NCBI GenBank assembly: GCA_902798685.1
Contig: CADBXO010000021.1
Coordinates: 1 to 54,088 of the forward strand
Origin: an uncultured Bacteroidales bacterium
GTDB lineage: Bacteria > Bacteroidota > Bacteroidia > Bacteroidales > Bacteroidaceae
Length of the DNA stretch: 54,088 nt
Reading direction: 5' to 3'
Below, piece by piece: positions 1 through 54,088 of this stretch. The position numbers and the translations under genes were made by a program. Below the pieces are notes generated by a model. That model searched no databases and was not told the DNA's origin. It worked only from the letters and a program-made list of their open reading frames with translations. The stretch's first letter is position 1; each line of letters opens with the position of its first letter.

Positions 1-1
1 T

Positions 2-268
2 TTCATGAACCAGCCTCTGCTGGCATGGGCTCAGGAGATTGAGAATCCGGTGCTGCTCATCCACGGCGAGAAGGCCCACTCACGTTACTTCTCGGAGTAC
101 GCCTTTGAGCGCATGACCGGCAGGCATGTGGAGGGTGTATCGGCCGTAGAGGGAAACAAGGAGCTCATGATTATTCCGGGCGCATCGCACGTGGACCTTT
201 ACGATGACGTAGCCGGAGTAATCCCCTACGACAAGATTGAATCATTCTTTAAAGCCAATCTGAAATGA
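2..268 (+). CDS. alpha/beta hydrolase, C-terminal fragment
   Basis: Only the last 88 codons are in the window; the frame is open from base 2, so the true start lies to the left. The segment ENPVLLIHGEKAHS is the strand that carries the acid residue in alpha/beta hydrolases, and PGASHVDLYDD holds the expected catalytic His close to the C-terminus. The nucleophile elbow is not in view. Small hydrolases of this kind often sit beside flavodoxins and NADPH-dependent FMN reductases in Bacteroidales, which is what follows here. The substrate cannot be told. Confidence 0.75.
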   Translation, partial: FMNQPLLAWAQEIENPVLLIHGEKAHSRYFSEYAFERMTGRHVEGVSAVEGNKELMIIPGASHVDLYDDVAGVIPYDKIESFFKANLK

Positions 269-288
269 GAGCCAAATTATTGAATATC

Positions 289-317
289 GTACAAAAGGGG
301 TCAGGCCCCAATTGTAC
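289..317. repeat. 29-bp palindrome with CAAAAGGGG core
   Basis: GTACAA at the left end pairs with TTGTAC at the right end, and AGGGG pairs with the central GGCCCC, giving a near-perfect hairpin just after the hydrolase stop. It shares its first 12 bases with 7430-7441 and belongs to the short repeat family described in the findings. It could act as a terminator, although no U-run follows directly. Confidence 0.6.
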
Positions 318-338
318 TATTTTTAAAAAACAAAAGGC

Positions 339-932
339 ATGAGATTCAGGAACATTATTGCGGCAGCGCTGGCCATTTGCGTGGCATCGGGCTGCAAAGG
401 ACAGACAAACAATCAAAAAACAGATAAGATGAGTAAGTCAATTGTAATATTCTTTTCACACGCCGGTGATAACTACAGCGTAGGTGACATAAAAGTGGGT
501 AACACCAAGATTGTGGCCGATTACATAACAGATATTATCGGCGCCGACCAGTTTGAGATAGTAACCCACAAGTATGACGGCATGGCATACACTCCGCTAA
601 TAGAACTGGCCAAGAAGGAGGCGGCCGATGGTGAGCTACCCCCGTACGAGGGCAAAGCTCCTGACCTGACTGCATACGACACTGTATTCATAGGCGGTCC
701 CGTATGGTGGGGCACCTACCCTCAGGTTATGTTCACACTGTTCAAGGACATCAATCTGGACGGAAAGACCGTAATCCCGTTCACCACCCACGAGGGCAGC
801 GGCCTGGCATCATGCGCAAGCGATGTAAAGAAACAATTCCCCAAGGCCAAAGTAACCCAGGGCTTCAGCATCTACGGCCACGAGGTACGCTCCGGCAAAG
901 CCAAAGTCGAGAAGTGGCTAAAATCTCTTTAA
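339..932 (+). CDS. flavodoxin-family lipoprotein
   Basis: The 197-residue protein starts with a lipoprotein signal ending in the lipobox ASGC (Cys19), then a Flavodoxin_4-type fold. SIVIFFSHAGDNY at about residue 32 is the FMN phosphate loop, and IGGPVWWGTYP at about 116 is the second FMN-binding loop with its aromatic pair. The family binds FMN and carries electrons or acts as a quinone/FMN reductase. A lipid-anchored flavodoxin is common in Bacteroidales. A second Met lies at residue 31 (base 429), just before the flavodoxin fold; a start there would give a cytoplasmic protein without signal. The electron partner is unknown. Confidence 0.85.
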   Translation: MRFRNIIAAALAICVASGCKGQTNNQKTDKMSKSIVIFFSHAGDNYSVGDIKVGNTKIVADYITDIIGADQFEIVTHKYDGMAYTPLIELAKKEAADGELPPYEGKAPDLTAYDTVFIGGPVWWGTYPQVMFTLFKDINLDGKTVIPFTTHEGSGLASCASDVKKQFPKAKVTQGFSIYGHEVRSGKAKVEKWLKSL

Positions 933-935
933 AAG

Positions 936-954
936 TGACGCAAAGGGGTCGTTT
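936..954 (+). repeat. CAAAGGGG-family repeat, copy 2
   Basis: These 19 bases, starting TGACGCAAAGGGG, recur exactly and inverted at 2604-2622. The copy lies between the convergent flavodoxin and FMN-reductase genes and touches the stop codon of the latter. Confidence 0.65.
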
Positions 955-1571
955 TATCTGACAAAGTGCATGGGAGTCCAGGGTTCATCGCCGCGTCCGG
1001 GCGCAGGTTTGCCGCCGGTGGCCTTAAGCAGCCAGGCCATGTTGTGCGCCAAGGCACGCATGGTCTGCAGCCCCTCCTGATCCTGAGCGGCCTGACCGGG
1101 TTCGCGGCCATAGACTATATTCCAGTACTGCGATGTTACCACAGGCATATTGAGCATCTGGAACGGCATATTCAGGGTCTCGAATACGGCCGATGCCCCT
1201 CCCCTGCGACACACGGCAACCACGGCCGCGGGCTTGCCGGCGATGGCGATGCTGTTTGAATAGAATGCTCTCTGCATGACAGCCAGCAGAGCGCCGTTGG
1301 GCTGTCCGTAATAGACCGGTGATCCCACGATGAGGGCATCGGCCTCACTGAACTTGGCGCCGATGACATTGCATATATCATCGTTGAATGCGCAGGCACC
1401 AGACAACTCCCGGCATTTGCCACAGGCGATACAGCCTCTTACCGGTTTGTTTCCAATCCAGACAATCTCACTTTCAATGCCATCGGACTCAAGAGTACGC
1501 GCAATCTCCGTAAGCGCCACGTTCGTATTGCCCTTTTGACGGGGGCTGCCGTTTATCATCAGTACTTTCAT
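954..1571 (-). CDS. NADPH-dependent FMN reductase / iron-sulfur flavoprotein-like
   Basis: The start at 1571 gives MKVLMINGSPRQKGNTN, the classic flavodoxin-like FMN loop, and lies just after a consensus -7 box; the frame is open further upstream but lacks family sequence. The protein has 205 residues. Residues 47-60 carry GCIACGKC followed by a further Cys, the cysteine set of the iron-sulfur flavoprotein subgroup, so it may bind a 4Fe-4S cluster. VGSPVYYGQPNG near residue 80 is the flavin ring contact. It likely reduces flavins, quinones or nitro compounds in the cytoplasm. The native substrate is unknown. Confidence 0.85.
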   Translation of the reverse strand: MKVLMINGSPRQKGNTNVALTEIARTLESDGIESEIVWIGNKPVRGCIACGKCRELSGACAFNDDICNVIGAKFSEADALIVGSPVYYGQPNGALLAVMQRAFYSNSIAIAGKPAAVVAVCRRGGASAVFETLNMPFQMLNMPVVTSQYWNIVYGREPGQAAQDQEGLQTMRALAHNMAWLLKATGGKPAPGRGDEPWTPMHFVR

Positions 1572-1596
1572 GTTAGTACAATATTTCAGTATGCTG

Positions 1597-1604
1597 CAAA
1601 GGTA
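1597..1604 (-). promoter_or_regulatory. -7 box TACCTTTG of the FMN reductase
   Basis: The minus strand reads TACCTTTG, a match to the Bacteroidota -7 consensus TAnnTTTG, 25 bases before the start codon at 1571. It supports that start choice. Confidence 0.65.
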
Positions 1605-1613
1605 AGGTTTTTC

Positions 1614-1753
1614 GCCAAAGTGTCCCACACCTACCCGCGTTAGAGCGTATTCTCGCTGCGGTGAGTGTGGGACATAGCCCCGAAATGAGGGTGTGTAACA
1701 CAGTGAGCGGCCCCACGAGCGCTGTGAGCGGGGATGTTGTGTGACACTTTGGC
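1614..1753. repeat. 140-bp nested inverted repeat
   Basis: The outer arms 1614-1628 (GCCAAAGTGTCCCAC) and 1739-1753 are reverse complements at 14 of 15 bases. Inside, TGTCCCACAC at 1621-1630 is repeated exactly and inverted at 1665-1674. The element fills the gap between two divergent genes. It has no reading frame of note and looks like a small non-coding palindromic element. Confidence 0.6.
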
Positions 1754-1799
1754 AAAAAAATTGATAAATTCGCGCATCGTTTCAGATTGTTTGAGACAA

Positions 1800-2594
1800 A
1801 TGAAATACAGCACGACATATCAGATTACATCGGCCCAGATGGATGGCCGATACCGCCTTACCGTTGACGGAATCCTTACATTCCATGAAAATACGATAGC
1901 CCGATATCTCACATCTCTGGGACTGGCGGCTTTTGACCTTCAGAAACAGGACCGCACGTGGGTGATATCGGAAATAAACCTTGAAATGCCCGCGCCACCC
2001 ACCATGTGGACCGAGGACATTGAGGTCCAGGTATGGGTAAGCGAGATGTCATCACTCCGCATCTGGATGGAATTTACCATGAAAGAAGTGCATTCCGGCG
2101 TTCTGGCGGCACGCGGCAACAGCTGCTGGTCAGTCATTTCAATGTCCGAAAGGAAACTGCTGTCATGTGAAGGCCTTATTCCCAATACCGAACTCATCCC
2201 TGAGCTTGCAGCCGGGCCACACAAGAAACGCGCTGTCATAAAATTTCAGAATGAGCCGATAAACACACTGCAGCATTCGGTAAACCTTATCGATCTGGAT
2301 TTCAACGGGCACACCACTAATCGCAGATATGTCCAGCTGGCTCTGGCCTGCTTTGAGCCGTCATTCCTTGAAGCCTACAGGCCCGACTCGCTTAACATCC
2401 GCTTTATCCATGAGTCCCGTATGGGCGATGAACTTGTTTGCCAGACACATCCTGCCGATGCCCCACAAACATTCGTAGGCAGAATCATCAACGGTTGCGG
2501 TCAAGAGATTTGCAAGGTAAGCAGCCAGTGGGTAAAAAGGGAACCCCTCCCCGATATAGCATCGGTCAACCTTATCCGCCATCCCCAAAAGTGA
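1800..2594 (+). CDS. acyl-ACP thioesterase
   Basis: The 264-residue protein matches the FatA-like acyl-ACP thioesterase family (Acyl-ACP_TE), which releases fatty acids from acyl carrier protein. The family has two hot-dog folds: the first covers roughly residues 1-125 with the conserved helix start HENTIARYL, the second starts near 150. DLDFNGHTTNRRY near residue 170 holds the Asn-His pair of the catalytic site. The start at 1800 is chosen because MKYSTTYQI fits the family N-terminus; an earlier in-frame ATG at 1734 would add unrelated residues that overlap the inverted repeat. Its stop codon opens the palindrome at 2592. Confidence 0.9.
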   Translation: MKYSTTYQITSAQMDGRYRLTVDGILTFHENTIARYLTSLGLAAFDLQKQDRTWVISEINLEMPAPPTMWTEDIEVQVWVSEMSSLRIWMEFTMKEVHSGVLAARGNSCWSVISMSERKLLSCEGLIPNTELIPELAAGPHKKRAVIKFQNEPINTLQHSVNLIDLDFNGHTTNRRYVQLALACFEPSFLEAYRPDSLNIRFIHESRMGDELVCQTHPADAPQTFVGRIINGCGQEICKVSSQWVKREPLPDIASVNLIRHPQK

Positions 2595-2622
2595 CGCAAA
2601 GAGAAACGACCCCTTTGCGTCA
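2592..2622. repeat. 31-bp palindrome, CAAAGGGG family
   Basis: TGACGCAAAG (2592-2601) pairs exactly with CTTTGCGTCA (2613-2622). The right part, 2604-2622, is the inverted copy of 936-954. The first three bases are the stop codon of the thioesterase gene. It can fold as a terminator-like hairpin between two convergent genes. Confidence 0.7.
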
Positions 2623-2642
2623 GAAACCTCCTATTTGTCACC

Positions 2643-3077
2643 TCAAATTTTCTTGGTCATGCGGACACAGCAGAAAGTGTCCCCTTTGATTACGGGGCAG
2701 CAGCAGTCTTTGGTGTAGCCCAGTTTCTCATAAAAGCCCACTTTATTGTCGCGGCTATCCAGGACTGCGGTTTTGAAGCCCAGTTCGCGGGCCCAGTTTT
2801 CGGCCTCCTCAACCACCTGACGTCCCAGTCCCTGGCCGCGATATTCGGGCAGGACCACTACCCGGCCCAGATTTATATGGGTCTCGTCTATGGCGTACAG
2901 ACGGCAGGTTGCTATGGGCAGGTAGTCATCAACAATGACTATGTATTTGGTCTGAGGCGTGTCGTGTTCGTCAAACTCGGCATCAAGGGTTATCTTGTGC
3001 TTGCGGGCCATGGCCTGGATTCGGACGTAGTACGCTCCCGCCTGCTGGGGAGTTCTGGTTGCGCGGATTATCTGCAT
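2643..3077 (-). CDS. GNAT-family N-acetyltransferase
   Basis: The 144-residue protein has the GNAT acetyl-CoA site VVLPEYRGQGLGRQVV near residue 80 (R/QxxGxG/A motif) and the C-terminal FYEKLGY motif. Family members move acetyl groups to amines of small molecules or proteins; the substrate cannot be read from sequence. The start at 3077 is preferred over 3143 because the consensus -7 box sits at 3097-3104, so a longer form would begin upstream of its own promoter. Four Cys residues cluster near the C-terminus (DCCCP, FCC), which is unusual and may bind metal. Confidence 0.85.
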   Translation of the reverse strand: MQIIRATRTPQQAGAYYVRIQAMARKHKITLDAEFDEHDTPQTKYIVIVDDYLPIATCRLYAIDETHINLGRVVVLPEYRGQGLGRQVVEEAENWARELGFKTAVLDSRDNKVGFYEKLGYTKDCCCPVIKGDTFCCVRMTKKI

Positions 3078-3096
3078 GTTGGTATTGTTTGATGCA

Positions 3097-3104
3097 CAAA
3101 GGTA
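3097..3104 (-). promoter_or_regulatory. -7 box TACCTTTG of the acetyltransferase
   Basis: The minus strand reads TACCTTTG 19 bases before the start codon at 3077, which implies a very short untranslated leader. Confidence 0.6.
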
Positions 3105-3118
3105 TTCTGTTTTTTTCA

Positions 3119-3138
3119 TACCTTTGGGATAATCATGG
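3119..3138 (+). repeat. promoter-start 20-mer, copy 1
   Basis: TACCTTTGGGATAATCATGG matches 9417-9436 at 19 of 20 bases. Here the ATG opens a frame of only five codons, and a second short frame of 13 codons follows from 3170. The stretch looks like the remains of a promoter and gene start. Confidence 0.4.
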
Positions 3139-3224
3139 TTCAACGTTTATAATTACTAACCTTACAGACATGACTAACCAACAATTAAGAGAAAAGCCAT
3201 CAAACCGGTAAGATAACTATAGCG

Positions 3225-4508
3225 TCAAACTCCGCGTATGTTCTCGTCCAGGATCAGGGCGCACCATAGGGCAATAAGGCCTCCATGTAGGCCGATGCCC
3301 AGCACCCAGCTGCCGCCCACGGCAACAGTCCAGCACACTATCATGCCAACCGTAACAGGATAATAAATGTCGCCGGCCGCACGGAGTGAGTTCACCCCGA
3401 AGAAGTTAATGGCACGACCCACCTCAACCATTATATCTATCCAGAGCACGATGGTTCCCATGCGTATAATGTGCTCGTTATCGGTCAGCATGGAGAATAT
3501 GGTATGGCCAAAACAGGCCGTGGTAAATGACAACACGAATGTGACTGCAACCGAAATGCGCAGAACACGCCTGCCCAGGGCAAACGCGGCGTTATACTTT
3601 TTCATGCCTGTCAGGTGCCCTATAACAATAGCCCCACCCTGTGCCGCAGCCAGTGAGAACAGGAACACAAAGGTGGTTATGGTCTGTCCGTACGTGCGTG
3701 TGGCCAGTTCATCGTTACCCAGAAAGTTGATAAAATAGGTCACAACCACCATTGAGAGGCTGTAAGACATCTGCTCGCCGGCTGACGGAATGCCCACCTT
3801 GAACAGTTTGCCGGCCTCCTGCCACGGGAACGGCCGGAACAGGCCCTTGGGCAGATGACCTATATACTTACGATACAGCAGATAAAGCAGCAGTACCGAT
3901 GACAACGCCCTGCAGATTACCGTCGATATAGCAGCACCACGCACACCCATGGCCGGCAATCCGAACTTACCGAATATGAGGGCGTAGTTGCCCAGTATGT
4001 TTATGACATTGACCAGACCCGATACGAACATGGGATAATGCGCCTTGTCAACACTCCTCAATGCTGCTGCAGCCGACAGCGATACAGCCTGGAAAAAAGC
4101 GAACGCGCCCACAATCCGCATATACGGGAATCCCTGCGCAAACAGTTCCTCACGGGCCCCCATCATACCCAAAAGGGCCGATGCCCGACCGTACAGGAAC
4201 ACGCTGAACGCCATACCGATAAGGAAATTGAACAGGACCGATATGCCCATCACCTGCAGCACACGGTCGCGCTGTCCCGCCCCCACATACTGCGAGCACA
4301 GGATTGATGTGGCCATCGAAATTACCTGGAAGATGATGAATACAATGTTGATCAGCTGGTTGACCAGTCCCACCGCAGCAACGCTCTCATCGGAGTATCG
4401 GCTCAGCATGAAAGTATCGGCCGCACCCAATGTCATGACAAGCAGAGTGTCAATGAAAATGGGCAATGCAAGAACAGTCAGAAGGCGTGTAAGTGACCCG
4501 TATTTCAT
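3225..4508 (-). CDS. MATE-family efflux transporter
   Basis: The protein of 427 residues has about twelve hydrophobic helices in two matching halves, as in multidrug and toxin extrusion (MATE) antiporters, which expel drugs or metabolites using Na+ or H+. LALPIFIDTLLVMTLGAADTFMLS at the N-terminus is the family's first-helix region with its conserved Pro and Asp. The start at 4508 leaves a short leader after the -7 box at 4530-4537; the longer frame would start upstream of that promoter. It is divergent from the Dabb gene and shares a 70-bp promoter region with it. The substrate is unknown. Confidence 0.92.
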   Translation of the reverse strand: MKYGSLTRLLTVLALPIFIDTLLVMTLGAADTFMLSRYSDESVAAVGLVNQLINIVFIIFQVISMATSILCSQYVGAGQRDRVLQVMGISVLFNFLIGMAFSVFLYGRASALLGMMGAREELFAQGFPYMRIVGAFAFFQAVSLSAAAALRSVDKAHYPMFVSGLVNVINILGNYALIFGKFGLPAMGVRGAAISTVICRALSSVLLLYLLYRKYIGHLPKGLFRPFPWQEAGKLFKVGIPSAGEQMSYSLSMVVVTYFINFLGNDELATRTYGQTITTFVFLFSLAAAQGGAIVIGHLTGMKKYNAAFALGRRVLRISVAVTFVLSFTTACFGHTIFSMLTDNEHIIRMGTIVLWIDIMVEVGRAINFFGVNSLRAAGDIYYPVTVGMIVCWTVAVGGSWVLGIGLHGGLIALWCALILDENIRGV

Positions 4509-4529
4509 GCGTTGGTTTGAAATCGGCTG

Positions 4530-4537
4530 CAAAGATA
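4530..4537 (-). promoter_or_regulatory. -7 box TATCTTTG of the MATE gene
   Basis: The minus strand reads TATCTTTG, 22 bases before the MATE start. Together with the plus-strand box at 4548 it forms a compact divergent promoter pair. Confidence 0.65.
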
Positions 4538-4547
4538 AGAATTTGAT

Positions 4548-4555
4548 TACCTTTG
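4548..4555 (+). promoter_or_regulatory. -7 box TACCTTTG of the Dabb gene
   Basis: TACCTTTG lies 21 bases before the ATG at 4577 and argues against the in-frame TTG start at 4553, which overlaps the box. Confidence 0.65.
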
Positions 4556-4576
4556 CGTGGAAATTATAAAACAAAT

Positions 4577-4882
4577 ATGGTTAAGCATATCATTCTTTGG
4601 ACATTGAATCCGGAGTTATCCGATGATCAGAAAAAGGCCGTAAAGGCAGGTATTAAAGAGGGACTGGAGGGCCTTGTAGGCAAGGTTCCCGGACTGATCG
4701 ACGTAAAAGTACAGATTGACGGCCGTCTGGCTTCATCAAACGCCGATGTCATGCTGGACAGCACCCTTGAGAGCGAGGAGGCGCTCAAAGCCTACGCCAA
4801 GCACCCTGCACACGTAGCCGTGGCCGATACCAAAGTCCGCCCCTATACCATCCAACGCTCCTGCCTGGACTTTGAAATCTGA
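4577..4882 (+). CDS. Dabb (stress-responsive A/B barrel) domain protein
   Basis: At 101 residues it is a single Dabb domain: MVKHIILWTL at the start, a middle acidic helix, and HPAHVAVADTKVRPY near the end, the His-rich motif seen in this family. Dabb proteins form dimeric ferredoxin-like barrels; some are enzymes of polyketide or aromatic metabolism, but bacterial single-domain members are mostly uncharacterised. The following acetyltransferase starts 14 bases downstream, so the two are probably co-transcribed. No substrate is proposed. Confidence 0.85.
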   Translation: MVKHIILWTLNPELSDDQKKAVKAGIKEGLEGLVGKVPGLIDVKVQIDGRLASSNADVMLDSTLESEEALKAYAKHPAHVAVADTKVRPYTIQRSCLDFEI

Positions 4883-4895
4883 AAAGACAAATAAC

Positions 4896-5360
4896 ATGAC
4901 TATACGCAGAGCGGTAAACGATGATCTGGAGGCAGTAAACAGTCTGCTAAGACAGGTATTGAAAGTGCACCATGATGGCCGTCCGGACCTGTTCCGTGCC
5001 GAGGGTAAGAAATACACTGACAGTGAACTCCTTGAGATATTCTCCAACCCCGATACTCCCGTATTCGTATATGATGAAGACGAGATAGTTCTGGGTTATG
5101 CCTTCTGTGTGCTCCAACATCAGGAAAGCGGTAGCCTGATGCCGCTCAGTACCCTGTACATCGATGACATCTGCGTGGATGAGAACGCCCGCGGCAAACA
5201 CATAGGGAGCAAACTGTTTGAGTATGTCAAAGCGTTTGCCCAGGAGAAAGGCTGCCACAACATTACGCTCCACGTCTGGGAGTGCAACCCCGGTGCCGCC
5301 TCATTCTACAAGGCCCTTGGCATGGCCCCACAATATACCTCAATGGAAATGCTCCTTTGA
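4896..5360 (+). CDS. GNAT-family N-acetyltransferase
   Basis: This 154-residue GNAT protein has the acetyl-CoA motif ICVDENARGKHIGSKL near residue 95 and the family C-terminal motif NPGAASFYKALGM. The start MTIRRAVNDD is the typical beta-1 strand of the fold; a TTG 24 bases upstream is in frame but would overlap the Dabb gene. Its last 21 bases overlap the 3' end of the convergent DUF2156-GNAT gene, so the two transcripts are antisense at their ends. The substrate is unknown. Confidence 0.88.
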   Translation: MTIRRAVNDDLEAVNSLLRQVLKVHHDGRPDLFRAEGKKYTDSELLEIFSNPDTPVFVYDEDEIVLGYAFCVLQHQESGSLMPLSTLYIDDICVDENARGKHIGSKLFEYVKAFAQEKGCHNITLHVWECNPGAASFYKALGMAPQYTSMEMLL

Positions 5361-6701
5361 CAGGAGGTAATAGACACATTCTGAGTCCCGATAGAACTCG
5401 GTAGCTCCCCAACGCTGCCAGTATGCGTGGGTTTTGAGCCGATGCATGACCGGTATGAATATAAAGTCATAACGGGACTTGAGTTCCGGCATGATTGACA
5501 TGAGCATATCATAGTTTAGGCGTGTGCCGCGGTATTCCGGCGCTACTATGAATGAGAATACGCCTGTGTAACGCTGGGCGTTCAGGCTGGCCAGAAGTTC
5601 TGGAGCATCTTTAAGAATCTGCTCAGTTTCCTCTTCTATGCGATAATCACTCATATTCAGCAGACCTATAACGTCTCCTGCCTCATCGACTGCCTTGACG
5701 CTGAGCGGCCAGTTAAAGTGCAGGTCACGTACCCAGGTCTCAACCTCAGAGCGGTCAAAACCATATTGGCGCACCATCCAGTCTACGGTGAGAGGTGCAT
5801 CGGCCGGAGTCATTCTGTGCAATGTGTATGGCTTTGAAATGCGTACCACATTGAAACTCAGCAGTATTTCAGGGTGATATGATAGTTTTGCCTTTCTAAG
5901 GCCCGGTATGCCCATATCGTCTTCACGGTTAACGTAGATGTATTGCTCTGGCAGATGGCAGGCAAACTGCTGGTTTATGATGGCAAATGCGCCCTCGATG
6001 TTGCGGTCGGCCTTTTCAACACAAATATCAAATGTGTCATTGGTAACGGCGGCGCCATAACTGAATGCAACCATACGGCCGTTTACAAATATACTGCCGC
6101 CTATCATACCCAGTGATTCCCAATTGCTGAAGATGGTTTCCATGACCTGCCTCTCAACATCTATGGTTTCACTGGAACCTTTTTCCCCCTGCCATATCTC
6201 TGTGAGCTTGCGGCATTCATCAAAAAGTTCAGGCGTGAGCGGGCGGTATTCAAAGTCTGGATTATCGGCCTTGAAACGGTTTACGTGATTGCGCTTGGCC
6301 TGCAAATGCCCGCCTTGCAGTAAGGCCAGATCCGTGCGGCGGTATATGTAATCAAACAGGTCTGGCAAGGGCTCGGATTCAACCTTAAATGATGAGAGAG
6401 CCTGCACCTGCGAGTCCTCAAGGGCATATATTGTAAGCTTTCCGCCACTGTCTGCCAGCAGTGCATTAATCAGTTCATCGGTCAGATTACCCGCCGTACA
6501 TACAGAATAGGCACGCTCCCCTTCATAAATGTAACGCAACACTATAGCATCCCGTAGCACGCACACCTCTGTCTTATACCAGAATTGCCAGCCAATGATA
6601 TTGGCAAAGGTATAGTTGCAGTTGCGGCGCCCCGAATTAAGCGTAACAGCCTGAATCGTCTCCCGGTCAGAGAGCGTCAAAGGATGAAAAGACAATTGCA
6701 T
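5340..6701 (-). CDS. DUF2156 / GNAT two-domain protein
   Basis: The 453-residue protein joins two acyltransferase folds. Residues 1 to about 290 resemble DUF2156, the catalytic fold of phosphatidylglycerol lysyltransferases (LPG_synthase_C), with the motif KRNHVNRF near 137 and NREDDMGIPGLRKAKLSYHPE near 258. Residues from about 296 form a GNAT domain with VAPEYRGTRLNYDML. It has no membrane segments, so it is probably cytoplasmic. The start codon overlaps the stop of the VanX-like gene (TAATG), so translation is likely coupled. A role in aminoacyl transfer to lipid or wall precursors is possible but inferred only from family and neighbour. Confidence 0.82.
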   Translation of the reverse strand: MQLSFHPLTLSDRETIQAVTLNSGRRNCNYTFANIIGWQFWYKTEVCVLRDAIVLRYIYEGERAYSVCTAGNLTDELINALLADSGGKLTIYALEDSQVQALSSFKVESEPLPDLFDYIYRRTDLALLQGGHLQAKRNHVNRFKADNPDFEYRPLTPELFDECRKLTEIWQGEKGSSETIDVERQVMETIFSNWESLGMIGGSIFVNGRMVAFSYGAAVTNDTFDICVEKADRNIEGAFAIINQQFACHLPEQYIYVNREDDMGIPGLRKAKLSYHPEILLSFNVVRISKPYTLHRMTPADAPLTVDWMVRQYGFDRSEVETWVRDLHFNWPLSVKAVDEAGDVIGLLNMSDYRIEEETEQILKDAPELLASLNAQRYTGVFSFIVAPEYRGTRLNYDMLMSIMPELKSRYDFIFIPVMHRLKTHAYWQRWGATEFYRDSECVYYLLSKEHFH

Positions 6702-7393
6702 TATTCAACCGGGAAGGTAAAGTATGTATCCGGATAGGGTTCATCTTTCAGGGTAAAATGCCACCACTCTGAATCAAGCGGCTTGAATCCGTGACGCAGC
6801 ATTGCATCACGCAGGATCATGCGGTTGGCGAACTGAACATCGGTAATACCGCGGTAATCAGGATGGCTCTCTGTTCCGAACCAGTCAAATGTGCCGCCCA
6901 TGTCAACCTCTTTCTCGGTTGTCATGTCAAACAGCGTGAGATCTACCGTTGATCCGCGTGTATGGCCGGACTTGGCCATGATGTAGTCAAGTTCAAACAG
7001 GCGGCTTTTATCCACATCGGGATAGAAGTATCGTCGCATGGTGGTGTCAGCCACGTCGGCCGCCCATCGAACAAAATGATCTACTGCACACTGCGGGCGG
7101 TAGGCATCATAAATCTTGAGTCTGTAACCAAGGCTGATTACGTCATCACTGACCGCCTTGAGGCTATCGGCGGCCTGGCGTGTAAGCAAAGCTGTTGGCG
7201 CCAGATAACCGTCTATGCGCGTGCCGACAAAATTGTAAGTGCCGTAGTAACGTATTTCAAGGATAACATCGGGAACCACATCAGTAATGGCTACAAAATC
7301 ACTTGAGTCCTGCTCCTTAACCGTGCCTTCAGACTGATTGCAGGCTGCAAGCGTTAAGCAGAATGCTATAAAAAATGCAGAATACTTTCTCAT
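6701..7393 (-). CDS. D-Ala-D-Ala dipeptidase-like lipoprotein (VanX/DdpX family)
   Basis: The 230-residue protein has a lipoprotein signal with lipobox LAAC (Cys18). It then carries the zinc motif SGHTRGSTVDLTL, which gives the His and Asp ligands, and SEWWHF, which gives the catalytic Glu and third His ligand, both as in VanX. The family cleaves D-Ala-D-Ala. As an exported lipoprotein it more likely serves wall turnover or dipeptide scavenging than vancomycin resistance, and no vanH/vanA genes are near. Translation is coupled to the downstream DUF2156-GNAT gene. The start at 7393 gives the clean signal peptide and follows the -7 box. Confidence 0.88.
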   Translation of the reverse strand: MRKYSAFFIAFCLTLAACNQSEGTVKEQDSSDFVAITDVVPDVILEIRYYGTYNFVGTRIDGYLAPTALLTRQAADSLKAVSDDVISLGYRLKIYDAYRPQCAVDHFVRWAADVADTTMRRYFYPDVDKSRLFELDYIMAKSGHTRGSTVDLTLFDMTTEKEVDMGGTFDWFGTESHPDYRGITDVQFANRMILRDAMLRHGFKPLDSEWWHFTLKDEPYPDTYFTFPVE

Positions 7394-7413
7394 AATATGT
7401 CCTTTTACGTCCC

Positions 7414-7421
7414 CAAATGTA
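7414..7421 (-). promoter_or_regulatory. -7 box TACATTTG of the VanX-like gene
   Basis: The minus strand reads TACATTTG 20 bases before the start at 7393, matching TAnnTTTG. Confidence 0.55.
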
Positions 7422-7429
7422 TAAAAATA

Positions 7430-7448
7430 GTACAAAAGGGGACTGTCC
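7430..7448 (+). repeat. CAAAAGGGG repeat copy in a divergent promoter region
   Basis: GTACAAAAGGGG here equals 289-300, but the right half of the palindrome has diverged. It lies between two divergent -7 boxes. Confidence 0.5.
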
Positions 7449-7465
7449 TTAATGTGTCATTTTAC

Positions 7466-7473
7466 TATATTTG
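7466..7473 (+). promoter_or_regulatory. -7 box TATATTTG of the secreted hypothetical gene
   Basis: TATATTTG matches the Bacteroidota -7 consensus, 23 bases before the ATG at 7497. Confidence 0.6.
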
Positions 7474-7496
7474 CAAAAAGGACTAATTATCACATT

Positions 7497-8054
7497 ATGA
7501 GAAAATCATTATTTACAGTAGTAGCATCTATGATGATGGCTACTTATGTAATTGCACAGGACATTCCTACCGACATGCGTATGGAGATTATCGAGAGTGA
7601 GGATGACAGCCATGACCAGTACACTATCTTCAAGTACAAGGAGAAGAACGGCAACACCGGTTATTGGATGGGTGTAGGCAACAAGACTGAACTCCTAAGC
7701 CTGGTTCGTGACGATATTACAGACATGTCCATTTCACATATGGATGAGGTTTGTCTGCCTATGGGCAGCAACCGTCAGGAGGTTCTTGACAACCTGGATT
7801 CTTACCTGGAACTGCTTGACAAGCCCGCAGGCACTACCGTTGAATTCCCTTGCAGGATAGACAACTACGCTGGATTGGGCGATGAGTCAAAAACCACATG
7901 CATAGTAACCAAGCGCTTCCTGCAAGGCAAGCGTCTCTGCTTCCACTTTACCAGCGGCAAACGCACCGCCGAGGCCGACCTGCGCAAATCATCCATCAAA
8001 TCCATGAAGGTAAGTGTAAAGCTTGACATGAAGCTCCACCCCAACAAGGATTGA
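7497..8054 (+). CDS. secreted protein of unknown function
   Basis: The 185-residue protein starts with a signal peptide that ends near the AQ at residues 19-20. The mature part is mixed and mostly beta-like, with charged ends and a Lys-rich C-terminus (KLDMKLHPNKD). I do not recognise a family. Two Cys (PCRID, TTCIV) in the second half could form a disulfide. A separate weak promoter appears to serve the glutathione peroxidase that follows, so co-function is not certain. The gene stops on the TGA that begins a repeat copy at 8052. Confidence 0.7.
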   Translation: MRKSLFTVVASMMMATYVIAQDIPTDMRMEIIESEDDSHDQYTIFKYKEKNGNTGYWMGVGNKTELLSLVRDDITDMSISHMDEVCLPMGSNRQEVLDNLDSYLELLDKPAGTTVEFPCRIDNYAGLGDESKTTCIVTKRFLQGKRLCFHFTSGKRTAEADLRKSSIKSMKVSVKLDMKLHPNKD

Positions 8055-8068
8055 CCGTCCCCTTTGGT
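8052..8068 (-). repeat. CAAAGGGG repeat copy at a stop codon
   Basis: TGACCGTCCCCTTTGG starts with the stop codon of the preceding gene and matches, in inverted form, the GGGGACGGT core of the element at 8637. Confidence 0.5.
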
Positions 8069-8108
8069 TTTATTTCATTATATTCGCAGCATTAAACCCA
8101 CGGATTAT

Positions 8109-8639
8109 ATGAAAAAGCTAATCACTTCAATCATTCTTATTATGGCTGTATCGGCCGTAATGGCGCAGGAAAGTATTTATTCTTTCAAAGTTAAGGATGA
8201 CAAGGGAACCGAAGTAAGTCTGGAACAGTATAAGGGCAAGGTCCTGCTCATAGTCAACACAGCCACACGCTGCGGATTCACCCCTCAGTACAAGGACCTT
8301 GAGGCCATTTATGAAAAGTATAACGAGCAGGGATTTGAGATTCTGGATTTCCCGTGCAACCAGTTTGGAGCTCAGGCTCCCGGCACAATCGCAGAGATCA
8401 AAGAGTTCTGCACCACTACCTACAACGTAAAGTTTACTCAGTTTGATAAGATTGAAGTGAACGGAGAGAACGAGCACCCACTCTACACCTACCTCAAGGC
8501 CAACGCTGAGAACAAAAACAACATCCGATGGAATTTCACCAAGTTCCTGATTTCATCAGACGGAAAGATCCTGAAGCGTTTTGAGTCCGGCGACAAAATG
8601 GAAGACGTGGAATCAGCCGTCGCCCAAGCCCTCAAGTGA
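8109..8639 (+). CDS. glutathione peroxidase-family protein, exported
   Basis: The 176-residue protein has the thioredoxin-like peroxidase motifs NTATRCGFTPQY (peroxidatic Cys55), FPCNQFGAQAPG and WNFTKFLI (catalytic Gln, Asn and Trp). It begins with a signal peptide ending near AMAQ at residue 20, so it acts outside the cytoplasm, unlike the second paralogue at 18087-18629. Members with Cys usually reduce hydroperoxides using thioredoxin rather than glutathione. The start at 8109 gives the signal peptide; the upstream sequence TATATTCG is only a partial -7 match. The stop codon is the first base triplet of the inverted-repeat element. Confidence 0.9.
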   Translation: MKKLITSIILIMAVSAVMAQESIYSFKVKDDKGTEVSLEQYKGKVLLIVNTATRCGFTPQYKDLEAIYEKYNEQGFEILDFPCNQFGAQAPGTIAEIKEFCTTTYNVKFTQFDKIEVNGENEHPLYTYLKANAENKNNIRWNFTKFLISSDGKILKRFESGDKMEDVESAVAQALK

Positions 8640-8754
8640 CAAAGGGGACGGTTCCGTTTGGCACGCTAAAAGAGAATCCCATCTGCGCTAAAATATGCTC
8701 AGATGGGATTTTTGCTTTCTGCAGACGAGCCAAACGGAACCGTCCCCTTTGTCA
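8637..8754. repeat. 118-bp element with perfect 26-bp inverted ends
   Basis: The arms 8637-8662 (starting TGACAAAGGGGACGG) and 8729-8754 are exact reverse complements over 26 bases. Each arm begins with TGA, which serves as the stop codon of the gene entering from that side, so both convergent genes end inside the element. A separate 11-bp hairpin, 8675-8685 with 8700-8710, sits in the middle. The form is that of a small non-autonomous palindromic element or a REP-type unit. Confidence 0.8.
8675..8713. terminator. bidirectional terminator inside the 118-bp element
   Basis: AATCCCATCTG pairs with CAGATGGGATT over 11 bases, followed by TTT on the plus strand and an A-rich run on the left, so it could end transcripts from both convergent genes. 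Confidence 0.65.
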
Positions 8755-9198
8755 GCTTTTCCAGTGTTTGAGCTGTGAGAGGTGGGAATCGTAAAATGCG
8801 CGGCGCTGGGCATCGGGCTGATTATCCGGATTGGGCATGTGCTGGATCAGGAAATCTAGTAGAGCGTCCTTGCTGTCATATGTAAACTTGCCGTCGGTAT
8901 AGCACCACTTGCAGTAATCCTCATTGAATGAGCCGTCGGGTTCGTGGCTAATCATGGAGTCATCGGACAACAGCATTCCGCAACATTGGCAATACAGAGT
9001 CTGTGGTGAGCCCAAGAGAGTATTGATAGATACGCCGAACTCGCGTGAAAGGACTTTGAGCAACTCGGGATTGGGCTGAGTCAGTCCAGTCTCCCATCGG
9101 CTCACAGCCTGACGTGTAACATTGATACGTTCTGCCATCTGCTCCTGCGTGAGATTGTTCTTTTCACGCAGATTCTTCAAGATTTCTTTTACTTCCAT
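8752..9198 (-). CDS. XRE-type HTH regulator with C-terminal zinc ribbon
   Basis: Residues 1-60 form a Cro/C1-type helix-turn-helix (LTQEQMAERINVTRQAVSRWE, the recognition helix being VTRQAVSRW). Residues 68-100 hold YCQCCGML and DYCKWCY, two Cys pairs of a putative zinc-ribbon domain (Zn_ribbon_2-like). The family is common in Firmicutes and Bacteroidota and its ligand is not established. The protein has 148 residues. It probably controls its own promoter or nearby genes; the box at 9224-9231 is the likely promoter. The stop codon lies in the inverted-repeat arm. Confidence 0.88.
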   Translation of the reverse strand: MEVKEILKNLREKNNLTQEQMAERINVTRQAVSRWETGLTQPNPELLKVLSREFGVSINTLLGSPQTLYCQCCGMLLSDDSMISHEPDGSFNEDYCKWCYTDGKFTYDSKDALLDFLIQHMPNPDNQPDAQRRAFYDSHLSQLKHWKS

Positions 9199-9223
9199 TT
9201 CTGTTTTGTTTTTGTTGATGGCG

Positions 9224-9231
9224 CAAAGTTA
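9224..9231 (-). promoter_or_regulatory. -7 box TAACTTTG of the HTH regulator gene
   Basis: The minus strand reads TAACTTTG 25 bases before the start at 9198, fitting TAnnTTTG. Confidence 0.6.
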
Positions 9232-9343
9232 CGCCGCCCATTCACGCTTGTCAAGAAACATGTTGTTGCTATTGCCCCACAGAGTATCCAAACCGCGTTT
9301 TAGAGTACATTTTTCTTACCACAAATATAAAAGAATTCTTCCC

Positions 9344-9351
9344 TATCTTTG
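9344..9351 (+). promoter_or_regulatory. -7 box TATCTTTG upstream of the hydrolase
   Basis: TATCTTTG is followed by an ATG at 9370 that opens a 14-codon frame ending at 9414 (MRPMNDKELYSELD). The hydrolase gene then starts at 9433. The short frame may be a leader peptide or a gene remnant. Confidence 0.5.
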
Positions 9352-9416
9352 TACTCCGGATTGAAAGATATGAGGCCGATGAACGACAAAGAGCTATACA
9401 GTGAGTTGGATTAGTG

Positions 9417-9436
9417 TACCTTTGGGACAATCATGG
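9417..9436 (+). repeat. promoter-start 20-mer, copy 2
   Basis: TACCTTTGGGACAATCATGG differs from 3119-3138 in one base. Here the ATG is the real start of the hydrolase. Confidence 0.45.
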
Positions 9437-10110
9437 ATATTAAGCACCACTATATTGAAAAAGGAGAAGGTTTCCCGCTGATTCTTCTCCACGGTAACGG
9501 TGAGGATTGCAGTTACTTTGAGCATCAGATGGAGCCTCTGTCTGAACACTTCAGAGTAATTGCAATCGATACCCGCGGACACGGGCAGACTCCTCGAGGC
9601 GATGCCCCTTTCACTATACGTCAGTTCGCCCAAGACCTGTTGGATTTTATGGATGAACACGGCATAGAGAAAGCCCATATCCTTGGATTCTCTGATGGCG
9701 GAAATATTGCAATGGTATTTGCCCTGGCCCACCCCGAGCGTGTAGAGAAACTAATCCTGAACGGTGCTAACCTGAATGCCAAAGGCGTAAAACCAAGCAT
9801 ACAGATTCCAATCGAAATAGGCTACAGAATAGCCAGGATGTTTGCCAATAAAAGCCCCGAGGCCAAGCAGAATGCCGAATTGTTAGGTCTGATGGTGAAC
9901 GATCCCAATGTAAATCCCGCAGAGCTCTCACAGATCAAATGCCCCACGCTGGTGATAGTCGGCAATAAAGACATGATTAAAGACAAACACACCCGCCTGA
10001 TTGCGCAAAGCATTCCTGGTGCAAAACTGTCTATCATTCCCGGCAACCATTTCATCGCCAACAAGAACCCTGACACTTTTAATCACGAGGTTCTGGAATT
10101 CCTTCTTTAG
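9433..10110 (+). CDS. alpha/beta hydrolase
   Basis: The 225-residue protein carries the whole alpha/beta hydrolase set: the oxyanion region LLHGNGED near residue 18, the nucleophile elbow GFSDGG with its Ser near residue 84, the acid residue region VGNKDMIKD, and the His in PGNHFI near the C-terminus. It has no signal peptide. The family includes esterases, lactonases and C-C hydrolases; the substrate is unknown. A TACCTTTG box ends only eight bases before the ATG, so either the transcript is nearly leaderless or transcription starts from the box at 9344. Confidence 0.88.
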   Translation: MDIKHHYIEKGEGFPLILLHGNGEDCSYFEHQMEPLSEHFRVIAIDTRGHGQTPRGDAPFTIRQFAQDLLDFMDEHGIEKAHILGFSDGGNIAMVFALAHPERVEKLILNGANLNAKGVKPSIQIPIEIGYRIARMFANKSPEAKQNAELLGLMVNDPNVNPAELSQIKCPTLVIVGNKDMIKDKHTRLIAQSIPGAKLSIIPGNHFIANKNPDTFNHEVLEFLL

Positions 10111-10144
10111 ATGGCAATTGACTCCATCAAGGTCTGCAAGCAGA

Positions 10145-11362
10145 TCAACCTTTAAAAGTAAAACCAGCCTTCTCCACTGCATCACGTACAGCGGATTCAT
10201 CGGCCTTGCCTGTAACAATCAGAGTCTTGGCCGATGCGCTGGCTTTTGCTGACGTTACGCCATCAATGGACTTGACAGCACTCTCTACAGATGCCTCGCA
10301 GTGGCTGCAGTGCATTCCTTCTACACAATATACAGTGGCATCGGCCGGAATAGTTTCTTTATGGAAAACCTTGTTGAGCAGTTTCATAGACAACGCGAAT
10401 AAGATTATTAGTGTTAGCAGTATTGTACAGATGAGCTTGAATGTTCCCGGTAGAACGTTTGCCGATGTGCAGCAGACATCATTCATAACAGGCGATACAT
10501 TCAACCCTACAGCATTTATGATCAGGCCGAAAAGGACCGAAAAACCGATAATTGTGGAAAGGTAAATCCATGTAAAACGGTTACCCAATGACTTGCGCAC
10601 CACCAGTATGGAGGCTATGTTCACCGCAGGACCGGCCATGAGCATAACAAGAGCAGCACCAGGTGACAGTCCTTTCATGATGAGCGCAGCCGCCACCGGG
10701 ATGCTGCCTGTTGAGCATATATACATGGGTACGGCCACAATCAGGATTATAAGCATCTGTAACAGTGGGGATGAGCCGAATGTGAGGAAAAACTCATCGG
10801 GTACGACCACATTGATAAGGGCTGCCAGAAGGAGTCCGATAAGCAGTCTCAGACCGATATCCTGCATCATATCATAATAGGAATATCTGAATACCCTCCA
10901 GACCTTATTACCCCTTTCAACACGACAGGATGACTCAAGCACCGCACTGTCAGTATCTTCACTGACAAAACGGTTTATCAGAATACCGCCACAGATACCC
11001 GTAATAAGTGCAGCCACCGGGCGTATTATGGCAAAGCCCAGACCCAGGACGGAGAACGTAGCCAGGATTGAGTCTATTCCTGTTTGCGGAGTAGCTATCA
11101 GGAACGATGCTACTGCACCTTTTGATGCACGTTCATTCTTAAGGCCTATAGCGGTGGGTATTACTCCGCAAGAGCAGAGTGGCAGCGGAACACCTATCAG
11201 GGCTGCATAAAGTACTGACAGCTTGTTGTCACGTGACAGGTATCGGGAGTAAAACTTGCCGGGAACAAAGACATGAAGAATACCTGCTATCAGGAAACCC
11301 AACAGCAGGTATGGACTCATCTCGGCCGTAACCATCAATAATGCCTTAAAGAACTCATTCAT
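10145..11362 (-). CDS. SO_0444-type metal permease with C-terminal HMA domain
   Basis: The N-terminal 310 residues form a DUF318/ArsP-like permease with about eight to ten helices and the motif PLPLCSCGVIP near residue 60, whose Cys pair is typical of putative Cu/Zn efflux proteins of the SO_0444 family. The last 70 residues form a heavy-metal-associated domain with GMHCSHC, a CxxC soft-metal site. It probably exports copper or zinc from the cytoplasm. The start MNEFFKALL fits the family; a GTG at 11413 overlapping the upstream stop (GTGA) is the alternative. It is the second gene after an ECF S component. Confidence 0.85.
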   Translation of the reverse strand: MNEFFKALLMVTAEMSPYLLLGFLIAGILHVFVPGKFYSRYLSRDNKLSVLYAALIGVPLPLCSCGVIPTAIGLKNERASKGAVASFLIATPQTGIDSILATFSVLGLGFAIIRPVAALITGICGGILINRFVSEDTDSAVLESSCRVERGNKVWRVFRYSYYDMMQDIGLRLLIGLLLAALINVVVPDEFFLTFGSSPLLQMLIILIVAVPMYICSTGSIPVAAALIMKGLSPGAALVMLMAGPAVNIASILVVRKSLGNRFTWIYLSTIIGFSVLFGLIINAVGLNVSPVMNDVCCTSANVLPGTFKLICTILLTLIILFALSMKLLNKVFHKETIPADATVYCVEGMHCSHCEASVESAVKSIDGVTSAKASASAKTLIVTGKADESAVRDAVEKAGFTFKG

Positions 11363-11409
11363 ATATGGCAAATCTACAAAAAGAATGCCAAAGGTGACAA
11401 AGAGGACCG

Positions 11410-11949
11410 TCACTTCTTAGTTGCCAATCTGATTGCCAGGATTGCGAGAGGGATTGTGATAAGATAGACAAGGATCAGGACAGGAATGTTGTCGATGACG
11501 GGAATCATCAGCTGATCGTAGCCGGGACGCATCTCCTCAACGGCAGCGGCAAGGGAGCCCTCGGTGTCTGTCCACCAGTGTGCGGTGTAGGTGAAGTATG
11601 AGAATGCCATAGGTACAAATCCCCAACGCAGGCTCTTTACAGGGTTTGACTGAAACTTGATCCTCAAGAACTCAGAGAGAGCTGCCAGGAAAACCATGCC
11701 GATTACGACATTGGCATCGGCCTCACCTGCTAAAAGGAAGAGCACAATCACGAAGCCGTTCATGATACTTGCGGCGCCGAATCCCGGAACCTGCTTGACC
11801 ATAGCCTTGTAGATGAAAGCTGTGATAAACGGCAGCAGAGCACCTACGTAGGCGTAGCATGCGGGATGAATGATACCGGTTGATGCACCAAGAAAGAATG
11901 TGGCAAGATATGCAATTGCCAAAAGGATAACTTTAAAAATAGGTTTCAT
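11410..11949 (-). CDS. MptD-family putative ECF transporter S component
   Basis: The 179-residue membrane protein has about five to six hydrophobic segments and resembles the MptD/Trep_Strep group of energy-coupling-factor S components, the substrate-binding membrane subunits of vitamin and metal importers. No ECF A or T subunit genes are adjacent, so it would share a module encoded elsewhere. The start at 11949 (MKPIFKVILL) gives a good first helix; the longer frame overlaps the barrel gene. It lies between the barrel gene and the metal permease, 47 bases from the latter's preferred start. The substrate is unknown. Confidence 0.72.
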   Translation of the reverse strand: MKPIFKVILLAIAYLATFFLGASTGIIHPACYAYVGALLPFITAFIYKAMVKQVPGFGAASIMNGFVIVLFLLAGEADANVVIGMVFLAALSEFLRIKFQSNPVKSLRWGFVPMAFSYFTYTAHWWTDTEGSLAAAVEEMRPGYDQLMIPVIDNIPVLILVYLITIPLAILAIRLATKK

Positions 11950-11968
11950 AACTGTAATTATTAATTGA

Positions 11969-13192
11969 TTAAAAACTGTATTTGAGTTTAAGCCAGTACT
12001 CAGAGTTGTCGGCATACATCTTGAACATGCCCTTGTCGGCATGGAAAAGGTCGTAACCCAGCATTATGTGCATCTGGTCGTTCAGGGCGTAATCGGCCGT
12101 GAAACGGTTGTAGATGCCGCCGTCTGTCAGGTCCATGTAGGCAAAAGACTGCAGAGAGAGTGTGTTGTTGAGCAGGCTCTTTGAGATGCGGAATGTACCC
12201 ATGTGAGTATGCTCAGTACCGCTCATGAGCGGTGTAAAATCCTCAATGAACTTATATGAGTACTGGGCCGACAGGTTCCAGTCGTTACCGGCATACCAGT
12301 CTATGCCAAGCAGGGCGTTAAGGCTGCCTGAACGCGGAATGTCAAGGCCCGATGCCGGAGTCTGCGCCTCATCAAAATACTGTGCGCCTTCAACGCGTAT
12401 TACAAACTCGCCGAGCGGAAGGGAGACATCGGCCCCAAGCATTGTCATGCGGCGGTAATTTCCGGTTGCAACCAGATTCGTGCCGTCAAATGTGGTACTG
12501 AACACAGGCATCTTGTTCCAGGTACGCAGGGCGGAGAGTGAAAAGTCCACCCCGCTCAGGAACATACTGAGACGTGTTCCGAACTCCATATTCTCAAACT
12601 TACGCAAAGGCTCGGCGCCCATATCCATAACCACAGGCACGCCCATGTCACGAGGCACCACCGACCACGGGTTGGCGTCATCCACAGGCAGTTCAAAGAA
12701 CGATGCCACAGGAACAGCCACAACCTCTAAATTCCAGCGATCTCGAATGTAACGCAGGCGCAAACCATTTACGGGAATACGTATGTCATCATAATCCTGA
12801 GCCAGGAACTCACTGTAATCCATGGGCGATATGATATCGGTCACACGCAGGCCGTCAGCCACACCCCAGGTTACAATCTGACGTCCGGCACGCAAGTCCC
12901 AGTGCTCATTGCCGCACCACATGTAGGCCTCACGCACCTGCAGTCCGCTACGCTCTTTCAACAGAGAGTTGTACACCATATTGGCCGATACAAACGCGCC
13001 CGCCCCACCCTTACTGAGGGTTAGTTCACCGCGTACGCGGCTGCGCGACGACATCCAGTCATGATCCGCCCCTGAGCGTAAGGCATGATAGGTATCGACA
13101 AAACCTTTCACACCCACGCTGAGCGGCTCCGATTCCTGCGCCACGGCAGGAATCGGAACTAAAAACAACAAAATAAACAGGAGACTTCTCAT
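11969..13192 (-). CDS. outer-membrane beta-barrel protein, DUF1302-like
   Basis: The 407-residue protein has a signal peptide ending near VAQE at residue 19. It is then built of alternating beta strands and ends in LKLKYSF, the aromatic C-terminus of outer-membrane barrels. [23 protein letters not shown] near residue 100 is the motif seen in DUF1302-type barrels. It overlaps the LolA-like gene by four bases (ATGA) and is the last gene of a trio with the RND exporter. The likely role is the outer-membrane part of a lipid or hydrophobic-compound export path. DUF1302 assignment rests on this motif and the context. Confidence 0.78.
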
Positions 13193-13968
13193 AGTCCTTT
13201 TTCGAGTTTTGCCACGGTAAACATTGATTTGTCTATTTGCAGATCATATTTAGGATTTAGCACGTTTATCACGGTACTGTGTCCGGTCTGCACGTTCTTC
13301 ATCTCCATGCGCTGCTTGGTCCAGAATCCCTGAACCTGGCTTATCTCTGAGATGGAGAGAGCACGGTGCAGTTTGTCAAGCTTGTCATAGAACTCCACAT
13401 ACACAGGCACGCAGCAGTCCTGACGGATCCAGGTAACCTTACGGCTGTAGATCTCATGCTTATCGACCGGAACGGATTCAATCACCCAGCACTTCTGGCC
13501 GTCACGATCCTCCTCACGCAGCAGTTTGTGCTCGTCCTCATCGACATTGCGTGAGCCCATATCATTGTATGTAAAGTCTGTGCCCATGAAATAGTCGGTC
13601 TTGGACGATGATCCGCTGATACGGCGGGTCTTCTTCATAGCCGGCAGATAGAGCCATTTGTCATCATCCTTACCTATCTCATCATAATCCCAGGTCAGGA
13701 ATCCGGTGCCGCTTACATCGCCCGGATAGGTAAAGAACATGAGTGATTTCTTGTCCTTGCCCTCATCAACAGACCACGAAGTAACCTTGCGGACGCGCTT
13801 GTCACCGTTCTTCTTAATCAGGGTCAGCTCCATCTCGGCATAACGTGTATCGCCGTCAGGAAGATCTTTAGCTTTCTGCATTATATCACGGCCAGAAAGG
13901 TTCTGGGCACTTAGAGGCATCACAGCCATAACGCTGAACAATGCCGATAAAAACATCTTTGCTTTCAT
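13189..13968 (-). CDS. LolA-like outer-membrane lipoprotein-sorting protein
   Basis: The 259-residue protein has a signal peptide ([22 protein letters not shown] region) and the LolA_like motifs [15 protein letters not shown] and [12 protein letters not shown] near residues 105-140, typical of the PF17131 group. Such proteins shuttle lipids across the periplasm beside RND/MMPL transporters. An ATG 12 bases further upstream at 13980 overlaps the RND stop codon and is the alternative start. Overlaps on both sides show one operon. The cargo is inferred to be a lipid and not a specific lipoprotein. Confidence 0.85.
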
Positions 13969-13972
13969 AATT

Positions 13973-16324
13973 TCAATCATTTTTCTCGTTACCGAATACT
14001 TTAAATCTCTTTACCAGAACAGGTGTAACAAACAGGTCAGCAGCCAGGGCCGATACAATACCCACAATTGCCAGCAGGCCAAAGTGGAAGTTCATGGCGC
14101 ACGGTGATGTGGTGAACGCGCCGAACACGGCCGATGTGATGATACTTGTGGTCACGATAGCCACACCCACAACCCTGAACGTGCGGTTAATGGAGAGAGG
14201 ATACTTGCCGCAACGGTCATACTCCAGCTTGGAGTGGTTGATAAAGTGGATGGTATCATCGACCGCCATACCAAGCATCATGGGGATAATGGTGGCTGTC
14301 ATCATATCCAGCGGAATGCCGGCCCAACCCATGGCTCCTCCAACAAATATTGCAGGCATGATATTAGGAATAAGACCTATCAGACCCACTTTTATGCTCT
14401 GGAAGGCAATCATAAGGATAATACCGATAATCAGGACCGATATAAGGAATGACTGCATCTGACCGCGAACCAGATACTGCATCATCACATTGTACTGCGG
14501 CAGGTTTCCAACTGCGGTTACTGATGCGCCCGGGAATATCTCCTTGGCCTGCAGATCAATGTCGCTGAGCTCCTTCTCAACCTCGGCCGAGTTAAAGTCC
14601 GATATCTCAACCATCAGGCGCAAACGGCGGTAGTCATAATCAACCCAGTACTCAGCCTCGCTGCCGCCTGCGTTCTCATAGAGCATCATCATCTGAGCAA
14701 CCTCCTCCTCAGTATCAGGTATGCGATAGAAAGCAGGATCGCCCTCATTCAAGGTCTGGTTCAGATCCTTGAGGATATCCAGGATGCTGGTTGTACGTTT
14801 GGTCAGGCTGTAACCCTCAACAATCCGGGAGAGTTTCTCCAGACGGCGCAGGTTCTCAGGCTGCTTGGCGGCGTCATCATCGGCCATCTCAATTACCAGG
14901 TCATAACTGTAGAGTGATCCCAGTTCAGACTTGCCTACTCCAACCACCTTCTTTACGTACGGAACGTCAATACCCATGGTCTGCTCAATGTCAAATGCGG
15001 GAACTATCTTGAAGAGGCCGATGCACAGCACAACGCAGATGACCGTGAAGATGGTAACGATACGACGTGAGTGGTGCATTGTCCAGTCGCTCAGGCGTAC
15101 CATCATACGGCTCCATGAGGTGTCACTGTCCTCGGTGAATCCTTCACGCGGCTTGCGGTTACGACCGAATGAGAGCAGCACGGGAGTGATTACCAGTGTA
15201 GTGAGCATAACAAACAGTACTGTCATGGAACAGATCATACCTACGCACTTCATGGGACGTATAGGTATTACAAGGAAAGAGAGCAGTGAGACGATGGTTG
15301 TCAGACCGCAGAAACATACAGACCAGCCAATCTCGGTTATTGTCTCCTCAACAGCCTTGCGACGCTCTCCGTGTATGCGCATGCGGCCGTTGAAATAAGA
15401 GAAGATGTGTATGTTATATGCAATTGATACCGCAAAGCCCAGGATAACGGGAATCAGAGTGGTTGTGGAATCCACGTACATGCCAGTGTAACCCGCAATT
15501 CCGTATGTAATGAACATACCACCTATTACTGCCAGGAAGGGTGAAACCACTCCGCGTAATGACTTGGTCATGATAATCATCACAACAAGGCAGATTATGC
15601 AGGCAATCATCATCAGACGGCTCATCTCCTTATTGATGAACTCCATCTTCTCATAGCTTACAACCGGCATTCCGGTGGCTTTGGGATTGAGTTTTGCGTA
15701 CTTGGGGTTGTTAAGCACACGGTCTACCTCCTCACCCGTCTGCATATCTGGAGCTATATCGGTCTCCTTATGCCATACGCTGTCCTCGGGGAAGGCGCGA
15801 AGTTTGAGTACTACCCAAGACATGGTACCGTCCTTTGATACCAACTTCTTGGCAACATTGGGCTTGCTGTAAGCCATTCGGCGGATCTCGGCCATCTCAG
15901 GTGTGCCATCCTCTGGTATCTCATCAGGAACAATCTGCTCAATGGTCATGCCCCACTCGTCACCAACCATGAACTCTAAATCGGTCAGTGATGTAATCTT
16001 ATCGGCATAAGAAACGCTGTCCATGAGCTCGTTGCTCAACTCACGCAGCAGGGCCAGGTTCTCCTTGGTAAAGATGTTGTCACACTCTGTCAGAACTCCT
16101 ACAAAATAGTCGTTTCCAAAATGGGCTTTGAACTCATCGGTCTTGACCAACATTGGGTCACCCTCAATGAAATATGCGTCAAAGGAGGTCTCCTTGACCA
16201 TTTTCTTCATTCCCACCATTCCTACAAACAGGATTAACACAAAGGCGCCAAGTGCTATCCAGCGCCTTTTAAGGAGTCCGCGGCACATGACTCGGAACTT
16301 CTCATTGATTGTTTCTATTCTCAT
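13973..16324 (-). CDS. RND/MMPL-family transporter
   Basis: The 783-residue protein has twelve predicted helices in two repeats (one, large periplasmic loop, five; then the same). It fits the MMPL or hopanoid-transporter-like branch of RND exporters. Conserved stretches are [20 protein letters not shown] between the helices of the first half and [16 protein letters not shown] in the second, with the Asp pair of the proton relay. It heads an operon with the LolA-like and barrel genes, making an inner membrane-periplasm-outer membrane route. Its 170-base leader contains a short reading frame and an intrinsic terminator 28 bases before the start codon. Confidence 0.88.
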
Positions 16325-16351
16325 ATTATTAAAGCTATTGTGAACTCAGAC

Positions 16352-16384
16352 AAAAAAAAGGAGAGCTTGCTACGCAGGCTCTCC
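16352..16384 (-). terminator. intrinsic terminator in the RND-operon leader
   Basis: On the minus strand GGAGAGC (16384-16378) pairs with GCTCTCC (16366-16360), followed by eight U. It sits between the promoter at 16502 and the start codon at 16324, so the operon can be expressed only by read-through or anti-termination. Confidence 0.75.
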
Positions 16385-16408
16385 CTTTTATTTAATAATC
16401 TGTCCCCA

Positions 16409-16486
16409 CTAGGAGCGGAATCCGTTCCTATCTCTCTCCTCAAAAAACCAAAACATAATCCAATAATCATTAGAACCATACTTCAT
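16409..16486 (-). CDS. 25-codon leader frame rich in aromatic residues
   Basis: The frame starts about ten bases after the expected transcription start of the RND operon and encodes MKYGSNDYWIMFWFFEERDR followed by NGFRS. Eight of 25 residues are aromatic, including two Trp. Its last codons lie in sequence (AGGAGAG, minus strand 16440-16434) exactly complementary to the 3' arm of the terminator (CTCTCCT, 16365-16359). This suggests a translated leader that governs termination. It is not proven that it is translated. Confidence 0.5.
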   Translation of the reverse strand: MKYGSNDYWIMFWFFEERDRNGFRS

Positions 16487-16501
16487 TCAGGTTTACGGCG
16501 G

Positions 16502-16509
16502 CAAAGGTA
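16502..16509 (-). promoter_or_regulatory. -7 box TACCTTTG of the RND operon leader
   Basis: The minus strand reads TACCTTTG, a full match, 178 bases upstream of the RND start and 16 bases before the leader frame. Confidence 0.6.
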
Positions 16510-16550
16510 CAGCCCCCTTTCCGTTCACGTAATACCCAAAAAAGATGATT

Positions 16551-17654
16551 CTAATCACTATAATTGTGGTCTATAACGATGGTTATGGGGGTGTTTTTCA
16601 GTATGGGTTGCAGTTTTTCGGTAAGTAAGTTCACAAAAGCTTCGTCATCGGTGACGGTCATATCGGGAACGACATCGATTGATACGCGGTTATCGGACTC
16701 GTAGAAGTAGAAGCCGTGTACCTGGAGTACGTGCTCCTGCTGTGCCAGAGTCTGAGTGACCTCTTTCTGAAGCTGGGCATGACAGTTGTCTCCGGTCGCG
16801 ATGGCGTAAATTCCTACGGTCATTACTATTCCGTGATTGGCCATCATCATTTCAGATATCTTTCTGGTAAGTCCGTGGATCTGGTGCGCATCCATGGTGT
16901 CGGGCACGCTGACATGCAGTGAGCCGATGCTGAGGTTGGGACCGTAACCGTGCACGATGATGTCATACACGCCCTGCACGCCCTCCATCTCCAGAATCTC
17001 ACTCTTGATCTGACGGGTAAGTTCGGCCGATACGCTTGCACCCAGCAGCTGATTGATCGGCGATGCCAGCATCTCAATACCGGCCTTTATGATCACAGCC
17101 GATATTAGTACGCCCAGATAACCGTCCAGAGATACATTCCAGATAAGCATGATACCGGCCGATATCAGAGTAGCCAATGTAATGACAGCGTCAAACAGCG
17201 CATCTGAGCCTGAGGCAATCAGAGCGTCACTCTCCAGTTTCTGGCCCTGCTTGCGGACATACCAGCCCAGCACCAGTTTGGTCACGATGGCTGCGATGAT
17301 TACAATCAGTGTGATTGTAGTGTAATCCGGCTGTGTGGGATTGATGATCTTCTTTACCGACTCAACCAGCGATGTGATACCGGTGGTAAGCACAATGGCC
17401 GATATGATTATAGCCGTGAAATACTCCACGCGTCCATAGCCGAACGGGTGCTCCTTATCGGCAGGACGTACCGAAAGTTTGGTACCGACAATTGTGATTA
17501 CACTTGAGAGCGCATCGCTCAGGTTGTTCACTGCATCAAGTACGATGGCAACCGAGTGTGCCAGCAGACCTACCAGGGCCTTGAATCCGGCCAAGAGGAC
17601 GTTTGTGATGATGCCTATTACGCTGGTGCGTATAATCTGCTTAGATCTATTCAT
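16551..17654 (-). CDS. cation diffusion facilitator, manganese-type signature
   Basis: The 367-residue protein is a CDF exporter: six helices, the loop motif KEHPFGYGRVEYF after helix 2, and a C-terminal cytoplasmic dimerisation domain. The metal site residues are Asn43-xxx-Asp47 in helix 2 and Asp151-xxx-Asp155 in helix 5. NxxxD/DxxxD is the set known from manganese exporters such as MntE, in contrast to HxxxD or DxxxD in zinc and iron exporters, so Mn2+ is the likely substrate. The start overlaps the end of the OhrR-like gene by eight bases. Shared control with a peroxide sensor fits a manganese and oxidative-stress link. Confidence 0.88.
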   Translation of the reverse strand: MNRSKQIIRTSVIGIITNVLLAGFKALVGLLAHSVAIVLDAVNNLSDALSSVITIVGTKLSVRPADKEHPFGYGRVEYFTAIIISAIVLTTGITSLVESVKKIINPTQPDYTTITLIVIIAAIVTKLVLGWYVRKQGQKLESDALIASGSDALFDAVITLATLISAGIMLIWNVSLDGYLGVLISAVIIKAGIEMLASPINQLLGASVSAELTRQIKSEILEMEGVQGVYDIIVHGYGPNLSIGSLHVSVPDTMDAHQIHGLTRKISEMMMANHGIVMTVGIYAIATGDNCHAQLQKEVTQTLAQQEHVLQVHGFYFYESDNRVSIDVVPDMTVTDDEAFVNLLTEKLQPILKNTPITIVIDHNYSD

Positions 17655-18087
17655 TATTCAATTTGGATATAATATCATTGAGCATCTTGTACAATGTGGG
17701 AGCAGTCTGAGGAGTTACGCTGTCGCAGAGAACTGCACCACCCACCTTGAATGGCACATCGGCCAGTTTTTTCTGCAGGTCCATGCCCTTCTTAGTAAGT
17801 GATACAATCATCTGGCGGGCATCCTTATCACCGCGCTGACGGGTAAGTATGCCCTCCTTCTCCATCCGCTGCAGCAGCGGCGTCACGGTGTTGGTCTCCA
17901 GATAGAGCTTGCGCGCTATGTCATTTACGGGCTGTGCATCGGCCTCCCAGAGTACAAGCAACACGAGATACTGCGGGTATGTGAGTCCGTGTTCCGAAAG
18001 GAGCGGATGATAGGCCTGCGTCATGAGACGTGAGGCGGTGTACAGCCTGAAACAGAGCTGATTGTCCAGTTTGAACTCTTCTTTCAT
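17647..18087 (-). CDS. MarR-family regulator, OhrR-like
   Basis: The 146-residue protein has a MarR winged helix with the wing RMEKEGILTRQRGDKDARQMIVSLT near residue 80. Its N-terminus reads LDNQLCFRLYTASR, the place of the reactive Cys (here Cys12) of the organic-hydroperoxide sensor OhrR. The start ATG overlaps the TGA of the glutathione peroxidase gene (TGATG), so translation is coupled. It probably represses this operon until its Cys is oxidised. Two palindromes around the promoter at 18659 are candidate operators. Confidence 0.87.
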   Translation of the reverse strand: MKEEFKLDNQLCFRLYTASRLMTQAYHPLLSEHGLTYPQYLVLLVLWEADAQPVNDIARKLYLETNTVTPLLQRMEKEGILTRQRGDKDARQMIVSLTKKGMDLQKKLADVPFKVGGAVLCDSVTPQTAPTLYKMLNDIISKLNNE

Positions 18088-18629
18088 CAAAGTAATGCCT
18101 GAATGTCTTTCTCCATCTGCTCGGGAGTCGTTGTAGGAGCAAAACGCTTAATAACAGTACCATCACGACTGATTACAAATTTAGTGAAATTCCACTTTAT
18201 GTCACTCTCTTTTTCTACGCTCTTGCTGATGCTTTTGAAGAGCTTCTGAGCGGCCTTTGCCTTGAGGCCCTTATACTCCTCGGTGGGTGCCTGGCTCTTG
18301 AGATACTCAAAAATGGGGTGTGCCTGTGCACCGTTTACATCTATCTTCTTCATCAGCTGGAAGGTAACGCCGTGATTTACGCGGCAGAACTCCTCAATCT
18401 CAGCGTCAGTACCGGGCTCCTGATGTGCAAACTGGTCGCACGGGAAACCTACGATTGTAAATCCCTGATCCTTATATTTCTGATAAAGTGCCTCCAAACC
18501 GTCGTACTGCGGAGTGAAGCCGCACTTTGATGCAGTGTTGACTATCATGAGGACCTTACCCTCAAACTCATTGAAACTCAGTTCAGCACCCTTTCCTGTC
18601 AGTGCCTTGAAATCATAAATCCTTTCCAT
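18087..18629 (-). CDS. glutathione peroxidase-family protein, cytoplasmic
   Basis: The 180-residue protein carries NTASKCGFTPQY (peroxidatic Cys36), FPCDQFAHQEPG and WNFTKFVI. It has no signal peptide, unlike the paralogue at 8109-8639. An insertion of about 20 residues (EEYKGLKAKAAQKLFKSI) precedes the last motif, as in many bacterial Gpx/BsaA proteins. It most likely reduces lipid or organic hydroperoxides with thioredoxin. It is the first gene of the operon with the OhrR-like sensor and CDF exporter, which supports an organic peroxide response. Confidence 0.92.
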   Translation of the reverse strand: MERIYDFKALTGKGAELSFNEFEGKVLMIVNTASKCGFTPQYDGLEALYQKYKDQGFTIVGFPCDQFAHQEPGTDAEIEEFCRVNHGVTFQLMKKIDVNGAQAHPIFEYLKSQAPTEEYKGLKAKAAQKLFKSISKSVEKESDIKWNFTKFVISRDGTVIKRFAPTTTPEQMEKDIQALL

Positions 18630-18642
18630 ATCCGTTTGTTTT

Positions 18643-18658
18643 TATGTCGTTCGCGATA
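18643..18658. promoter_or_regulatory. imperfect palindrome just downstream of the -7 box
   Basis: TATGTCGTTCGCGATA matches its reverse complement at 12 of 16 bases and covers the expected transcription start of the peroxidase operon. It is a possible operator for the OhrR-like regulator. Confidence 0.4.
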
Positions 18659-18666
18659 CAAATATA
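18659..18666 (-). promoter_or_regulatory. -7 box TATATTTG of the peroxidase operon
   Basis: The minus strand reads TATATTTG 29 bases before the start at 18629 and lies between two palindromes. Confidence 0.6.
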
Positions 18667-18678
18667 CGGTTAAATTTT

Positions 18679-18694
18679 ATATCGCATACGATAT
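18679..18694. promoter_or_regulatory. perfect-arm palindrome upstream of the peroxidase promoter
   Basis: ATATCG-CATA-CGATAT lies where the -33 to -7 spacer and -33 region of the minus-strand promoter would be. It is the better of two candidate OhrR-like operators. Confidence 0.5.
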
Positions 18695-18735
18695 TTACAA
18701 GAAATTATTCATACGAGATTGATTATACCCAATAA

Positions 18736-18757
18736 TGAGTATGAACAGATATACTCA
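18736..18757. promoter_or_regulatory. palindrome TGAGTAT-N8-ATACTCA before the HHE-LuxR gene
   Basis: The seven-base arms are exact and end eight bases before the -7 box at 18765. A half site TGAGTATT occurs at 19760-19767 ahead of the porin gene, so the regulator may bind both. Confidence 0.5.
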
Positions 18758-18764
18758 AAACTAG

Positions 18765-18772
18765 TAATTTTG
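18765..18772 (+). promoter_or_regulatory. -7 box TAATTTTG of the HHE-LuxR gene
   Basis: TAATTTTG fits TAnnTTTG and lies 27 bases before the ATG at 18799. Confidence 0.6.
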
Positions 18773-18798
18773 CATCGGATACTTAAAAATGGTGACAG

Positions 18799-19740
18799 AT
18801 GAAGAATGAATACACCCTGCAGGACAAGATGAGGGACCTGATTGATGACAACAATCTTATCCTTCTGGTACTGAGCAGGTTTGGAATACATTTTGGTTTC
18901 GGAGACAGCACAATAAATGATGTATGCCGTGAAAACAACGTGGACTGCCCCACTTTTCTGGCCGTTGCCAATCTGATAGCCGGAAAGGACTATACCGGTT
19001 ACACCGTATCGCTGCCTGCCCTTATGGATTACCTCAAGCGCACGCATACATATTTCAGTGAATTCATTCTTCCGGGTATACGCCGCAAACTGATTGAAGC
19101 CCTTAACTGCAACGATGTAAATGATGTTGCGTTCCTGATACTCAAATTCTATGATGACTACACCGTAGAGATTGAGAACCACATGAAGCATGAGAACGAT
19201 GTGGTATTCACCTACGTTGAGAAACTGCTCCACGGCCAGCCTACAGGACGTTTCAACATAGCAAAGTACTCTGTTGCCCATGATAATGGCTCCGGAAAGC
19301 TTAAGGAACTCAAGGACATTGTGATACGTCACTACCGTCAGCCCAACAACGACCAGCTCAACTCGGCCCTTTATGACATAATCAACTGTGAGAATGACCT
19401 TATCTCACACAGCGAGATTGAGGAGCGCCTGTTTGTACCGGCTGTCATGAAACTTGAAAAGTCCGTAATGTCCGGAAACGAACCCGAACAGACCAACACC
19501 CCCGAGTACAGTGCCGGCACCATGGCCATACTGAGTGAGCGCGAGAAAGACATCATCAAGTGCGTGGCCCGCGGAATGTCCAACAAAGAGATAGCCGATA
19601 CCCTGTTCCTCTCCATCCACACCGTAACCACACACCGCCGCAACATTACGGCAAAACTGCAGATCCACTCTCCTGCCGGCCTTACCATATATGCCATCAT
19701 GAACAATCTGGTGGATATAGCCGACATCAACCTGCAATGA
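18799..19740 (+). CDS. hemerythrin-like sensor fused to LuxR-type HTH
   Basis: The 313-residue protein has three parts. Residues 12-62 resemble the ScdA N-terminal domain of di-iron repair proteins, but the usual Cys pair is replaced (FGIHFGFG). Residues 75-225 look like a hemerythrin HHE domain, with His83, His128, Glu132, His178, His204 and Glu208 as possible di-iron ligands. Residues 243-305 are a LuxR/GerE helix-turn-helix (LSEREKDIIKCVARGMSNKE, HTVTTHRRNI). It is probably a transcription factor that senses oxygen, NO or iron through a di-iron site. It stands 74 bases before the porin-imelysin-cytochrome genes on the same strand, which it likely controls. Confidence 0.82.
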   Translation: MKNEYTLQDKMRDLIDDNNLILLVLSRFGIHFGFGDSTINDVCRENNVDCPTFLAVANLIAGKDYTGYTVSLPALMDYLKRTHTYFSEFILPGIRRKLIEALNCNDVNDVAFLILKFYDDYTVEIENHMKHENDVVFTYVEKLLHGQPTGRFNIAKYSVAHDNGSGKLKELKDIVIRHYRQPNNDQLNSALYDIINCENDLISHSEIEERLFVPAVMKLEKSVMSGNEPEQTNTPEYSAGTMAILSEREKDIIKCVARGMSNKEIADTLFLSIHTVTTHRRNITAKLQIHSPAGLTIYAIMNNLVDIADINLQ

Positions 19741-19814
19741 TATAAAGAATCACAATTTGTGAGTATTGCCTGAGCAGCCTCGAATCAGGACCTTTGCGTC
19801 GAAATTAAACGACA

Positions 19815-21077
19815 ATGAAAAGAGTCCTGAAAACACTGGTTGCAAGTGCAACATTATTTATTACGGTTCAAGCCTTAGCACAGGAAAACACCCCTGAATC
19901 ACGCCTGAGCGTGGGAGGTTACGGTGAAGTGGTAATGAGCCGCAACTTCTACAGCGATAATGTGTATCGCTACTCAAACCCCACCAAATATAAAGATGAT
20001 CCCAGCCATGGCCGGTTTGACATACCCCATGCTGTTTTCTATATCGGCTATGACTTTGGCCACGGATGGTCCATGCAGTCCGAAATAGAGTTTGAGCATA
20101 CCGGTGCCGGCAGTGCCGTAGAGAAAGAGTTCACTGAGGCCGGTGAATGGGAAACAGAGATAGAAAAAGGCGGTGAGGTAGCCCTAGAGCAGTTCTGGCT
20201 CCAGAAAACCATAAAACCCTGGCTTAACATACGCGTAGGACATATGGTTGTTCCCGTAGGCGCCCTCAACAACGCTCACGAGCCCCTGAACTTCTTTACT
20301 GTATATCGTCCCGAGGGTGAGTTCACCATCCTGCCCTCCACATGGCACGATACGGGCATCGGCCTTTGGGGAGACTTTGAAAAGTGGAGTTATGAGTTCC
20401 AGGTGATTGCCGGACTTGACGCTTTCATGTTCAACCGCGACAACTTTGTAAAATACGGTGCCGCTTCACCCTATGAGTTCAAGGTGGCCAACAACTACGG
20501 TTTTGCCCTGAGGGTTGACAACCGCTCAATCAAGAACCTGCGTCTGAGCCTGAGCGGCTACTACGGCAACAGCATGCACAACTCATTTCCCAATGATATG
20601 AAGGACACACGCTACAAGGACATCAAGGGCCGTACCGCTATAGGATGTTTTGATTTCAGCTATAAAGGCCGCAACCTGATCATACGCGGAAACGCCGACT
20701 ACGGATATGTATCGGACGCCGTGACCATCAGCACCGTAAAGCGTAACATGACGTCAAACAATGCCCCCTACAAGAAGACTCCGGTTGGAAAAGCCGCAAT
20801 CACTTACGGAGGCGAGGCCGGTTACAACATTCTGGGAAAGGCCGATGAAAAGCTCTTTGTCTTTGGCCGATACGAGTTTTATGACCCGTACATCCCCGCA
20901 GCTGATCAGCAGGACTACACATTTACTGACGTACGCCGTATTGCAGCCGGCATCAACTGGCTCCCCATACCGGAAATTGCCGTCAAGGCCGAGTTCTCGG
21001 AGCGTTTCCGCTCGGAGCGCTACAACAACGAGCCTTCAGTATCAATAGGTATAGCATACATGGGATTTTTCAAATAA
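19815..21077 (+). CDS. porin-like outer-membrane beta-barrel protein
   Basis: The 420-residue protein has a signal peptide ending near ALAQ at residue 22 and a beta-barrel body that ends in AYMGFFK. A stretch near residue 140, IRVGHMVVPVGALNNAHEP, is the conserved strand of phosphate-selective-porin-like and related barrels in Bacteroidota. It opens the run porin, imelysin lipoprotein, di-haem protein, cytochrome assembly protein, and so is the likely outer-membrane pore for the iron or haem-linked substrate. The -7-like sequence GACCTTTG lies before it. Confidence 0.8.
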   Translation: MKRVLKTLVASATLFITVQALAQENTPESRLSVGGYGEVVMSRNFYSDNVYRYSNPTKYKDDPSHGRFDIPHAVFYIGYDFGHGWSMQSEIEFEHTGAGSAVEKEFTEAGEWETEIEKGGEVALEQFWLQKTIKPWLNIRVGHMVVPVGALNNAHEPLNFFTVYRPEGEFTILPSTWHDTGIGLWGDFEKWSYEFQVIAGLDAFMFNRDNFVKYGAASPYEFKVANNYGFALRVDNRSIKNLRLSLSGYYGNSMHNSFPNDMKDTRYKDIKGRTAIGCFDFSYKGRNLIIRGNADYGYVSDAVTISTVKRNMTSNNAPYKKTPVGKAAITYGGEAGYNILGKADEKLFVFGRYEFYDPYIPAADQQDYTFTDVRRIAAGINWLPIPEIAVKAEFSERFRSERYNNEPSVSIGIAYMGFFK

Positions 21078-21093
21078 TAAAACCATAATTAAA

Positions 21094-22308
21094 ATGAAAA
21101 AGAAACTGATTTTTGGTTTGGCGGCTGCCGCACTGGTAATGACCGCCTGTGATGAAGAGAAGAAGAGTGAGGATTCCGTTGCTCTGGACAATGACATCAA
21201 AGCCGCTGTCGAGCAGTACGTTCCTAATGTAATCTACTCTACCTATAATGATCTGGCCAGTGAGTCAGAGGAACTCTATGACCTGCTCGCCGCTGCAGCC
21301 GAGAAGGGTGTTAATGCACTTACTCAGGCAGAGGTTGACGCCATCTGCGCCAAGTTCCTGCAGGCACGTCAGTCATGGGAGGAGTCAGAGGCTTTCCTGT
21401 ACGGTGCAGCAACCGATTTCGGTATTGATCCGCACATTGACACATGGCCTCTCGACGCACCTTCACTCGCTACCGCTCTGAGCAACGCCGAGCAGGTTGA
21501 GTCACTCGAGGGTGAGGATGGTATCGCATATGCATCGGCCAAACTGGGTGCCGAGTTGCTGGGATTCCACGGTATTGAGTTCATCCTGTTCCGTGACGGT
21601 CAGAACCGCACTGTAGAGGCTCTGCGCGGCAATGAGGATGATGAGGCATTCAACGGCAAGACCGTAACCGGTGCACAGGAACTTATTTATGCTGCTGCAG
21701 TAGCCGGTGACCTTCGTGACAACTGCTACCGTCTGAGCGTATCCTGGAACCCCGATGCACCTGAGGCATATCAGGAGCGCTGCGAGGAGCTTGAGGTTCC
21801 GGTTTCAATGACCGGTTCTGACAAGACCTACGGCGAGAACATGCTGGGAGCCGCAAAAGCCGGAAGCACATACGCTACTTGGCAGGAGACAATGGCATCA
21901 ATACTTGTTGCCGGATGCTCAAACATCTGCAACGAGGTTGCCAACGTAAAGATGGGTAACGCCCACAGCGGTGAGGATGTAAACTACATCGAGTCACCCT
22001 ACAGCAAGAAGTCATTCCAGGATTTCATCGACAACATACTCAGTATTCAGTACTCACTCTACGGCAAGGCCGGTGCTACCGCCCCCGAGAGCAAGTCAAT
22101 CATCAATGTACTCAAGAACTACAAGTATGACGGTGCCGATGCCCTGCAGAACAAGCTTAACGCATCTGTCGATGCCCTTAAGGCTTGCCAGGCAAAGGGT
22201 GCATTCGTAGATATCTATACCGATGCTCTTGTCCAGGCCGCTATGGATGTAATCAATGAACTTGACGAAGAACTTAACAAAGCCGCAGAGTGGATTGTTA
22301 AACAGTAA
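21094..22308 (+). CDS. imelysin-family lipoprotein
   Basis: The 404-residue protein has a lipobox MTAC (Cys19) and the imelysin (peptidase M75, EfeO/IrpA-like) motif GxHxxE as GFHGIE at residues 157-162. IDTWPLDAP and the all-helical composition also fit. Despite the M75 name, family members act in iron uptake or binding, not proteolysis. The gene starts 16 bases after the porin and is followed after six bases by the di-haem gene, matching the known link between imelysins and DUF1111 di-haem proteins. It is anchored in the outer or inner membrane facing the periplasm or surface. Confidence 0.92.
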   Translation: MKKKLIFGLAAAALVMTACDEEKKSEDSVALDNDIKAAVEQYVPNVIYSTYNDLASESEELYDLLAAAAEKGVNALTQAEVDAICAKFLQARQSWEESEAFLYGAATDFGIDPHIDTWPLDAPSLATALSNAEQVESLEGEDGIAYASAKLGAELLGFHGIEFILFRDGQNRTVEALRGNEDDEAFNGKTVTGAQELIYAAAVAGDLRDNCYRLSVSWNPDAPEAYQERCEELEVPVSMTGSDKTYGENMLGAAKAGSTYATWQETMASILVAGCSNICNEVANVKMGNAHSGEDVNYIESPYSKKSFQDFIDNILSIQYSLYGKAGATAPESKSIINVLKNYKYDGADALQNKLNASVDALKACQAKGAFVDIYTDALVQAAMDVINELDEELNKAAEWIVKQ

Positions 22309-22314
22309 TATGAG

Positions 22315-24027
22315 ATGAACATTAAAGGATTTAGCGCCCTTTTGTTAGGGTTGACTGTTGCCGTCGGATGCACCGACGGCAATGGTGGTATTAAGGAGAA
22401 CGTTAATACCCGTGAGCCCGATGCCAAGTACGTCGGACAGGCAGTAGGCAACTTCAGTGCAAGCGAGTGGTATCCCGGCGGACAGCTGGGTACTACCGAC
22501 AATGTTACTGCCGGATGCTATGAGGATGAGACACCATCCGTTACCAATCAAGGGCTTCTGACAGCCTTCAATCTGGGTGAGGCTGCGTTTGAGCGCAAGT
22601 ATACCACAGCCACGGCCCCGTTTAAGGGACTTGGCCCTGCCTATCTGCGTTCATCATGTCTGGACTGCCATCCCGGCTACGGACACGGTAAGCGTCAGTC
22701 TGAATACCGCGCTGAGTTCGGCAACGGCTATCTGCTGGTTATTTACCATCCGGTTGACGGCCAGAACAGCGATGACGGTCCGTACGTAAGTGAGGTTACA
22801 GGTATGCCCCAGACAAAGGCCACCTACCCCTTCCTGCCCCCTATCGATGAGGAGCAGATTGTCATCCAGTGGCTACCCGTAACAAGCATGGAGAGCGGTC
22901 TGCCCATGACATTCCCCGACGGTGAGGAATACAGCCTCATATACCCCGAGGTAACCATCCCCGCAAGCGCATTCCACACCAGCCCCACTCCTTATGAGAC
23001 CGGAGCGGTTGCATTCCGTCTGGAATCAACCATCGGCATTATCGGCTCAGGACTGCTTGATGCCATATCACAGGACAGCATACGCGAGCAGTACCGCAGC
23101 GAGGCCGCGCATGCAGAACTCAACCCTGCGTTCTGGGATAAGGAGGCCAACGACTTTGCACCCACAGCCTGGTACACACTGGCAGCCGGACGTTTTGCTG
23201 ACGGAACCGATGCACCCGCAGGCACCAAGATGGTCAAGAAGTTCACCTATGCAATGACCCGCGCTTCGCTGCAGGACGGTGCCGGTGCCAATGCCATCTG
23301 GAACATAACCAACGTGAGCCGCAGCGACCGTCCCTATCTGTACACGACCAAGGCTTGGGCTAAGGCAATGTCAGAGAACGCACAGGTCATAGCCGCCATC
23401 AAGGCCGATCCCACATCACCCTATTATGCCGATGGCACCGATGAGGGTATACGTGAGGCAGTCCTGAACCTGCTCGATCCCTCTACCAACCAGTTTGACA
23501 ACCAATGGCACAACTTTGAGCCTGAGATGGGTGACCAGCAGTATTACAACTTCATGGTATGGCACCGCGGCCTTTCCATTCCCCGTGCCCGTAACCTGAA
23601 CCGTGAGGAGGTACAGAAAGGAAAGGAGGTATTCAACCGCATAGGATGCGCCACCTGCCACCGTCCTTCATGGAATACAGGAAATGACAACTACTGGAAG
23701 CCTGCCGTATATGCCGACAAGGAACTGCCCCGTTATCAGGAGCAGACCATCTGGCCTTATACAGATATGATACAGCACCGTCTCTTTATGAAGAACGGAA
23801 TTCACGGAAGCTGGTGTCGCACCACCCCGCTCTGGGGCCGCGGTCTTTCACGCATCAACACCGGAGCCGAGGACCGTCTGCATGACAACCGCGCCCGTGA
23901 CGTCATTGAGGCCATTATGTGGCATGGTTACAGCAAGGAAAGTGATGCATACTGGTGCACCGAAAAGTTCTACAACCTGTCAAAAGAAGAACGTGATGCC
24001 GTTGTAGAATTCGTCAATTCAATCTAA
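22315..24027 (+). CDS. di-haem oxidoreductase (DHOR/DUF1111) lipoprotein
   Basis: The 570-residue protein has a lipobox VAVGC (Cys19) and two c-type haem sites: CLDCH (Cys115, Cys118, His119) and CATCH (Cys445, Cys448, His449). This matches the DHOR family, once called thiol oxidoreductases, which are related to di-haem peroxidases. In a presumed anaerobe a c-type cytochrome is uncommon. It probably changes the redox state of iron or a bound metal for the imelysin partner. The dedicated assembly gene that follows would attach its haems. Confidence 0.92.
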   Translation: MNIKGFSALLLGLTVAVGCTDGNGGIKENVNTREPDAKYVGQAVGNFSASEWYPGGQLGTTDNVTAGCYEDETPSVTNQGLLTAFNLGEAAFERKYTTATAPFKGLGPAYLRSSCLDCHPGYGHGKRQSEYRAEFGNGYLLVIYHPVDGQNSDDGPYVSEVTGMPQTKATYPFLPPIDEEQIVIQWLPVTSMESGLPMTFPDGEEYSLIYPEVTIPASAFHTSPTPYETGAVAFRLESTIGIIGSGLLDAISQDSIREQYRSEAAHAELNPAFWDKEANDFAPTAWYTLAAGRFADGTDAPAGTKMVKKFTYAMTRASLQDGAGANAIWNITNVSRSDRPYLYTTKAWAKAMSENAQVIAAIKADPTSPYYADGTDEGIREAVLNLLDPSTNQFDNQWHNFEPEMGDQQYYNFMVWHRGLSIPRARNLNREEVQKGKEVFNRIGCATCHRPSWNTGNDNYWKPAVYADKELPRYQEQTIWPYTDMIQHRLFMKNGIHGSWCRTTPLWGRGLSRINTGAEDRLHDNRARDVIEAIMWHGYSKESDAYWCTEKFYNLSKEERDAVVEFVNSI

Positions 24028-24108
24028 TTTTGAATAAATTAAACTTCGCCTCGGAATAAAAACAAACTAGTTTTTTTTTCTTCTCTCGGCTCGTATTAAT
24101 TTTACTGC

Positions 24109-25494
24109 GTGAAAACAAACAAGATACTTAAATACACCAGCATTGGTTCAGCGGCCGCCGTCATCCTTATGATGGCAGCCGCTACCATTGTTGAGAAGCT
24201 GTACGGTACAGAAACAGCATTCCGGCATTTCTATCACAGCCCCCTGTTCATTGCCCTCTGGGCTGTCACCGCAATATCAGGAGTATGGCTCATGATCAAA
24301 CGCGGCACAATAAAGAAACCGGCCACATTCTTCCTGCACATAGCGTTCGTGCTGATACTGGCAGGCGCATTGATTACCCTGCTTACAGGCAAGAGCGGCA
24401 GCATGTACCTGCGCCGCGGTGAGACATCGGCCTATTGGTCATCGGCAGAGGGTTTCCGTCAGAAACTGCCGTTCAAACTTACGCTCAAGGATTTCAGCAT
24501 TGAGTACTATCCAGGCACCAATGATCCGTCTGACTATATAAGCAAGGTGGTTGTGTCCGATAATAACACGGAGTACACCATCTCCATGAACAACATACTC
24601 AAGTACGGAGGCTACCGCTTTTATCAGACCAGTTATGACGCCGATCTGAACGGAAGCGTATTCTCAGTGAGCCATGATCCTTGGGGCGTATCCGTGACCT
24701 ACACCGGATACATCATACTCCTGCTCTCCATGATAGGGTTCTTCTTCCAGAAAAACTCCGGATTCCGTATGGCACTGAAGGCCCGCAGCGAGGGATTCTC
24801 CAAGCCGGTAAGAACAGTTCTGCTGGTTCTGAATATCCTGCTCTTTGGCTACCTGACCTTTGTAATAGGCCGAAACTGGTACCGCTCCGGACACGGCCCG
24901 TTTGTAGGCACATATTCCGTGATGATGCTTATGGCATGGCTTGTAACGGTTGCAATGGCATTGCTGCGCAAGCGTCTGCCCATTATCCAGCCGCTTGGCT
25001 TTGTGCTGGCAGGATTCTCAATTCTGGTGGCATCACTCTCATTCTCTGACCCCGAGGCCAACCTTATGCCGGTACTGCGTTCACCGTTCCTGAGCGTACA
25101 TGTGCTCTGCATGATGGTATCATACACGCTGTTCGGACTTGTGGCCCTGATAGGTGTTGTAGGACTGATCAAACGCGACGATGAAACCCGCTCAATGCTA
25201 CGTGACATGAGCCTGAGCATACTCTACCCCGCTGTTTTCATGCTGACCACCGGTACTTTCATAGGAGCCGTCTGGGCCAACATTTCATGGGGTAACTACT
25301 GGTCATGGGATCCCAAGGAGACATGGGCGCTCATAACCATGCTGGTCTATGCCGCAATGCTTCACAGCAGTACCATGTCCCGTTTTGCAAGGCCGCGTTT
25401 CTTCCACGCTTACGCGGTTGCGGCCTTCCTGACGGTACTGATAACATACTTCGGAGTCAACTTCCTGCTAGGAGGAATGCACTCCTACGCTTAA
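24109..25494 (+). CDS. cytochrome c biogenesis protein, ResB/CcsA fusion type
   Basis: The 461-residue membrane protein begins with a GTG codon; no nearer ATG would keep the first helix. The N-terminal half has two to three helices and a periplasmic part like ResB (CcsB). The C-terminal half has six helices and the haem-handling WWD motif WGNYWSWDPKETW near residue 395, as in CcsA. Such fusions transport haem and ligate it to apocytochrome c. The only c-type cytochrome visible nearby is the di-haem protein just upstream, which is the likely client. It converges on the GH27 gene with a gap of three bases. Confidence 0.9.
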   Translation: MKTNKILKYTSIGSAAAVILMMAAATIVEKLYGTETAFRHFYHSPLFIALWAVTAISGVWLMIKRGTIKKPATFFLHIAFVLILAGALITLLTGKSGSMYLRRGETSAYWSSAEGFRQKLPFKLTLKDFSIEYYPGTNDPSDYISKVVVSDNNTEYTISMNNILKYGGYRFYQTSYDADLNGSVFSVSHDPWGVSVTYTGYIILLLSMIGFFFQKNSGFRMALKARSEGFSKPVRTVLLVLNILLFGYLTFVIGRNWYRSGHGPFVGTYSVMMLMAWLVTVAMALLRKRLPIIQPLGFVLAGFSILVASLSFSDPEANLMPVLRSPFLSVHVLCMMVSYTLFGLVALIGVVGLIKRDDETRSMLRDMSLSILYPAVFMLTTGTFIGAVWANISWGNYWSWDPKETWALITMLVYAAMLHSSTMSRFARPRFFHAYAVAAFLTVLITYFGVNFLLGGMHSYA

Positions 25495-25497
25495 GCC

Positions 25498-26727
25498 TTA
25501 TTTCTTGTTGGGTGTAAGGCGGTACATGGCTACGTCATGACCGGGAACCGTTACCTTGAGAGCCTTCTTGGTATTACCCACCTTGGCCTTCTTGGCGTTG
25601 GGTTCCCAAAGATTCTCAATGTTATAGGTAATGGCATCAAATGATGTCGAGAGGTGACTTACCTCATCATCGGTCAGGTTGTAGTCCTGCCAGTTGATAT
25701 TGCACTCCACAGGCTCGGTTGAGCGGTTCAGCAGGCAGAATGCCCAGCCACCGTTCTCAAGCGGTTTGAACCAGTACTCAATCTCGTTTTCAGTCTTATA
25801 GCGCAGTCCCTGAACGCCCAGCTTGTCCTGATCAATTGCAATCACCTTCTTGTTCAGGATGATGGCGCGGGTCTCATCGGTCATCTTTGAAAGGTCGTTT
25901 CCGAGGATAAGCGGAGCTGCCATCATGCACCACATGCTGAAGTGTGCACGGTCCTCGTTGACTGTCATACCGTTACCGACCTCAAGCATATCGGGATCAT
26001 TCCAGTGACCCGGACCTGCATACTTGCGCAAGGGAGCATTCTGATCAATGATGCTCAGAACGGTCTGACCCCAGCCGCGCTGACGGGGATTACCTGCAAA
26101 ACGGGCGGTGATGTCACCAGTGGTACGCCATGAATGACCTACGTTTTCGGCCCATTCCCAAGGCTTGTTGGTACCCCACTCGCACATGCTGAACAGTATG
26201 GGACGTCCGGCGGCACGCAGGGCGTCACGCATCAGTGTATAGGCACCGCGCGGGTTGATATTCTCACTTGAGCACCAGTCATACTTAAGATAGTCTATTC
26301 CCCAGCGTGCATACTGAAGGGCATCCTGATACTCATGGCCGAAACTTCCGGTACGGCCTGCACAGGTCTTACGGCCTGCATCGGAATAAATACCCAGTTT
26401 CATACCCTTGGAGTGTACGTAATCGGCCAATGCCTCAATTCCTGAGGGGAATGTATTGGGATCTGGCTGCACGAAACCGTCGGCATCGCGCTCGCCATGC
26501 CAGCAGTCATCCATGTTCAGATATATGTAACCGGCTTCAACAAGACCTTCATCCACCATGGCATCGGCCTGTTCACGAATAAGTTTCTCACTGATGTTCT
26601 GACCGAACTTATTCCAGCTGTTCCAACCCATCTGAGGGGTATCGGCCAAACCTTCCCATTTCTGTGCTGCGCTCCAGCCCGGAACCAGCATCGCTGCAAC
26701 CAGCAGCATACCTGTAAGTTTCTTCAT
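25498..26727 (-). CDS. GH27 alpha-galactosidase, secreted
   Basis: The 409-residue protein starts with a signal peptide and then follows GH27 closely: TPQMGWNSWNKFG near residue 30, MDDCWHGERDADG, YLKYDWCSSEN (catalytic nucleophile Asp), and GHWNDPDMLEVGNG (acid/base Asp). A C-terminal beta-sandwich follows from about residue 320. It removes terminal alpha-galactose from galactomannans or raffinose-type sugars. The start at 26727 gives the signal peptide and follows the -7 box at 26754; the longer frame runs through the promoter. It is a single-gene unit. Confidence 0.94.
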   Translation of the reverse strand: MKKLTGMLLVAAMLVPGWSAAQKWEGLADTPQMGWNSWNKFGQNISEKLIREQADAMVDEGLVEAGYIYLNMDDCWHGERDADGFVQPDPNTFPSGIEALADYVHSKGMKLGIYSDAGRKTCAGRTGSFGHEYQDALQYARWGIDYLKYDWCSSENINPRGAYTLMRDALRAAGRPILFSMCEWGTNKPWEWAENVGHSWRTTGDITARFAGNPRQRGWGQTVLSIIDQNAPLRKYAGPGHWNDPDMLEVGNGMTVNEDRAHFSMWCMMAAPLILGNDLSKMTDETRAIILNKKVIAIDQDKLGVQGLRYKTENEIEYWFKPLENGGWAFCLLNRSTEPVECNINWQDYNLTDDEVSHLSTSFDAITYNIENLWEPNAKKAKVGNTKKALKVTVPGHDVAMYRLTPNKK

Positions 26728-26753
26728 ATTATTGGTAATTGAGTTAGTAATGG

Positions 26754-26761
26754 CAAATATA
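26754..26761 (-). promoter_or_regulatory. -7 box TATATTTG of the GH27 gene
   Basis: The minus strand reads TATATTTG 26 bases before the GH27 start. Confidence 0.6.
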
Positions 26762-26802
26762 AAAAAAATCCCCGGAACCGCACGATTCAAACGGTTCCGG
26801 GG
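26762..26802 (-). terminator. terminator after the TorF-like gene
   Basis: CCCCGGAACCG (26770-26780) pairs exactly with CGGTTCCGGGG (26792-26802), followed on the minus strand by a run of eight U. It ends the P-II/amtB/TorF-like operon. Confidence 0.85.
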
Positions 26803-26830
26803 ACCCCTGATCAAGCCATCACTGGCTCTT

Positions 26831-27523
26831 TCAGAAAGAAATTCCAAAAACAAGGTATGCCATCTCGGCACATGGGTTGAAAGTCACTCCGGCCGATACA
26901 GGAAGACTGAAGCTCTCTGTTATGTCAATTGATTTCGCTGCACTGAGTGAGACATTGGTTACGGCAAATCCTTCAGTACCGTAGAATCCGCTCTCAAAGG
27001 GAACCACGCCCAGACTTGCAGTAAAGTCTGTACCGCCCAGGCTGAACGGGGCCGATATCTCACAATATGAGCTGAATGCTGCATCACCGTTTGCGTCGTA
27101 ATCGGCACCTGCCACGTTTGTGTACCAGCTGATTGAGGCAAATCCAAGGTCATATCCGGCAAATGCTTCAAACACATGGTTGGTAGCACCTTTTCCGTAC
27201 TTGAAGTAGCGTCCGTAGGGCTCGTCACCTGCACTGAACCAATAGTCAGTCAAACCGACTGTGGCTCCTGCTATCGAGTAGCTCAGGGTGATATCAAGCT
27301 CTCTGGTGTCAAGGAAGTTTGCAATTCCTACCGATCCCCAAAGTGAGAGGTCAACTCCGGCCATGCTCACACCCAATGTAGGCTGTATGGCTGCGTCACC
27401 GCATTTGGCACCTCTCCAGATGTATTCACTTACTACATCTGCTGCAACTGTTGTTTCAATCTCTGCACGCAGCGGGCTAACCACTGCAATCATTATCATT
27501 ACTATTGAGAATATCTTTTTCAT
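26831..27523 (-). CDS. TorF-family putative porin
   Basis: The 230-residue protein has a signal peptide ending near LRAE at residue 20, then VVSEYIWRGAKCGDAAIQPTLG, the hallmark of the TorF family (a beta-barrel in which the WRG stretch is conserved), and a C-terminal aromatic residue typical of barrels (VFGISF). It follows amtB after 46 bases and precedes the strong terminator, so it is in the P-II operon. It may be the outer-membrane pore for ammonium or small amines, inferred from position only. Confidence 0.8.
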   Translation of the reverse strand: MKKIFSIVMIMIAVVSPLRAEIETTVAADVVSEYIWRGAKCGDAAIQPTLGVSMAGVDLSLWGSVGIANFLDTRELDITLSYSIAGATVGLTDYWFSAGDEPYGRYFKYGKGATNHVFEAFAGYDLGFASISWYTNVAGADYDANGDAAFSSYCEISAPFSLGGTDFTASLGVVPFESGFYGTEGFAVTNVSLSAAKSIDITESFSLPVSAGVTFNPCAEMAYLVFGISF

Positions 27524-27569
27524 AGTGTTATTGAGTTTTAAAGGTTAATTGAAATGTGTTTTCTTAGAT

Positions 27570-28752
27570 TTATACGTTGTAAGCGGTCTCTCCGTGCTCG
27601 TAGATATCCAGACCTTCCTCCTCAACTCTGGGAGCAACGCGGATTCCATGAACCTTCTTAAGGATTACGAATGTGAGCAGACCAAGTCCGAATGACCATG
27701 CGCATGTTACCAGTGAGCCAAGTGCCTCAACACCCAGGAAGTGCCAGCCGCCACCGTAGAACAGGCCACCGTCCATTGCAAACATACCGGTCATGAGTGT
27801 ACCAAGGATACCGCAAACTCCGTGAACAGATACTGCACCAACGGGATCATCAATCTTGCAGACCTTATCAATCAGGGCAACTGAACCAACCATTGCAACA
27901 CCGCAAACAGCGCCGATGATTGCTGCACCGCCTATTGATACAAGGTCGCAACCTGCTGTGATACCTACCAGACCTGCCAGGATCAAGACCGCCGGTAGCA
28001 GCAGCCATGTTGGTTGTGCACATTACGTGTGAGATAGCGATTGCGTTCTCAGCACCTTCAGCAGCCAGCTGTGAACCGGGGTTGAAACCGAACCAACCGA
28101 ACCAGAGCAGGAATACGCCCAGAGCGCCGAAGGTCAGGTTGTGGCCGGGGATAGCGCGTGACTCACCGGTCTTTGAATACTTACCGATACGGGGACCAAG
28201 AACCATGGCACCTGCAAGAGCAATCACACCACCGCAAGAGTGAACAACGGTTGAACCTGCAAAATCATGGAAACCAAGCTCTGAGAGCCAGCCGCCACCC
28301 CAGGTCCAGTGACCCTCGATAGGATAGATTACAACTGAAATGATGATTGAAATAAGTACGTACATTGAGAACTTGGTTCTCTCAGCCATACCACCTGATA
28401 CTATTGTAGCGGCGGTAGCGCAGAATACGGTTTGGAATATCAGGGTGCACTCAGCGGGAACGTTTGAGTCACCAATGAATGACCAGTCAAAAAGGTGAAG
28501 TCCACCAATGAAACCGTTGTTGGCTCCGTGCATAAGGCCGAAACCTATCATCCAGAACAGGAACGAACCTACCATGAAGTCAACGAAGTTCTTCATGAGG
28601 ATGTTGGCGGTGTTCTTGGAGCGGGTAAAGCCGGCCTCAACCAGGGCGAAACCAGGCTGCATAAAGAACACCAGCATAGCTGCTATCAATACCCAGACTG
28701 TATCCAGTCCGCTTATACTACTTTCACTTACTGTTGTGATAATGTCTTCCAT
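27570..28752 (-). pseudogene. amtB: ammonium transporter amtB, frameshifted
   Basis: From 28752 the frame encodes a normal Amt/Rh transporter up to TNMAAATGG near residue 255. It includes MVLGP, the ammonium-gate region and the His of GSTVVHSCGG. It then leaves frame at about 27985. The rest (ILAGLVGITAGCD to the end, 137 residues) continues one base out of register. Family members usually have about 25-28 residues between these two parts (a Trp/Lys-rich helix and a KPDLSMxLNG turn) that are absent here. So a deletion of roughly 75-85 bases that is not a multiple of three has occurred, or the assembly is wrong. All other conserved parts look intact. Confidence 0.85.
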
Positions 28753-28773
28753 AACTTGAATGATTTAATTGTT

Positions 28774-29121
28774 TTACTTCTTGTCGGCCAACACTGTATC
28801 ACCGTGTTCTCCGGTACGGATTGACCATGTGTCATCCACGGGACTTACAAAGATTCGTCCATCACCCACCTGACCGGTACGGGCTGCACCCATGATGGCG
28901 TCGATGGCGGGCTGTACGAACTGATCACGGCAGATGATCGTTATCTCAATACGTGAGATGATGTCCGTGCTGTACATAACGCCACGGTAGATTCGATCCT
29001 GACGGTCCTGGCCGATTGCATGAACTTCAGCATACGAGAACCAGTTGATGTCAGCCTCAAAAAGTGCTTCCTTGACATCTTCAAACCGGGTTTTCCGGAT
29101 GATTGCTTCAATTTTTTTCAT
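28774..29121 (-). CDS. P-II nitrogen regulatory protein
   Basis: The 115-residue protein is a P-II (GlnB/GlnK) trimer subunit: MKKIEAIIRKTRFEDVK at the start, the T-loop IYRGVMYSTDI with Tyr50 at the place of the uridylylated Tyr51 of E. coli, and the C-terminal GDGRIFVSPVDDTWSIRTGE nucleotide site. It senses ATP/ADP and 2-oxoglutarate and gates AmtB. It lies 21 bases before amtB, the usual GlnK arrangement. Expression must pass the terminator in the leader at 29166-29200. Confidence 0.93.
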   Translation of the reverse strand: MKKIEAIIRKTRFEDVKEALFEADINWFSYAEVHAIGQDRQDRIYRGVMYSTDIISRIEITIICRDQFVQPAIDAIMGAARTGQVGDGRIFVSPVDDTWSIRTGEHGDTVLADKK

Positions 29122-29165
29122 AGTGTTTGTTTTAAAAGGTTATTGGTAAAAACTTGATTTCGGAT

Positions 29166-29200
29166 AAAAAAAAAGACTGATCAATTAATGACCAGTCTTT
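29166..29200 (-). terminator. intrinsic terminator in the P-II/amtB leader
   Basis: On the minus strand AAAGACTG (29200-29193) pairs with CAGTCTTT (29179-29172), and the stem extends by a G-U and three more pairs. A run of nine U ends at 29166. The hairpin lies 45 bases before the P-II start codon and after the leader frame. Confidence 0.85.
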
Positions 29201-29248
29201 ATATTGAACTCTCTATTTATCTACGATGTTTAGCTTACCTGCTGGTCA
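29189..29248 (-). promoter_or_regulatory. predicted antiterminator pairing
   Basis: TGACCAG in the leader frame (minus strand 29248-29242, codons 34-36) is exactly complementary to CTGGTCA in the terminator 5' arm (29195-29189). The two structures exclude each other. A ribosome at the stop codon would cover the first segment; one stalled at the Gln/Asn codons would leave it free. Confidence 0.6.
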
Positions 29249-29349
29249 AAAAGTATAGCCATCGGAACCTGATTATTCTGGTTCTGATTATTCTGCTGCT
29301 GGTTATTATTCAGCTGAACAGTGGTTATATTTTTAAGACCGATAAACAT
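29230..29349 (-). CDS. 39-residue Gln/Asn-rich leader peptide of the P-II/amtB operon
   Basis: The frame runs from ATG at 29349 to TAA at 29230. Residues 12-27 read QLNNNQQQNNQNQNNQ, and the whole peptide has nine Gln and nine Asn among 39. It begins about 30 bases after a consensus -7 box and stops 30 bases before an intrinsic terminator, ahead of genes for ammonium sensing and uptake. The arrangement is that of leader peptides in amino-acid attenuators (compare trpL or hisL), here with codons for glutamine and asparagine. Translation is not shown, and I know of no described example with this specificity. Confidence 0.7.
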   Translation of the reverse strand: MFIGLKNITTVQLNNNQQQNNQNQNNQVPMAILFDQQVS

Positions 29350-29380
29350 AAAATCTGTCTGTTGTTTCTGATTTCTGCTG

Positions 29381-29388
29381 CAAAGGTA
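29381..29388 (-). promoter_or_regulatory. -7 box TACCTTTG of the P-II/amtB leader
   Basis: The minus strand reads TACCTTTG, a full consensus match. Transcription would start near 29376, giving a leader of about 255 bases before the P-II start. Confidence 0.65.
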
Positions 29389-29490
29389 AGTACTATTTTG
29401 ATACATTGTTCACCAAAACTGCAAAAATCTTACTTATTTCTTGAAAAATTTCCAAATTCCTTACAAATAGAAAGTGAATCTATCAAAATA

Positions 29491-31119
<1,629 letters not shown>

Positions 31120-32964
31120 CTATTCTACTGTAACAGATTTTGCAAGGTTACGGGGCTGGTCTACGTCACGCCCCTTGGCAATGGCAATGTGGTATGCAAG
31201 GAGCTGCAGAGGTATCACTGAAAGCAGCGGAACCAGGCACTCCTCGGTATCAGGAATCTCAAAGTAATAGTCAGAGATGTTGCGCACATCAGTGTCACCC
31301 TCGGTAATGATGCTTATTACCCTGCCCTTACGCGCCTTCACCTCCTGGATATTACTCAGTATCTTGTCATAATGACCGCGTTTGGGAGCAATCACTACAA
31401 CCGGCATCTCCTCATCAATAAGGGCAATCGGACCGTGTTTCATCTCGGCTGCGGGATAACCCTCGGCATGTATGTATGATATCTCCTTGAGCTTGAGGGC
31501 ACCCTCAAGTGCAATCGGATAGTTATATCCGCGGCCCAGGTAGATAAAGTTATGAGCGTATGTGAATGTCTTGGCAAGTTCTGCAATCTGCTTATCGTGC
31601 CCCAGAATCTTCTCAATCTTGGCAGGTATGTTAGGCAGCTCCTTGATTATGCTCTGACGCTGCTCAGGTGATACGGTTCCCTTCTCCTGGGCAATGTTCA
31701 ATGCAAGCAGCAGCAATGTCTCAACCTGTGCGGTAAAGGCCTTGGTCGATGCCACACCGATCTCAGGACCGGCATGTGTGTAGCAGCCCGTATCGGCCTC
31801 ACGTGCAATTGACGAGCCTACTACGTTACATATTCCAAAGAGGAATGCGCCTGACTCCTTGGCCAATTTCATGGCTGCCAGGGTATCGGCCGTCTCACCG
31901 GACTGTGATATTGCAATCACCACGTCATCGGGATAGATCACGGGATTGCGGTAACGGAACTCTGATGAGTATTCAACCTCAACCGGCAGACGTGTAAGGT
32001 CCTCTATAAGATATTTGCCGATAAGCGCTGCGTGCCATGAGGTACCGCAGGCGCAGATTATGATTCTGCGTGCCGCCATCAGACGTTTCTTATGATCGAT
32101 GACACCGGACAGCTTGACTATTCCCAGTTCGGGATGCAGACGGCCGTTCATTACGGTGCGTGTGGTATCGGGCTGCTCGTGAATCTCCTTGAGCATGAAA
32201 TGCGGGAATCCGCCCTTCTCAATCTGGCTCAGGTTCATCTCAAGTTTCTTGACAACCGCGGTCTGCTCAATGCTGCGAAGGTCAGTTATCCTAACCTCCT
32301 TACCGCGTTCCAGGAACGCAATCTGCTCCTCACCAAGGTAGATTACACGGTCAGTATACTCGACTATGGGAGTGGCATCGGAACCTATCAGGAACTCGCC
32401 GTCACCTACACCTATTATAAGAGGACTACCCTTACGGGCTGCAATCATGCGGTCGGGCTGGGTCTTGTCCACGATAACGATGGCGTATGCGCCTATCACG
32501 CTGTTCAGGGCCAACGGAACGGCCTCCTCAAGGGAGATGTTGTGAGAATCCATTATGTACTGGATAAGCTGTATCACAACTTCAGTATCGGTCTCACTCT
32601 TAAAATGGTATCCCTGGTTCTGCAGCTCTTTCTTGAGCGAACGGAAATTCTCAATGATTCCGTTGTGTATCAGAGCCAGATTTCCTGATTCCGAGAAATG
32701 CGGATGGGCGTTGACATCGTTAGGTTCTCCGTGAGTTGCCCAACGGGTATGTGCTATGCCGACGCATCCGCTCAGGTCCTTACCCTCGACGGCGTGCTCC
32801 AGATCGGCAACCTTACCTTTTGTCTTGTAAATGACCAGGTCACCGCCGTCATTTATAAGTGCCACACCGGCGCTGTCATAACCGCGATACTCAAGTCTTG
32901 ACAGTCCTTTAATCAAAATAGGATAAGCCTGACGCTTACCGATATAACCTACAATTCCGCACAT
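31120..32964 (-). CDS. glmS: glutamine-fructose-6-phosphate aminotransferase
   Basis: The 614-residue protein begins MCGIVGYIGKRQAYPIL with Cys2 as the amidotransferase nucleophile, followed by HTRWATHGEPNDVNAHPH. Two SIS domains come after about residue 285 (CGTSWHAALIGKY, SQSGETADTLAA) and the C-terminus ends in DQPRNLAKSVTVE, as in GlmS. It makes glucosamine-6-phosphate from fructose-6-phosphate and glutamine for wall and LPS synthesis. A terminator lies 12 bases before its start codon and a promoter 127 bases before it, so its expression appears to depend on read-through. Confidence 0.97.
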   Translation of the reverse strand: MCGIVGYIGKRQAYPILIKGLSRLEYRGYDSAGVALINDGGDLVIYKTKGKVADLEHAVEGKDLSGCVGIAHTRWATHGEPNDVNAHPHFSESGNLALIHNGIIENFRSLKKELQNQGYHFKSETDTEVVIQLIQYIMDSHNISLEEAVPLALNSVIGAYAIVIVDKTQPDRMIAARKGSPLIIGVGDGEFLIGSDATPIVEYTDRVIYLGEEQIAFLERGKEVRITDLRSIEQTAVVKKLEMNLSQIEKGGFPHFMLKEIHEQPDTTRTVMNGRLHPELGIVKLSGVIDHKKRLMAARRIIICACGTSWHAALIGKYLIEDLTRLPVEVEYSSEFRYRNPVIYPDDVVIAISQSGETADTLAAMKLAKESGAFLFGICNVVGSSIAREADTGCYTHAGPEIGVASTKAFTAQVETLLLLALNIAQEKGTVSPEQRQSIIKELPNIPAKIEKILGHDKQIAELAKTFTYAHNFIYLGRGYNYPIALEGALKLKEISYIHAEGYPAAEMKHGPIALIDEEMPVVVIAPKRGHYDKILSNIQEVKARKGRVISIITEGDTDVRNISDYYFEIPDTEECLVPLLSVIPLQLLAYHIAIAKGRDVDQPRNLAKSVTVE

Positions 32965-32976
32965 AAATATATCCTT

Positions 32977-33018
32977 AAAAAAGGAGGAAGGCTGGTCCTG
33001 CTTGAACCAGCCTTCCTC
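32977..33018 (-). terminator. intrinsic terminator in the glmS leader
   Basis: GAGGAAGGCTGGT (minus 33018-33006) pairs exactly over 13 bases with ACCAGCCTTCCTC (32996-32984), followed by C and six U. It leaves only 12 bases before the glmS ATG, too little for a separate promoter. Confidence 0.85.
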
Positions 33019-33030
33019 AATTTATCATTT

Positions 33031-33063
33031 CTATATTTCCGATCTCTTAGTACACATACGCAT
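33031..33063 (-). CDS. 10-codon leader frame before glmS, tentative
   Basis: ATG at 33063 encodes MRMCTKRSEI and stops 12 bases before the terminator stem. It has no bias to any one amino acid, so a role in attenuation is uncertain. A frame this short can occur by chance. Confidence 0.25.
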   Translation of the reverse strand: MRMCTKRSEI

Positions 33064-33090
33064 TTCCAATAATTGGCAATGAATATGGGG

Positions 33091-33098
33091 CAAAAGTA
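33091..33098 (-). promoter_or_regulatory. -7 box TACTTTTG of glmS
   Basis: The minus strand reads TACTTTTG, with TTG 19 bases upstream as a possible -33 element. It lies upstream of the leader terminator. Confidence 0.6.
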
Positions 33099-33179
33099 CT
33101 AATTGTATTTCAAACTGCAATGCGTTTTAACAAAAAAGTTTCAGATTGAAAGACATATCATTGATTTACATGCAAATTG

Positions 33180-35309
33180 TCATTTCTTGACAACTACATT
33201 GATAACACCCTTCTCCTTGCCCGGGATAACCTGCATCTCAAGGTAACCGGTGTTCCTGGTGCCCTCGCCCAGCAGTGTCAGCTTGGCTGTTACGGTAGGC
33301 TTGGGATTTGGCTCGTTGGAGATGAGCTCCTTCTCTGTCAGCTGACCTGACCACAGAACCGGACCGTATGAGTGGCTCAAAGTCCATGTGCCGGGTTCAA
33401 CCTCACCGAATGAGTACTCGGTAGCGCCGTCCTTAAGCATGATGTATCTTGTGCCTGCGCCCTGTGCATAACCGGCATTACCGCCGCCACCACGTGCTGC
33501 AAGCTGGATCTCAGCTCCAAGGCCGATGGTCTCAAGCGGGTTCTCGTGATACTTGGGCAGACCGCTGCTGAATGCCTCAACCTCAAAGTAATACTGCTTG
33601 GGAGCGGTATTCAGGCTGTGCATGTAAAGGTCGTTCTTGCCGTATACGATGTAACTGTTGTAGAGTTTCTTCTTCTCGATACCGTAGCGTACAATGTAGC
33701 CGTCTGCACCGGGAACGGGCTCCCACATAACATTGGCCTCACGCAGGTCATCCGGATTGCGTACAGCCATGAACTTCTTGACCTTCTGGGTCTTCATCTG
33801 CGGAGTGGTTCCGAATATGCGCAGATCCTTGATTGAGAACTTGGCGCCGTCATAGGTAGCAACATTGACAACCTTCACGTAACGGGCCTGTACGGGCTCC
33901 TTAAGCTCATTGTAGTCATGCTTGAGCTCCAGCTTGTTCTCAGGCTTGCTTATGATCTTGGTCCAGCTTGAGTTATCGTCCGATACAAACACCTCATAGC
34001 ACTGATAGAGCTGCTCGGCCTGAGCCTGCTGCGGTCTTGCACCGCCCATCATGCCACCGCCGAATCCGCCGCGGCCGCCACCTGCACGTGCTGCGCCGAT
34101 GTGGTCCCAGTTAAGCTGAATGGCGTTGATAGTAGCCTTGGCACCCAGGTCAACAGTAAAGAACTCACCTGCATCACCTGTAGCGGCAACCCAGCAGGTC
34201 TTGAAATCCTCATCCAGAGCCTGTGCGGGAGCATAGTTCTCAAAGGTCGAAGAAACTATGGCTTTCTTATTGACTGACAACAACTTCCAGTCAACATAGT
34301 TGTCTACGCCACCCACCTTGCGCTCATCGGGATAGAACTGAGGATAGTCACCCAGAGCGGTATTTGAGTACATGATACCCTGCTTGTCGACGGCAGTGGG
34401 ATAAATGGCCAGTTCTGAACCGCGGCCGCCCTCACCGTACTGTGCGGGAATCATGCAGATGGTCCACAGGTTACCCTTCTTGTCATGGAATGTGCTTCCG
34501 TGTCCGGCGCCTACCTGGAAACCGCTGGTCTTGAAAGTAAGCGGGTTGTGCTCACAGTAGGTAAACGGGCCCATGGGGCTGTCTGACATATAGATACCGT
34601 GTGAATATGAGATGAACTCAAGGCCGATGGCAGCGTACTGCAGATAGTACTTGCCGTTATGCTTGATCATGTAGGGACCCTCAATCCAGGGGAGTTCCTC
34701 GGGACCGTACTCGCGACGGCCATTGAAGATTGAATAGATCACATCCTCAGGCTTGCGAACCTCAAAACCGTGGTTCTTGATATCGCTCCAGAACAGCGGT
34801 GTAGGATCGGCCTTCTCCTTGAATGTCTCCTTATCCAGCTCCACTACATGGAACGGCATGATCTGTGACCAGCCAAAGTACATATAGAGGCGTCCGTCAT
34901 CGTCCACAAACATGTTGGCATCACCGTAACGGTCGCTTGAGAGCTCTCCTATCTTCTCCCACTCTCCCTTGTAGGGGTCAATGGCGCGATAGACGTTGCG
35001 GTTGTTCATGGAGCAGCCTATCAGCTTGCCGTCCATCTCTACGACCGATACAACGCCGGCAGGATAACCGGGAGCGTCAACATAGGTCCAGTCTCGGAAA
35101 TCGGCCGAATACCAATAGCCGCGTCTGTGAGAAACAAAGAGGAAGTAATTGTCCTCATAGATAATGACTACAGGCTCTCCGCCGCGAACGGCGCGTTCAT
35201 TACCCACAACTACGTCAAGAGGGTTGGCAAATGTGTGCTGGGCCTGTGCCGAAATGCCGGTCAGAGCCATAGCTACGCCGGCAATAGTCCATTTGATAAT
35301 CTTTTTCAT
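33180..35309 (-). CDS. GH43-family glycosidase with F5/8C and Fn3-like modules
   Basis: The 709-residue protein has a signal peptide ending near SAQA, then a five-bladed GH43-type catalytic domain to about residue 325: DANMFVDDDGRLYMYFG holds the middle Asp and PWIEGPYMIKHNG the acid Glu. The first-blade Asp expected of GH43 reads GGEP here, so the base residue is unclear. An F5/8 type C (CBM32-like) domain follows, interrupted by a Gly-rich insert (GGGRGGFGGGMMGG), and then an Fn3-like segment. It likely trims arabinose, xylose or galactose side chains. The start at 35309 gives the signal peptide. Confidence 0.85.
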   Translation of the reverse strand: MKKIIKWTIAGVAMALTGISAQAQHTFANPLDVVVGNERAVRGGEPVVIIYEDNYFLFVSHRRGYWYSADFRDWTYVDAPGYPAGVVSVVEMDGKLIGCSMNNRNVYRAIDPYKGEWEKIGELSSDRYGDANMFVDDDGRLYMYFGWSQIMPFHVVELDKETFKEKADPTPLFWSDIKNHGFEVRKPEDVIYSIFNGRREYGPEELPWIEGPYMIKHNGKYYLQYAAIGLEFISYSHGIYMSDSPMGPFTYCEHNPLTFKTSGFQVGAGHGSTFHDKKGNLWTICMIPAQYGEGGRGSELAIYPTAVDKQGIMYSNTALGDYPQFYPDERKVGGVDNYVDWKLLSVNKKAIVSSTFENYAPAQALDEDFKTCWVAATGDAGEFFTVDLGAKATINAIQLNWDHIGAARAGGGRGGFGGGMMGGARPQQAQAEQLYQCYEVFVSDDNSSWTKIISKPENKLELKHDYNELKEPVQARYVKVVNVATYDGAKFSIKDLRIFGTTPQMKTQKVKKFMAVRNPDDLREANVMWEPVPGADGYIVRYGIEKKKLYNSYIVYGKNDLYMHSLNTAPKQYYFEVEAFSSGLPKYHENPLETIGLGAEIQLAARGGGGNAGYAQGAGTRYIMLKDGATEYSFGEVEPGTWTLSHSYGPVLWSGQLTEKELISNEPNPKPTVTAKLTLLGEGTRNTGYLEMQVIPGKEKGVINVVVKK

Positions 35310-35413
35310 ATTGGTTGTAATAAGGTTAGCAATCAGTACCGTTTTTGCAAATATGATAAAAAAATATCTAACTTTACACCTTGAATAATTAATTTTCCAA
35401 TAGTACAAGCGTT

Positions 35414-36097
35414 ATGAAGAATTCTACCAATTTCTGGGGATTGCTGGCACTGGGTGTCTGCATTATCCTTGCTGTCGGAAAGTTTACCGGCACAAAACGT
35501 GTTGTAAATGTAAAAGGTCTTGCCACTCAGGAGGTTATGGCCGACCACGTTATCTGGCCCCTGGTTATCCAGGATGTTGATAATGACCTTGTTAAGCTCT
35601 ACTCCACTATGGACAACAAGAGTAAGGAGATCGTGAAGTTCCTTAAGGAAGGCGGAGTTCAGGAGAGCGAGATCAGCATTGCTGCTCCCACCGTATATGA
35701 CCGCAGTGCCAACCGTTACTCGAACGAGTACATTGCATACCGTTATCAGATGCAGCAGGTTGTAACCGTAAGCTCAAGCAATGTCGAGCTTGTACGCCAG
35801 CTCATCCTCAAGCAGGGCGAGCTGCTCAAGAAAGGCATCGCCATCAGCGGTAACGACTACGAGCATCAGACCCAGTATGACTTCAACGGTCTGAACGAAC
35901 TGAAGCCTCAGATGGTCGAGGTTGCCACACGCAACGCACGTGAAGTTGCCCAGAAGTTTGCCGATGATTCAGGCTCAAAGCTGGGTAAGATCCAGACCGC
36001 ATCTCAGGGCCAGTTCTCAATCTACGACCGCGACAGCAACACTCCGTGGATCAAGAACGTACGTGTTGTAACCACAGTTACCTATTACCTCAAGTAA
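35414..36097 (+). CDS. SIMPL-domain (DUF541) protein
   Basis: The 227-residue protein has one N-terminal membrane segment (residues 8-22) and then a SIMPL domain, with the opening VVNVKGLATQEVMAD and the closing NVRVVTTVTYYLK strands of the family. Periplasmic SIMPL proteins are linked to envelope stress, but their biochemical role is not settled. It is immediately followed by rsmG with no gap, so the two are one transcription unit. It is divergent from the GH43 gene. Confidence 0.87.
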   Translation: MKNSTNFWGLLALGVCIILAVGKFTGTKRVVNVKGLATQEVMADHVIWPLVIQDVDNDLVKLYSTMDNKSKEIVKFLKEGGVQESEISIAAPTVYDRSANRYSNEYIAYRYQMQQVVTVSSSNVELVRQLILKQGELLKKGIAISGNDYEHQTQYDFNGLNELKPQMVEVATRNAREVAQKFADDSGSKLGKIQTASQGQFSIYDRDSNTPWIKNVRVVTTVTYYLK

Positions 36098-36721
36098 ATG
36101 CAATTAATAAGGAAATATTTTCCGGATCTGACGAGCCTCCAGTATGAACAGCTGGAGGCTCTCGGTCCGTTATATACCGACTGGAACAGCAAGATCAACG
36201 TCATATCACGCAAGGATATTGACAATCTGTACGAGCATCACATACTCCATTCCATGGCTATCGCCAAGGTCATCAAGTTTGTGCCCAATACGCGTCTGGC
36301 CGATGTCGGCACAGGTGGCGGACTGCCCGGAATACCCTTGGCCATCCTGTTTCCCGAGTGCAGCTTCACTCTCATAGACAGCATCGGCAAGAAGGTACGT
36401 GTAGCTCAGGATATTGCTGCCCAGATAGGTCTCAAGAATGTAATCTGCCGCCATGAGCGCGCCGAGGAGGACAAGGACAAGTATGAATTCATACTGTCAC
36501 GCGGCGTTATGCCCCTGCCCGACCTTTGTCAGGTAGCAGGACATATGCTTGACCGGAAGACACAACGCAACGCCTATCCCAACGGTGTGATCTGCCTCAA
36601 GGGCGGAGACCTGAGCACCGAGACCGCCAAGTTCAAGAAGGTGGCCGAGATTACCGAGATAAGCCGATACTTCCAGGAGGAGTTCTTTAAGGACAAGAAA
36701 ACCGTATACGTGCAGATATAA
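36098..36721 (+). CDS. rsmG: 16S rRNA (guanine527-N7)-methyltransferase
   Basis: The 207-residue protein has the RsmG layout: LYTDWNSKINVISRKDIDNLYEHHILHS near residue 27, the SAM loop LADVGTGGGLPGIPLAI near 68, and LSRGVMPLPDL near 130. It methylates N7 of G527 in 16S rRNA; loss of the enzyme gives low-level streptomycin resistance in other bacteria. The start codon follows the SIMPL stop directly and its stop overlaps the next start (TAATG), so the four genes SIMPL-rsmG-MBL-DUF1573 form one tight operon. Confidence 0.95.
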   Translation: MQLIRKYFPDLTSLQYEQLEALGPLYTDWNSKINVISRKDIDNLYEHHILHSMAIAKVIKFVPNTRLADVGTGGGLPGIPLAILFPECSFTLIDSIGKKVRVAQDIAAQIGLKNVICRHERAEEDKDKYEFILSRGVMPLPDLCQVAGHMLDRKTQRNAYPNGVICLKGGDLSTETAKFKKVAEITEISRYFQEEFFKDKKTVYVQI

Positions 36722-37353
36722 TGGAAGTCAAATGCTTTGAATTCAACTTCCTTCCGGTCAACACCTATGTCATATGGGATGAGACCAAGGAGGCTGCAAT
36801 CATCGACCCCGGCTGCTTCTATCCCGGCGAGACCGAGACTTTGGCTGCTTTCATCCGCGATAACGGACTTACCGTAAAGCTGCTTCTGAACACACATCTG
36901 CACTTTGACCACGTTTTCGGCAATCTCTTTGTCGAGGAGACATACGGTGTAAAGGCACTAGCCAATGACCTGGATATGCCCTGGATAAAGACCATGTCGG
37001 CCAGGCTGTCTGTATTCGGAATCAACTACGACGGTCACGTAAACCCCATCGACCCCGAGAACGTACTCAACGAAGGCGATACCGTAACGTTTGGCAACAC
37101 CACCCTTCACGTACTGCATGTTCCCGGCCACTCGCCCGGCAGTCTGGTATTCTGGAACAAGGAGCAGAATTGCGTATTTACCGGTGATGTCATCTTCCAG
37201 GGCAGCTACGGACGCACAGATTTCCCCGACGGCAACCATCAGGCACTTATGGACGGCATCCGAACCAAACTGCTCACCATGCCCGACGACACGATAGTTT
37301 ATCCCGGTCACGGACCGATGACAACAATAAAACACGAAAGAAACTACTACTGA
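36721..37353 (+). CDS. MBL-fold metallo-hydrolase, glyoxalase II-like
   Basis: The 210-residue protein has the zinc motif THLHFDH near residue 60 (HxHxDH), HVPGHSPGSLVF near 135, GDVIF near 157 and PGHGP near 197, a complete two-metal beta-lactamase fold site. Stand-alone proteins like this are usually called hydroxyacylglutathione hydrolase-like and act on thioesters, but the substrate here is unknown. It overlaps rsmG by one base and precedes the DUF1573 gene by two. Confidence 0.92.
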   Translation: MEVKCFEFNFLPVNTYVIWDETKEAAIIDPGCFYPGETETLAAFIRDNGLTVKLLLNTHLHFDHVFGNLFVEETYGVKALANDLDMPWIKTMSARLSVFGINYDGHVNPIDPENVLNEGDTVTFGNTTLHVLHVPGHSPGSLVFWNKEQNCVFTGDVIFQGSYGRTDFPDGNHQALMDGIRTKLLTMPDDTIVYPGHGPMTTIKHERNYY

Positions 37354-37355
37354 TT

Positions 37356-38438
37356 ATGAAAGCCAAAGCCTTACTGACCACACTATTTGCATTCTCATTC
37401 AGTCTTGCCGCCCAGGCGCAGGAGGAACTCAACTCGGCCCTGGTATTCGAGACCTACGAGTGGGATTTCGGCCAGATAAACGAGGCCGATGGTGTCGTAC
37501 AGCACACTTTCAGGTTCGTAAACATATCAAAGGACCCCATACAGATTGACAACGTATCCACCAGTTGCGGCTGCACCACCGTACTCTACTCCACCCAACC
37601 CGTTGCTGGCGGTGAATACGGCGAACTTACCGTTGCGTTTGACCCGTCACGCACCGAAGGCAGAGTACTGCGTGAAGTCGAGGTATTCACCAAGGACCGC
37701 CGCAACTACGCCAGCCTTATGATATCGGCCGATGTCAATCCCATCCCCATGGGACTGGAGCAGATATACCCTCACCTGCTGGCCGGAACCGTTAAGACCA
37801 ACGCCAAGAACTGCACCTTCGGATACATTACCCAGGGTGAGAAAGTAACCAGGATAGTAAGGGTTGCAAACGTGGGTGACAAGACCGCGAAACTGTCAGT
37901 CGTAACCACCGGCAACCGCAACGGAATGACCGTAGAGTGCCCCGAAATAGTAACTCCGCAGGATGTTGCCAGCATCCGTATCACATATGAGATAGGCAAA
38001 GGCAAAAACCACTTTGGAATGGCCCGTGACACCGTCTGGGTTGTAGTTGACGGAGTCAAAAGCCAGGTACCCATTCCGGTGAACGCCTTAAGGATTGAGA
38101 AACTCTCACAGGAGGACAAATACAAACCCGTAATGAGAATTGAGCCCTCCTACGTGGACTTTGGAGAGAAGGCACCCGGCAAGATCTACAAGAAGACCAT
38201 CATTATAGGCAACACCGGTAATGCCGACCTCATTTTCCGCGACGTAGAGCCTATGGAAGGCACGGCAATCAGCATTGAGACCGGTCAGGTAATCAAGCCC
38301 GGCAAGGAACTCAAAGTCACAGTAGCCATCACCAACTCCACCATCCCCCACAACGCCACTCTAGGCTCCATCAACCTAACCACCAACGATCCTACCCGAC
38401 CGTTTAGAGAGTTGAGACTGCAAGTTGACACTAAATAA
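37356..38438 (+). CDS. DUF1573 secreted protein
   Basis: The 360-residue protein has a signal peptide ending near AQAQ at residue 22. Residues 30-125 form a DUF1573 domain with FRFVNISKDPIQIDNVSTSCGCTT, the Ig-like fold with the conserved SCGCT Cys pair. Similar beta-sandwich repeats follow up to the C-terminus (YVDFGEKAPGKIYKKTI near 265). Such proteins are common in Bacteroidota, periplasmic or surface-bound, with no settled role. It ends the SIMPL-rsmG-MBL operon and is followed by a strong terminator. Confidence 0.9.
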   Translation: MKAKALLTTLFAFSFSLAAQAQEELNSALVFETYEWDFGQINEADGVVQHTFRFVNISKDPIQIDNVSTSCGCTTVLYSTQPVAGGEYGELTVAFDPSRTEGRVLREVEVFTKDRRNYASLMISADVNPIPMGLEQIYPHLLAGTVKTNAKNCTFGYITQGEKVTRIVRVANVGDKTAKLSVVTTGNRNGMTVECPEIVTPQDVASIRITYEIGKGKNHFGMARDTVWVVVDGVKSQVPIPVNALRIEKLSQEDKYKPVMRIEPSYVDFGEKAPGKIYKKTIIIGNTGNADLIFRDVEPMEGTAISIETGQVIKPGKELKVTVAITNSTIPHNATLGSINLTTNDPTRPFRELRLQVDTK

Positions 38439-38476
38439 AAAGAAAGCCGATTCGTTTGAATCGGCTTTCTTTTTTA
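38437..38476. terminator. bidirectional terminator
   Basis: AGAAAGCCGATTC (38441-38453) pairs exactly with GAATCGGCTTTCT (38458-38470) around a four-base loop, with AAAA on the left and TTTTT on the right. It serves the convergent DUF1573 and GH3 genes. Confidence 0.9.
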
Positions 38477-41122
38477 CTTGACTGTAAAGTCAAGGGATTT
38501 GAGATCCTTGTCGAGCGATGAGGGACCGTACAGAATCTTGTAACGGCCCGGCATTGCTGACAGTTCGTCAATCTTCTCATCATAGTACTCGAATGCCTTG
38601 GGCTCAAGAGTGATCTTAACCTGAGCGGTCTGGCCTGCGGGGATATTCACGCGTTTGAATCCCTTGAGAGACTTGATGGGAGCTGCAGGATTGTCAAGTG
38701 ACTTGATGTAGATCTGAACAACCTCATCGCCATCCATCGTACCGGTATTGGTAACAGGAACAGTGATATCGACTGTACCGCCGGCCTTGATGCTCTGCTT
38801 TGACAGGGTTGCTTCACCATATGAGAATGTGGTGTAACTCAGACCGTAACCGAATGCGTACAGAGGCTCACCCTTGAAGTAACGGTATGTGAAGCCGTGA
38901 TCCATGTTGTAGTCCTCTACGTCGGGCAGCTGATCTGTGCTCTTGTAGAAGGTAACCGGCAGACGGCCTGCAGGGTTGTAGTCACCGAACAGTACATCGG
39001 CCACAGCCAGACCACCGGCCTGACCGCCGTACCATGCCTGCAGCAGTGCCTGATACTGGTTCTCAACAGCACCGAATCCTATTGCAGATCCTGAGCAGTT
39101 AACCAGAATGACGGGCTTGCCGGTCTTGTACATAGCCTCAAGCAGGTTCAGCTGAACCTTAGGCAGCTCGATCTTGGTACGGTCACCGCCTGAGAATCCC
39201 TCATAGTTTACACGCATCTCCTCACCCTCAAGACGGGCTGAGATACCTGATACCATGATGATTACATCGGCATCCTTAACCTTCTGTGCAACTGAGTTGA
39301 ATTCAGCAAGCTTGCGCTGGCTGAGCTCGAATGTCAGATATGCTGAACCTGTCTCACCCTTGGTGTACTGGAGCTCAATGTTATAGGTACGGCCCTTGAC
39401 AACCTTGAATGAAGGAGCCTGTGTCTGCATGCCGCGACCGAATCCGCCACGACCCTGTACAGCCTGCTTCTGCTCGGCAATAACCTTACCGTTCACAATC
39501 AGTTTCCAGGTATCATTACCACGCAGGTTGTAGCTCAGGTCACCTGTAAAGTCAGCAACATAGGTACCAGTCATGCGGGCTGAGAAGTTGGTCATCTCAA
39601 CATTGTCGGCAAAACGGTAGTCACCCATGGTGCGCATGTTGATCTCATTGTAGAAGCCTGCATTTACAGCCTTACCGCTCATGGTGGTGTTGTTCCAGAA
39701 CTCTGCATAGAGTCCGCGACCGTTGTTCAGGTCACCCAGATGGTTAACGGTCAGGTAGTCATCGGCCAGCTCGCAACCACGCTCGTAGATGATCTTGGCG
39801 TTAGGAGCCTTGGCACGGATAGCCTGCAGGATTGAAATCTGGTTCTCACGTGTAGGAGTACCGTTGTAGTTACCGTACTGCATTGATACGTTGTCAGCAT
39901 TGGGACCTACAATTGCAATTGTCAGACCCTCCTTCTTAAGAGGCAGAATGTTGCCCTGGTTCTTGAGCAGAACCATAGCCTCGTCGGCAGCCTTATGAGC
40001 CAGAGCGGCGTGTGCGGGGCTGCTTATGTCATCGGCACCCAGATCCTTCCAGGGATCCATCTCGACGGGATCATGCATGCCCAGCTCAAAACGTGAGCGC
40101 AGGATACGGCGCAGAGATACGTCGATATCGGCCTCATTGATCTTACCATCCTTCATTGCCTGAACCAGAGCGTTGTAGCTGGTACCGCACTCAATATCGG
40201 TTCCTGACAGGACTGCGTCTATACTTGCATCGGTGGCATTCTCATGGGTCTCATGCTGGCCGCGTGTGTAGAAGTTGTTGATGGCACCGCAGTCCGATAC
40301 GACCAGAGCCTTGAATCCCCACTTGTTGCGCAGTATGTCGGTGAGCAAACGGTCGCTGCCGCAGCAGGGCTCGCCCTCATAACGGTTGTAGGCACACATA
40401 ACCTCCTGAACGTTAGCCTCGGTTACCAGAGTCTTGAATGCAGGCAGGTATGTCTCCCAGAGGTCACGCATGGATACGCTTACGTCAAAGCGGTGGCGGT
40501 CAGCCTCAAGTCCGCTGTGAACGGCGTAGTGCTTGGCGCAGGCATGTGTCTTGTAGTACTTGGGATTGTCACCCTGCATACCCTTGACAAGAGCGGTACC
40601 CATCTTACCGGTCAGGTACGGGTCCTCACCGCTTGTCTCCTGACCACGTCCCCAACGCGGATCACGGAAGATATTGATATTGGGGCACCAGAATGAAAGT
40701 CCCTGATGCCATGCACCGCCTGTAGCGCGTGTCTTACCGAACTGGTTGTGGTCCGATGTGTTCCAATGTGCGCGGGCCTCATCGGACACAGCGGTGTAAA
40801 CCTCATACTGCTGAGCATCATCAAATGTAGCGGCAAGTGCAATTGCCTGCGGGAATACGGTAGCACCGTTCATGCAGATACCGTGGCAAGCCTCTGACCA
40901 CCAGTTGTAGGCAGGAATGCCAAGGCTGTCAATAGAGATTGAACCGTTCATCATCAGGCCTACCTTCTCCTCGGGAGTAAGCAGTGACAGAAGGTTCTCG
41001 ACACGTTTCTCAATCTTGAGATTGGGGTTCTGGAAGGGATACTCATACTTGGAGTTTCCGCTTCCGCACGCCGTCAGCGACAGTACCACTGCCCCTACGG
41101 CCAATACTTTAGCAATTCTCAT
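38474..41122 (-). CDS. GH3 beta-glucosidase/xylosidase lipoprotein with PA14 insert
   Basis: The 882-residue protein has a lipobox LTAC (Cys19), the GH3 catalytic domain with PRWGRGQETSGEDP near residue 155 and the nucleophile motif VVSDCGA near 275, then the second alpha/beta domain. A PA14-like insert at about residues 455-600 carries a Gly-rich loop (GRGGFGRGM), and the protein closes with an Fn3-like domain. GH3 enzymes of this shape cleave terminal beta-glucose or beta-xylose from plant oligosaccharides. It starts 24 bases after the phosphatase gene, so the two are probably one operon. Confidence 0.93.
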   Translation of the reverse strand: MRIAKVLAVGAVVLSLTACGSGNSKYEYPFQNPNLKIEKRVENLLSLLTPEEKVGLMMNGSISIDSLGIPAYNWWSEACHGICMNGATVFPQAIALAATFDDAQQYEVYTAVSDEARAHWNTSDHNQFGKTRATGGAWHQGLSFWCPNINIFRDPRWGRGQETSGEDPYLTGKMGTALVKGMQGDNPKYYKTHACAKHYAVHSGLEADRHRFDVSVSMRDLWETYLPAFKTLVTEANVQEVMCAYNRYEGEPCCGSDRLLTDILRNKWGFKALVVSDCGAINNFYTRGQHETHENATDASIDAVLSGTDIECGTSYNALVQAMKDGKINEADIDVSLRRILRSRFELGMHDPVEMDPWKDLGADDISSPAHAALAHKAADEAMVLLKNQGNILPLKKEGLTIAIVGPNADNVSMQYGNYNGTPTRENQISILQAIRAKAPNAKIIYERGCELADDYLTVNHLGDLNNGRGLYAEFWNNTTMSGKAVNAGFYNEINMRTMGDYRFADNVEMTNFSARMTGTYVADFTGDLSYNLRGNDTWKLIVNGKVIAEQKQAVQGRGGFGRGMQTQAPSFKVVKGRTYNIELQYTKGETGSAYLTFELSQRKLAEFNSVAQKVKDADVIIMVSGISARLEGEEMRVNYEGFSGGDRTKIELPKVQLNLLEAMYKTGKPVILVNCSGSAIGFGAVENQYQALLQAWYGGQAGGLAVADVLFGDYNPAGRLPVTFYKSTDQLPDVEDYNMDHGFTYRYFKGEPLYAFGYGLSYTTFSYGEATLSKQSIKAGGTVDITVPVTNTGTMDGDEVVQIYIKSLDNPAAPIKSLKGFKRVNIPAGQTAQVKITLEPKAFEYYDEKIDELSAMPGRYKILYGPSSLDKDLKSLDFTVK

Positions 41123-41146
41123 AAGGTTAATATTAGGGTTACTTGG

Positions 41147-42529
41147 TTAGTTTGAACTCGTACTGATCTCCTGACGGTAACTGCGGCGGGGAGTCTCCTC
41201 GACGGGTGTATCATCATGAGCCTTGAAATCCTCCCAGTATGCAATCTTTGCCAGGTAGAATTTACGTACGTCCTCCCATTTGTAGTACGGGCGCTGTTCC
41301 TTGCCCTTGGCGTCAGTGTAGAACGGAACGGTTTCGGGCAGTGTAGCCTCTTTCTCATTGAGCAGGAACTTGACAATCACCTCACCCTTCTTGTCGCGGA
41401 AGAATACCCACTGTACGTTACCGCCCATATAAGCCAGATTGTATGCAGTCCAATGGTCGGCTACGCTCTCCAGATCATCGGTGCTGTATCCGGAACCGTT
41501 CAGGTCCAAAAGTGAGAAGAATGACATAAGTGTAACCTCATGACCGTAACGCAGCATCACGCTGACACCGTTACCGGCCAGTGCCTCATCGGCAAAATCA
41601 ATGAAGTTCTGCAGAGTTACACAGTGGCCGTAAGGAATCACATTGTCTGTAAGAGGTGAAAAGCCGGCCTGTGAGTACCAACGCATATTGTTCATAAGGA
41701 ACAAGTCATACCATTCATCATAGGTAAACACGTCATCAAGGTCAACACCGGGGTCCGATCCCTGAGCATATGAAGCCACATCGTAAAGTGATGAATATAG
41801 GCTTCCACTTTGGTCACGTCCGCCTGCAGTCTTGATGTACTCGGGATCCTTGAACAGGGCACTCATAAGGCGCTCCGGATGTGTGTGACGCTGGTTAAAC
41901 TCCGATACCGCTGCGCTGATCTTACGTTTATGGGCCGATACGGCCTTATCCTCGGTATACATCCAGGGCTCGTCGTGGTTGCTGGAGTCATAGTCAGTCT
42001 TGATCTTGGGACGCATGCGCAGAATCTGCATCAGGGCCGAATACTCACTCACCAGCACGCGGTGTGATGTGGTGGAACGGGCCATGATAATCTTATCGTT
42101 CGTAAAGAGTTCAGGATAGTTCTCCACCATACGGCGTGCTATGTCACGATGCTGCTGCATGCCTTTGGGGGTAAGGTCACCTGCACGTTGGTCGGCCTCG
42201 GCACGGATTATCTCCACGCGGCGCAACACGTCCTTGCCGAAATCAGTCAGGGCGCCGGCATCATCGGCCTCCTTCAGGATATTGTACGGGCGGTCGTAGT
42301 TGGACGCATTGTCCAGGAAACGTGAGCCGTGACGGCCGAAATGTGTCAGATATACGGGTTTGAAGCCTTTGGGAGCCGGTGTGAGAGGTTCAGTGGGAGC
42401 TTGGTATGCATAAACCGAACCTGCCATCTTCTTCAGGTTATCGGCATTGACCTGGTCCCTTTTTATGATTTGAGCTTTAACACTGAATGCCAGCAACAAC
42501 ACTGACAACGCTACGAATATCTTTCTCAT
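41147..42529 (-). CDS. histidine-type phosphatase, MINPP-like
   Basis: The 460-residue protein has a signal peptide ending near VKAQ at residue 20 and the branch-2 histidine phosphatase motif HFGRHGSR near residue 63. The second catalytic motif reads RYGHEVTL near 325, with His-Glu in place of the His-Asp of classical phytases, as in multiple inositol polyphosphate phosphatases. Gut Bacteroides export MINPPs that degrade phytate, so that is the likely role here. It sits upstream of, and probably with, the GH3 gene, a reasonable pairing for use of plant material. Confidence 0.87.
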   Translation of the reverse strand: MRKIFVALSVLLLAFSVKAQIIKRDQVNADNLKKMAGSVYAYQAPTEPLTPAPKGFKPVYLTHFGRHGSRFLDNASNYDRPYNILKEADDAGALTDFGKDVLRRVEIIRAEADQRAGDLTPKGMQQHRDIARRMVENYPELFTNDKIIMARSTTSHRVLVSEYSALMQILRMRPKIKTDYDSSNHDEPWMYTEDKAVSAHKRKISAAVSEFNQRHTHPERLMSALFKDPEYIKTAGGRDQSGSLYSSLYDVASYAQGSDPGVDLDDVFTYDEWYDLFLMNNMRWYSQAGFSPLTDNVIPYGHCVTLQNFIDFADEALAGNGVSVMLRYGHEVTLMSFFSLLDLNGSGYSTDDLESVADHWTAYNLAYMGGNVQWVFFRDKKGEVIVKFLLNEKEATLPETVPFYTDAKGKEQRPYYKWEDVRKFYLAKIAYWEDFKAHDDTPVEETPRRSYRQEISTSSN

Positions 42530-42570
42530 AATGCGATTAGTAATTGTTTGTAAAGATAAGAATCTTAGAT

Positions 42571-42578
42571 TATTTTTG
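42571..42578 (+). promoter_or_regulatory. -7 box TATTTTTG of mgtC-like gene
   Basis: TATTTTTG fits TAnnTTTG and lies 23 bases before the ATG at 42601. A weaker box for the divergent phosphatase gene lies around 42551-42559. Confidence 0.5.
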
Positions 42579-42600
42579 CAAATAGATAAGACCTACTAAT

Positions 42601-43086
42601 ATGCTGACCGAAAGTATTGCCGTAACCAGAATCCTTATAAGCGCCCTGTTTGGCTGCTGCATAGGTGTTGAACGATATATTCACAAGCATCCCGCAGGAG
42701 TAAGAACTTTCATGCTAATCTGCATGGCATCTACCCTGGCTACTCTCGCATCCATCTGGATTTGCCAGACCAACCTGAACCTCATTAACGGTGATCCGGG
42801 CCGAATTGCAGCCCAGGTGGTTACCGGTATCGGTTTCATCGGCGCCGGCCTTATTATAAAGAATAAGTACGACGTGTCCGGTCTGACGACCGCGGCCAGC
42901 ATATTCGCAACCAGTATCATAGGAATTGCCGTTGGCGTAGGACTGATATGGGTATCGGCACTGGTTACCGTGATAGTCATTCTGGTACTGGCGTCATCAT
43001 TCCTTTTCCATGAGAACAATTCCCGCCAGAAGGCCTTGGAACAGGAGGAAAAAGAGAATCAGGAAACATCAAAGGACAATAAATAA
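42601..43086 (+). CDS. MgtC/SapB-family membrane protein
   Basis: The 161-residue protein has four to five hydrophobic helices and the MgtC family pattern ALFGCCIGVERYIHKHPAGVRTFML near residue 16 and QVVTGIGFIGAGLIIKN near residue 75. It lacks the long C-terminal ACT-like domain of Salmonella MgtC, as do most small members. MgtC proteins affect magnesium homeostasis or inhibit F-type ATPase in some pathogens; the role in commensals is open. The GH51 fusion gene follows after 13 bases, which may be chance co-transcription. Confidence 0.9.
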   Translation: MLTESIAVTRILISALFGCCIGVERYIHKHPAGVRTFMLICMASTLATLASIWICQTNLNLINGDPGRIAAQVVTGIGFIGAGLIIKNKYDVSGLTTAASIFATSIIGIAVGVGLIWVSALVTVIVILVLASSFLFHENNSRQKALEQEEKENQETSKDNK

Positions 43087-43099
43087 CCCTATTAACTGT

Positions 43100-46000
43100 A
43101 TGAAAACAAAACTATTGCTTTTCGCGGCAACAGTCTTTACGGCTTTGTCGCTCCAGGCTCAGACGCCTGATCCCAATTTCTTCATTTACCTGTGCTTTGG
43201 CCAGTCCAACATGGAGGCCGGCGCCACTCCGGCTGATCAGGACAAGGATTGGAACGATCCCCGTTTCCAGTTTGTATCGGCCGTGGATATGCCGCGTTAC
43301 AACCGCGTAAAAGGTGAATGGTATACCGCAACACCCCCTATCTGCCGTCAGAGCAACAACATGGGTCCGGTCGATTTCTTTGGCCGCAAGATGATTGAGG
43401 AGCTCCCCGAGCAGTACCGTGTAGGTGTAATCAACGTCTCTGTAGCCGGCGCCAAGCTGGAACTCTGGGACAAGGATGCCTGCGAGGAGTACCTTGCAAT
43501 GGAGGCCGCCGATCCCAGCCGCAACTGGCTTGTGAATATGGCCAAGGAGTATGATATGAACTGCTATCAGCGCATTGTCGATATGGCCAAGATCGCTCAG
43601 AAGAGCGGTGTCATAAAGGGTATGCTGGTACATCAGGGTGAATCCAACCCCGACGATGACCAGTGGTGCGCACGCCTCAAGAAGATCCATGATGACCTGT
43701 GCGCCGACCTGGGTCTGAACCCCGACGAGATACCTCTGCTTGCCGGTGAGCTCAAGCAGGCTGAGCAGGGCGGCGTTTGTGCTGCATTCAACGAGGTTGT
43801 TCTGGCTAACCTTCCCAAGGTCATGAAGAACGGTTACGTAATCTCATCACTGGGCTGCGAGAGCACCGGTGACCAGTTCCATTTCAGCACCGAGGGTATG
43901 CGCCTTATGGGTTACCGTATGGCCGAGAAGATGCTGCAGCTGCAGGGATTCAAGCCCGTCCAGGAGCGTTCAGTTACCCTGAACCTCAAGAAGAAGGGTC
44001 TTGGAATCGAGGTAAGCCCCACTCTGTCAGGTATCTTCTTTGAGGACATCAACCAGTCACTTGACGGCGGTATCTGCGCACAGCTTATCCAGAACCACTC
44101 ATTCCAGGCATACAATGTGCCCGATGCACCCGCACGTGACAAGCAGAAAGAGTTCTCATATTCAGACACTGTATTCTTTGGCTGGACAGTCCTGAAAGGT
44201 GAAGGCGCTGTAGGTCAGGCTCACGCAGTTGCCGACAAGCCTCTGGTCAAGGACCTAAAACGTTACTACGACTTTGATCCCAACGATAAGTATGACGATG
44301 AGCTACGCTACGCCCAGTACAGCGTCAAGTTTGACATTGACACCATAGGCAGTGGATTCGGAATAGCAGCCAACGGTTACGGCACAGCCCCCAATGACCG
44401 CCGCGGCTACTACTCAAACAACACCCAGAAGGCCTCTATCCCCGCCGTACAGGGTGTAAGCTACGACCTTACCCTCTATCTGGCCGGTCAGTCATATCCC
44501 GGAACCATCAAGGTTTGCCTTGAGGATGCAAACGGACAGGCAAACTCAAACGTAATTACCATATCAGGCCTCAAGAACGACTGGCAGAAATACACCAGCC
44601 AACTCAAGGCCGAACGCTCTGTTGACAGCCGTCTGAGCATCATGGCCGATGCAGCCGGTACATTCTGGCTTGACTACGTAACACTGCTCCCCGAGGCTTC
44701 ACAGCTCTGGCAGGATGGCAAATTCGGCCCCTTCCGCAAGGATCTGATGCAGGCTCTGGCTGATCTGCACCCCACATTCATGCGCTTCCCCGGCGGATGC
44801 GCCAGTGAGGGTACCAACTACTTCGGCCAGCCCTTCTGGAAAAACTCCATCGGCCCCGAGGAGGAGCGTATAGGATTCCGCAACCACTGGGGTTACTGGA
44901 CATCACAGTACGTAGGATTCTATGAGTATCTGCTTATGGCAGAGTCACTTGGAGCAACTCCCCTGCCCGTTCTCAACAACGGCGTAACCTGCCAGTTTGC
45001 AGGCCATCAGTACATTGCTCCGCTAGAGACCGAGGCCGACCGCAAGCGTTTCCACGACATATTTGTATGTGACGCCCTTGACTTCATAGAGTTCTGCAAC
45101 GGCGGCACAGACACCAAGTGGGGCAAGATGCGTGCCGATATGGGACATCCCGAGCCCTTCAACCTCAAGTACCTGGGCATCGGTAACGAGAACAAGGGAC
45201 CGGAGTTCTGGGAGCGTTTTGACATCATATATAAAGAGGTGCAGGCAAAGTACCCGGATATCATCATCGTCTCTACCGCAGGTTCTGCCGCTGACGGTCC
45301 CGAGTTCAACGCCAACATGCATGAAATTGATGAGAAGTATCAGAACACCGTTGTCGATGAGCACTACTACCGCAACAACCAGTGGTTCTACACCAACGGT
45401 GACCGCTATAATGCCGATAAGGTTCGCGGAGCCGACGGCCTGACCTATGACCGCAACCGCCCCACCCGCGTATTCGTAGGTGAGTTCGCAAACAACAACA
45501 GCAACAACGATTATGCGTCTGCAATGGCCGAGGCCGCATACTGGACCAGCCTGGAGCGCAACTCCGATATGGTTGTAATGGCAGCCTACGCACCGCTGTT
45601 CTGCAAGAAAGGCTTCAACAAGTGGAACTCCAACCTCATCTGGTTCGATAACCGCGGTCTGTGGCGCACCACCAACTACTACTACCAGAAGCTCTTCTCA
45701 GAGGCCGGTAACCGCGCCTTCCAGATGACCGACGTAATGAACGGAGCCGAGGCCGATGCAAGCATCTACACCTCACCCACCGTCGACACCAACACCGGTG
45801 AGATCTACATCAAGTTCGTAAACTCTGAGGCAGTAGACAAAGAACTCACCATAAACATGGGTAAAGGCCAGAACCGCAAGAAATACACCGCCACAGTAGA
45901 GTTCATCTCCTCACACGACACCAAGATCAAGAATCAGGGAGACCAGAACACCTACGCCGGAGCACAGCCCCAAGCTCAAGCTCTCACCGGAGGCCGTCCC

Positions 46001-46156
46001 GGTCCCTTCGGAGGCTTCGGAGGAAACCGTAACCGTGTATCATACACCGAAGCAGTAGTCCCCCACACCAAGAACTACGGCACCATCAAAAAGCAGTTCC
46101 AAGTAACACTGCCCGAAAACTCAATCGGAATCATCAAGCTGACTCCTGCAAAATAA
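43100..46156 (+). CDS. carbohydrate esterase / GH51 arabinofuranosidase fusion
   Basis: The 1018-residue secreted protein joins two enzymes. After the signal peptide (ends near LQAQ at 20), residues 25-275 are an SGNH-type acetylesterase of the SASA/CE6 kind, with FGQSNMEAG (catalytic Ser), the second block HQGESN, and the His region DQFHFS. From about 290 a GH51 alpha-L-arabinofuranosidase follows: RFPGGCASEG, LGIGNENKG (acid/base Glu) and VGEFANNN (nucleophile Glu). A Gly-Pro-rich loop (GGRPGPFGGFGG) lies near the C-terminus. It would deacetylate and debranch arabinoxylan or pectin in one protein. An in-frame start 90 bases upstream overlaps the MgtC gene and is rejected. Confidence 0.9.
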   Translation: MKTKLLLFAATVFTALSLQAQTPDPNFFIYLCFGQSNMEAGATPADQDKDWNDPRFQFVSAVDMPRYNRVKGEWYTATPPICRQSNNMGPVDFFGRKMIEELPEQYRVGVINVSVAGAKLELWDKDACEEYLAMEAADPSRNWLVNMAKEYDMNCYQRIVDMAKIAQKSGVIKGMLVHQGESNPDDDQWCARLKKIHDDLCADLGLNPDEIPLLAGELKQAEQGGVCAAFNEVVLANLPKVMKNGYVISSLGCESTGDQFHFSTEGMRLMGYRMAEKMLQLQGFKPVQERSVTLNLKKKGLGIEVSPTLSGIFFEDINQSLDGGICAQLIQNHSFQAYNVPDAPARDKQKEFSYSDTVFFGWTVLKGEGAVGQAHAVADKPLVKDLKRYYDFDPNDKYDDELRYAQYSVKFDIDTIGSGFGIAANGYGTAPNDRRGYYSNNTQKASIPAVQGVSYDLTLYLAGQSYPGTIKVCLEDANGQANSNVITISGLKNDWQKYTSQLKAERSVDSRLSIMADAAGTFWLDYVTLLPEASQLWQDGKFGPFRKDLMQALADLHPTFMRFPGGCASEGTNYFGQPFWKNSIGPEEERIGFRNHWGYWTSQYVGFYEYLLMAESLGATPLPVLNNGVTCQFAGHQYIAPLETEADRKRFHDIFVCDALDFIEFCNGGTDTKWGKMRADMGHPEPFNLKYLGIGNENKGPEFWERFDIIYKEVQAKYPDIIIVSTAGSAADGPEFNANMHEIDEKYQNTVVDEHYYRNNQWFYTNGDRYNADKVRGADGLTYDRNRPTRVFVGEFANNNSNNDYASAMAEAAYWTSLERNSDMVVMAAYAPLFCKKGFNKWNSNLIWFDNRGLWRTTNYYYQKLFSEAGNRAFQMTDVMNGAEADASIYTSPTVDTNTGEIYIKFVNSEAVDKELTINMGKGQNRKKYTATVEFISSHDTKIKNQGDQNTYAGAQPQAQALTGGRPGPFGGFGGNRNRVSYTEAVVPHTKNYGTIKKQFQVTLPENSIGIIKLTPAK

Positions 46157-46165
46157 AGCCATTCA

Positions 46166-46193
46166 AGAACCAGTCGAGTTTTCGACTGGTTCT
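46166..46193 (+). terminator. terminator of the esterase-GH51 gene
   Basis: AGAACCAGTCGA pairs exactly with TCGACTGGTTCT around GTTT, nine bases after the stop. The U-run is weak (TTCTTTCT). Confidence 0.7.
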
Positions 46194-46207
46194 TTCTCCA
46201 CTCCACA

Positions 46208-46240
46208 AAATAAGGTTGTCCACTTTGGGCAACCTTATTT
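46208..46240. terminator. second hairpin between convergent genes
   Basis: AAATAAGGTTG pairs exactly with CAACCTTATTT over 11 bases, with A-rich and T-rich flanks that fit a bidirectional terminator. Confidence 0.6.
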
Positions 46241-46245
46241 CTTCC

Positions 46246-46353
46246 AAAAGTCTATAGGGGGATTCAGGACTCTCGCACCCACGCGTGACCAGTGGGAGGG
46301 GCCCAAGCCATTGGCTTGGGAGGGCATTGTCCAGAATCCCCCTATAGACTTTT
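46246..46353. repeat. 108-bp palindromic element
   Basis: The arms 46246-46265 (starting AAAAGTCTATAGGGGG) and 46334-46353 are exact inverted copies over 20 bases, and pairing continues for four of the next five. Two inner hairpins follow: CCCAC/GTGGG at 46278-46296 and CCCAAGCC/GGCTTGGG at 46302-46320. It has no coding potential and no similarity in sequence to the element at 8637, but the same layout. Confidence 0.75.
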
Positions 46354-46362
46354 TCACCTAAT

Positions 46363-46397
46363 AAAAAAATCAGGGAACCCGAATGGATTCCCTGATT
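46363..46397 (-). terminator. terminator of the OMP_b-brl_3 gene
   Basis: AATCAGGGAA (46368-46377) pairs exactly with TTCCCTGATT (46388-46397), followed on the minus strand by seven U, 19 bases after the gene's stop. Confidence 0.85.
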
Positions 46398-46415
46398 CAA
46401 TATCTGTGGAGAGGA

Positions 46416-49400
46416 TTAGAAACGACCTCCCATGCCGCCGCCGAAGCCGCCGCCGCCCATAGGCATACCACCGCCCATGCCGCCGCCGAAGCCGCCCATG
46501 CCGCCGCCAAATCCGCCGCCGAAGCCGCCCATGTTACCACGGAGCTGAGCACGTGAGTTGCGGTCACCCATAAGTGACAGACGATAGGTCAGAGTTGCCA
46601 TGAAGTAGCTGGTGATATTCTTGCTCTCTGTATCACTACGTGAAGTAGCGCTCATTGAACGGCTGATAGTACTGCGCTGGTGCAGGATATCATAAGCTGC
46701 AAGTGACAGACTAGCCTTATTACCCTTCAGGAATGAGAATGACATTGAAGCGTTCCAGATAAGCTCGTCTCTGTTCATGTCACCATCATAACCACGACGG
46801 CTGTTCATGTTCAGGTCAGAACCCAGACGCATGTTTCTCCAAGGAATGTAAGCCATGACACTGGTACCGTAGCTGTAATCATATGTATCCATGTTACGGC
46901 TGGGATCAATATCATTGGTTGAGTGCTGATAACGCAGGCTACCGTCAAGAGAGATAGTCAGATAGTCATCACGGTACTCAGCTGACAGGCTCTCATTTGC
47001 ACCGATTGTCTTGGTTGTTCTCAGTTTAGCCTCCTGATTCAGCTCAGAAGCCCAACCTTCCTGATGCCGGAAGCTACCGGTTGTATTGCTCATGATTGAG
47101 TAACGGTCATCGGGGAATGTGTAGTTGTAAGTAAGATTCAGGTTTGCATCCCAGTTAGCCAGGAAACCATCCATGTTGACAGGTAAGCTCTCACTACCAC
47201 CATTCTCAAGTAGGATAGACTTGTTGGTAATCTGACGCATGGTGTTGCTCACGCTTATAGTGGTGTTGAAGCTACCCATTGTTACAGGATTGTACTTCTG
47301 ATAACCCAAACTCAAGTTGTTGTTGAAAGTAGGCTTCAGACCGGGGTTACCGCTTGATATTCTCAACGGGTTGCTGTCATCACGGATAGGAAGCAACTGC
47401 TGCATTGAGGGCTGGCTTGAACGTCCGTTATAACGGATGTTGATCTGCTCCTGACGGGTAACTCTGTAACGGAACTGTACTGTAGGAGTCCAGTTGAATA
47501 CTGTGCGCTCCAGGAGTGTATCCTTAAGACCCATACCAGTGTAGTTCATCTTTGAGTGCTGAGGCAGGATTGACAAACCTACTGTGAAGTTATATGACTG
47601 GTCTGTAGCATTCTTACGGAACTGCAACTGAATGGTCTGGTCGTAGTTGTAATAGTAAGAGTTTGTACTCTGAAGTGTATCCCTATCAGCAGGATTGGTT
47701 GTGTAATCCCAGTAGTTATTCAGACCGAAGTTTGCATCAGGAACATTATAAGTAGCACGGTCACTGTTCTGCTCGCTGTATGCATACTGATAGCTGAACT
47801 GCAGATATGTACCGGTTGCTATAGGCTCTGAATAGGTAGCCTGAATATTGTAGCTGTTACGGTCACTGGGATTGTCATTGAATCTTCTGATCAGATTCTG
47901 AGTGGGAACCGGAGTATAGTAGTAAGTCTGGTCATTGCGCTGCTTCTGCTCGCTCTCTGAGTGGCTCAGGTTGTAAGTACCACGAACTGATACGTTACGT
48001 CCACGGTTTCCGAAACGTCTTACGAACTGAATGTTACCGCTGGCCGATGTGCTCTTGCTAAGACTGTTGTTTGCACTGTTCTGAGTGTTCCAAATAGCCT
48101 TGTTGTAATAATCATAGAGAGAATCAACGAAATCAGCTACAGGGTCAAGACTTGCAGGATCAATGTCAAACTGCTCATAAGGATAGTTAGCTCTATTGTA
48201 GATAGTAGCTGTATCAAGAGGATCTGACATTATCTTCCAAGGATCGCTTCTGAACTGAGCCTGCTGTGACTCGCTCCAGCTGTCCGACTCACTGTATGAG
48301 AACTGAGGCTGGAAAAGCAAGCTGGTGTAATTGTCCTTATTCCACTCAATACGCATCTGAGCACTGATGCTGTTGCTACCGCTTCCGTTAGCACTTACAT
48401 TACGGCTCCAGGTCTCGGTGCTGGTATATGCATTCCATGAGTTGGTCTTTGAACTTGACTGGTTGTCACTGTGGCTCCAGTTTACGCTACCACCAAGCTC
48501 ATACTGATAGTTGTCTGAAGAAACCTCATTACCAAGGTTCATAGCGAAGTTGGCACCGGCTGAGTAGCTCTTGTTGACGCCGCCTCCGCCGCCCATCATG
48601 CCGCCGAAGCCGCCGCCCATGCCCATGCCGCCCATGCCCATTCCGACACCGCCGCCCATACGCATGCCGCCGAAGCCACCCATACCGCCTGAAGACTGGC
48701 TAGCAGAACCCATAATTGTGAACTGCTTGTCCTCATCGAAACGGTTAAGTGAAGCGTTAACCTGGTAGAGTGCTGCTACATCAAAGCCCTCCTTCTCAAG
48801 AGGAGCACCGCCACCGACTGAAAGGTTACCGAACCAACCCTTGGCCATACCCTTCTTAACCTGGAGGTCGAGCACTGTCTCTTCCTCACCGTCGTCAATA
48901 CCGGTCTGACGGGCCAGGTCACTCTGCTTCTCATAAGCCTTGACCTTCTCGATCATATCGGCTGTGAGCTGTGTCAGAGCAACGGTCTTATCATCATTGA
49001 AGAACTCCTTACCGTTAACAAGGATTCTTGATACTGACTTACCGTTAACGGTGATGTTACCGTCACTGCCAATCTGTACGCCAGGAAGCTTACGGATAAG
49101 GTCCTCAACAGATGAGCCCTCAGGAAGTTTGTAGGCTGCGCTGTTGAACATAACGGTATCATTGATCATCTGTACCTTTGCCACAACAGCTGAGATGGCA
49201 ACCTCTTCCAGCATCTGACCACCTCTCATGGTAATCTTACCAAGATCAGTTGTTGTTGAACCGGATCTGAGTGTGAAATTCTTATTTGCATCATCATAAC
49301 CGATGAAGGTTACATGTGCTACATAGTTACCAGCCTTGAGGTTGGCAACTACGAATGAGCCGTCTTCTTCAGTTGAAGCACCACCGATGAAAGTGGAGTC

Positions 49401-49553
49401 AGTTCCTGAAATCTGATAGATCGACACATTAGCGGGATAAAGAGGCTCAGCCGAGTCGAAATCGTAGACTGTACCTTTTACCGATAGATTCTGTGCGAAC
49501 AGCGCTGTGGCTGAAGTCGCCAGAAAAGCAAGCAGAGTGGCAATTCTTTTCAT
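46416..49553 (-). CDS. OMP_b-brl_3 outer-membrane receptor-like protein with Gly/Met-rich segments
   Basis: The 1045-residue protein has a signal peptide ending near LFAQ, a carboxypeptidase-regulatory-like domain at about residues 22-100 and a plug domain (LRKLPGVQIGSDGNITVNGK near 155). A large outer-membrane barrel of the OMP_b-brl_3 type (PF14905) follows, related to TonB-dependent receptors. Between plug and barrel lies a stretch of about 45 residues made almost only of Gly, Met and Phe (GGMGMGGGFGG), and the last 40 residues repeat the same composition. There is no SusD-like partner. It may transport a peptide, siderophore or metal; the low-complexity parts are unexplained. Confidence 0.85.
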   Translation of the reverse strand: MKRIATLLAFLATSATALFAQNLSVKGTVYDFDSAEPLYPANVSIYQISGTDSTFIGGASTEEDGSFVVANLKAGNYVAHVTFIGYDDANKNFTLRSGSTTTDLGKITMRGGQMLEEVAISAVVAKVQMINDTVMFNSAAYKLPEGSSVEDLIRKLPGVQIGSDGNITVNGKSVSRILVNGKEFFNDDKTVALTQLTADMIEKVKAYEKQSDLARQTGIDDGEEETVLDLQVKKGMAKGWFGNLSVGGGAPLEKEGFDVAALYQVNASLNRFDEDKQFTIMGSASQSSGGMGGFGGMRMGGGVGMGMGGMGMGGGFGGMMGGGGGVNKSYSAGANFAMNLGNEVSSDNYQYELGGSVNWSHSDNQSSSKTNSWNAYTSTETWSRNVSANGSGSNSISAQMRIEWNKDNYTSLLFQPQFSYSESDSWSESQQAQFRSDPWKIMSDPLDTATIYNRANYPYEQFDIDPASLDPVADFVDSLYDYYNKAIWNTQNSANNSLSKSTSASGNIQFVRRFGNRGRNVSVRGTYNLSHSESEQKQRNDQTYYYTPVPTQNLIRRFNDNPSDRNSYNIQATYSEPIATGTYLQFSYQYAYSEQNSDRATYNVPDANFGLNNYWDYTTNPADRDTLQSTNSYYYNYDQTIQLQFRKNATDQSYNFTVGLSILPQHSKMNYTGMGLKDTLLERTVFNWTPTVQFRYRVTRQEQINIRYNGRSSQPSMQQLLPIRDDSNPLRISSGNPGLKPTFNNNLSLGYQKYNPVTMGSFNTTISVSNTMRQITNKSILLENGGSESLPVNMDGFLANWDANLNLTYNYTFPDDRYSIMSNTTGSFRHQEGWASELNQEAKLRTTKTIGANESLSAEYRDDYLTISLDGSLRYQHSTNDIDPSRNMDTYDYSYGTSVMAYIPWRNMRLGSDLNMNSRRGYDGDMNRDELIWNASMSFSFLKGNKASLSLAAYDILHQRSTISRSMSATSRSDTESKNITSYFMATLTYRLSLMGDRNSRAQLRGNMGGFGGGFGGGMGGFGGGMGGGMPMGGGGFGGGMGGRF

Positions 49554-49715
49554 TTGATTGTAGTTATTTTTTGTTTTGATTGTATGCACACTTATGGAAA
49601 TACACCTTTACTATATTACAATTGACGCTTGGTTAAATGTGAAATTGACAAATTAACAAATAATTTACATTTGGATTAAAAATGTGGCTCATGGTTTAAT
49701 CACAACAATATTTTC

Positions 49716-49723
49716 TACCTTTG
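49716..49723 (+). promoter_or_regulatory. -7 box TACCTTTG of the esterase-GH operon
   Basis: TACCTTTG is a full consensus match, 41 bases before the ATG at 49764. The rest of the 210-bp gap is AT-rich and holds the promoter of the divergent receptor gene, for which I see no clear box. Confidence 0.6.
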
Positions 49724-49763
49724 TACTGGACGTTTTTAAATAACAATAACACTCATTTTGATT

Positions 49764-50561
49764 ATGAAAAAGATATTCATACTTCTCAGTTCATTTTTAA
49801 TGCTTCTGATGGCCGTTTCCTGTAATGAAGAAAAGGCTTCGACATCCGAATTCAGGGAGTTTGAGATCAAATGCCATGACGGTTCAGTCAGAAAAGGAGG
49901 TATCTATCTGCCCCAGGGTATCAAAGCCAAAGATGAACTGCCCGTTATCTATATGGCCGACGGACTTGTATTCAAGGATTGCAACTTTAAAAGCATGATG
50001 GACTCTCTGATCAGCTTAAAAGCCATCAGCCCCGTAGTCATAGCATGCTCATATGAGAACAAGATGTCAGTTCCGGGATATAAGGTATCATACCGTAATG
50101 CTGAATATGTTGAGGCTCTGGCCAAAAATGACAACACCCTGGCCCAACTGTTCGAGAATCACAACAAATTCTTTGTGGATGAATTCATACCTTATATAGA
50201 AAAGGAGGCTCCGGTATCCGAATCGGCCGCCGACAGGATATTCTTCGGCACATCAAACAGTGCCGATTACGGTATTACACTCAGCTTGCGTAACCAGGGA
50301 CTGATCAGTGAGTACTGGTGCTATTCACCCGTATTCTCAGATATCAAGGATTACGGAATGCTGTCATCTGAGACATCTTACAGAATATGTTGGGGAATCA
50401 AAGAGGAGGTCGGAATGGATGATTACTTCCCCAACCTGCTCAAGGACATAAGGAAACGCGGCGGAAAGGTTCATTCATGGGTCTTCAACGGAGGTCATGA
50501 CCGCGAAATGTGGAAATACTGGTTCAGTGAGGAACTCAAGACCCGTTTCCCTGCTAAATAA
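49764..50561 (+). CDS. putative esterase lipoprotein (esterase D-like)
   Basis: The 265-residue protein has a lipobox MAVSC (Cys20) and an alpha/beta fold of the putative-esterase kind (PF00756): LPVIYMADGL near residue 63, the nucleophile region FFGTSNSADYG with Ser near 159, and a C-terminal His in NGGHDREMW near 245. Such esterases often cleave acetyl or feruloyl groups from hemicellulose or pectin. It precedes a GH146/127 gene by 23 bases in what looks like a pectin- or arabinan-degrading operon. A TTG six bases upstream is in frame but not needed. Confidence 0.82.
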   Translation: MKKIFILLSSFLMLLMAVSCNEEKASTSEFREFEIKCHDGSVRKGGIYLPQGIKAKDELPVIYMADGLVFKDCNFKSMMDSLISLKAISPVVIACSYENKMSVPGYKVSYRNAEYVEALAKNDNTLAQLFENHNKFFVDEFIPYIEKEAPVSESAADRIFFGTSNSADYGITLSLRNQGLISEYWCYSPVFSDIKDYGMLSSETSYRICWGIKEEVGMDDYFPNLLKDIRKRGGKVHSWVFNGGHDREMWKYWFSEELKTRFPAK

Positions 50562-50584
50562 TAATCTTACAATTACTACCCAAT

Positions 50585-52951
50585 ATGAAAAGAACTGTCA
50601 TTACAATCGCACTGGTCCTGACTCTGTCTGTTGCCACGGCTCAGGACAAACTGTATCACAACACATTCAACCTCAATCAGGTAGAACTTCTGGACGGCCC
50701 GTTCAAGCACGCTATGGACCTTAATGTCAAGGTACTGCTTGAATATGACACCGACCGTCTGCTGGCGCCCTACCTCAAAGAGGCCGGACTGCCCAAGAAA
50801 GCCGAGCTTTTCCCCAACTGGGAAGGACTGGACGGCCACGTAGGAGGTCATTATGTATCGGCCCTGGCCATACACTATGCCGCAACCGGCAACAAGGAGT
50901 GCTATGACCGCCTGGTCTATATGATTGATGAGCTGGAGCGCTGCCAGAACGCCAACGGAAACGGTTACGTAGGCGGTGTACCCAACAGCAAGGAACTCTG
51001 GAACAACCTCAAGAACGGTGATTTCGGACTCTTCCGCCGCGCGTGGGTTCCATGGTATAATGTACACAAGACCTATGCAGGCCTGCGCGACGCGTGGCAG
51101 TATGCCGGCATTGAGAAGGCCAAGGATATGTTCATAAAGTTCTGCGACTGGGGTCTGGACATTATCTCCGGACTTGACGATAACCAGATGGAGCAGATGA
51201 CCGGAACCGAGTTCGGAGGTATGAACGAGGTATTTGCCGACGCCTTCCAGATAACCGGTGACCGCAAGTACATAGAGGCAGCCAAGCGTTTCCGCCACAA
51301 GGATATATTCGAGAATATGGCCGATGGCAACGACAACCTGGACAACAAGCACGCCAATACACAGGTGCCCAAGGCCGTAGGTTACGCGCGCGTGGCCGCA
51401 CTTGATAATGATGAACGCGCACGCAAGGCTGCAGAGTTCTTCTGGGACCGCGTCGCCAACCACCGCTCTGTAGTAATAGGCGGAAACAGCCGCAGCGAGC
51501 ACTTTCCGGCTGCATCGGACTACAAGAGTTACGTGGAGCACCGTGAGGGCCCCGAGTCATGCAACACCAACAACATGCTCAAGCTTACCGAGTTCCTCTT
51601 TGCCATGGATCCCAAGGCCGAGTATGCCGATTTCTATGAGAAGGCCATGTTCAACCATATCCTCTCAACCCAGCATCCCGAGCACGGCGGTTACGTCTAT
51701 TTCACACCGCTGCGCCCCGCACACTACCGCGTCTACTCAGCAGTCAACGAGGGCATGTGGTGCTGCGTAGGTACCGGAATGGAGAACCACGGCAAGTACG
51801 GAGAATTCATCTACACACATAACGGGGCCGATGAACTGCGCGTGAACCTGTTCGTGGCATCACGCCTGACCTGGCCCGAAAACAAGGCTACCATAACACA
51901 GGAGACACAGTTCCCCTACTCCGAATCTTCAAAACTCACCATAAACCTCAAGAAGAAACGCAAGTTCCGCCTCATGGTCCGTTGCCCGGAGTGGACTACA
52001 TCGGACTTCAGCATCAAGGTTAACGGCAAGGAGGTTGCAGCAGGCGCACAACCCTCATCATACGTAGCTATTGAGCGCAAATGGAAGAACGGTGATGTGG
52101 TAGAGATCAGTCTGCCAATGCAGAACACCATTGAACCGCTTGACCATGAGACCGAATATCTGGCCATAAAGCACGGTCCCATTGTTCTGGCAGCCCGCAC
52201 TGGAAATCAGGATCTGGCCGGTCTGGTAGCCGATGACGGCCGCTGGAGTCACATTGCCCACGGATCATTGGTTCCCGTAGCCGAGACACCTATAATGATA
52301 GGTTCAGAGTCACAGATTGAGAATAAGGTAAGCGCGCTCAAGCCCATTCAGGGTAAGCCGCTCCATTACGATGCAACAGCCCTGTTTGACAACAGCCGCT
52401 TCCAGAACGTGGAACTTGAGCCCTTCTTCAGCCTGCATGACAGCCGCTACGCCATCTACTTCCTTTCACTCAGCCAGGAAGATTATGGCAAGATGCTCGA
52501 TAAGATCAAGGCCGATGAAGCCGCAGCCCTGGAACTTGACCGCCGCACGGTCGATGCCATCGTACCCGGTGAGCAGCAGCCCGAGGCTGACCACAAGATG
52601 ACCAGCCAGAACTCAATGACCGGCAATGAGGATAACAAGCCCTACCGCACATTCCGCCGCGGAGGCTCATTCAGCTTTGACCTCTACCCTGACGGCAATA
52701 CAAACCTGAGCCTCTCACTGGGCTACTGGGGCAGTGAGAACTTCCAGAACCGCGCCCTTGAGATACTCATTGAGGATATGCCGTTCATTACCGAGACCGA
52801 GTTCCCGGCAAACGGCCAGGCTGAGATTGTACGTAAGGAGTATGACGTTCCGGTAGGATTCTACCAAGGTAAGGAGAAGATTCGCGTCACACTGCGCGCT
52901 CCCGAAGGCCGTATGGCACCCCGCATTTTTGATATCCGTTTCCTAAAATAA
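50585..52951 (+). CDS. beta-L-arabinofuranosidase, GH146/GH127-type
   Basis: The 788-residue protein has a signal peptide ending near TAQD at residue 19, then a DUF1680-type (alpha/alpha)6 barrel with WEGLDGHVGGHYVSALA near 79. WCCVGTGMENHGKYGEF near 397 holds the catalytic and zinc-binding Cys pair of GH127/GH146. DUF4986-like and further beta-sandwich modules follow from about residue 540. The length and domain order fit GH146, which removes beta-L-arabinofuranose from RG-II or extensin-type glycans. It lies between the esterase and the GH2 gene in one operon. Confidence 0.9.
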   Translation: MKRTVITIALVLTLSVATAQDKLYHNTFNLNQVELLDGPFKHAMDLNVKVLLEYDTDRLLAPYLKEAGLPKKAELFPNWEGLDGHVGGHYVSALAIHYAATGNKECYDRLVYMIDELERCQNANGNGYVGGVPNSKELWNNLKNGDFGLFRRAWVPWYNVHKTYAGLRDAWQYAGIEKAKDMFIKFCDWGLDIISGLDDNQMEQMTGTEFGGMNEVFADAFQITGDRKYIEAAKRFRHKDIFENMADGNDNLDNKHANTQVPKAVGYARVAALDNDERARKAAEFFWDRVANHRSVVIGGNSRSEHFPAASDYKSYVEHREGPESCNTNNMLKLTEFLFAMDPKAEYADFYEKAMFNHILSTQHPEHGGYVYFTPLRPAHYRVYSAVNEGMWCCVGTGMENHGKYGEFIYTHNGADELRVNLFVASRLTWPENKATITQETQFPYSESSKLTINLKKKRKFRLMVRCPEWTTSDFSIKVNGKEVAAGAQPSSYVAIERKWKNGDVVEISLPMQNTIEPLDHETEYLAIKHGPIVLAARTGNQDLAGLVADDGRWSHIAHGSLVPVAETPIMIGSESQIENKVSALKPIQGKPLHYDATALFDNSRFQNVELEPFFSLHDSRYAIYFLSLSQEDYGKMLDKIKADEAAALELDRRTVDAIVPGEQQPEADHKMTSQNSMTGNEDNKPYRTFRRGGSFSFDLYPDGNTNLSLSLGYWGSENFQNRALEILIEDMPFITETEFPANGQAEIVRKEYDVPVGFYQGKEKIRVTLRAPEGRMAPRIFDIRFLK

Positions 52952-52958
52952 CCTGCAA

Positions 52959-54088
52959 ATGAGAAACTTAAGCCTAATTACTATAGGACTGGCAATAGTC
53001 CTCAGTTCATGTAACGGAGTTAAGGAGCAGGATCCCAAGTTCATGGAGAACCTGCCCTACTATGTAGAGAACCTTGAAGTATTCGGACTCAATCAGGAGC
53101 CGGGACGTGCATTCCATATTCCGGAGAGCAGCATATCACTTAACGGAACATGGAAGTTCAACCTGTATCAGAATCCGCTTGAGGTTCCCAAAAACTTCTA
53201 CAAGAGCTCTTTCAATGACCGCAAATGGGGCACCATAGAGGTTCCGTCCAACTGGGAGATGCAGGGATACGGCCAGGCTATGTTCCGTAACGTATCGGCC
53301 CCCTTCCCCAACGGTCAGCCCCTGTCCATGCTGGAGCGTTTCCAGAAGATTCTGGATGCCCCCGATGCATCCGAGCAGCAGAAACGTATGGCCCGCAGCC
53401 GTATGAACCTGTCCAACCCCTTTGCCGTACGTGTACCGGATGTCCCCATGGACGTAAACCCCACCGGCGCATACCGCACGGAGTTCACCATACCTTCTGA
53501 CTGGAAAGGCAGTGAGGTATTCCTGCGCTTTGAGAAGGTGGCATCGGGATCGTTCGTATGGGTGAACGGAAAGCAGGTAGGTTACAATGAGGGCGCACAG
53601 GAGCCCAGCGAGTACGATATCACGCCTTATATAAAGAGTGGCAAAAACACACTGGCCGTAATGGTGCTCAAGTTCTGTGACGGATACTATCTGGAGGGAC
53701 AGGACTACTGGCGTCTGGCCGGTATATTCGATGACGTTACCGTCTACTCCACCCCCAAGGTCAGGATCTATGACTGGCAGGTTATAACCGATTTCGGCCC
53801 CGACTTCATTGATTCGGACCTCAAGCTTGCCATGGATGTACGCTCATACGGACTTGAGGGCAACGGCTACAAGGTCAAGGCCACAGTATCAAAGGATGGT
53901 CGTGAGGTGGCCAGTATGGAGAACGGACCGTTCAGCGTAAAGGACGGAACCAGCACCATAAACCTCTCCGCCAAGGTAAAGGCTCCCAGGAAATGGACAG
54001 CCGAGACCCCTGAACTCTATGACCTCACGATGGACCTCATCGGCCCCGACGGAGAGGCTGTAGATCATATCGTAAAGCGCATAGGATT
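52959..54088 (+). CDS. GH2 beta-galactosidase-like lipoprotein, 5' part
   Basis: The gene begins seven bases after the GH146 stop and runs off the right edge after 376 codons. The N-terminus MRNLSLITIGLAIVLSSCNG has a lipobox LSSC (Cys18). The visible part is the sugar-binding beta-sandwich of GH2 enzymes (VPSNWEMQGYGQAMF, NPTGAYRTEFTIP, VWVNGKQVGYNEGAQEPSEYD, EGQDYWRLAGIFDDV), the LacZ-type pattern. The catalytic TIM barrel is outside the window. An insert of about 35 residues rich in Met, Gln and Pro follows the NWEMQG motif. It probably removes beta-galactose from pectic side chains. Confidence 0.88.
   Translation, partial: MRNLSLITIGLAIVLSSCNGVKEQDPKFMENLPYYVENLEVFGLNQEPGRAFHIPESSISLNGTWKFNLYQNPLEVPKNFYKSSFNDRKWGTIEVPSNWEMQGYGQAMFRNVSAPFPNGQPLSMLERFQKILDAPDASEQQKRMARSRMNLSNPFAVRVPDVPMDVNPTGAYRTEFTIPSDWKGSEVFLRFEKVASGSFVWVNGKQVGYNEGAQEPSEYDITPYIKSGKNTLAVMVLKFCDGYYLEGQDYWRLAGIFDDVTVYSTPKVRIYDWQVITDFGPDFIDSDLKLAMDVRSYGLEGNGYKVKATVSKDGREVASMENGPFSVKDGTSTINLSAKVKAPRKWTAETPELYDLTMDLIGPDGEAVDHIVKRIG

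Follow-up and report, generated by a model that had tools for sequence, protein, structure and literature searches.

A putative glutamine/asparagine leader-peptide attenuator before glnK-amtB and other glutamine genes in an uncultured Bacteroidales bacterium and its relatives

The glnK-amtB operon of an uncultured Bacteroidales bacterium is probably preceded by a ribosome-mediated transcription attenuator, in which a leader peptide rich in glutamine and asparagine would report how much charged tRNA-Gln and tRNA-Asn is available. With both amino acids plentiful, a ribosome would reach the stop codon of the leader and cover an RNA segment within its last codons (segment 2), a terminator would form and transcription would end; when they are scarce, the ribosome would stall in the Gln/Asn run, leaving segment 2 free to capture the 5′ arm of the terminator, and RNA polymerase would read through into the genes for ammonium sensing and uptake. 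The initial annotation of this DNA had proposed such a mechanism, and comparison with related genomes supports that reading, the function itself being predicted from sequence. Leaders of the same design stand before other genes whose products provide or consume the sensed amino acid, and we put at somewhat better than even the chance that the glutamine economy of these bacteria (glnK-amtB, glnN, gltB, asnB, glmS and pyrG, with purF in a single genome) is run by a family of Gln/Asn attenuators in place of a dedicated transcription factor, every member reading the charging of tRNA-Gln and tRNA-Asn through one interchangeable RNA switch.

The leader locus

All elements of the locus lie on the minus strand of the window, the whole 54,088-nucleotide stretch that was analysed. 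A −7 box of the TAnnTTTG type (TACCTTTG; 29381..29388) stands 31 nt ahead of the start of a 39-codon leader ORF (29230..29349; ATG at 29349, TAA ending at 29230), whose peptide, MFIGLKNITTVQLNNNQQQNNQNQNNQVPMAILFDQQVS, contains nine Gln and nine Asn. Codons 12–27 (29269..29316), all Gln or Asn bar one Leu, form the proposed sensor, and the end of this run is spanned by a hairpin (GAACC...GGUUC; 29265..29284), here called hairpin A, whose letters are near-invariant in an alignment of 32 chosen leaders (A2) and which is a possible pause or protector hairpin. Near the end of the leader, codons 34–36 carry segment 2 (UGACCAG; 29242..29248), the 5′ strand of the antiterminator. Its complement CUGGUCA (segment 3; 29195-29189) is the 5′ arm of a terminator hairpin (29173..29199; −14.3 kcal/mol) with a U tract read from the sequence at 29166..29174. 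The first structural gene encodes P-II (glnK; 28774..29121), matched by NCBIfam P-II models with a best E of 1.4e-23 at scores that fall under the models' curated cut-offs, and is followed by amtB, which occupies two overlapping frames in the assembly (27570..28752; Pfam Ammonium_transp on the longer frame). These frames run over 27868-28752 and 27570-27986; at three related loci (L169, L171, L172) amtB has one frame, of 414–425 codons. Directly upstream of the leader lies pyrG, encoding CTP synthase (29491..31104; TIGR00337, 769 bits), and upstream of that, on the same strand, glmS (31120..32964; TIGR01135, 834 bits), itself preceded by a hairpin (32986..33016) with a CUGGUU arm as in the leader terminator.

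The initial annotation had placed correctly every element that it listed, from the box and the ORF to the P-II start codon, which lies at 29121, and a recount of the 39-codon frame, its Gln and Asn residues and the composition of residues 12–27 agrees with it. The complementarity on which it had built its model, between TGACCAG (29248-29242) and CTGGTCA (29195-29189), is present at those sites, and the duplex beats 199/200 shuffles. A chance low-complexity frame was rejected: 15 of the 16 codons of the run encode Gln or Asn, compared with at most 9 in any other 16-codon stretch of the window (six frames) and maxima of 6–8 in 20 first-order Markov copies of it. The predicted fold of the leader RNA is likewise better than that of 200/200 shuffles (z −3.66).

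An in-frame ATG at 29406 would extend the leader to 58 codons. This ATG precedes the TACCTTTG box, and the MYQN start that resembles it is in frame at just 7/22 loci in the genus, so it cannot be the general start and was rejected. A TAnnTTTG motif, which we take to be the −7 box, is found no more than 100 nt ahead of the leader start codon in 59/69 leaders, most copies starting 20–45 nt upstream, compared with a mean of 5.4 and a maximum of 12 in mononucleotide shuffles. Inspection by eye revealed no clean −33 box upstream of the window leader at the spacing usual for Bacteroides promoters. Such a recurrent box, together with leaders that elsewhere precede asnB, glmS, gltB or an outer-membrane-protein gene and glnK, makes it scarcely credible that the terminator merely ends the pyrG transcript and that the Gln/Asn frame is low-complexity DNA, a reading suggested by the position of pyrG directly upstream in the window.

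Leaders before glnK and asnB in relatives

P-II was matched in 22 of the 37 genomes searched from the window's genus (g1), and a Gln/Asn leader was found in 22/22 of these. In 21 it sits directly upstream of P-II; the remaining genome (G015) has an outer-membrane-protein-like gene between the leader and P-II. A Gln/Asn frame followed by a terminator ahead of P-II in relatives, which the initial annotation had expected of a genuine attenuator, therefore occurs throughout these genus genomes and also in three other genera. Beyond the genus, Gln/Asn leaders were found in g30 (L024, from Bacteroidales bacterium UBA1189, L104 and L105), in g22 (L106-L110) and in a Bacteroidales MAG from horse faeces (L027). 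At L106, L109 and L110 the leader lies further upstream of P-II, consistent with a position before the first gene of the operon. A weaker leader-like frame in a member of the Salinivirgaceae (L026), with 10 Gln/Asn by reading, keeps the segment 2 and terminator motif. The named loci L028-L103 gave no convincing leader match, and no leader was found within ~3 kb either side of P-II at the named Prevotella P-II loci.

Fifteen of the 37 g1 genomes had no P-II match, and 12 of these 15 also had no purF hit over cut-off; among the 15, leader hits at E<1e-7 came only from G003 and G029. The group may represent a separate lineage or incomplete genomes. In G019 (L022/L023) an in-frame TAA interrupts P-II and a TGA falls within the match to the asnB query, although the leaders are present.

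Of the 22 genus genomes with a match to the asnB query, 20 have a second, distinct leader built to the same plan ahead of asnB; the frame is intact in 18 of these leaders and broken in two (L193 in G000, L195 in G033). In several genomes asnB is followed by glnN and gltB. No asnB leader was found in G011, where one leader may serve both P-II and asnB, to judge from coordinates, because asnB follows P-II at a distance of 1.35 kb, which leaves room for amtB between them.

A wider set of probable target genes

A covariance model built from 32 leaders (R1) and run on the 37 genus genomes gave 62 matches at E<1e-7: 22 before glnK (G015 included), 20 before asnB, 13 before glmS, five before pyrG, one before purF and one at a contig edge. 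All but the last (61/62) precede glutamine or nitrogen genes, and the contig-edge match has a glnK-type peptide. Target identities came from the P-II and asnB searches, from translated gene starts and from NCBIfam and Pfam models applied to examples; in the wider family search described below, three loci (L306, L316 and L317) have no assigned target. As a general target purF was rejected, a leader being present at 1/24 purF loci. Fifteen weaker R1 regions (E 1e-7 to 0.01), together with L224-L227, were scanned for a hairpin with a CTGG arm and a T run; only L260 and L263 were positive, and both have a CTGG-type hairpin with a T run yet no Gln/Asn ORF. No leader is present at L248 (E 3.9e-6). 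Some of the weak R1 rows are antisense to known leaders.

A second model, built from 33 leaders (R2) and run on 399 genomes of the family at E<1e-5, hit 52 genomes, 49 of them in four genera (22 in g1, 15 in g15, six in g22 and six in g30). The three remaining hits (g2, g14 and g21) are terminator-like with no Gln/Asn ORF, and were set aside. In g22 the leaders include five before gltB (L311-L314 and L323; the gene at L311 was tested with profile models), and in g30 one precedes glnN (L315, GSIII_N match) and one asnB (L318, profile match). Inspection of every g15 genome that was hit (15 in all) showed that 15 of their 16 loci precede P-II. The exception, L306 in G209, has a Gln/Asn leader and a CUGGUU hairpin with no clear U tract, and its next gene starts MSMNIKLTELTDSRDSVNKWMERYGVRFG. 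A second subfamily of leaders (L127, L231-L247 and L315-L317) opens with a YNCLSNQMNDKQN- or NCLFNKMNDKLN-like sequence; in g1 it comprises the glmS leaders and most of those before pyrG, and in g30 those before asnB and glnN.

An order-wide search of 393 genomes recovered, besides the window's own genome, leader ORFs in two genomes of one other family by filter; 15 of the 17 matched genomes other than its own had no Gln/Asn ORF by the same filter. The leader ORFs of the other family are Asn-rich with Arg or Lys, and precede amtB (L336 and L351; the L336 amtB scores over the TIGR00836 cut-off) and a glnN-like gene (L334). Being Gln-poor, they imply that sensing does not always involve Gln. The targets overall are glnK, asnB, glmS, pyrG, gltB, glnN, amtB and one purF, all connected with providing or consuming the sensed amino acid. 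The initial annotation had tied the device to glnK-amtB; the leader does precede that operon, but across relatives the same device apparently governs a wider glutamine-economy regulon.

Pairing of the terminator and antiterminator

Segment 2 has an RCCRG core complementary to the CUGGU arm of the terminator. In 50 of 52 leaders (asnB_L195 was left out) their duplex beats at least 193/200 dinucleotide shuffles of the leader tail; the exceptions are L021 and L027, for which 24/200 and 27/200 shuffles, respectively, were as good. Segment 2 starts 16–19 nt before the stop codon in 51/52 leaders, though peptide and codon register vary, and a terminating ribosome should therefore cover it. In g15 it lies around or just past the stop, still inside the ribosome footprint. 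The codon registers in which it is read differ among leaders (GAC CAG, GAC CGG and GGC CAG; ACC AGT and GCC AGT), which indicates that the RNA and not the peptide is conserved.

An intrinsic terminator lies between the leader and the first structural gene, with an antiterminator competing for its 5′ arm. Covarying stems, which the initial annotation had named as evidence that would favour its model, were found for the first of these structures but not for the second. In an alignment of 48 distinct leader rows (A1, without asnB_L195 and glnK_L027), 99.8% of 528 terminator cells are paired, and five pairs changed on both sides point to covariation; in a second alignment of 33 chosen leaders (A3), 98.9% are paired and six pairs changed on both sides. 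The five-pair core of the antiterminator is formed in 48/48 rows of A1, where some AU pairs have become GU, by invariance and not by covariation, and in A3 three of its five pairs fail in 1–3 of the 33 rows; the failing rows include pyrG leaders with UCCAG as well as one shifted row. Antiterminator covariation did not exceed the shuffle controls in A1 or A3; over nine pairs the A3 antiterminator is 77.4% paired, slightly under its shuffles, and isolated two-sided changes (L021, L024 and purF_L249 among them) do not amount to covariation support.

The terminators of the genus glnK and asnB leaders end in clean U tracts, which argues against the leader controlling translation or Rho-dependent termination. 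Such control, at least before glmS and in g15, would suit the several hairpins there whose U tract is weak, displaced or not clean, and the ending of the glmS hairpin near the start codon; we consider it highly improbable.

Folding and the position of the ribosome

Ribosome positions were modelled by masking the RNA to 12 nt past the A site, and the RNA was folded as it would be before the 3′ arm of the terminator exists, in 50 leaders for the pairing of segments 2 and 3, P(2:3), and in 91 for sequestration of the terminator arm (L193, L195 and L027 were left out of both). With the ribosome at the stop codon P(2:3) is 0.00 in 50/50 leaders, a value set by the mask covering segment 2 and so not independent support. 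With the ribosome just past the run it is high in most leaders, including most of those before glnK and asnB in the genus; with the ribosome inside the run it is variable, with low values for most leaders of g22 and many of those before asnB.

Between the last Gln/Asn codon and the stop, arm sequestration drops by >0.3 in 63/91 leaders. The leaders with no such drop are 9/12 from g15, 4/4 before gltB, 7/13 before glmS, 5/30 before glnK, 1/5 before pyrG, one of the two unassigned g30 leaders and the sole amtB leader. Mean arm sequestration at the last Gln/Asn codon exceeds that of shuffles before glnK (0.88 versus 0.64), asnB (0.93 versus 0.67) and pyrG (0.79 versus 0.65), and lies below it before glmS (0.48 versus 0.61), in g15 (0.62 versus 0.75) and before gltB (0.38 versus 0.61). 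Folding agrees with the two alternative states envisaged by the initial annotation for most genus glnK and asnB leaders, and is weak evidence for glmS, gltB and g15. The anatomy appears to be that of the trp and his attenuators, with comparative support that is good for glnK and asnB and weaker for glmS, gltB and g15.

Without a ribosome, segment 2 is predicted to pair with a 5′ partner near codons 3–5, at P 0.47 in the window and 0.47–0.99 in seven picked genus glnK leaders; this places a tentative segment 1 (AUCGGUC) at 29337..29343. The CTGTTCA proposed for this role by the initial annotation is present at 29321-29315, but is not the best-predicted partner of TGACCAG. Across 15 picked leaders the predicted P of this protector pairing (1:2) without a ribosome is 0.20–0.99, and in 7/50 leaders (L004, L022, L104, L184, L185, L127 and L128) the antiterminator is favoured in that state, at P 0.61–1.00. 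Hairpin A is predicted to form without a ribosome at P 1.0 in 11, and 0.77 in one, of 12 picked leaders with the GAACC/GGUU pair.

Selection on the leader peptide and codon usage

The leader frames are under purifying selection, with pN/pS values of 0.44 for 19 glnK leaders of the genus, 0.66 for 18 asnB leaders and 0.13 for six glmS leaders (the glnK set omits L013, L021, L022 and leaders from outside the genus, the asnB set omits L193, L195, L127 and L128, and the glmS set was limited to these six). These values and the promoter-like boxes are indirect signs that the leaders may be transcribed and translated. Selection of this kind would also be expected of a functional small Gln/Asn-rich protein, with the hairpin as an internal terminator that merely raises its expression over that of the operon. 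Between operons and genera, however, the peptides are alike only in composition, and the complementarity of segment 2 to the terminator arm and its distance from the stop would go unexplained, which makes a small protein very unlikely.

An arrest peptide, in which the nascent leader would sense a small molecule (e.g. free glutamine) in the ribosome tunnel instead of tRNA charge, would fit the conservation within the genus of residues outside the run, the low pN/pS before glmS, and the recurrence of the YNCLSNQMNDKQN-like subfamily at two targets in g1 (glmS and pyrG) and two in g30 (asnB and glnN); this conserved subfamily leaves a residual doubt. Against it, Gln/Asn richness is what persists across genera and operons while C-terminal residues differ, unlike the conserved stall-site peptide of arrest peptides of the TnaC or SecM type, and Gln and Asn swap for each other along the run. 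We judge an arrest peptide unlikely, and favour a leader that reports tRNA charge. GlnRS was found over cut-off in 8/8 genomes tested, which makes direct charging of tRNA-Gln likely. Among Asn codons, AAT outnumbers AAC by 404 to 94 in 53 leaders, compared with 112 to 318 in 11 window genes (Fisher p 1e-66, a value inflated by the relatedness of the leaders), and AAC is near-invariant inside hairpin A.

Leaders in the window's own genome

In the genome from which the window comes, the leader before glnK is intact. The asnB leader of that genome (L193; G000:C5, ~60946-61098, minus strand) has a Gln/Asn run without an in-frame start codon and an opening shorter than in L188, L189 and L192. Upstream of its glmS, the Gln/Asn leader of relatives was not found, though the hairpin with the CUGGUU arm (32986-33016) remains. 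The asnB and glmS leaders of this genome look damaged, as would follow from assembly error or decay.

Comparison with known systems

In Prevotella ruminicola 23, transcripts of glnK, amtB, asnB, glnN and gltBD change ~27–69 fold with ammonium; in the accessible part of that report the direction of the response is inconsistently stated and no transcriptional regulator is named (PMC5552732). A tRNA-charge attenuator repeated across ammonium-responsive genes would be a testable mechanism for related gut bacteria. Within the same phylum, the same general mechanism has been proposed from indications that leader peptides attenuate amino-acid operons in Flavobacterium psychrophilum (PMC9723704) and from leader-like sORFs in Bacteroides thetaiotaomicron (PMC7366714). 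The accessible parts of these two reports describe no Gln/Asn leader and name none of the present target genes, and the main text on B. thetaiotaomicron, as far as accessible, mentions neither amtB, glutamine nor nitrogen (PMC7366714). Our literature search, which covered little subscription content, found no Gln/Asn leader before these genes. We know of no earlier Gln/Asn-specific leader-peptide regulon.

Glutamine riboswitches (the glnA RNA and the Downstream-peptide motif) bind glutamine through a structured aptamer. They resemble the present device in placing nitrogen genes under cis-acting RNA control by glutamine status. A glutamine riboswitch, a T-box or another Rfam RNA was rejected here, since nothing in the window reached a gathering score; five leader loci compared with Rfam gave two matches, far under gathering score.

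The closest likeness is to the trp, his, leu and ilv attenuators, which combine a leader ORF loaded with regulatory codons, mutually exclusive antiterminator and terminator structures, and downstream genes that replenish the amino acid. The window device likewise has a leader ORF loaded with regulatory codons, a competing antiterminator and terminator, and related downstream genes. Unlike those systems, it uses Gln together with Asn, its segment 2 lies within the last codons of the leader, and it recurs on many nitrogen and glutamine operons, including those for transport and P-II. If this reading is true, attenuation would reach beyond single biosynthetic operons and act on a whole physiological regulon, the first Gln/Asn-specific one known to us.
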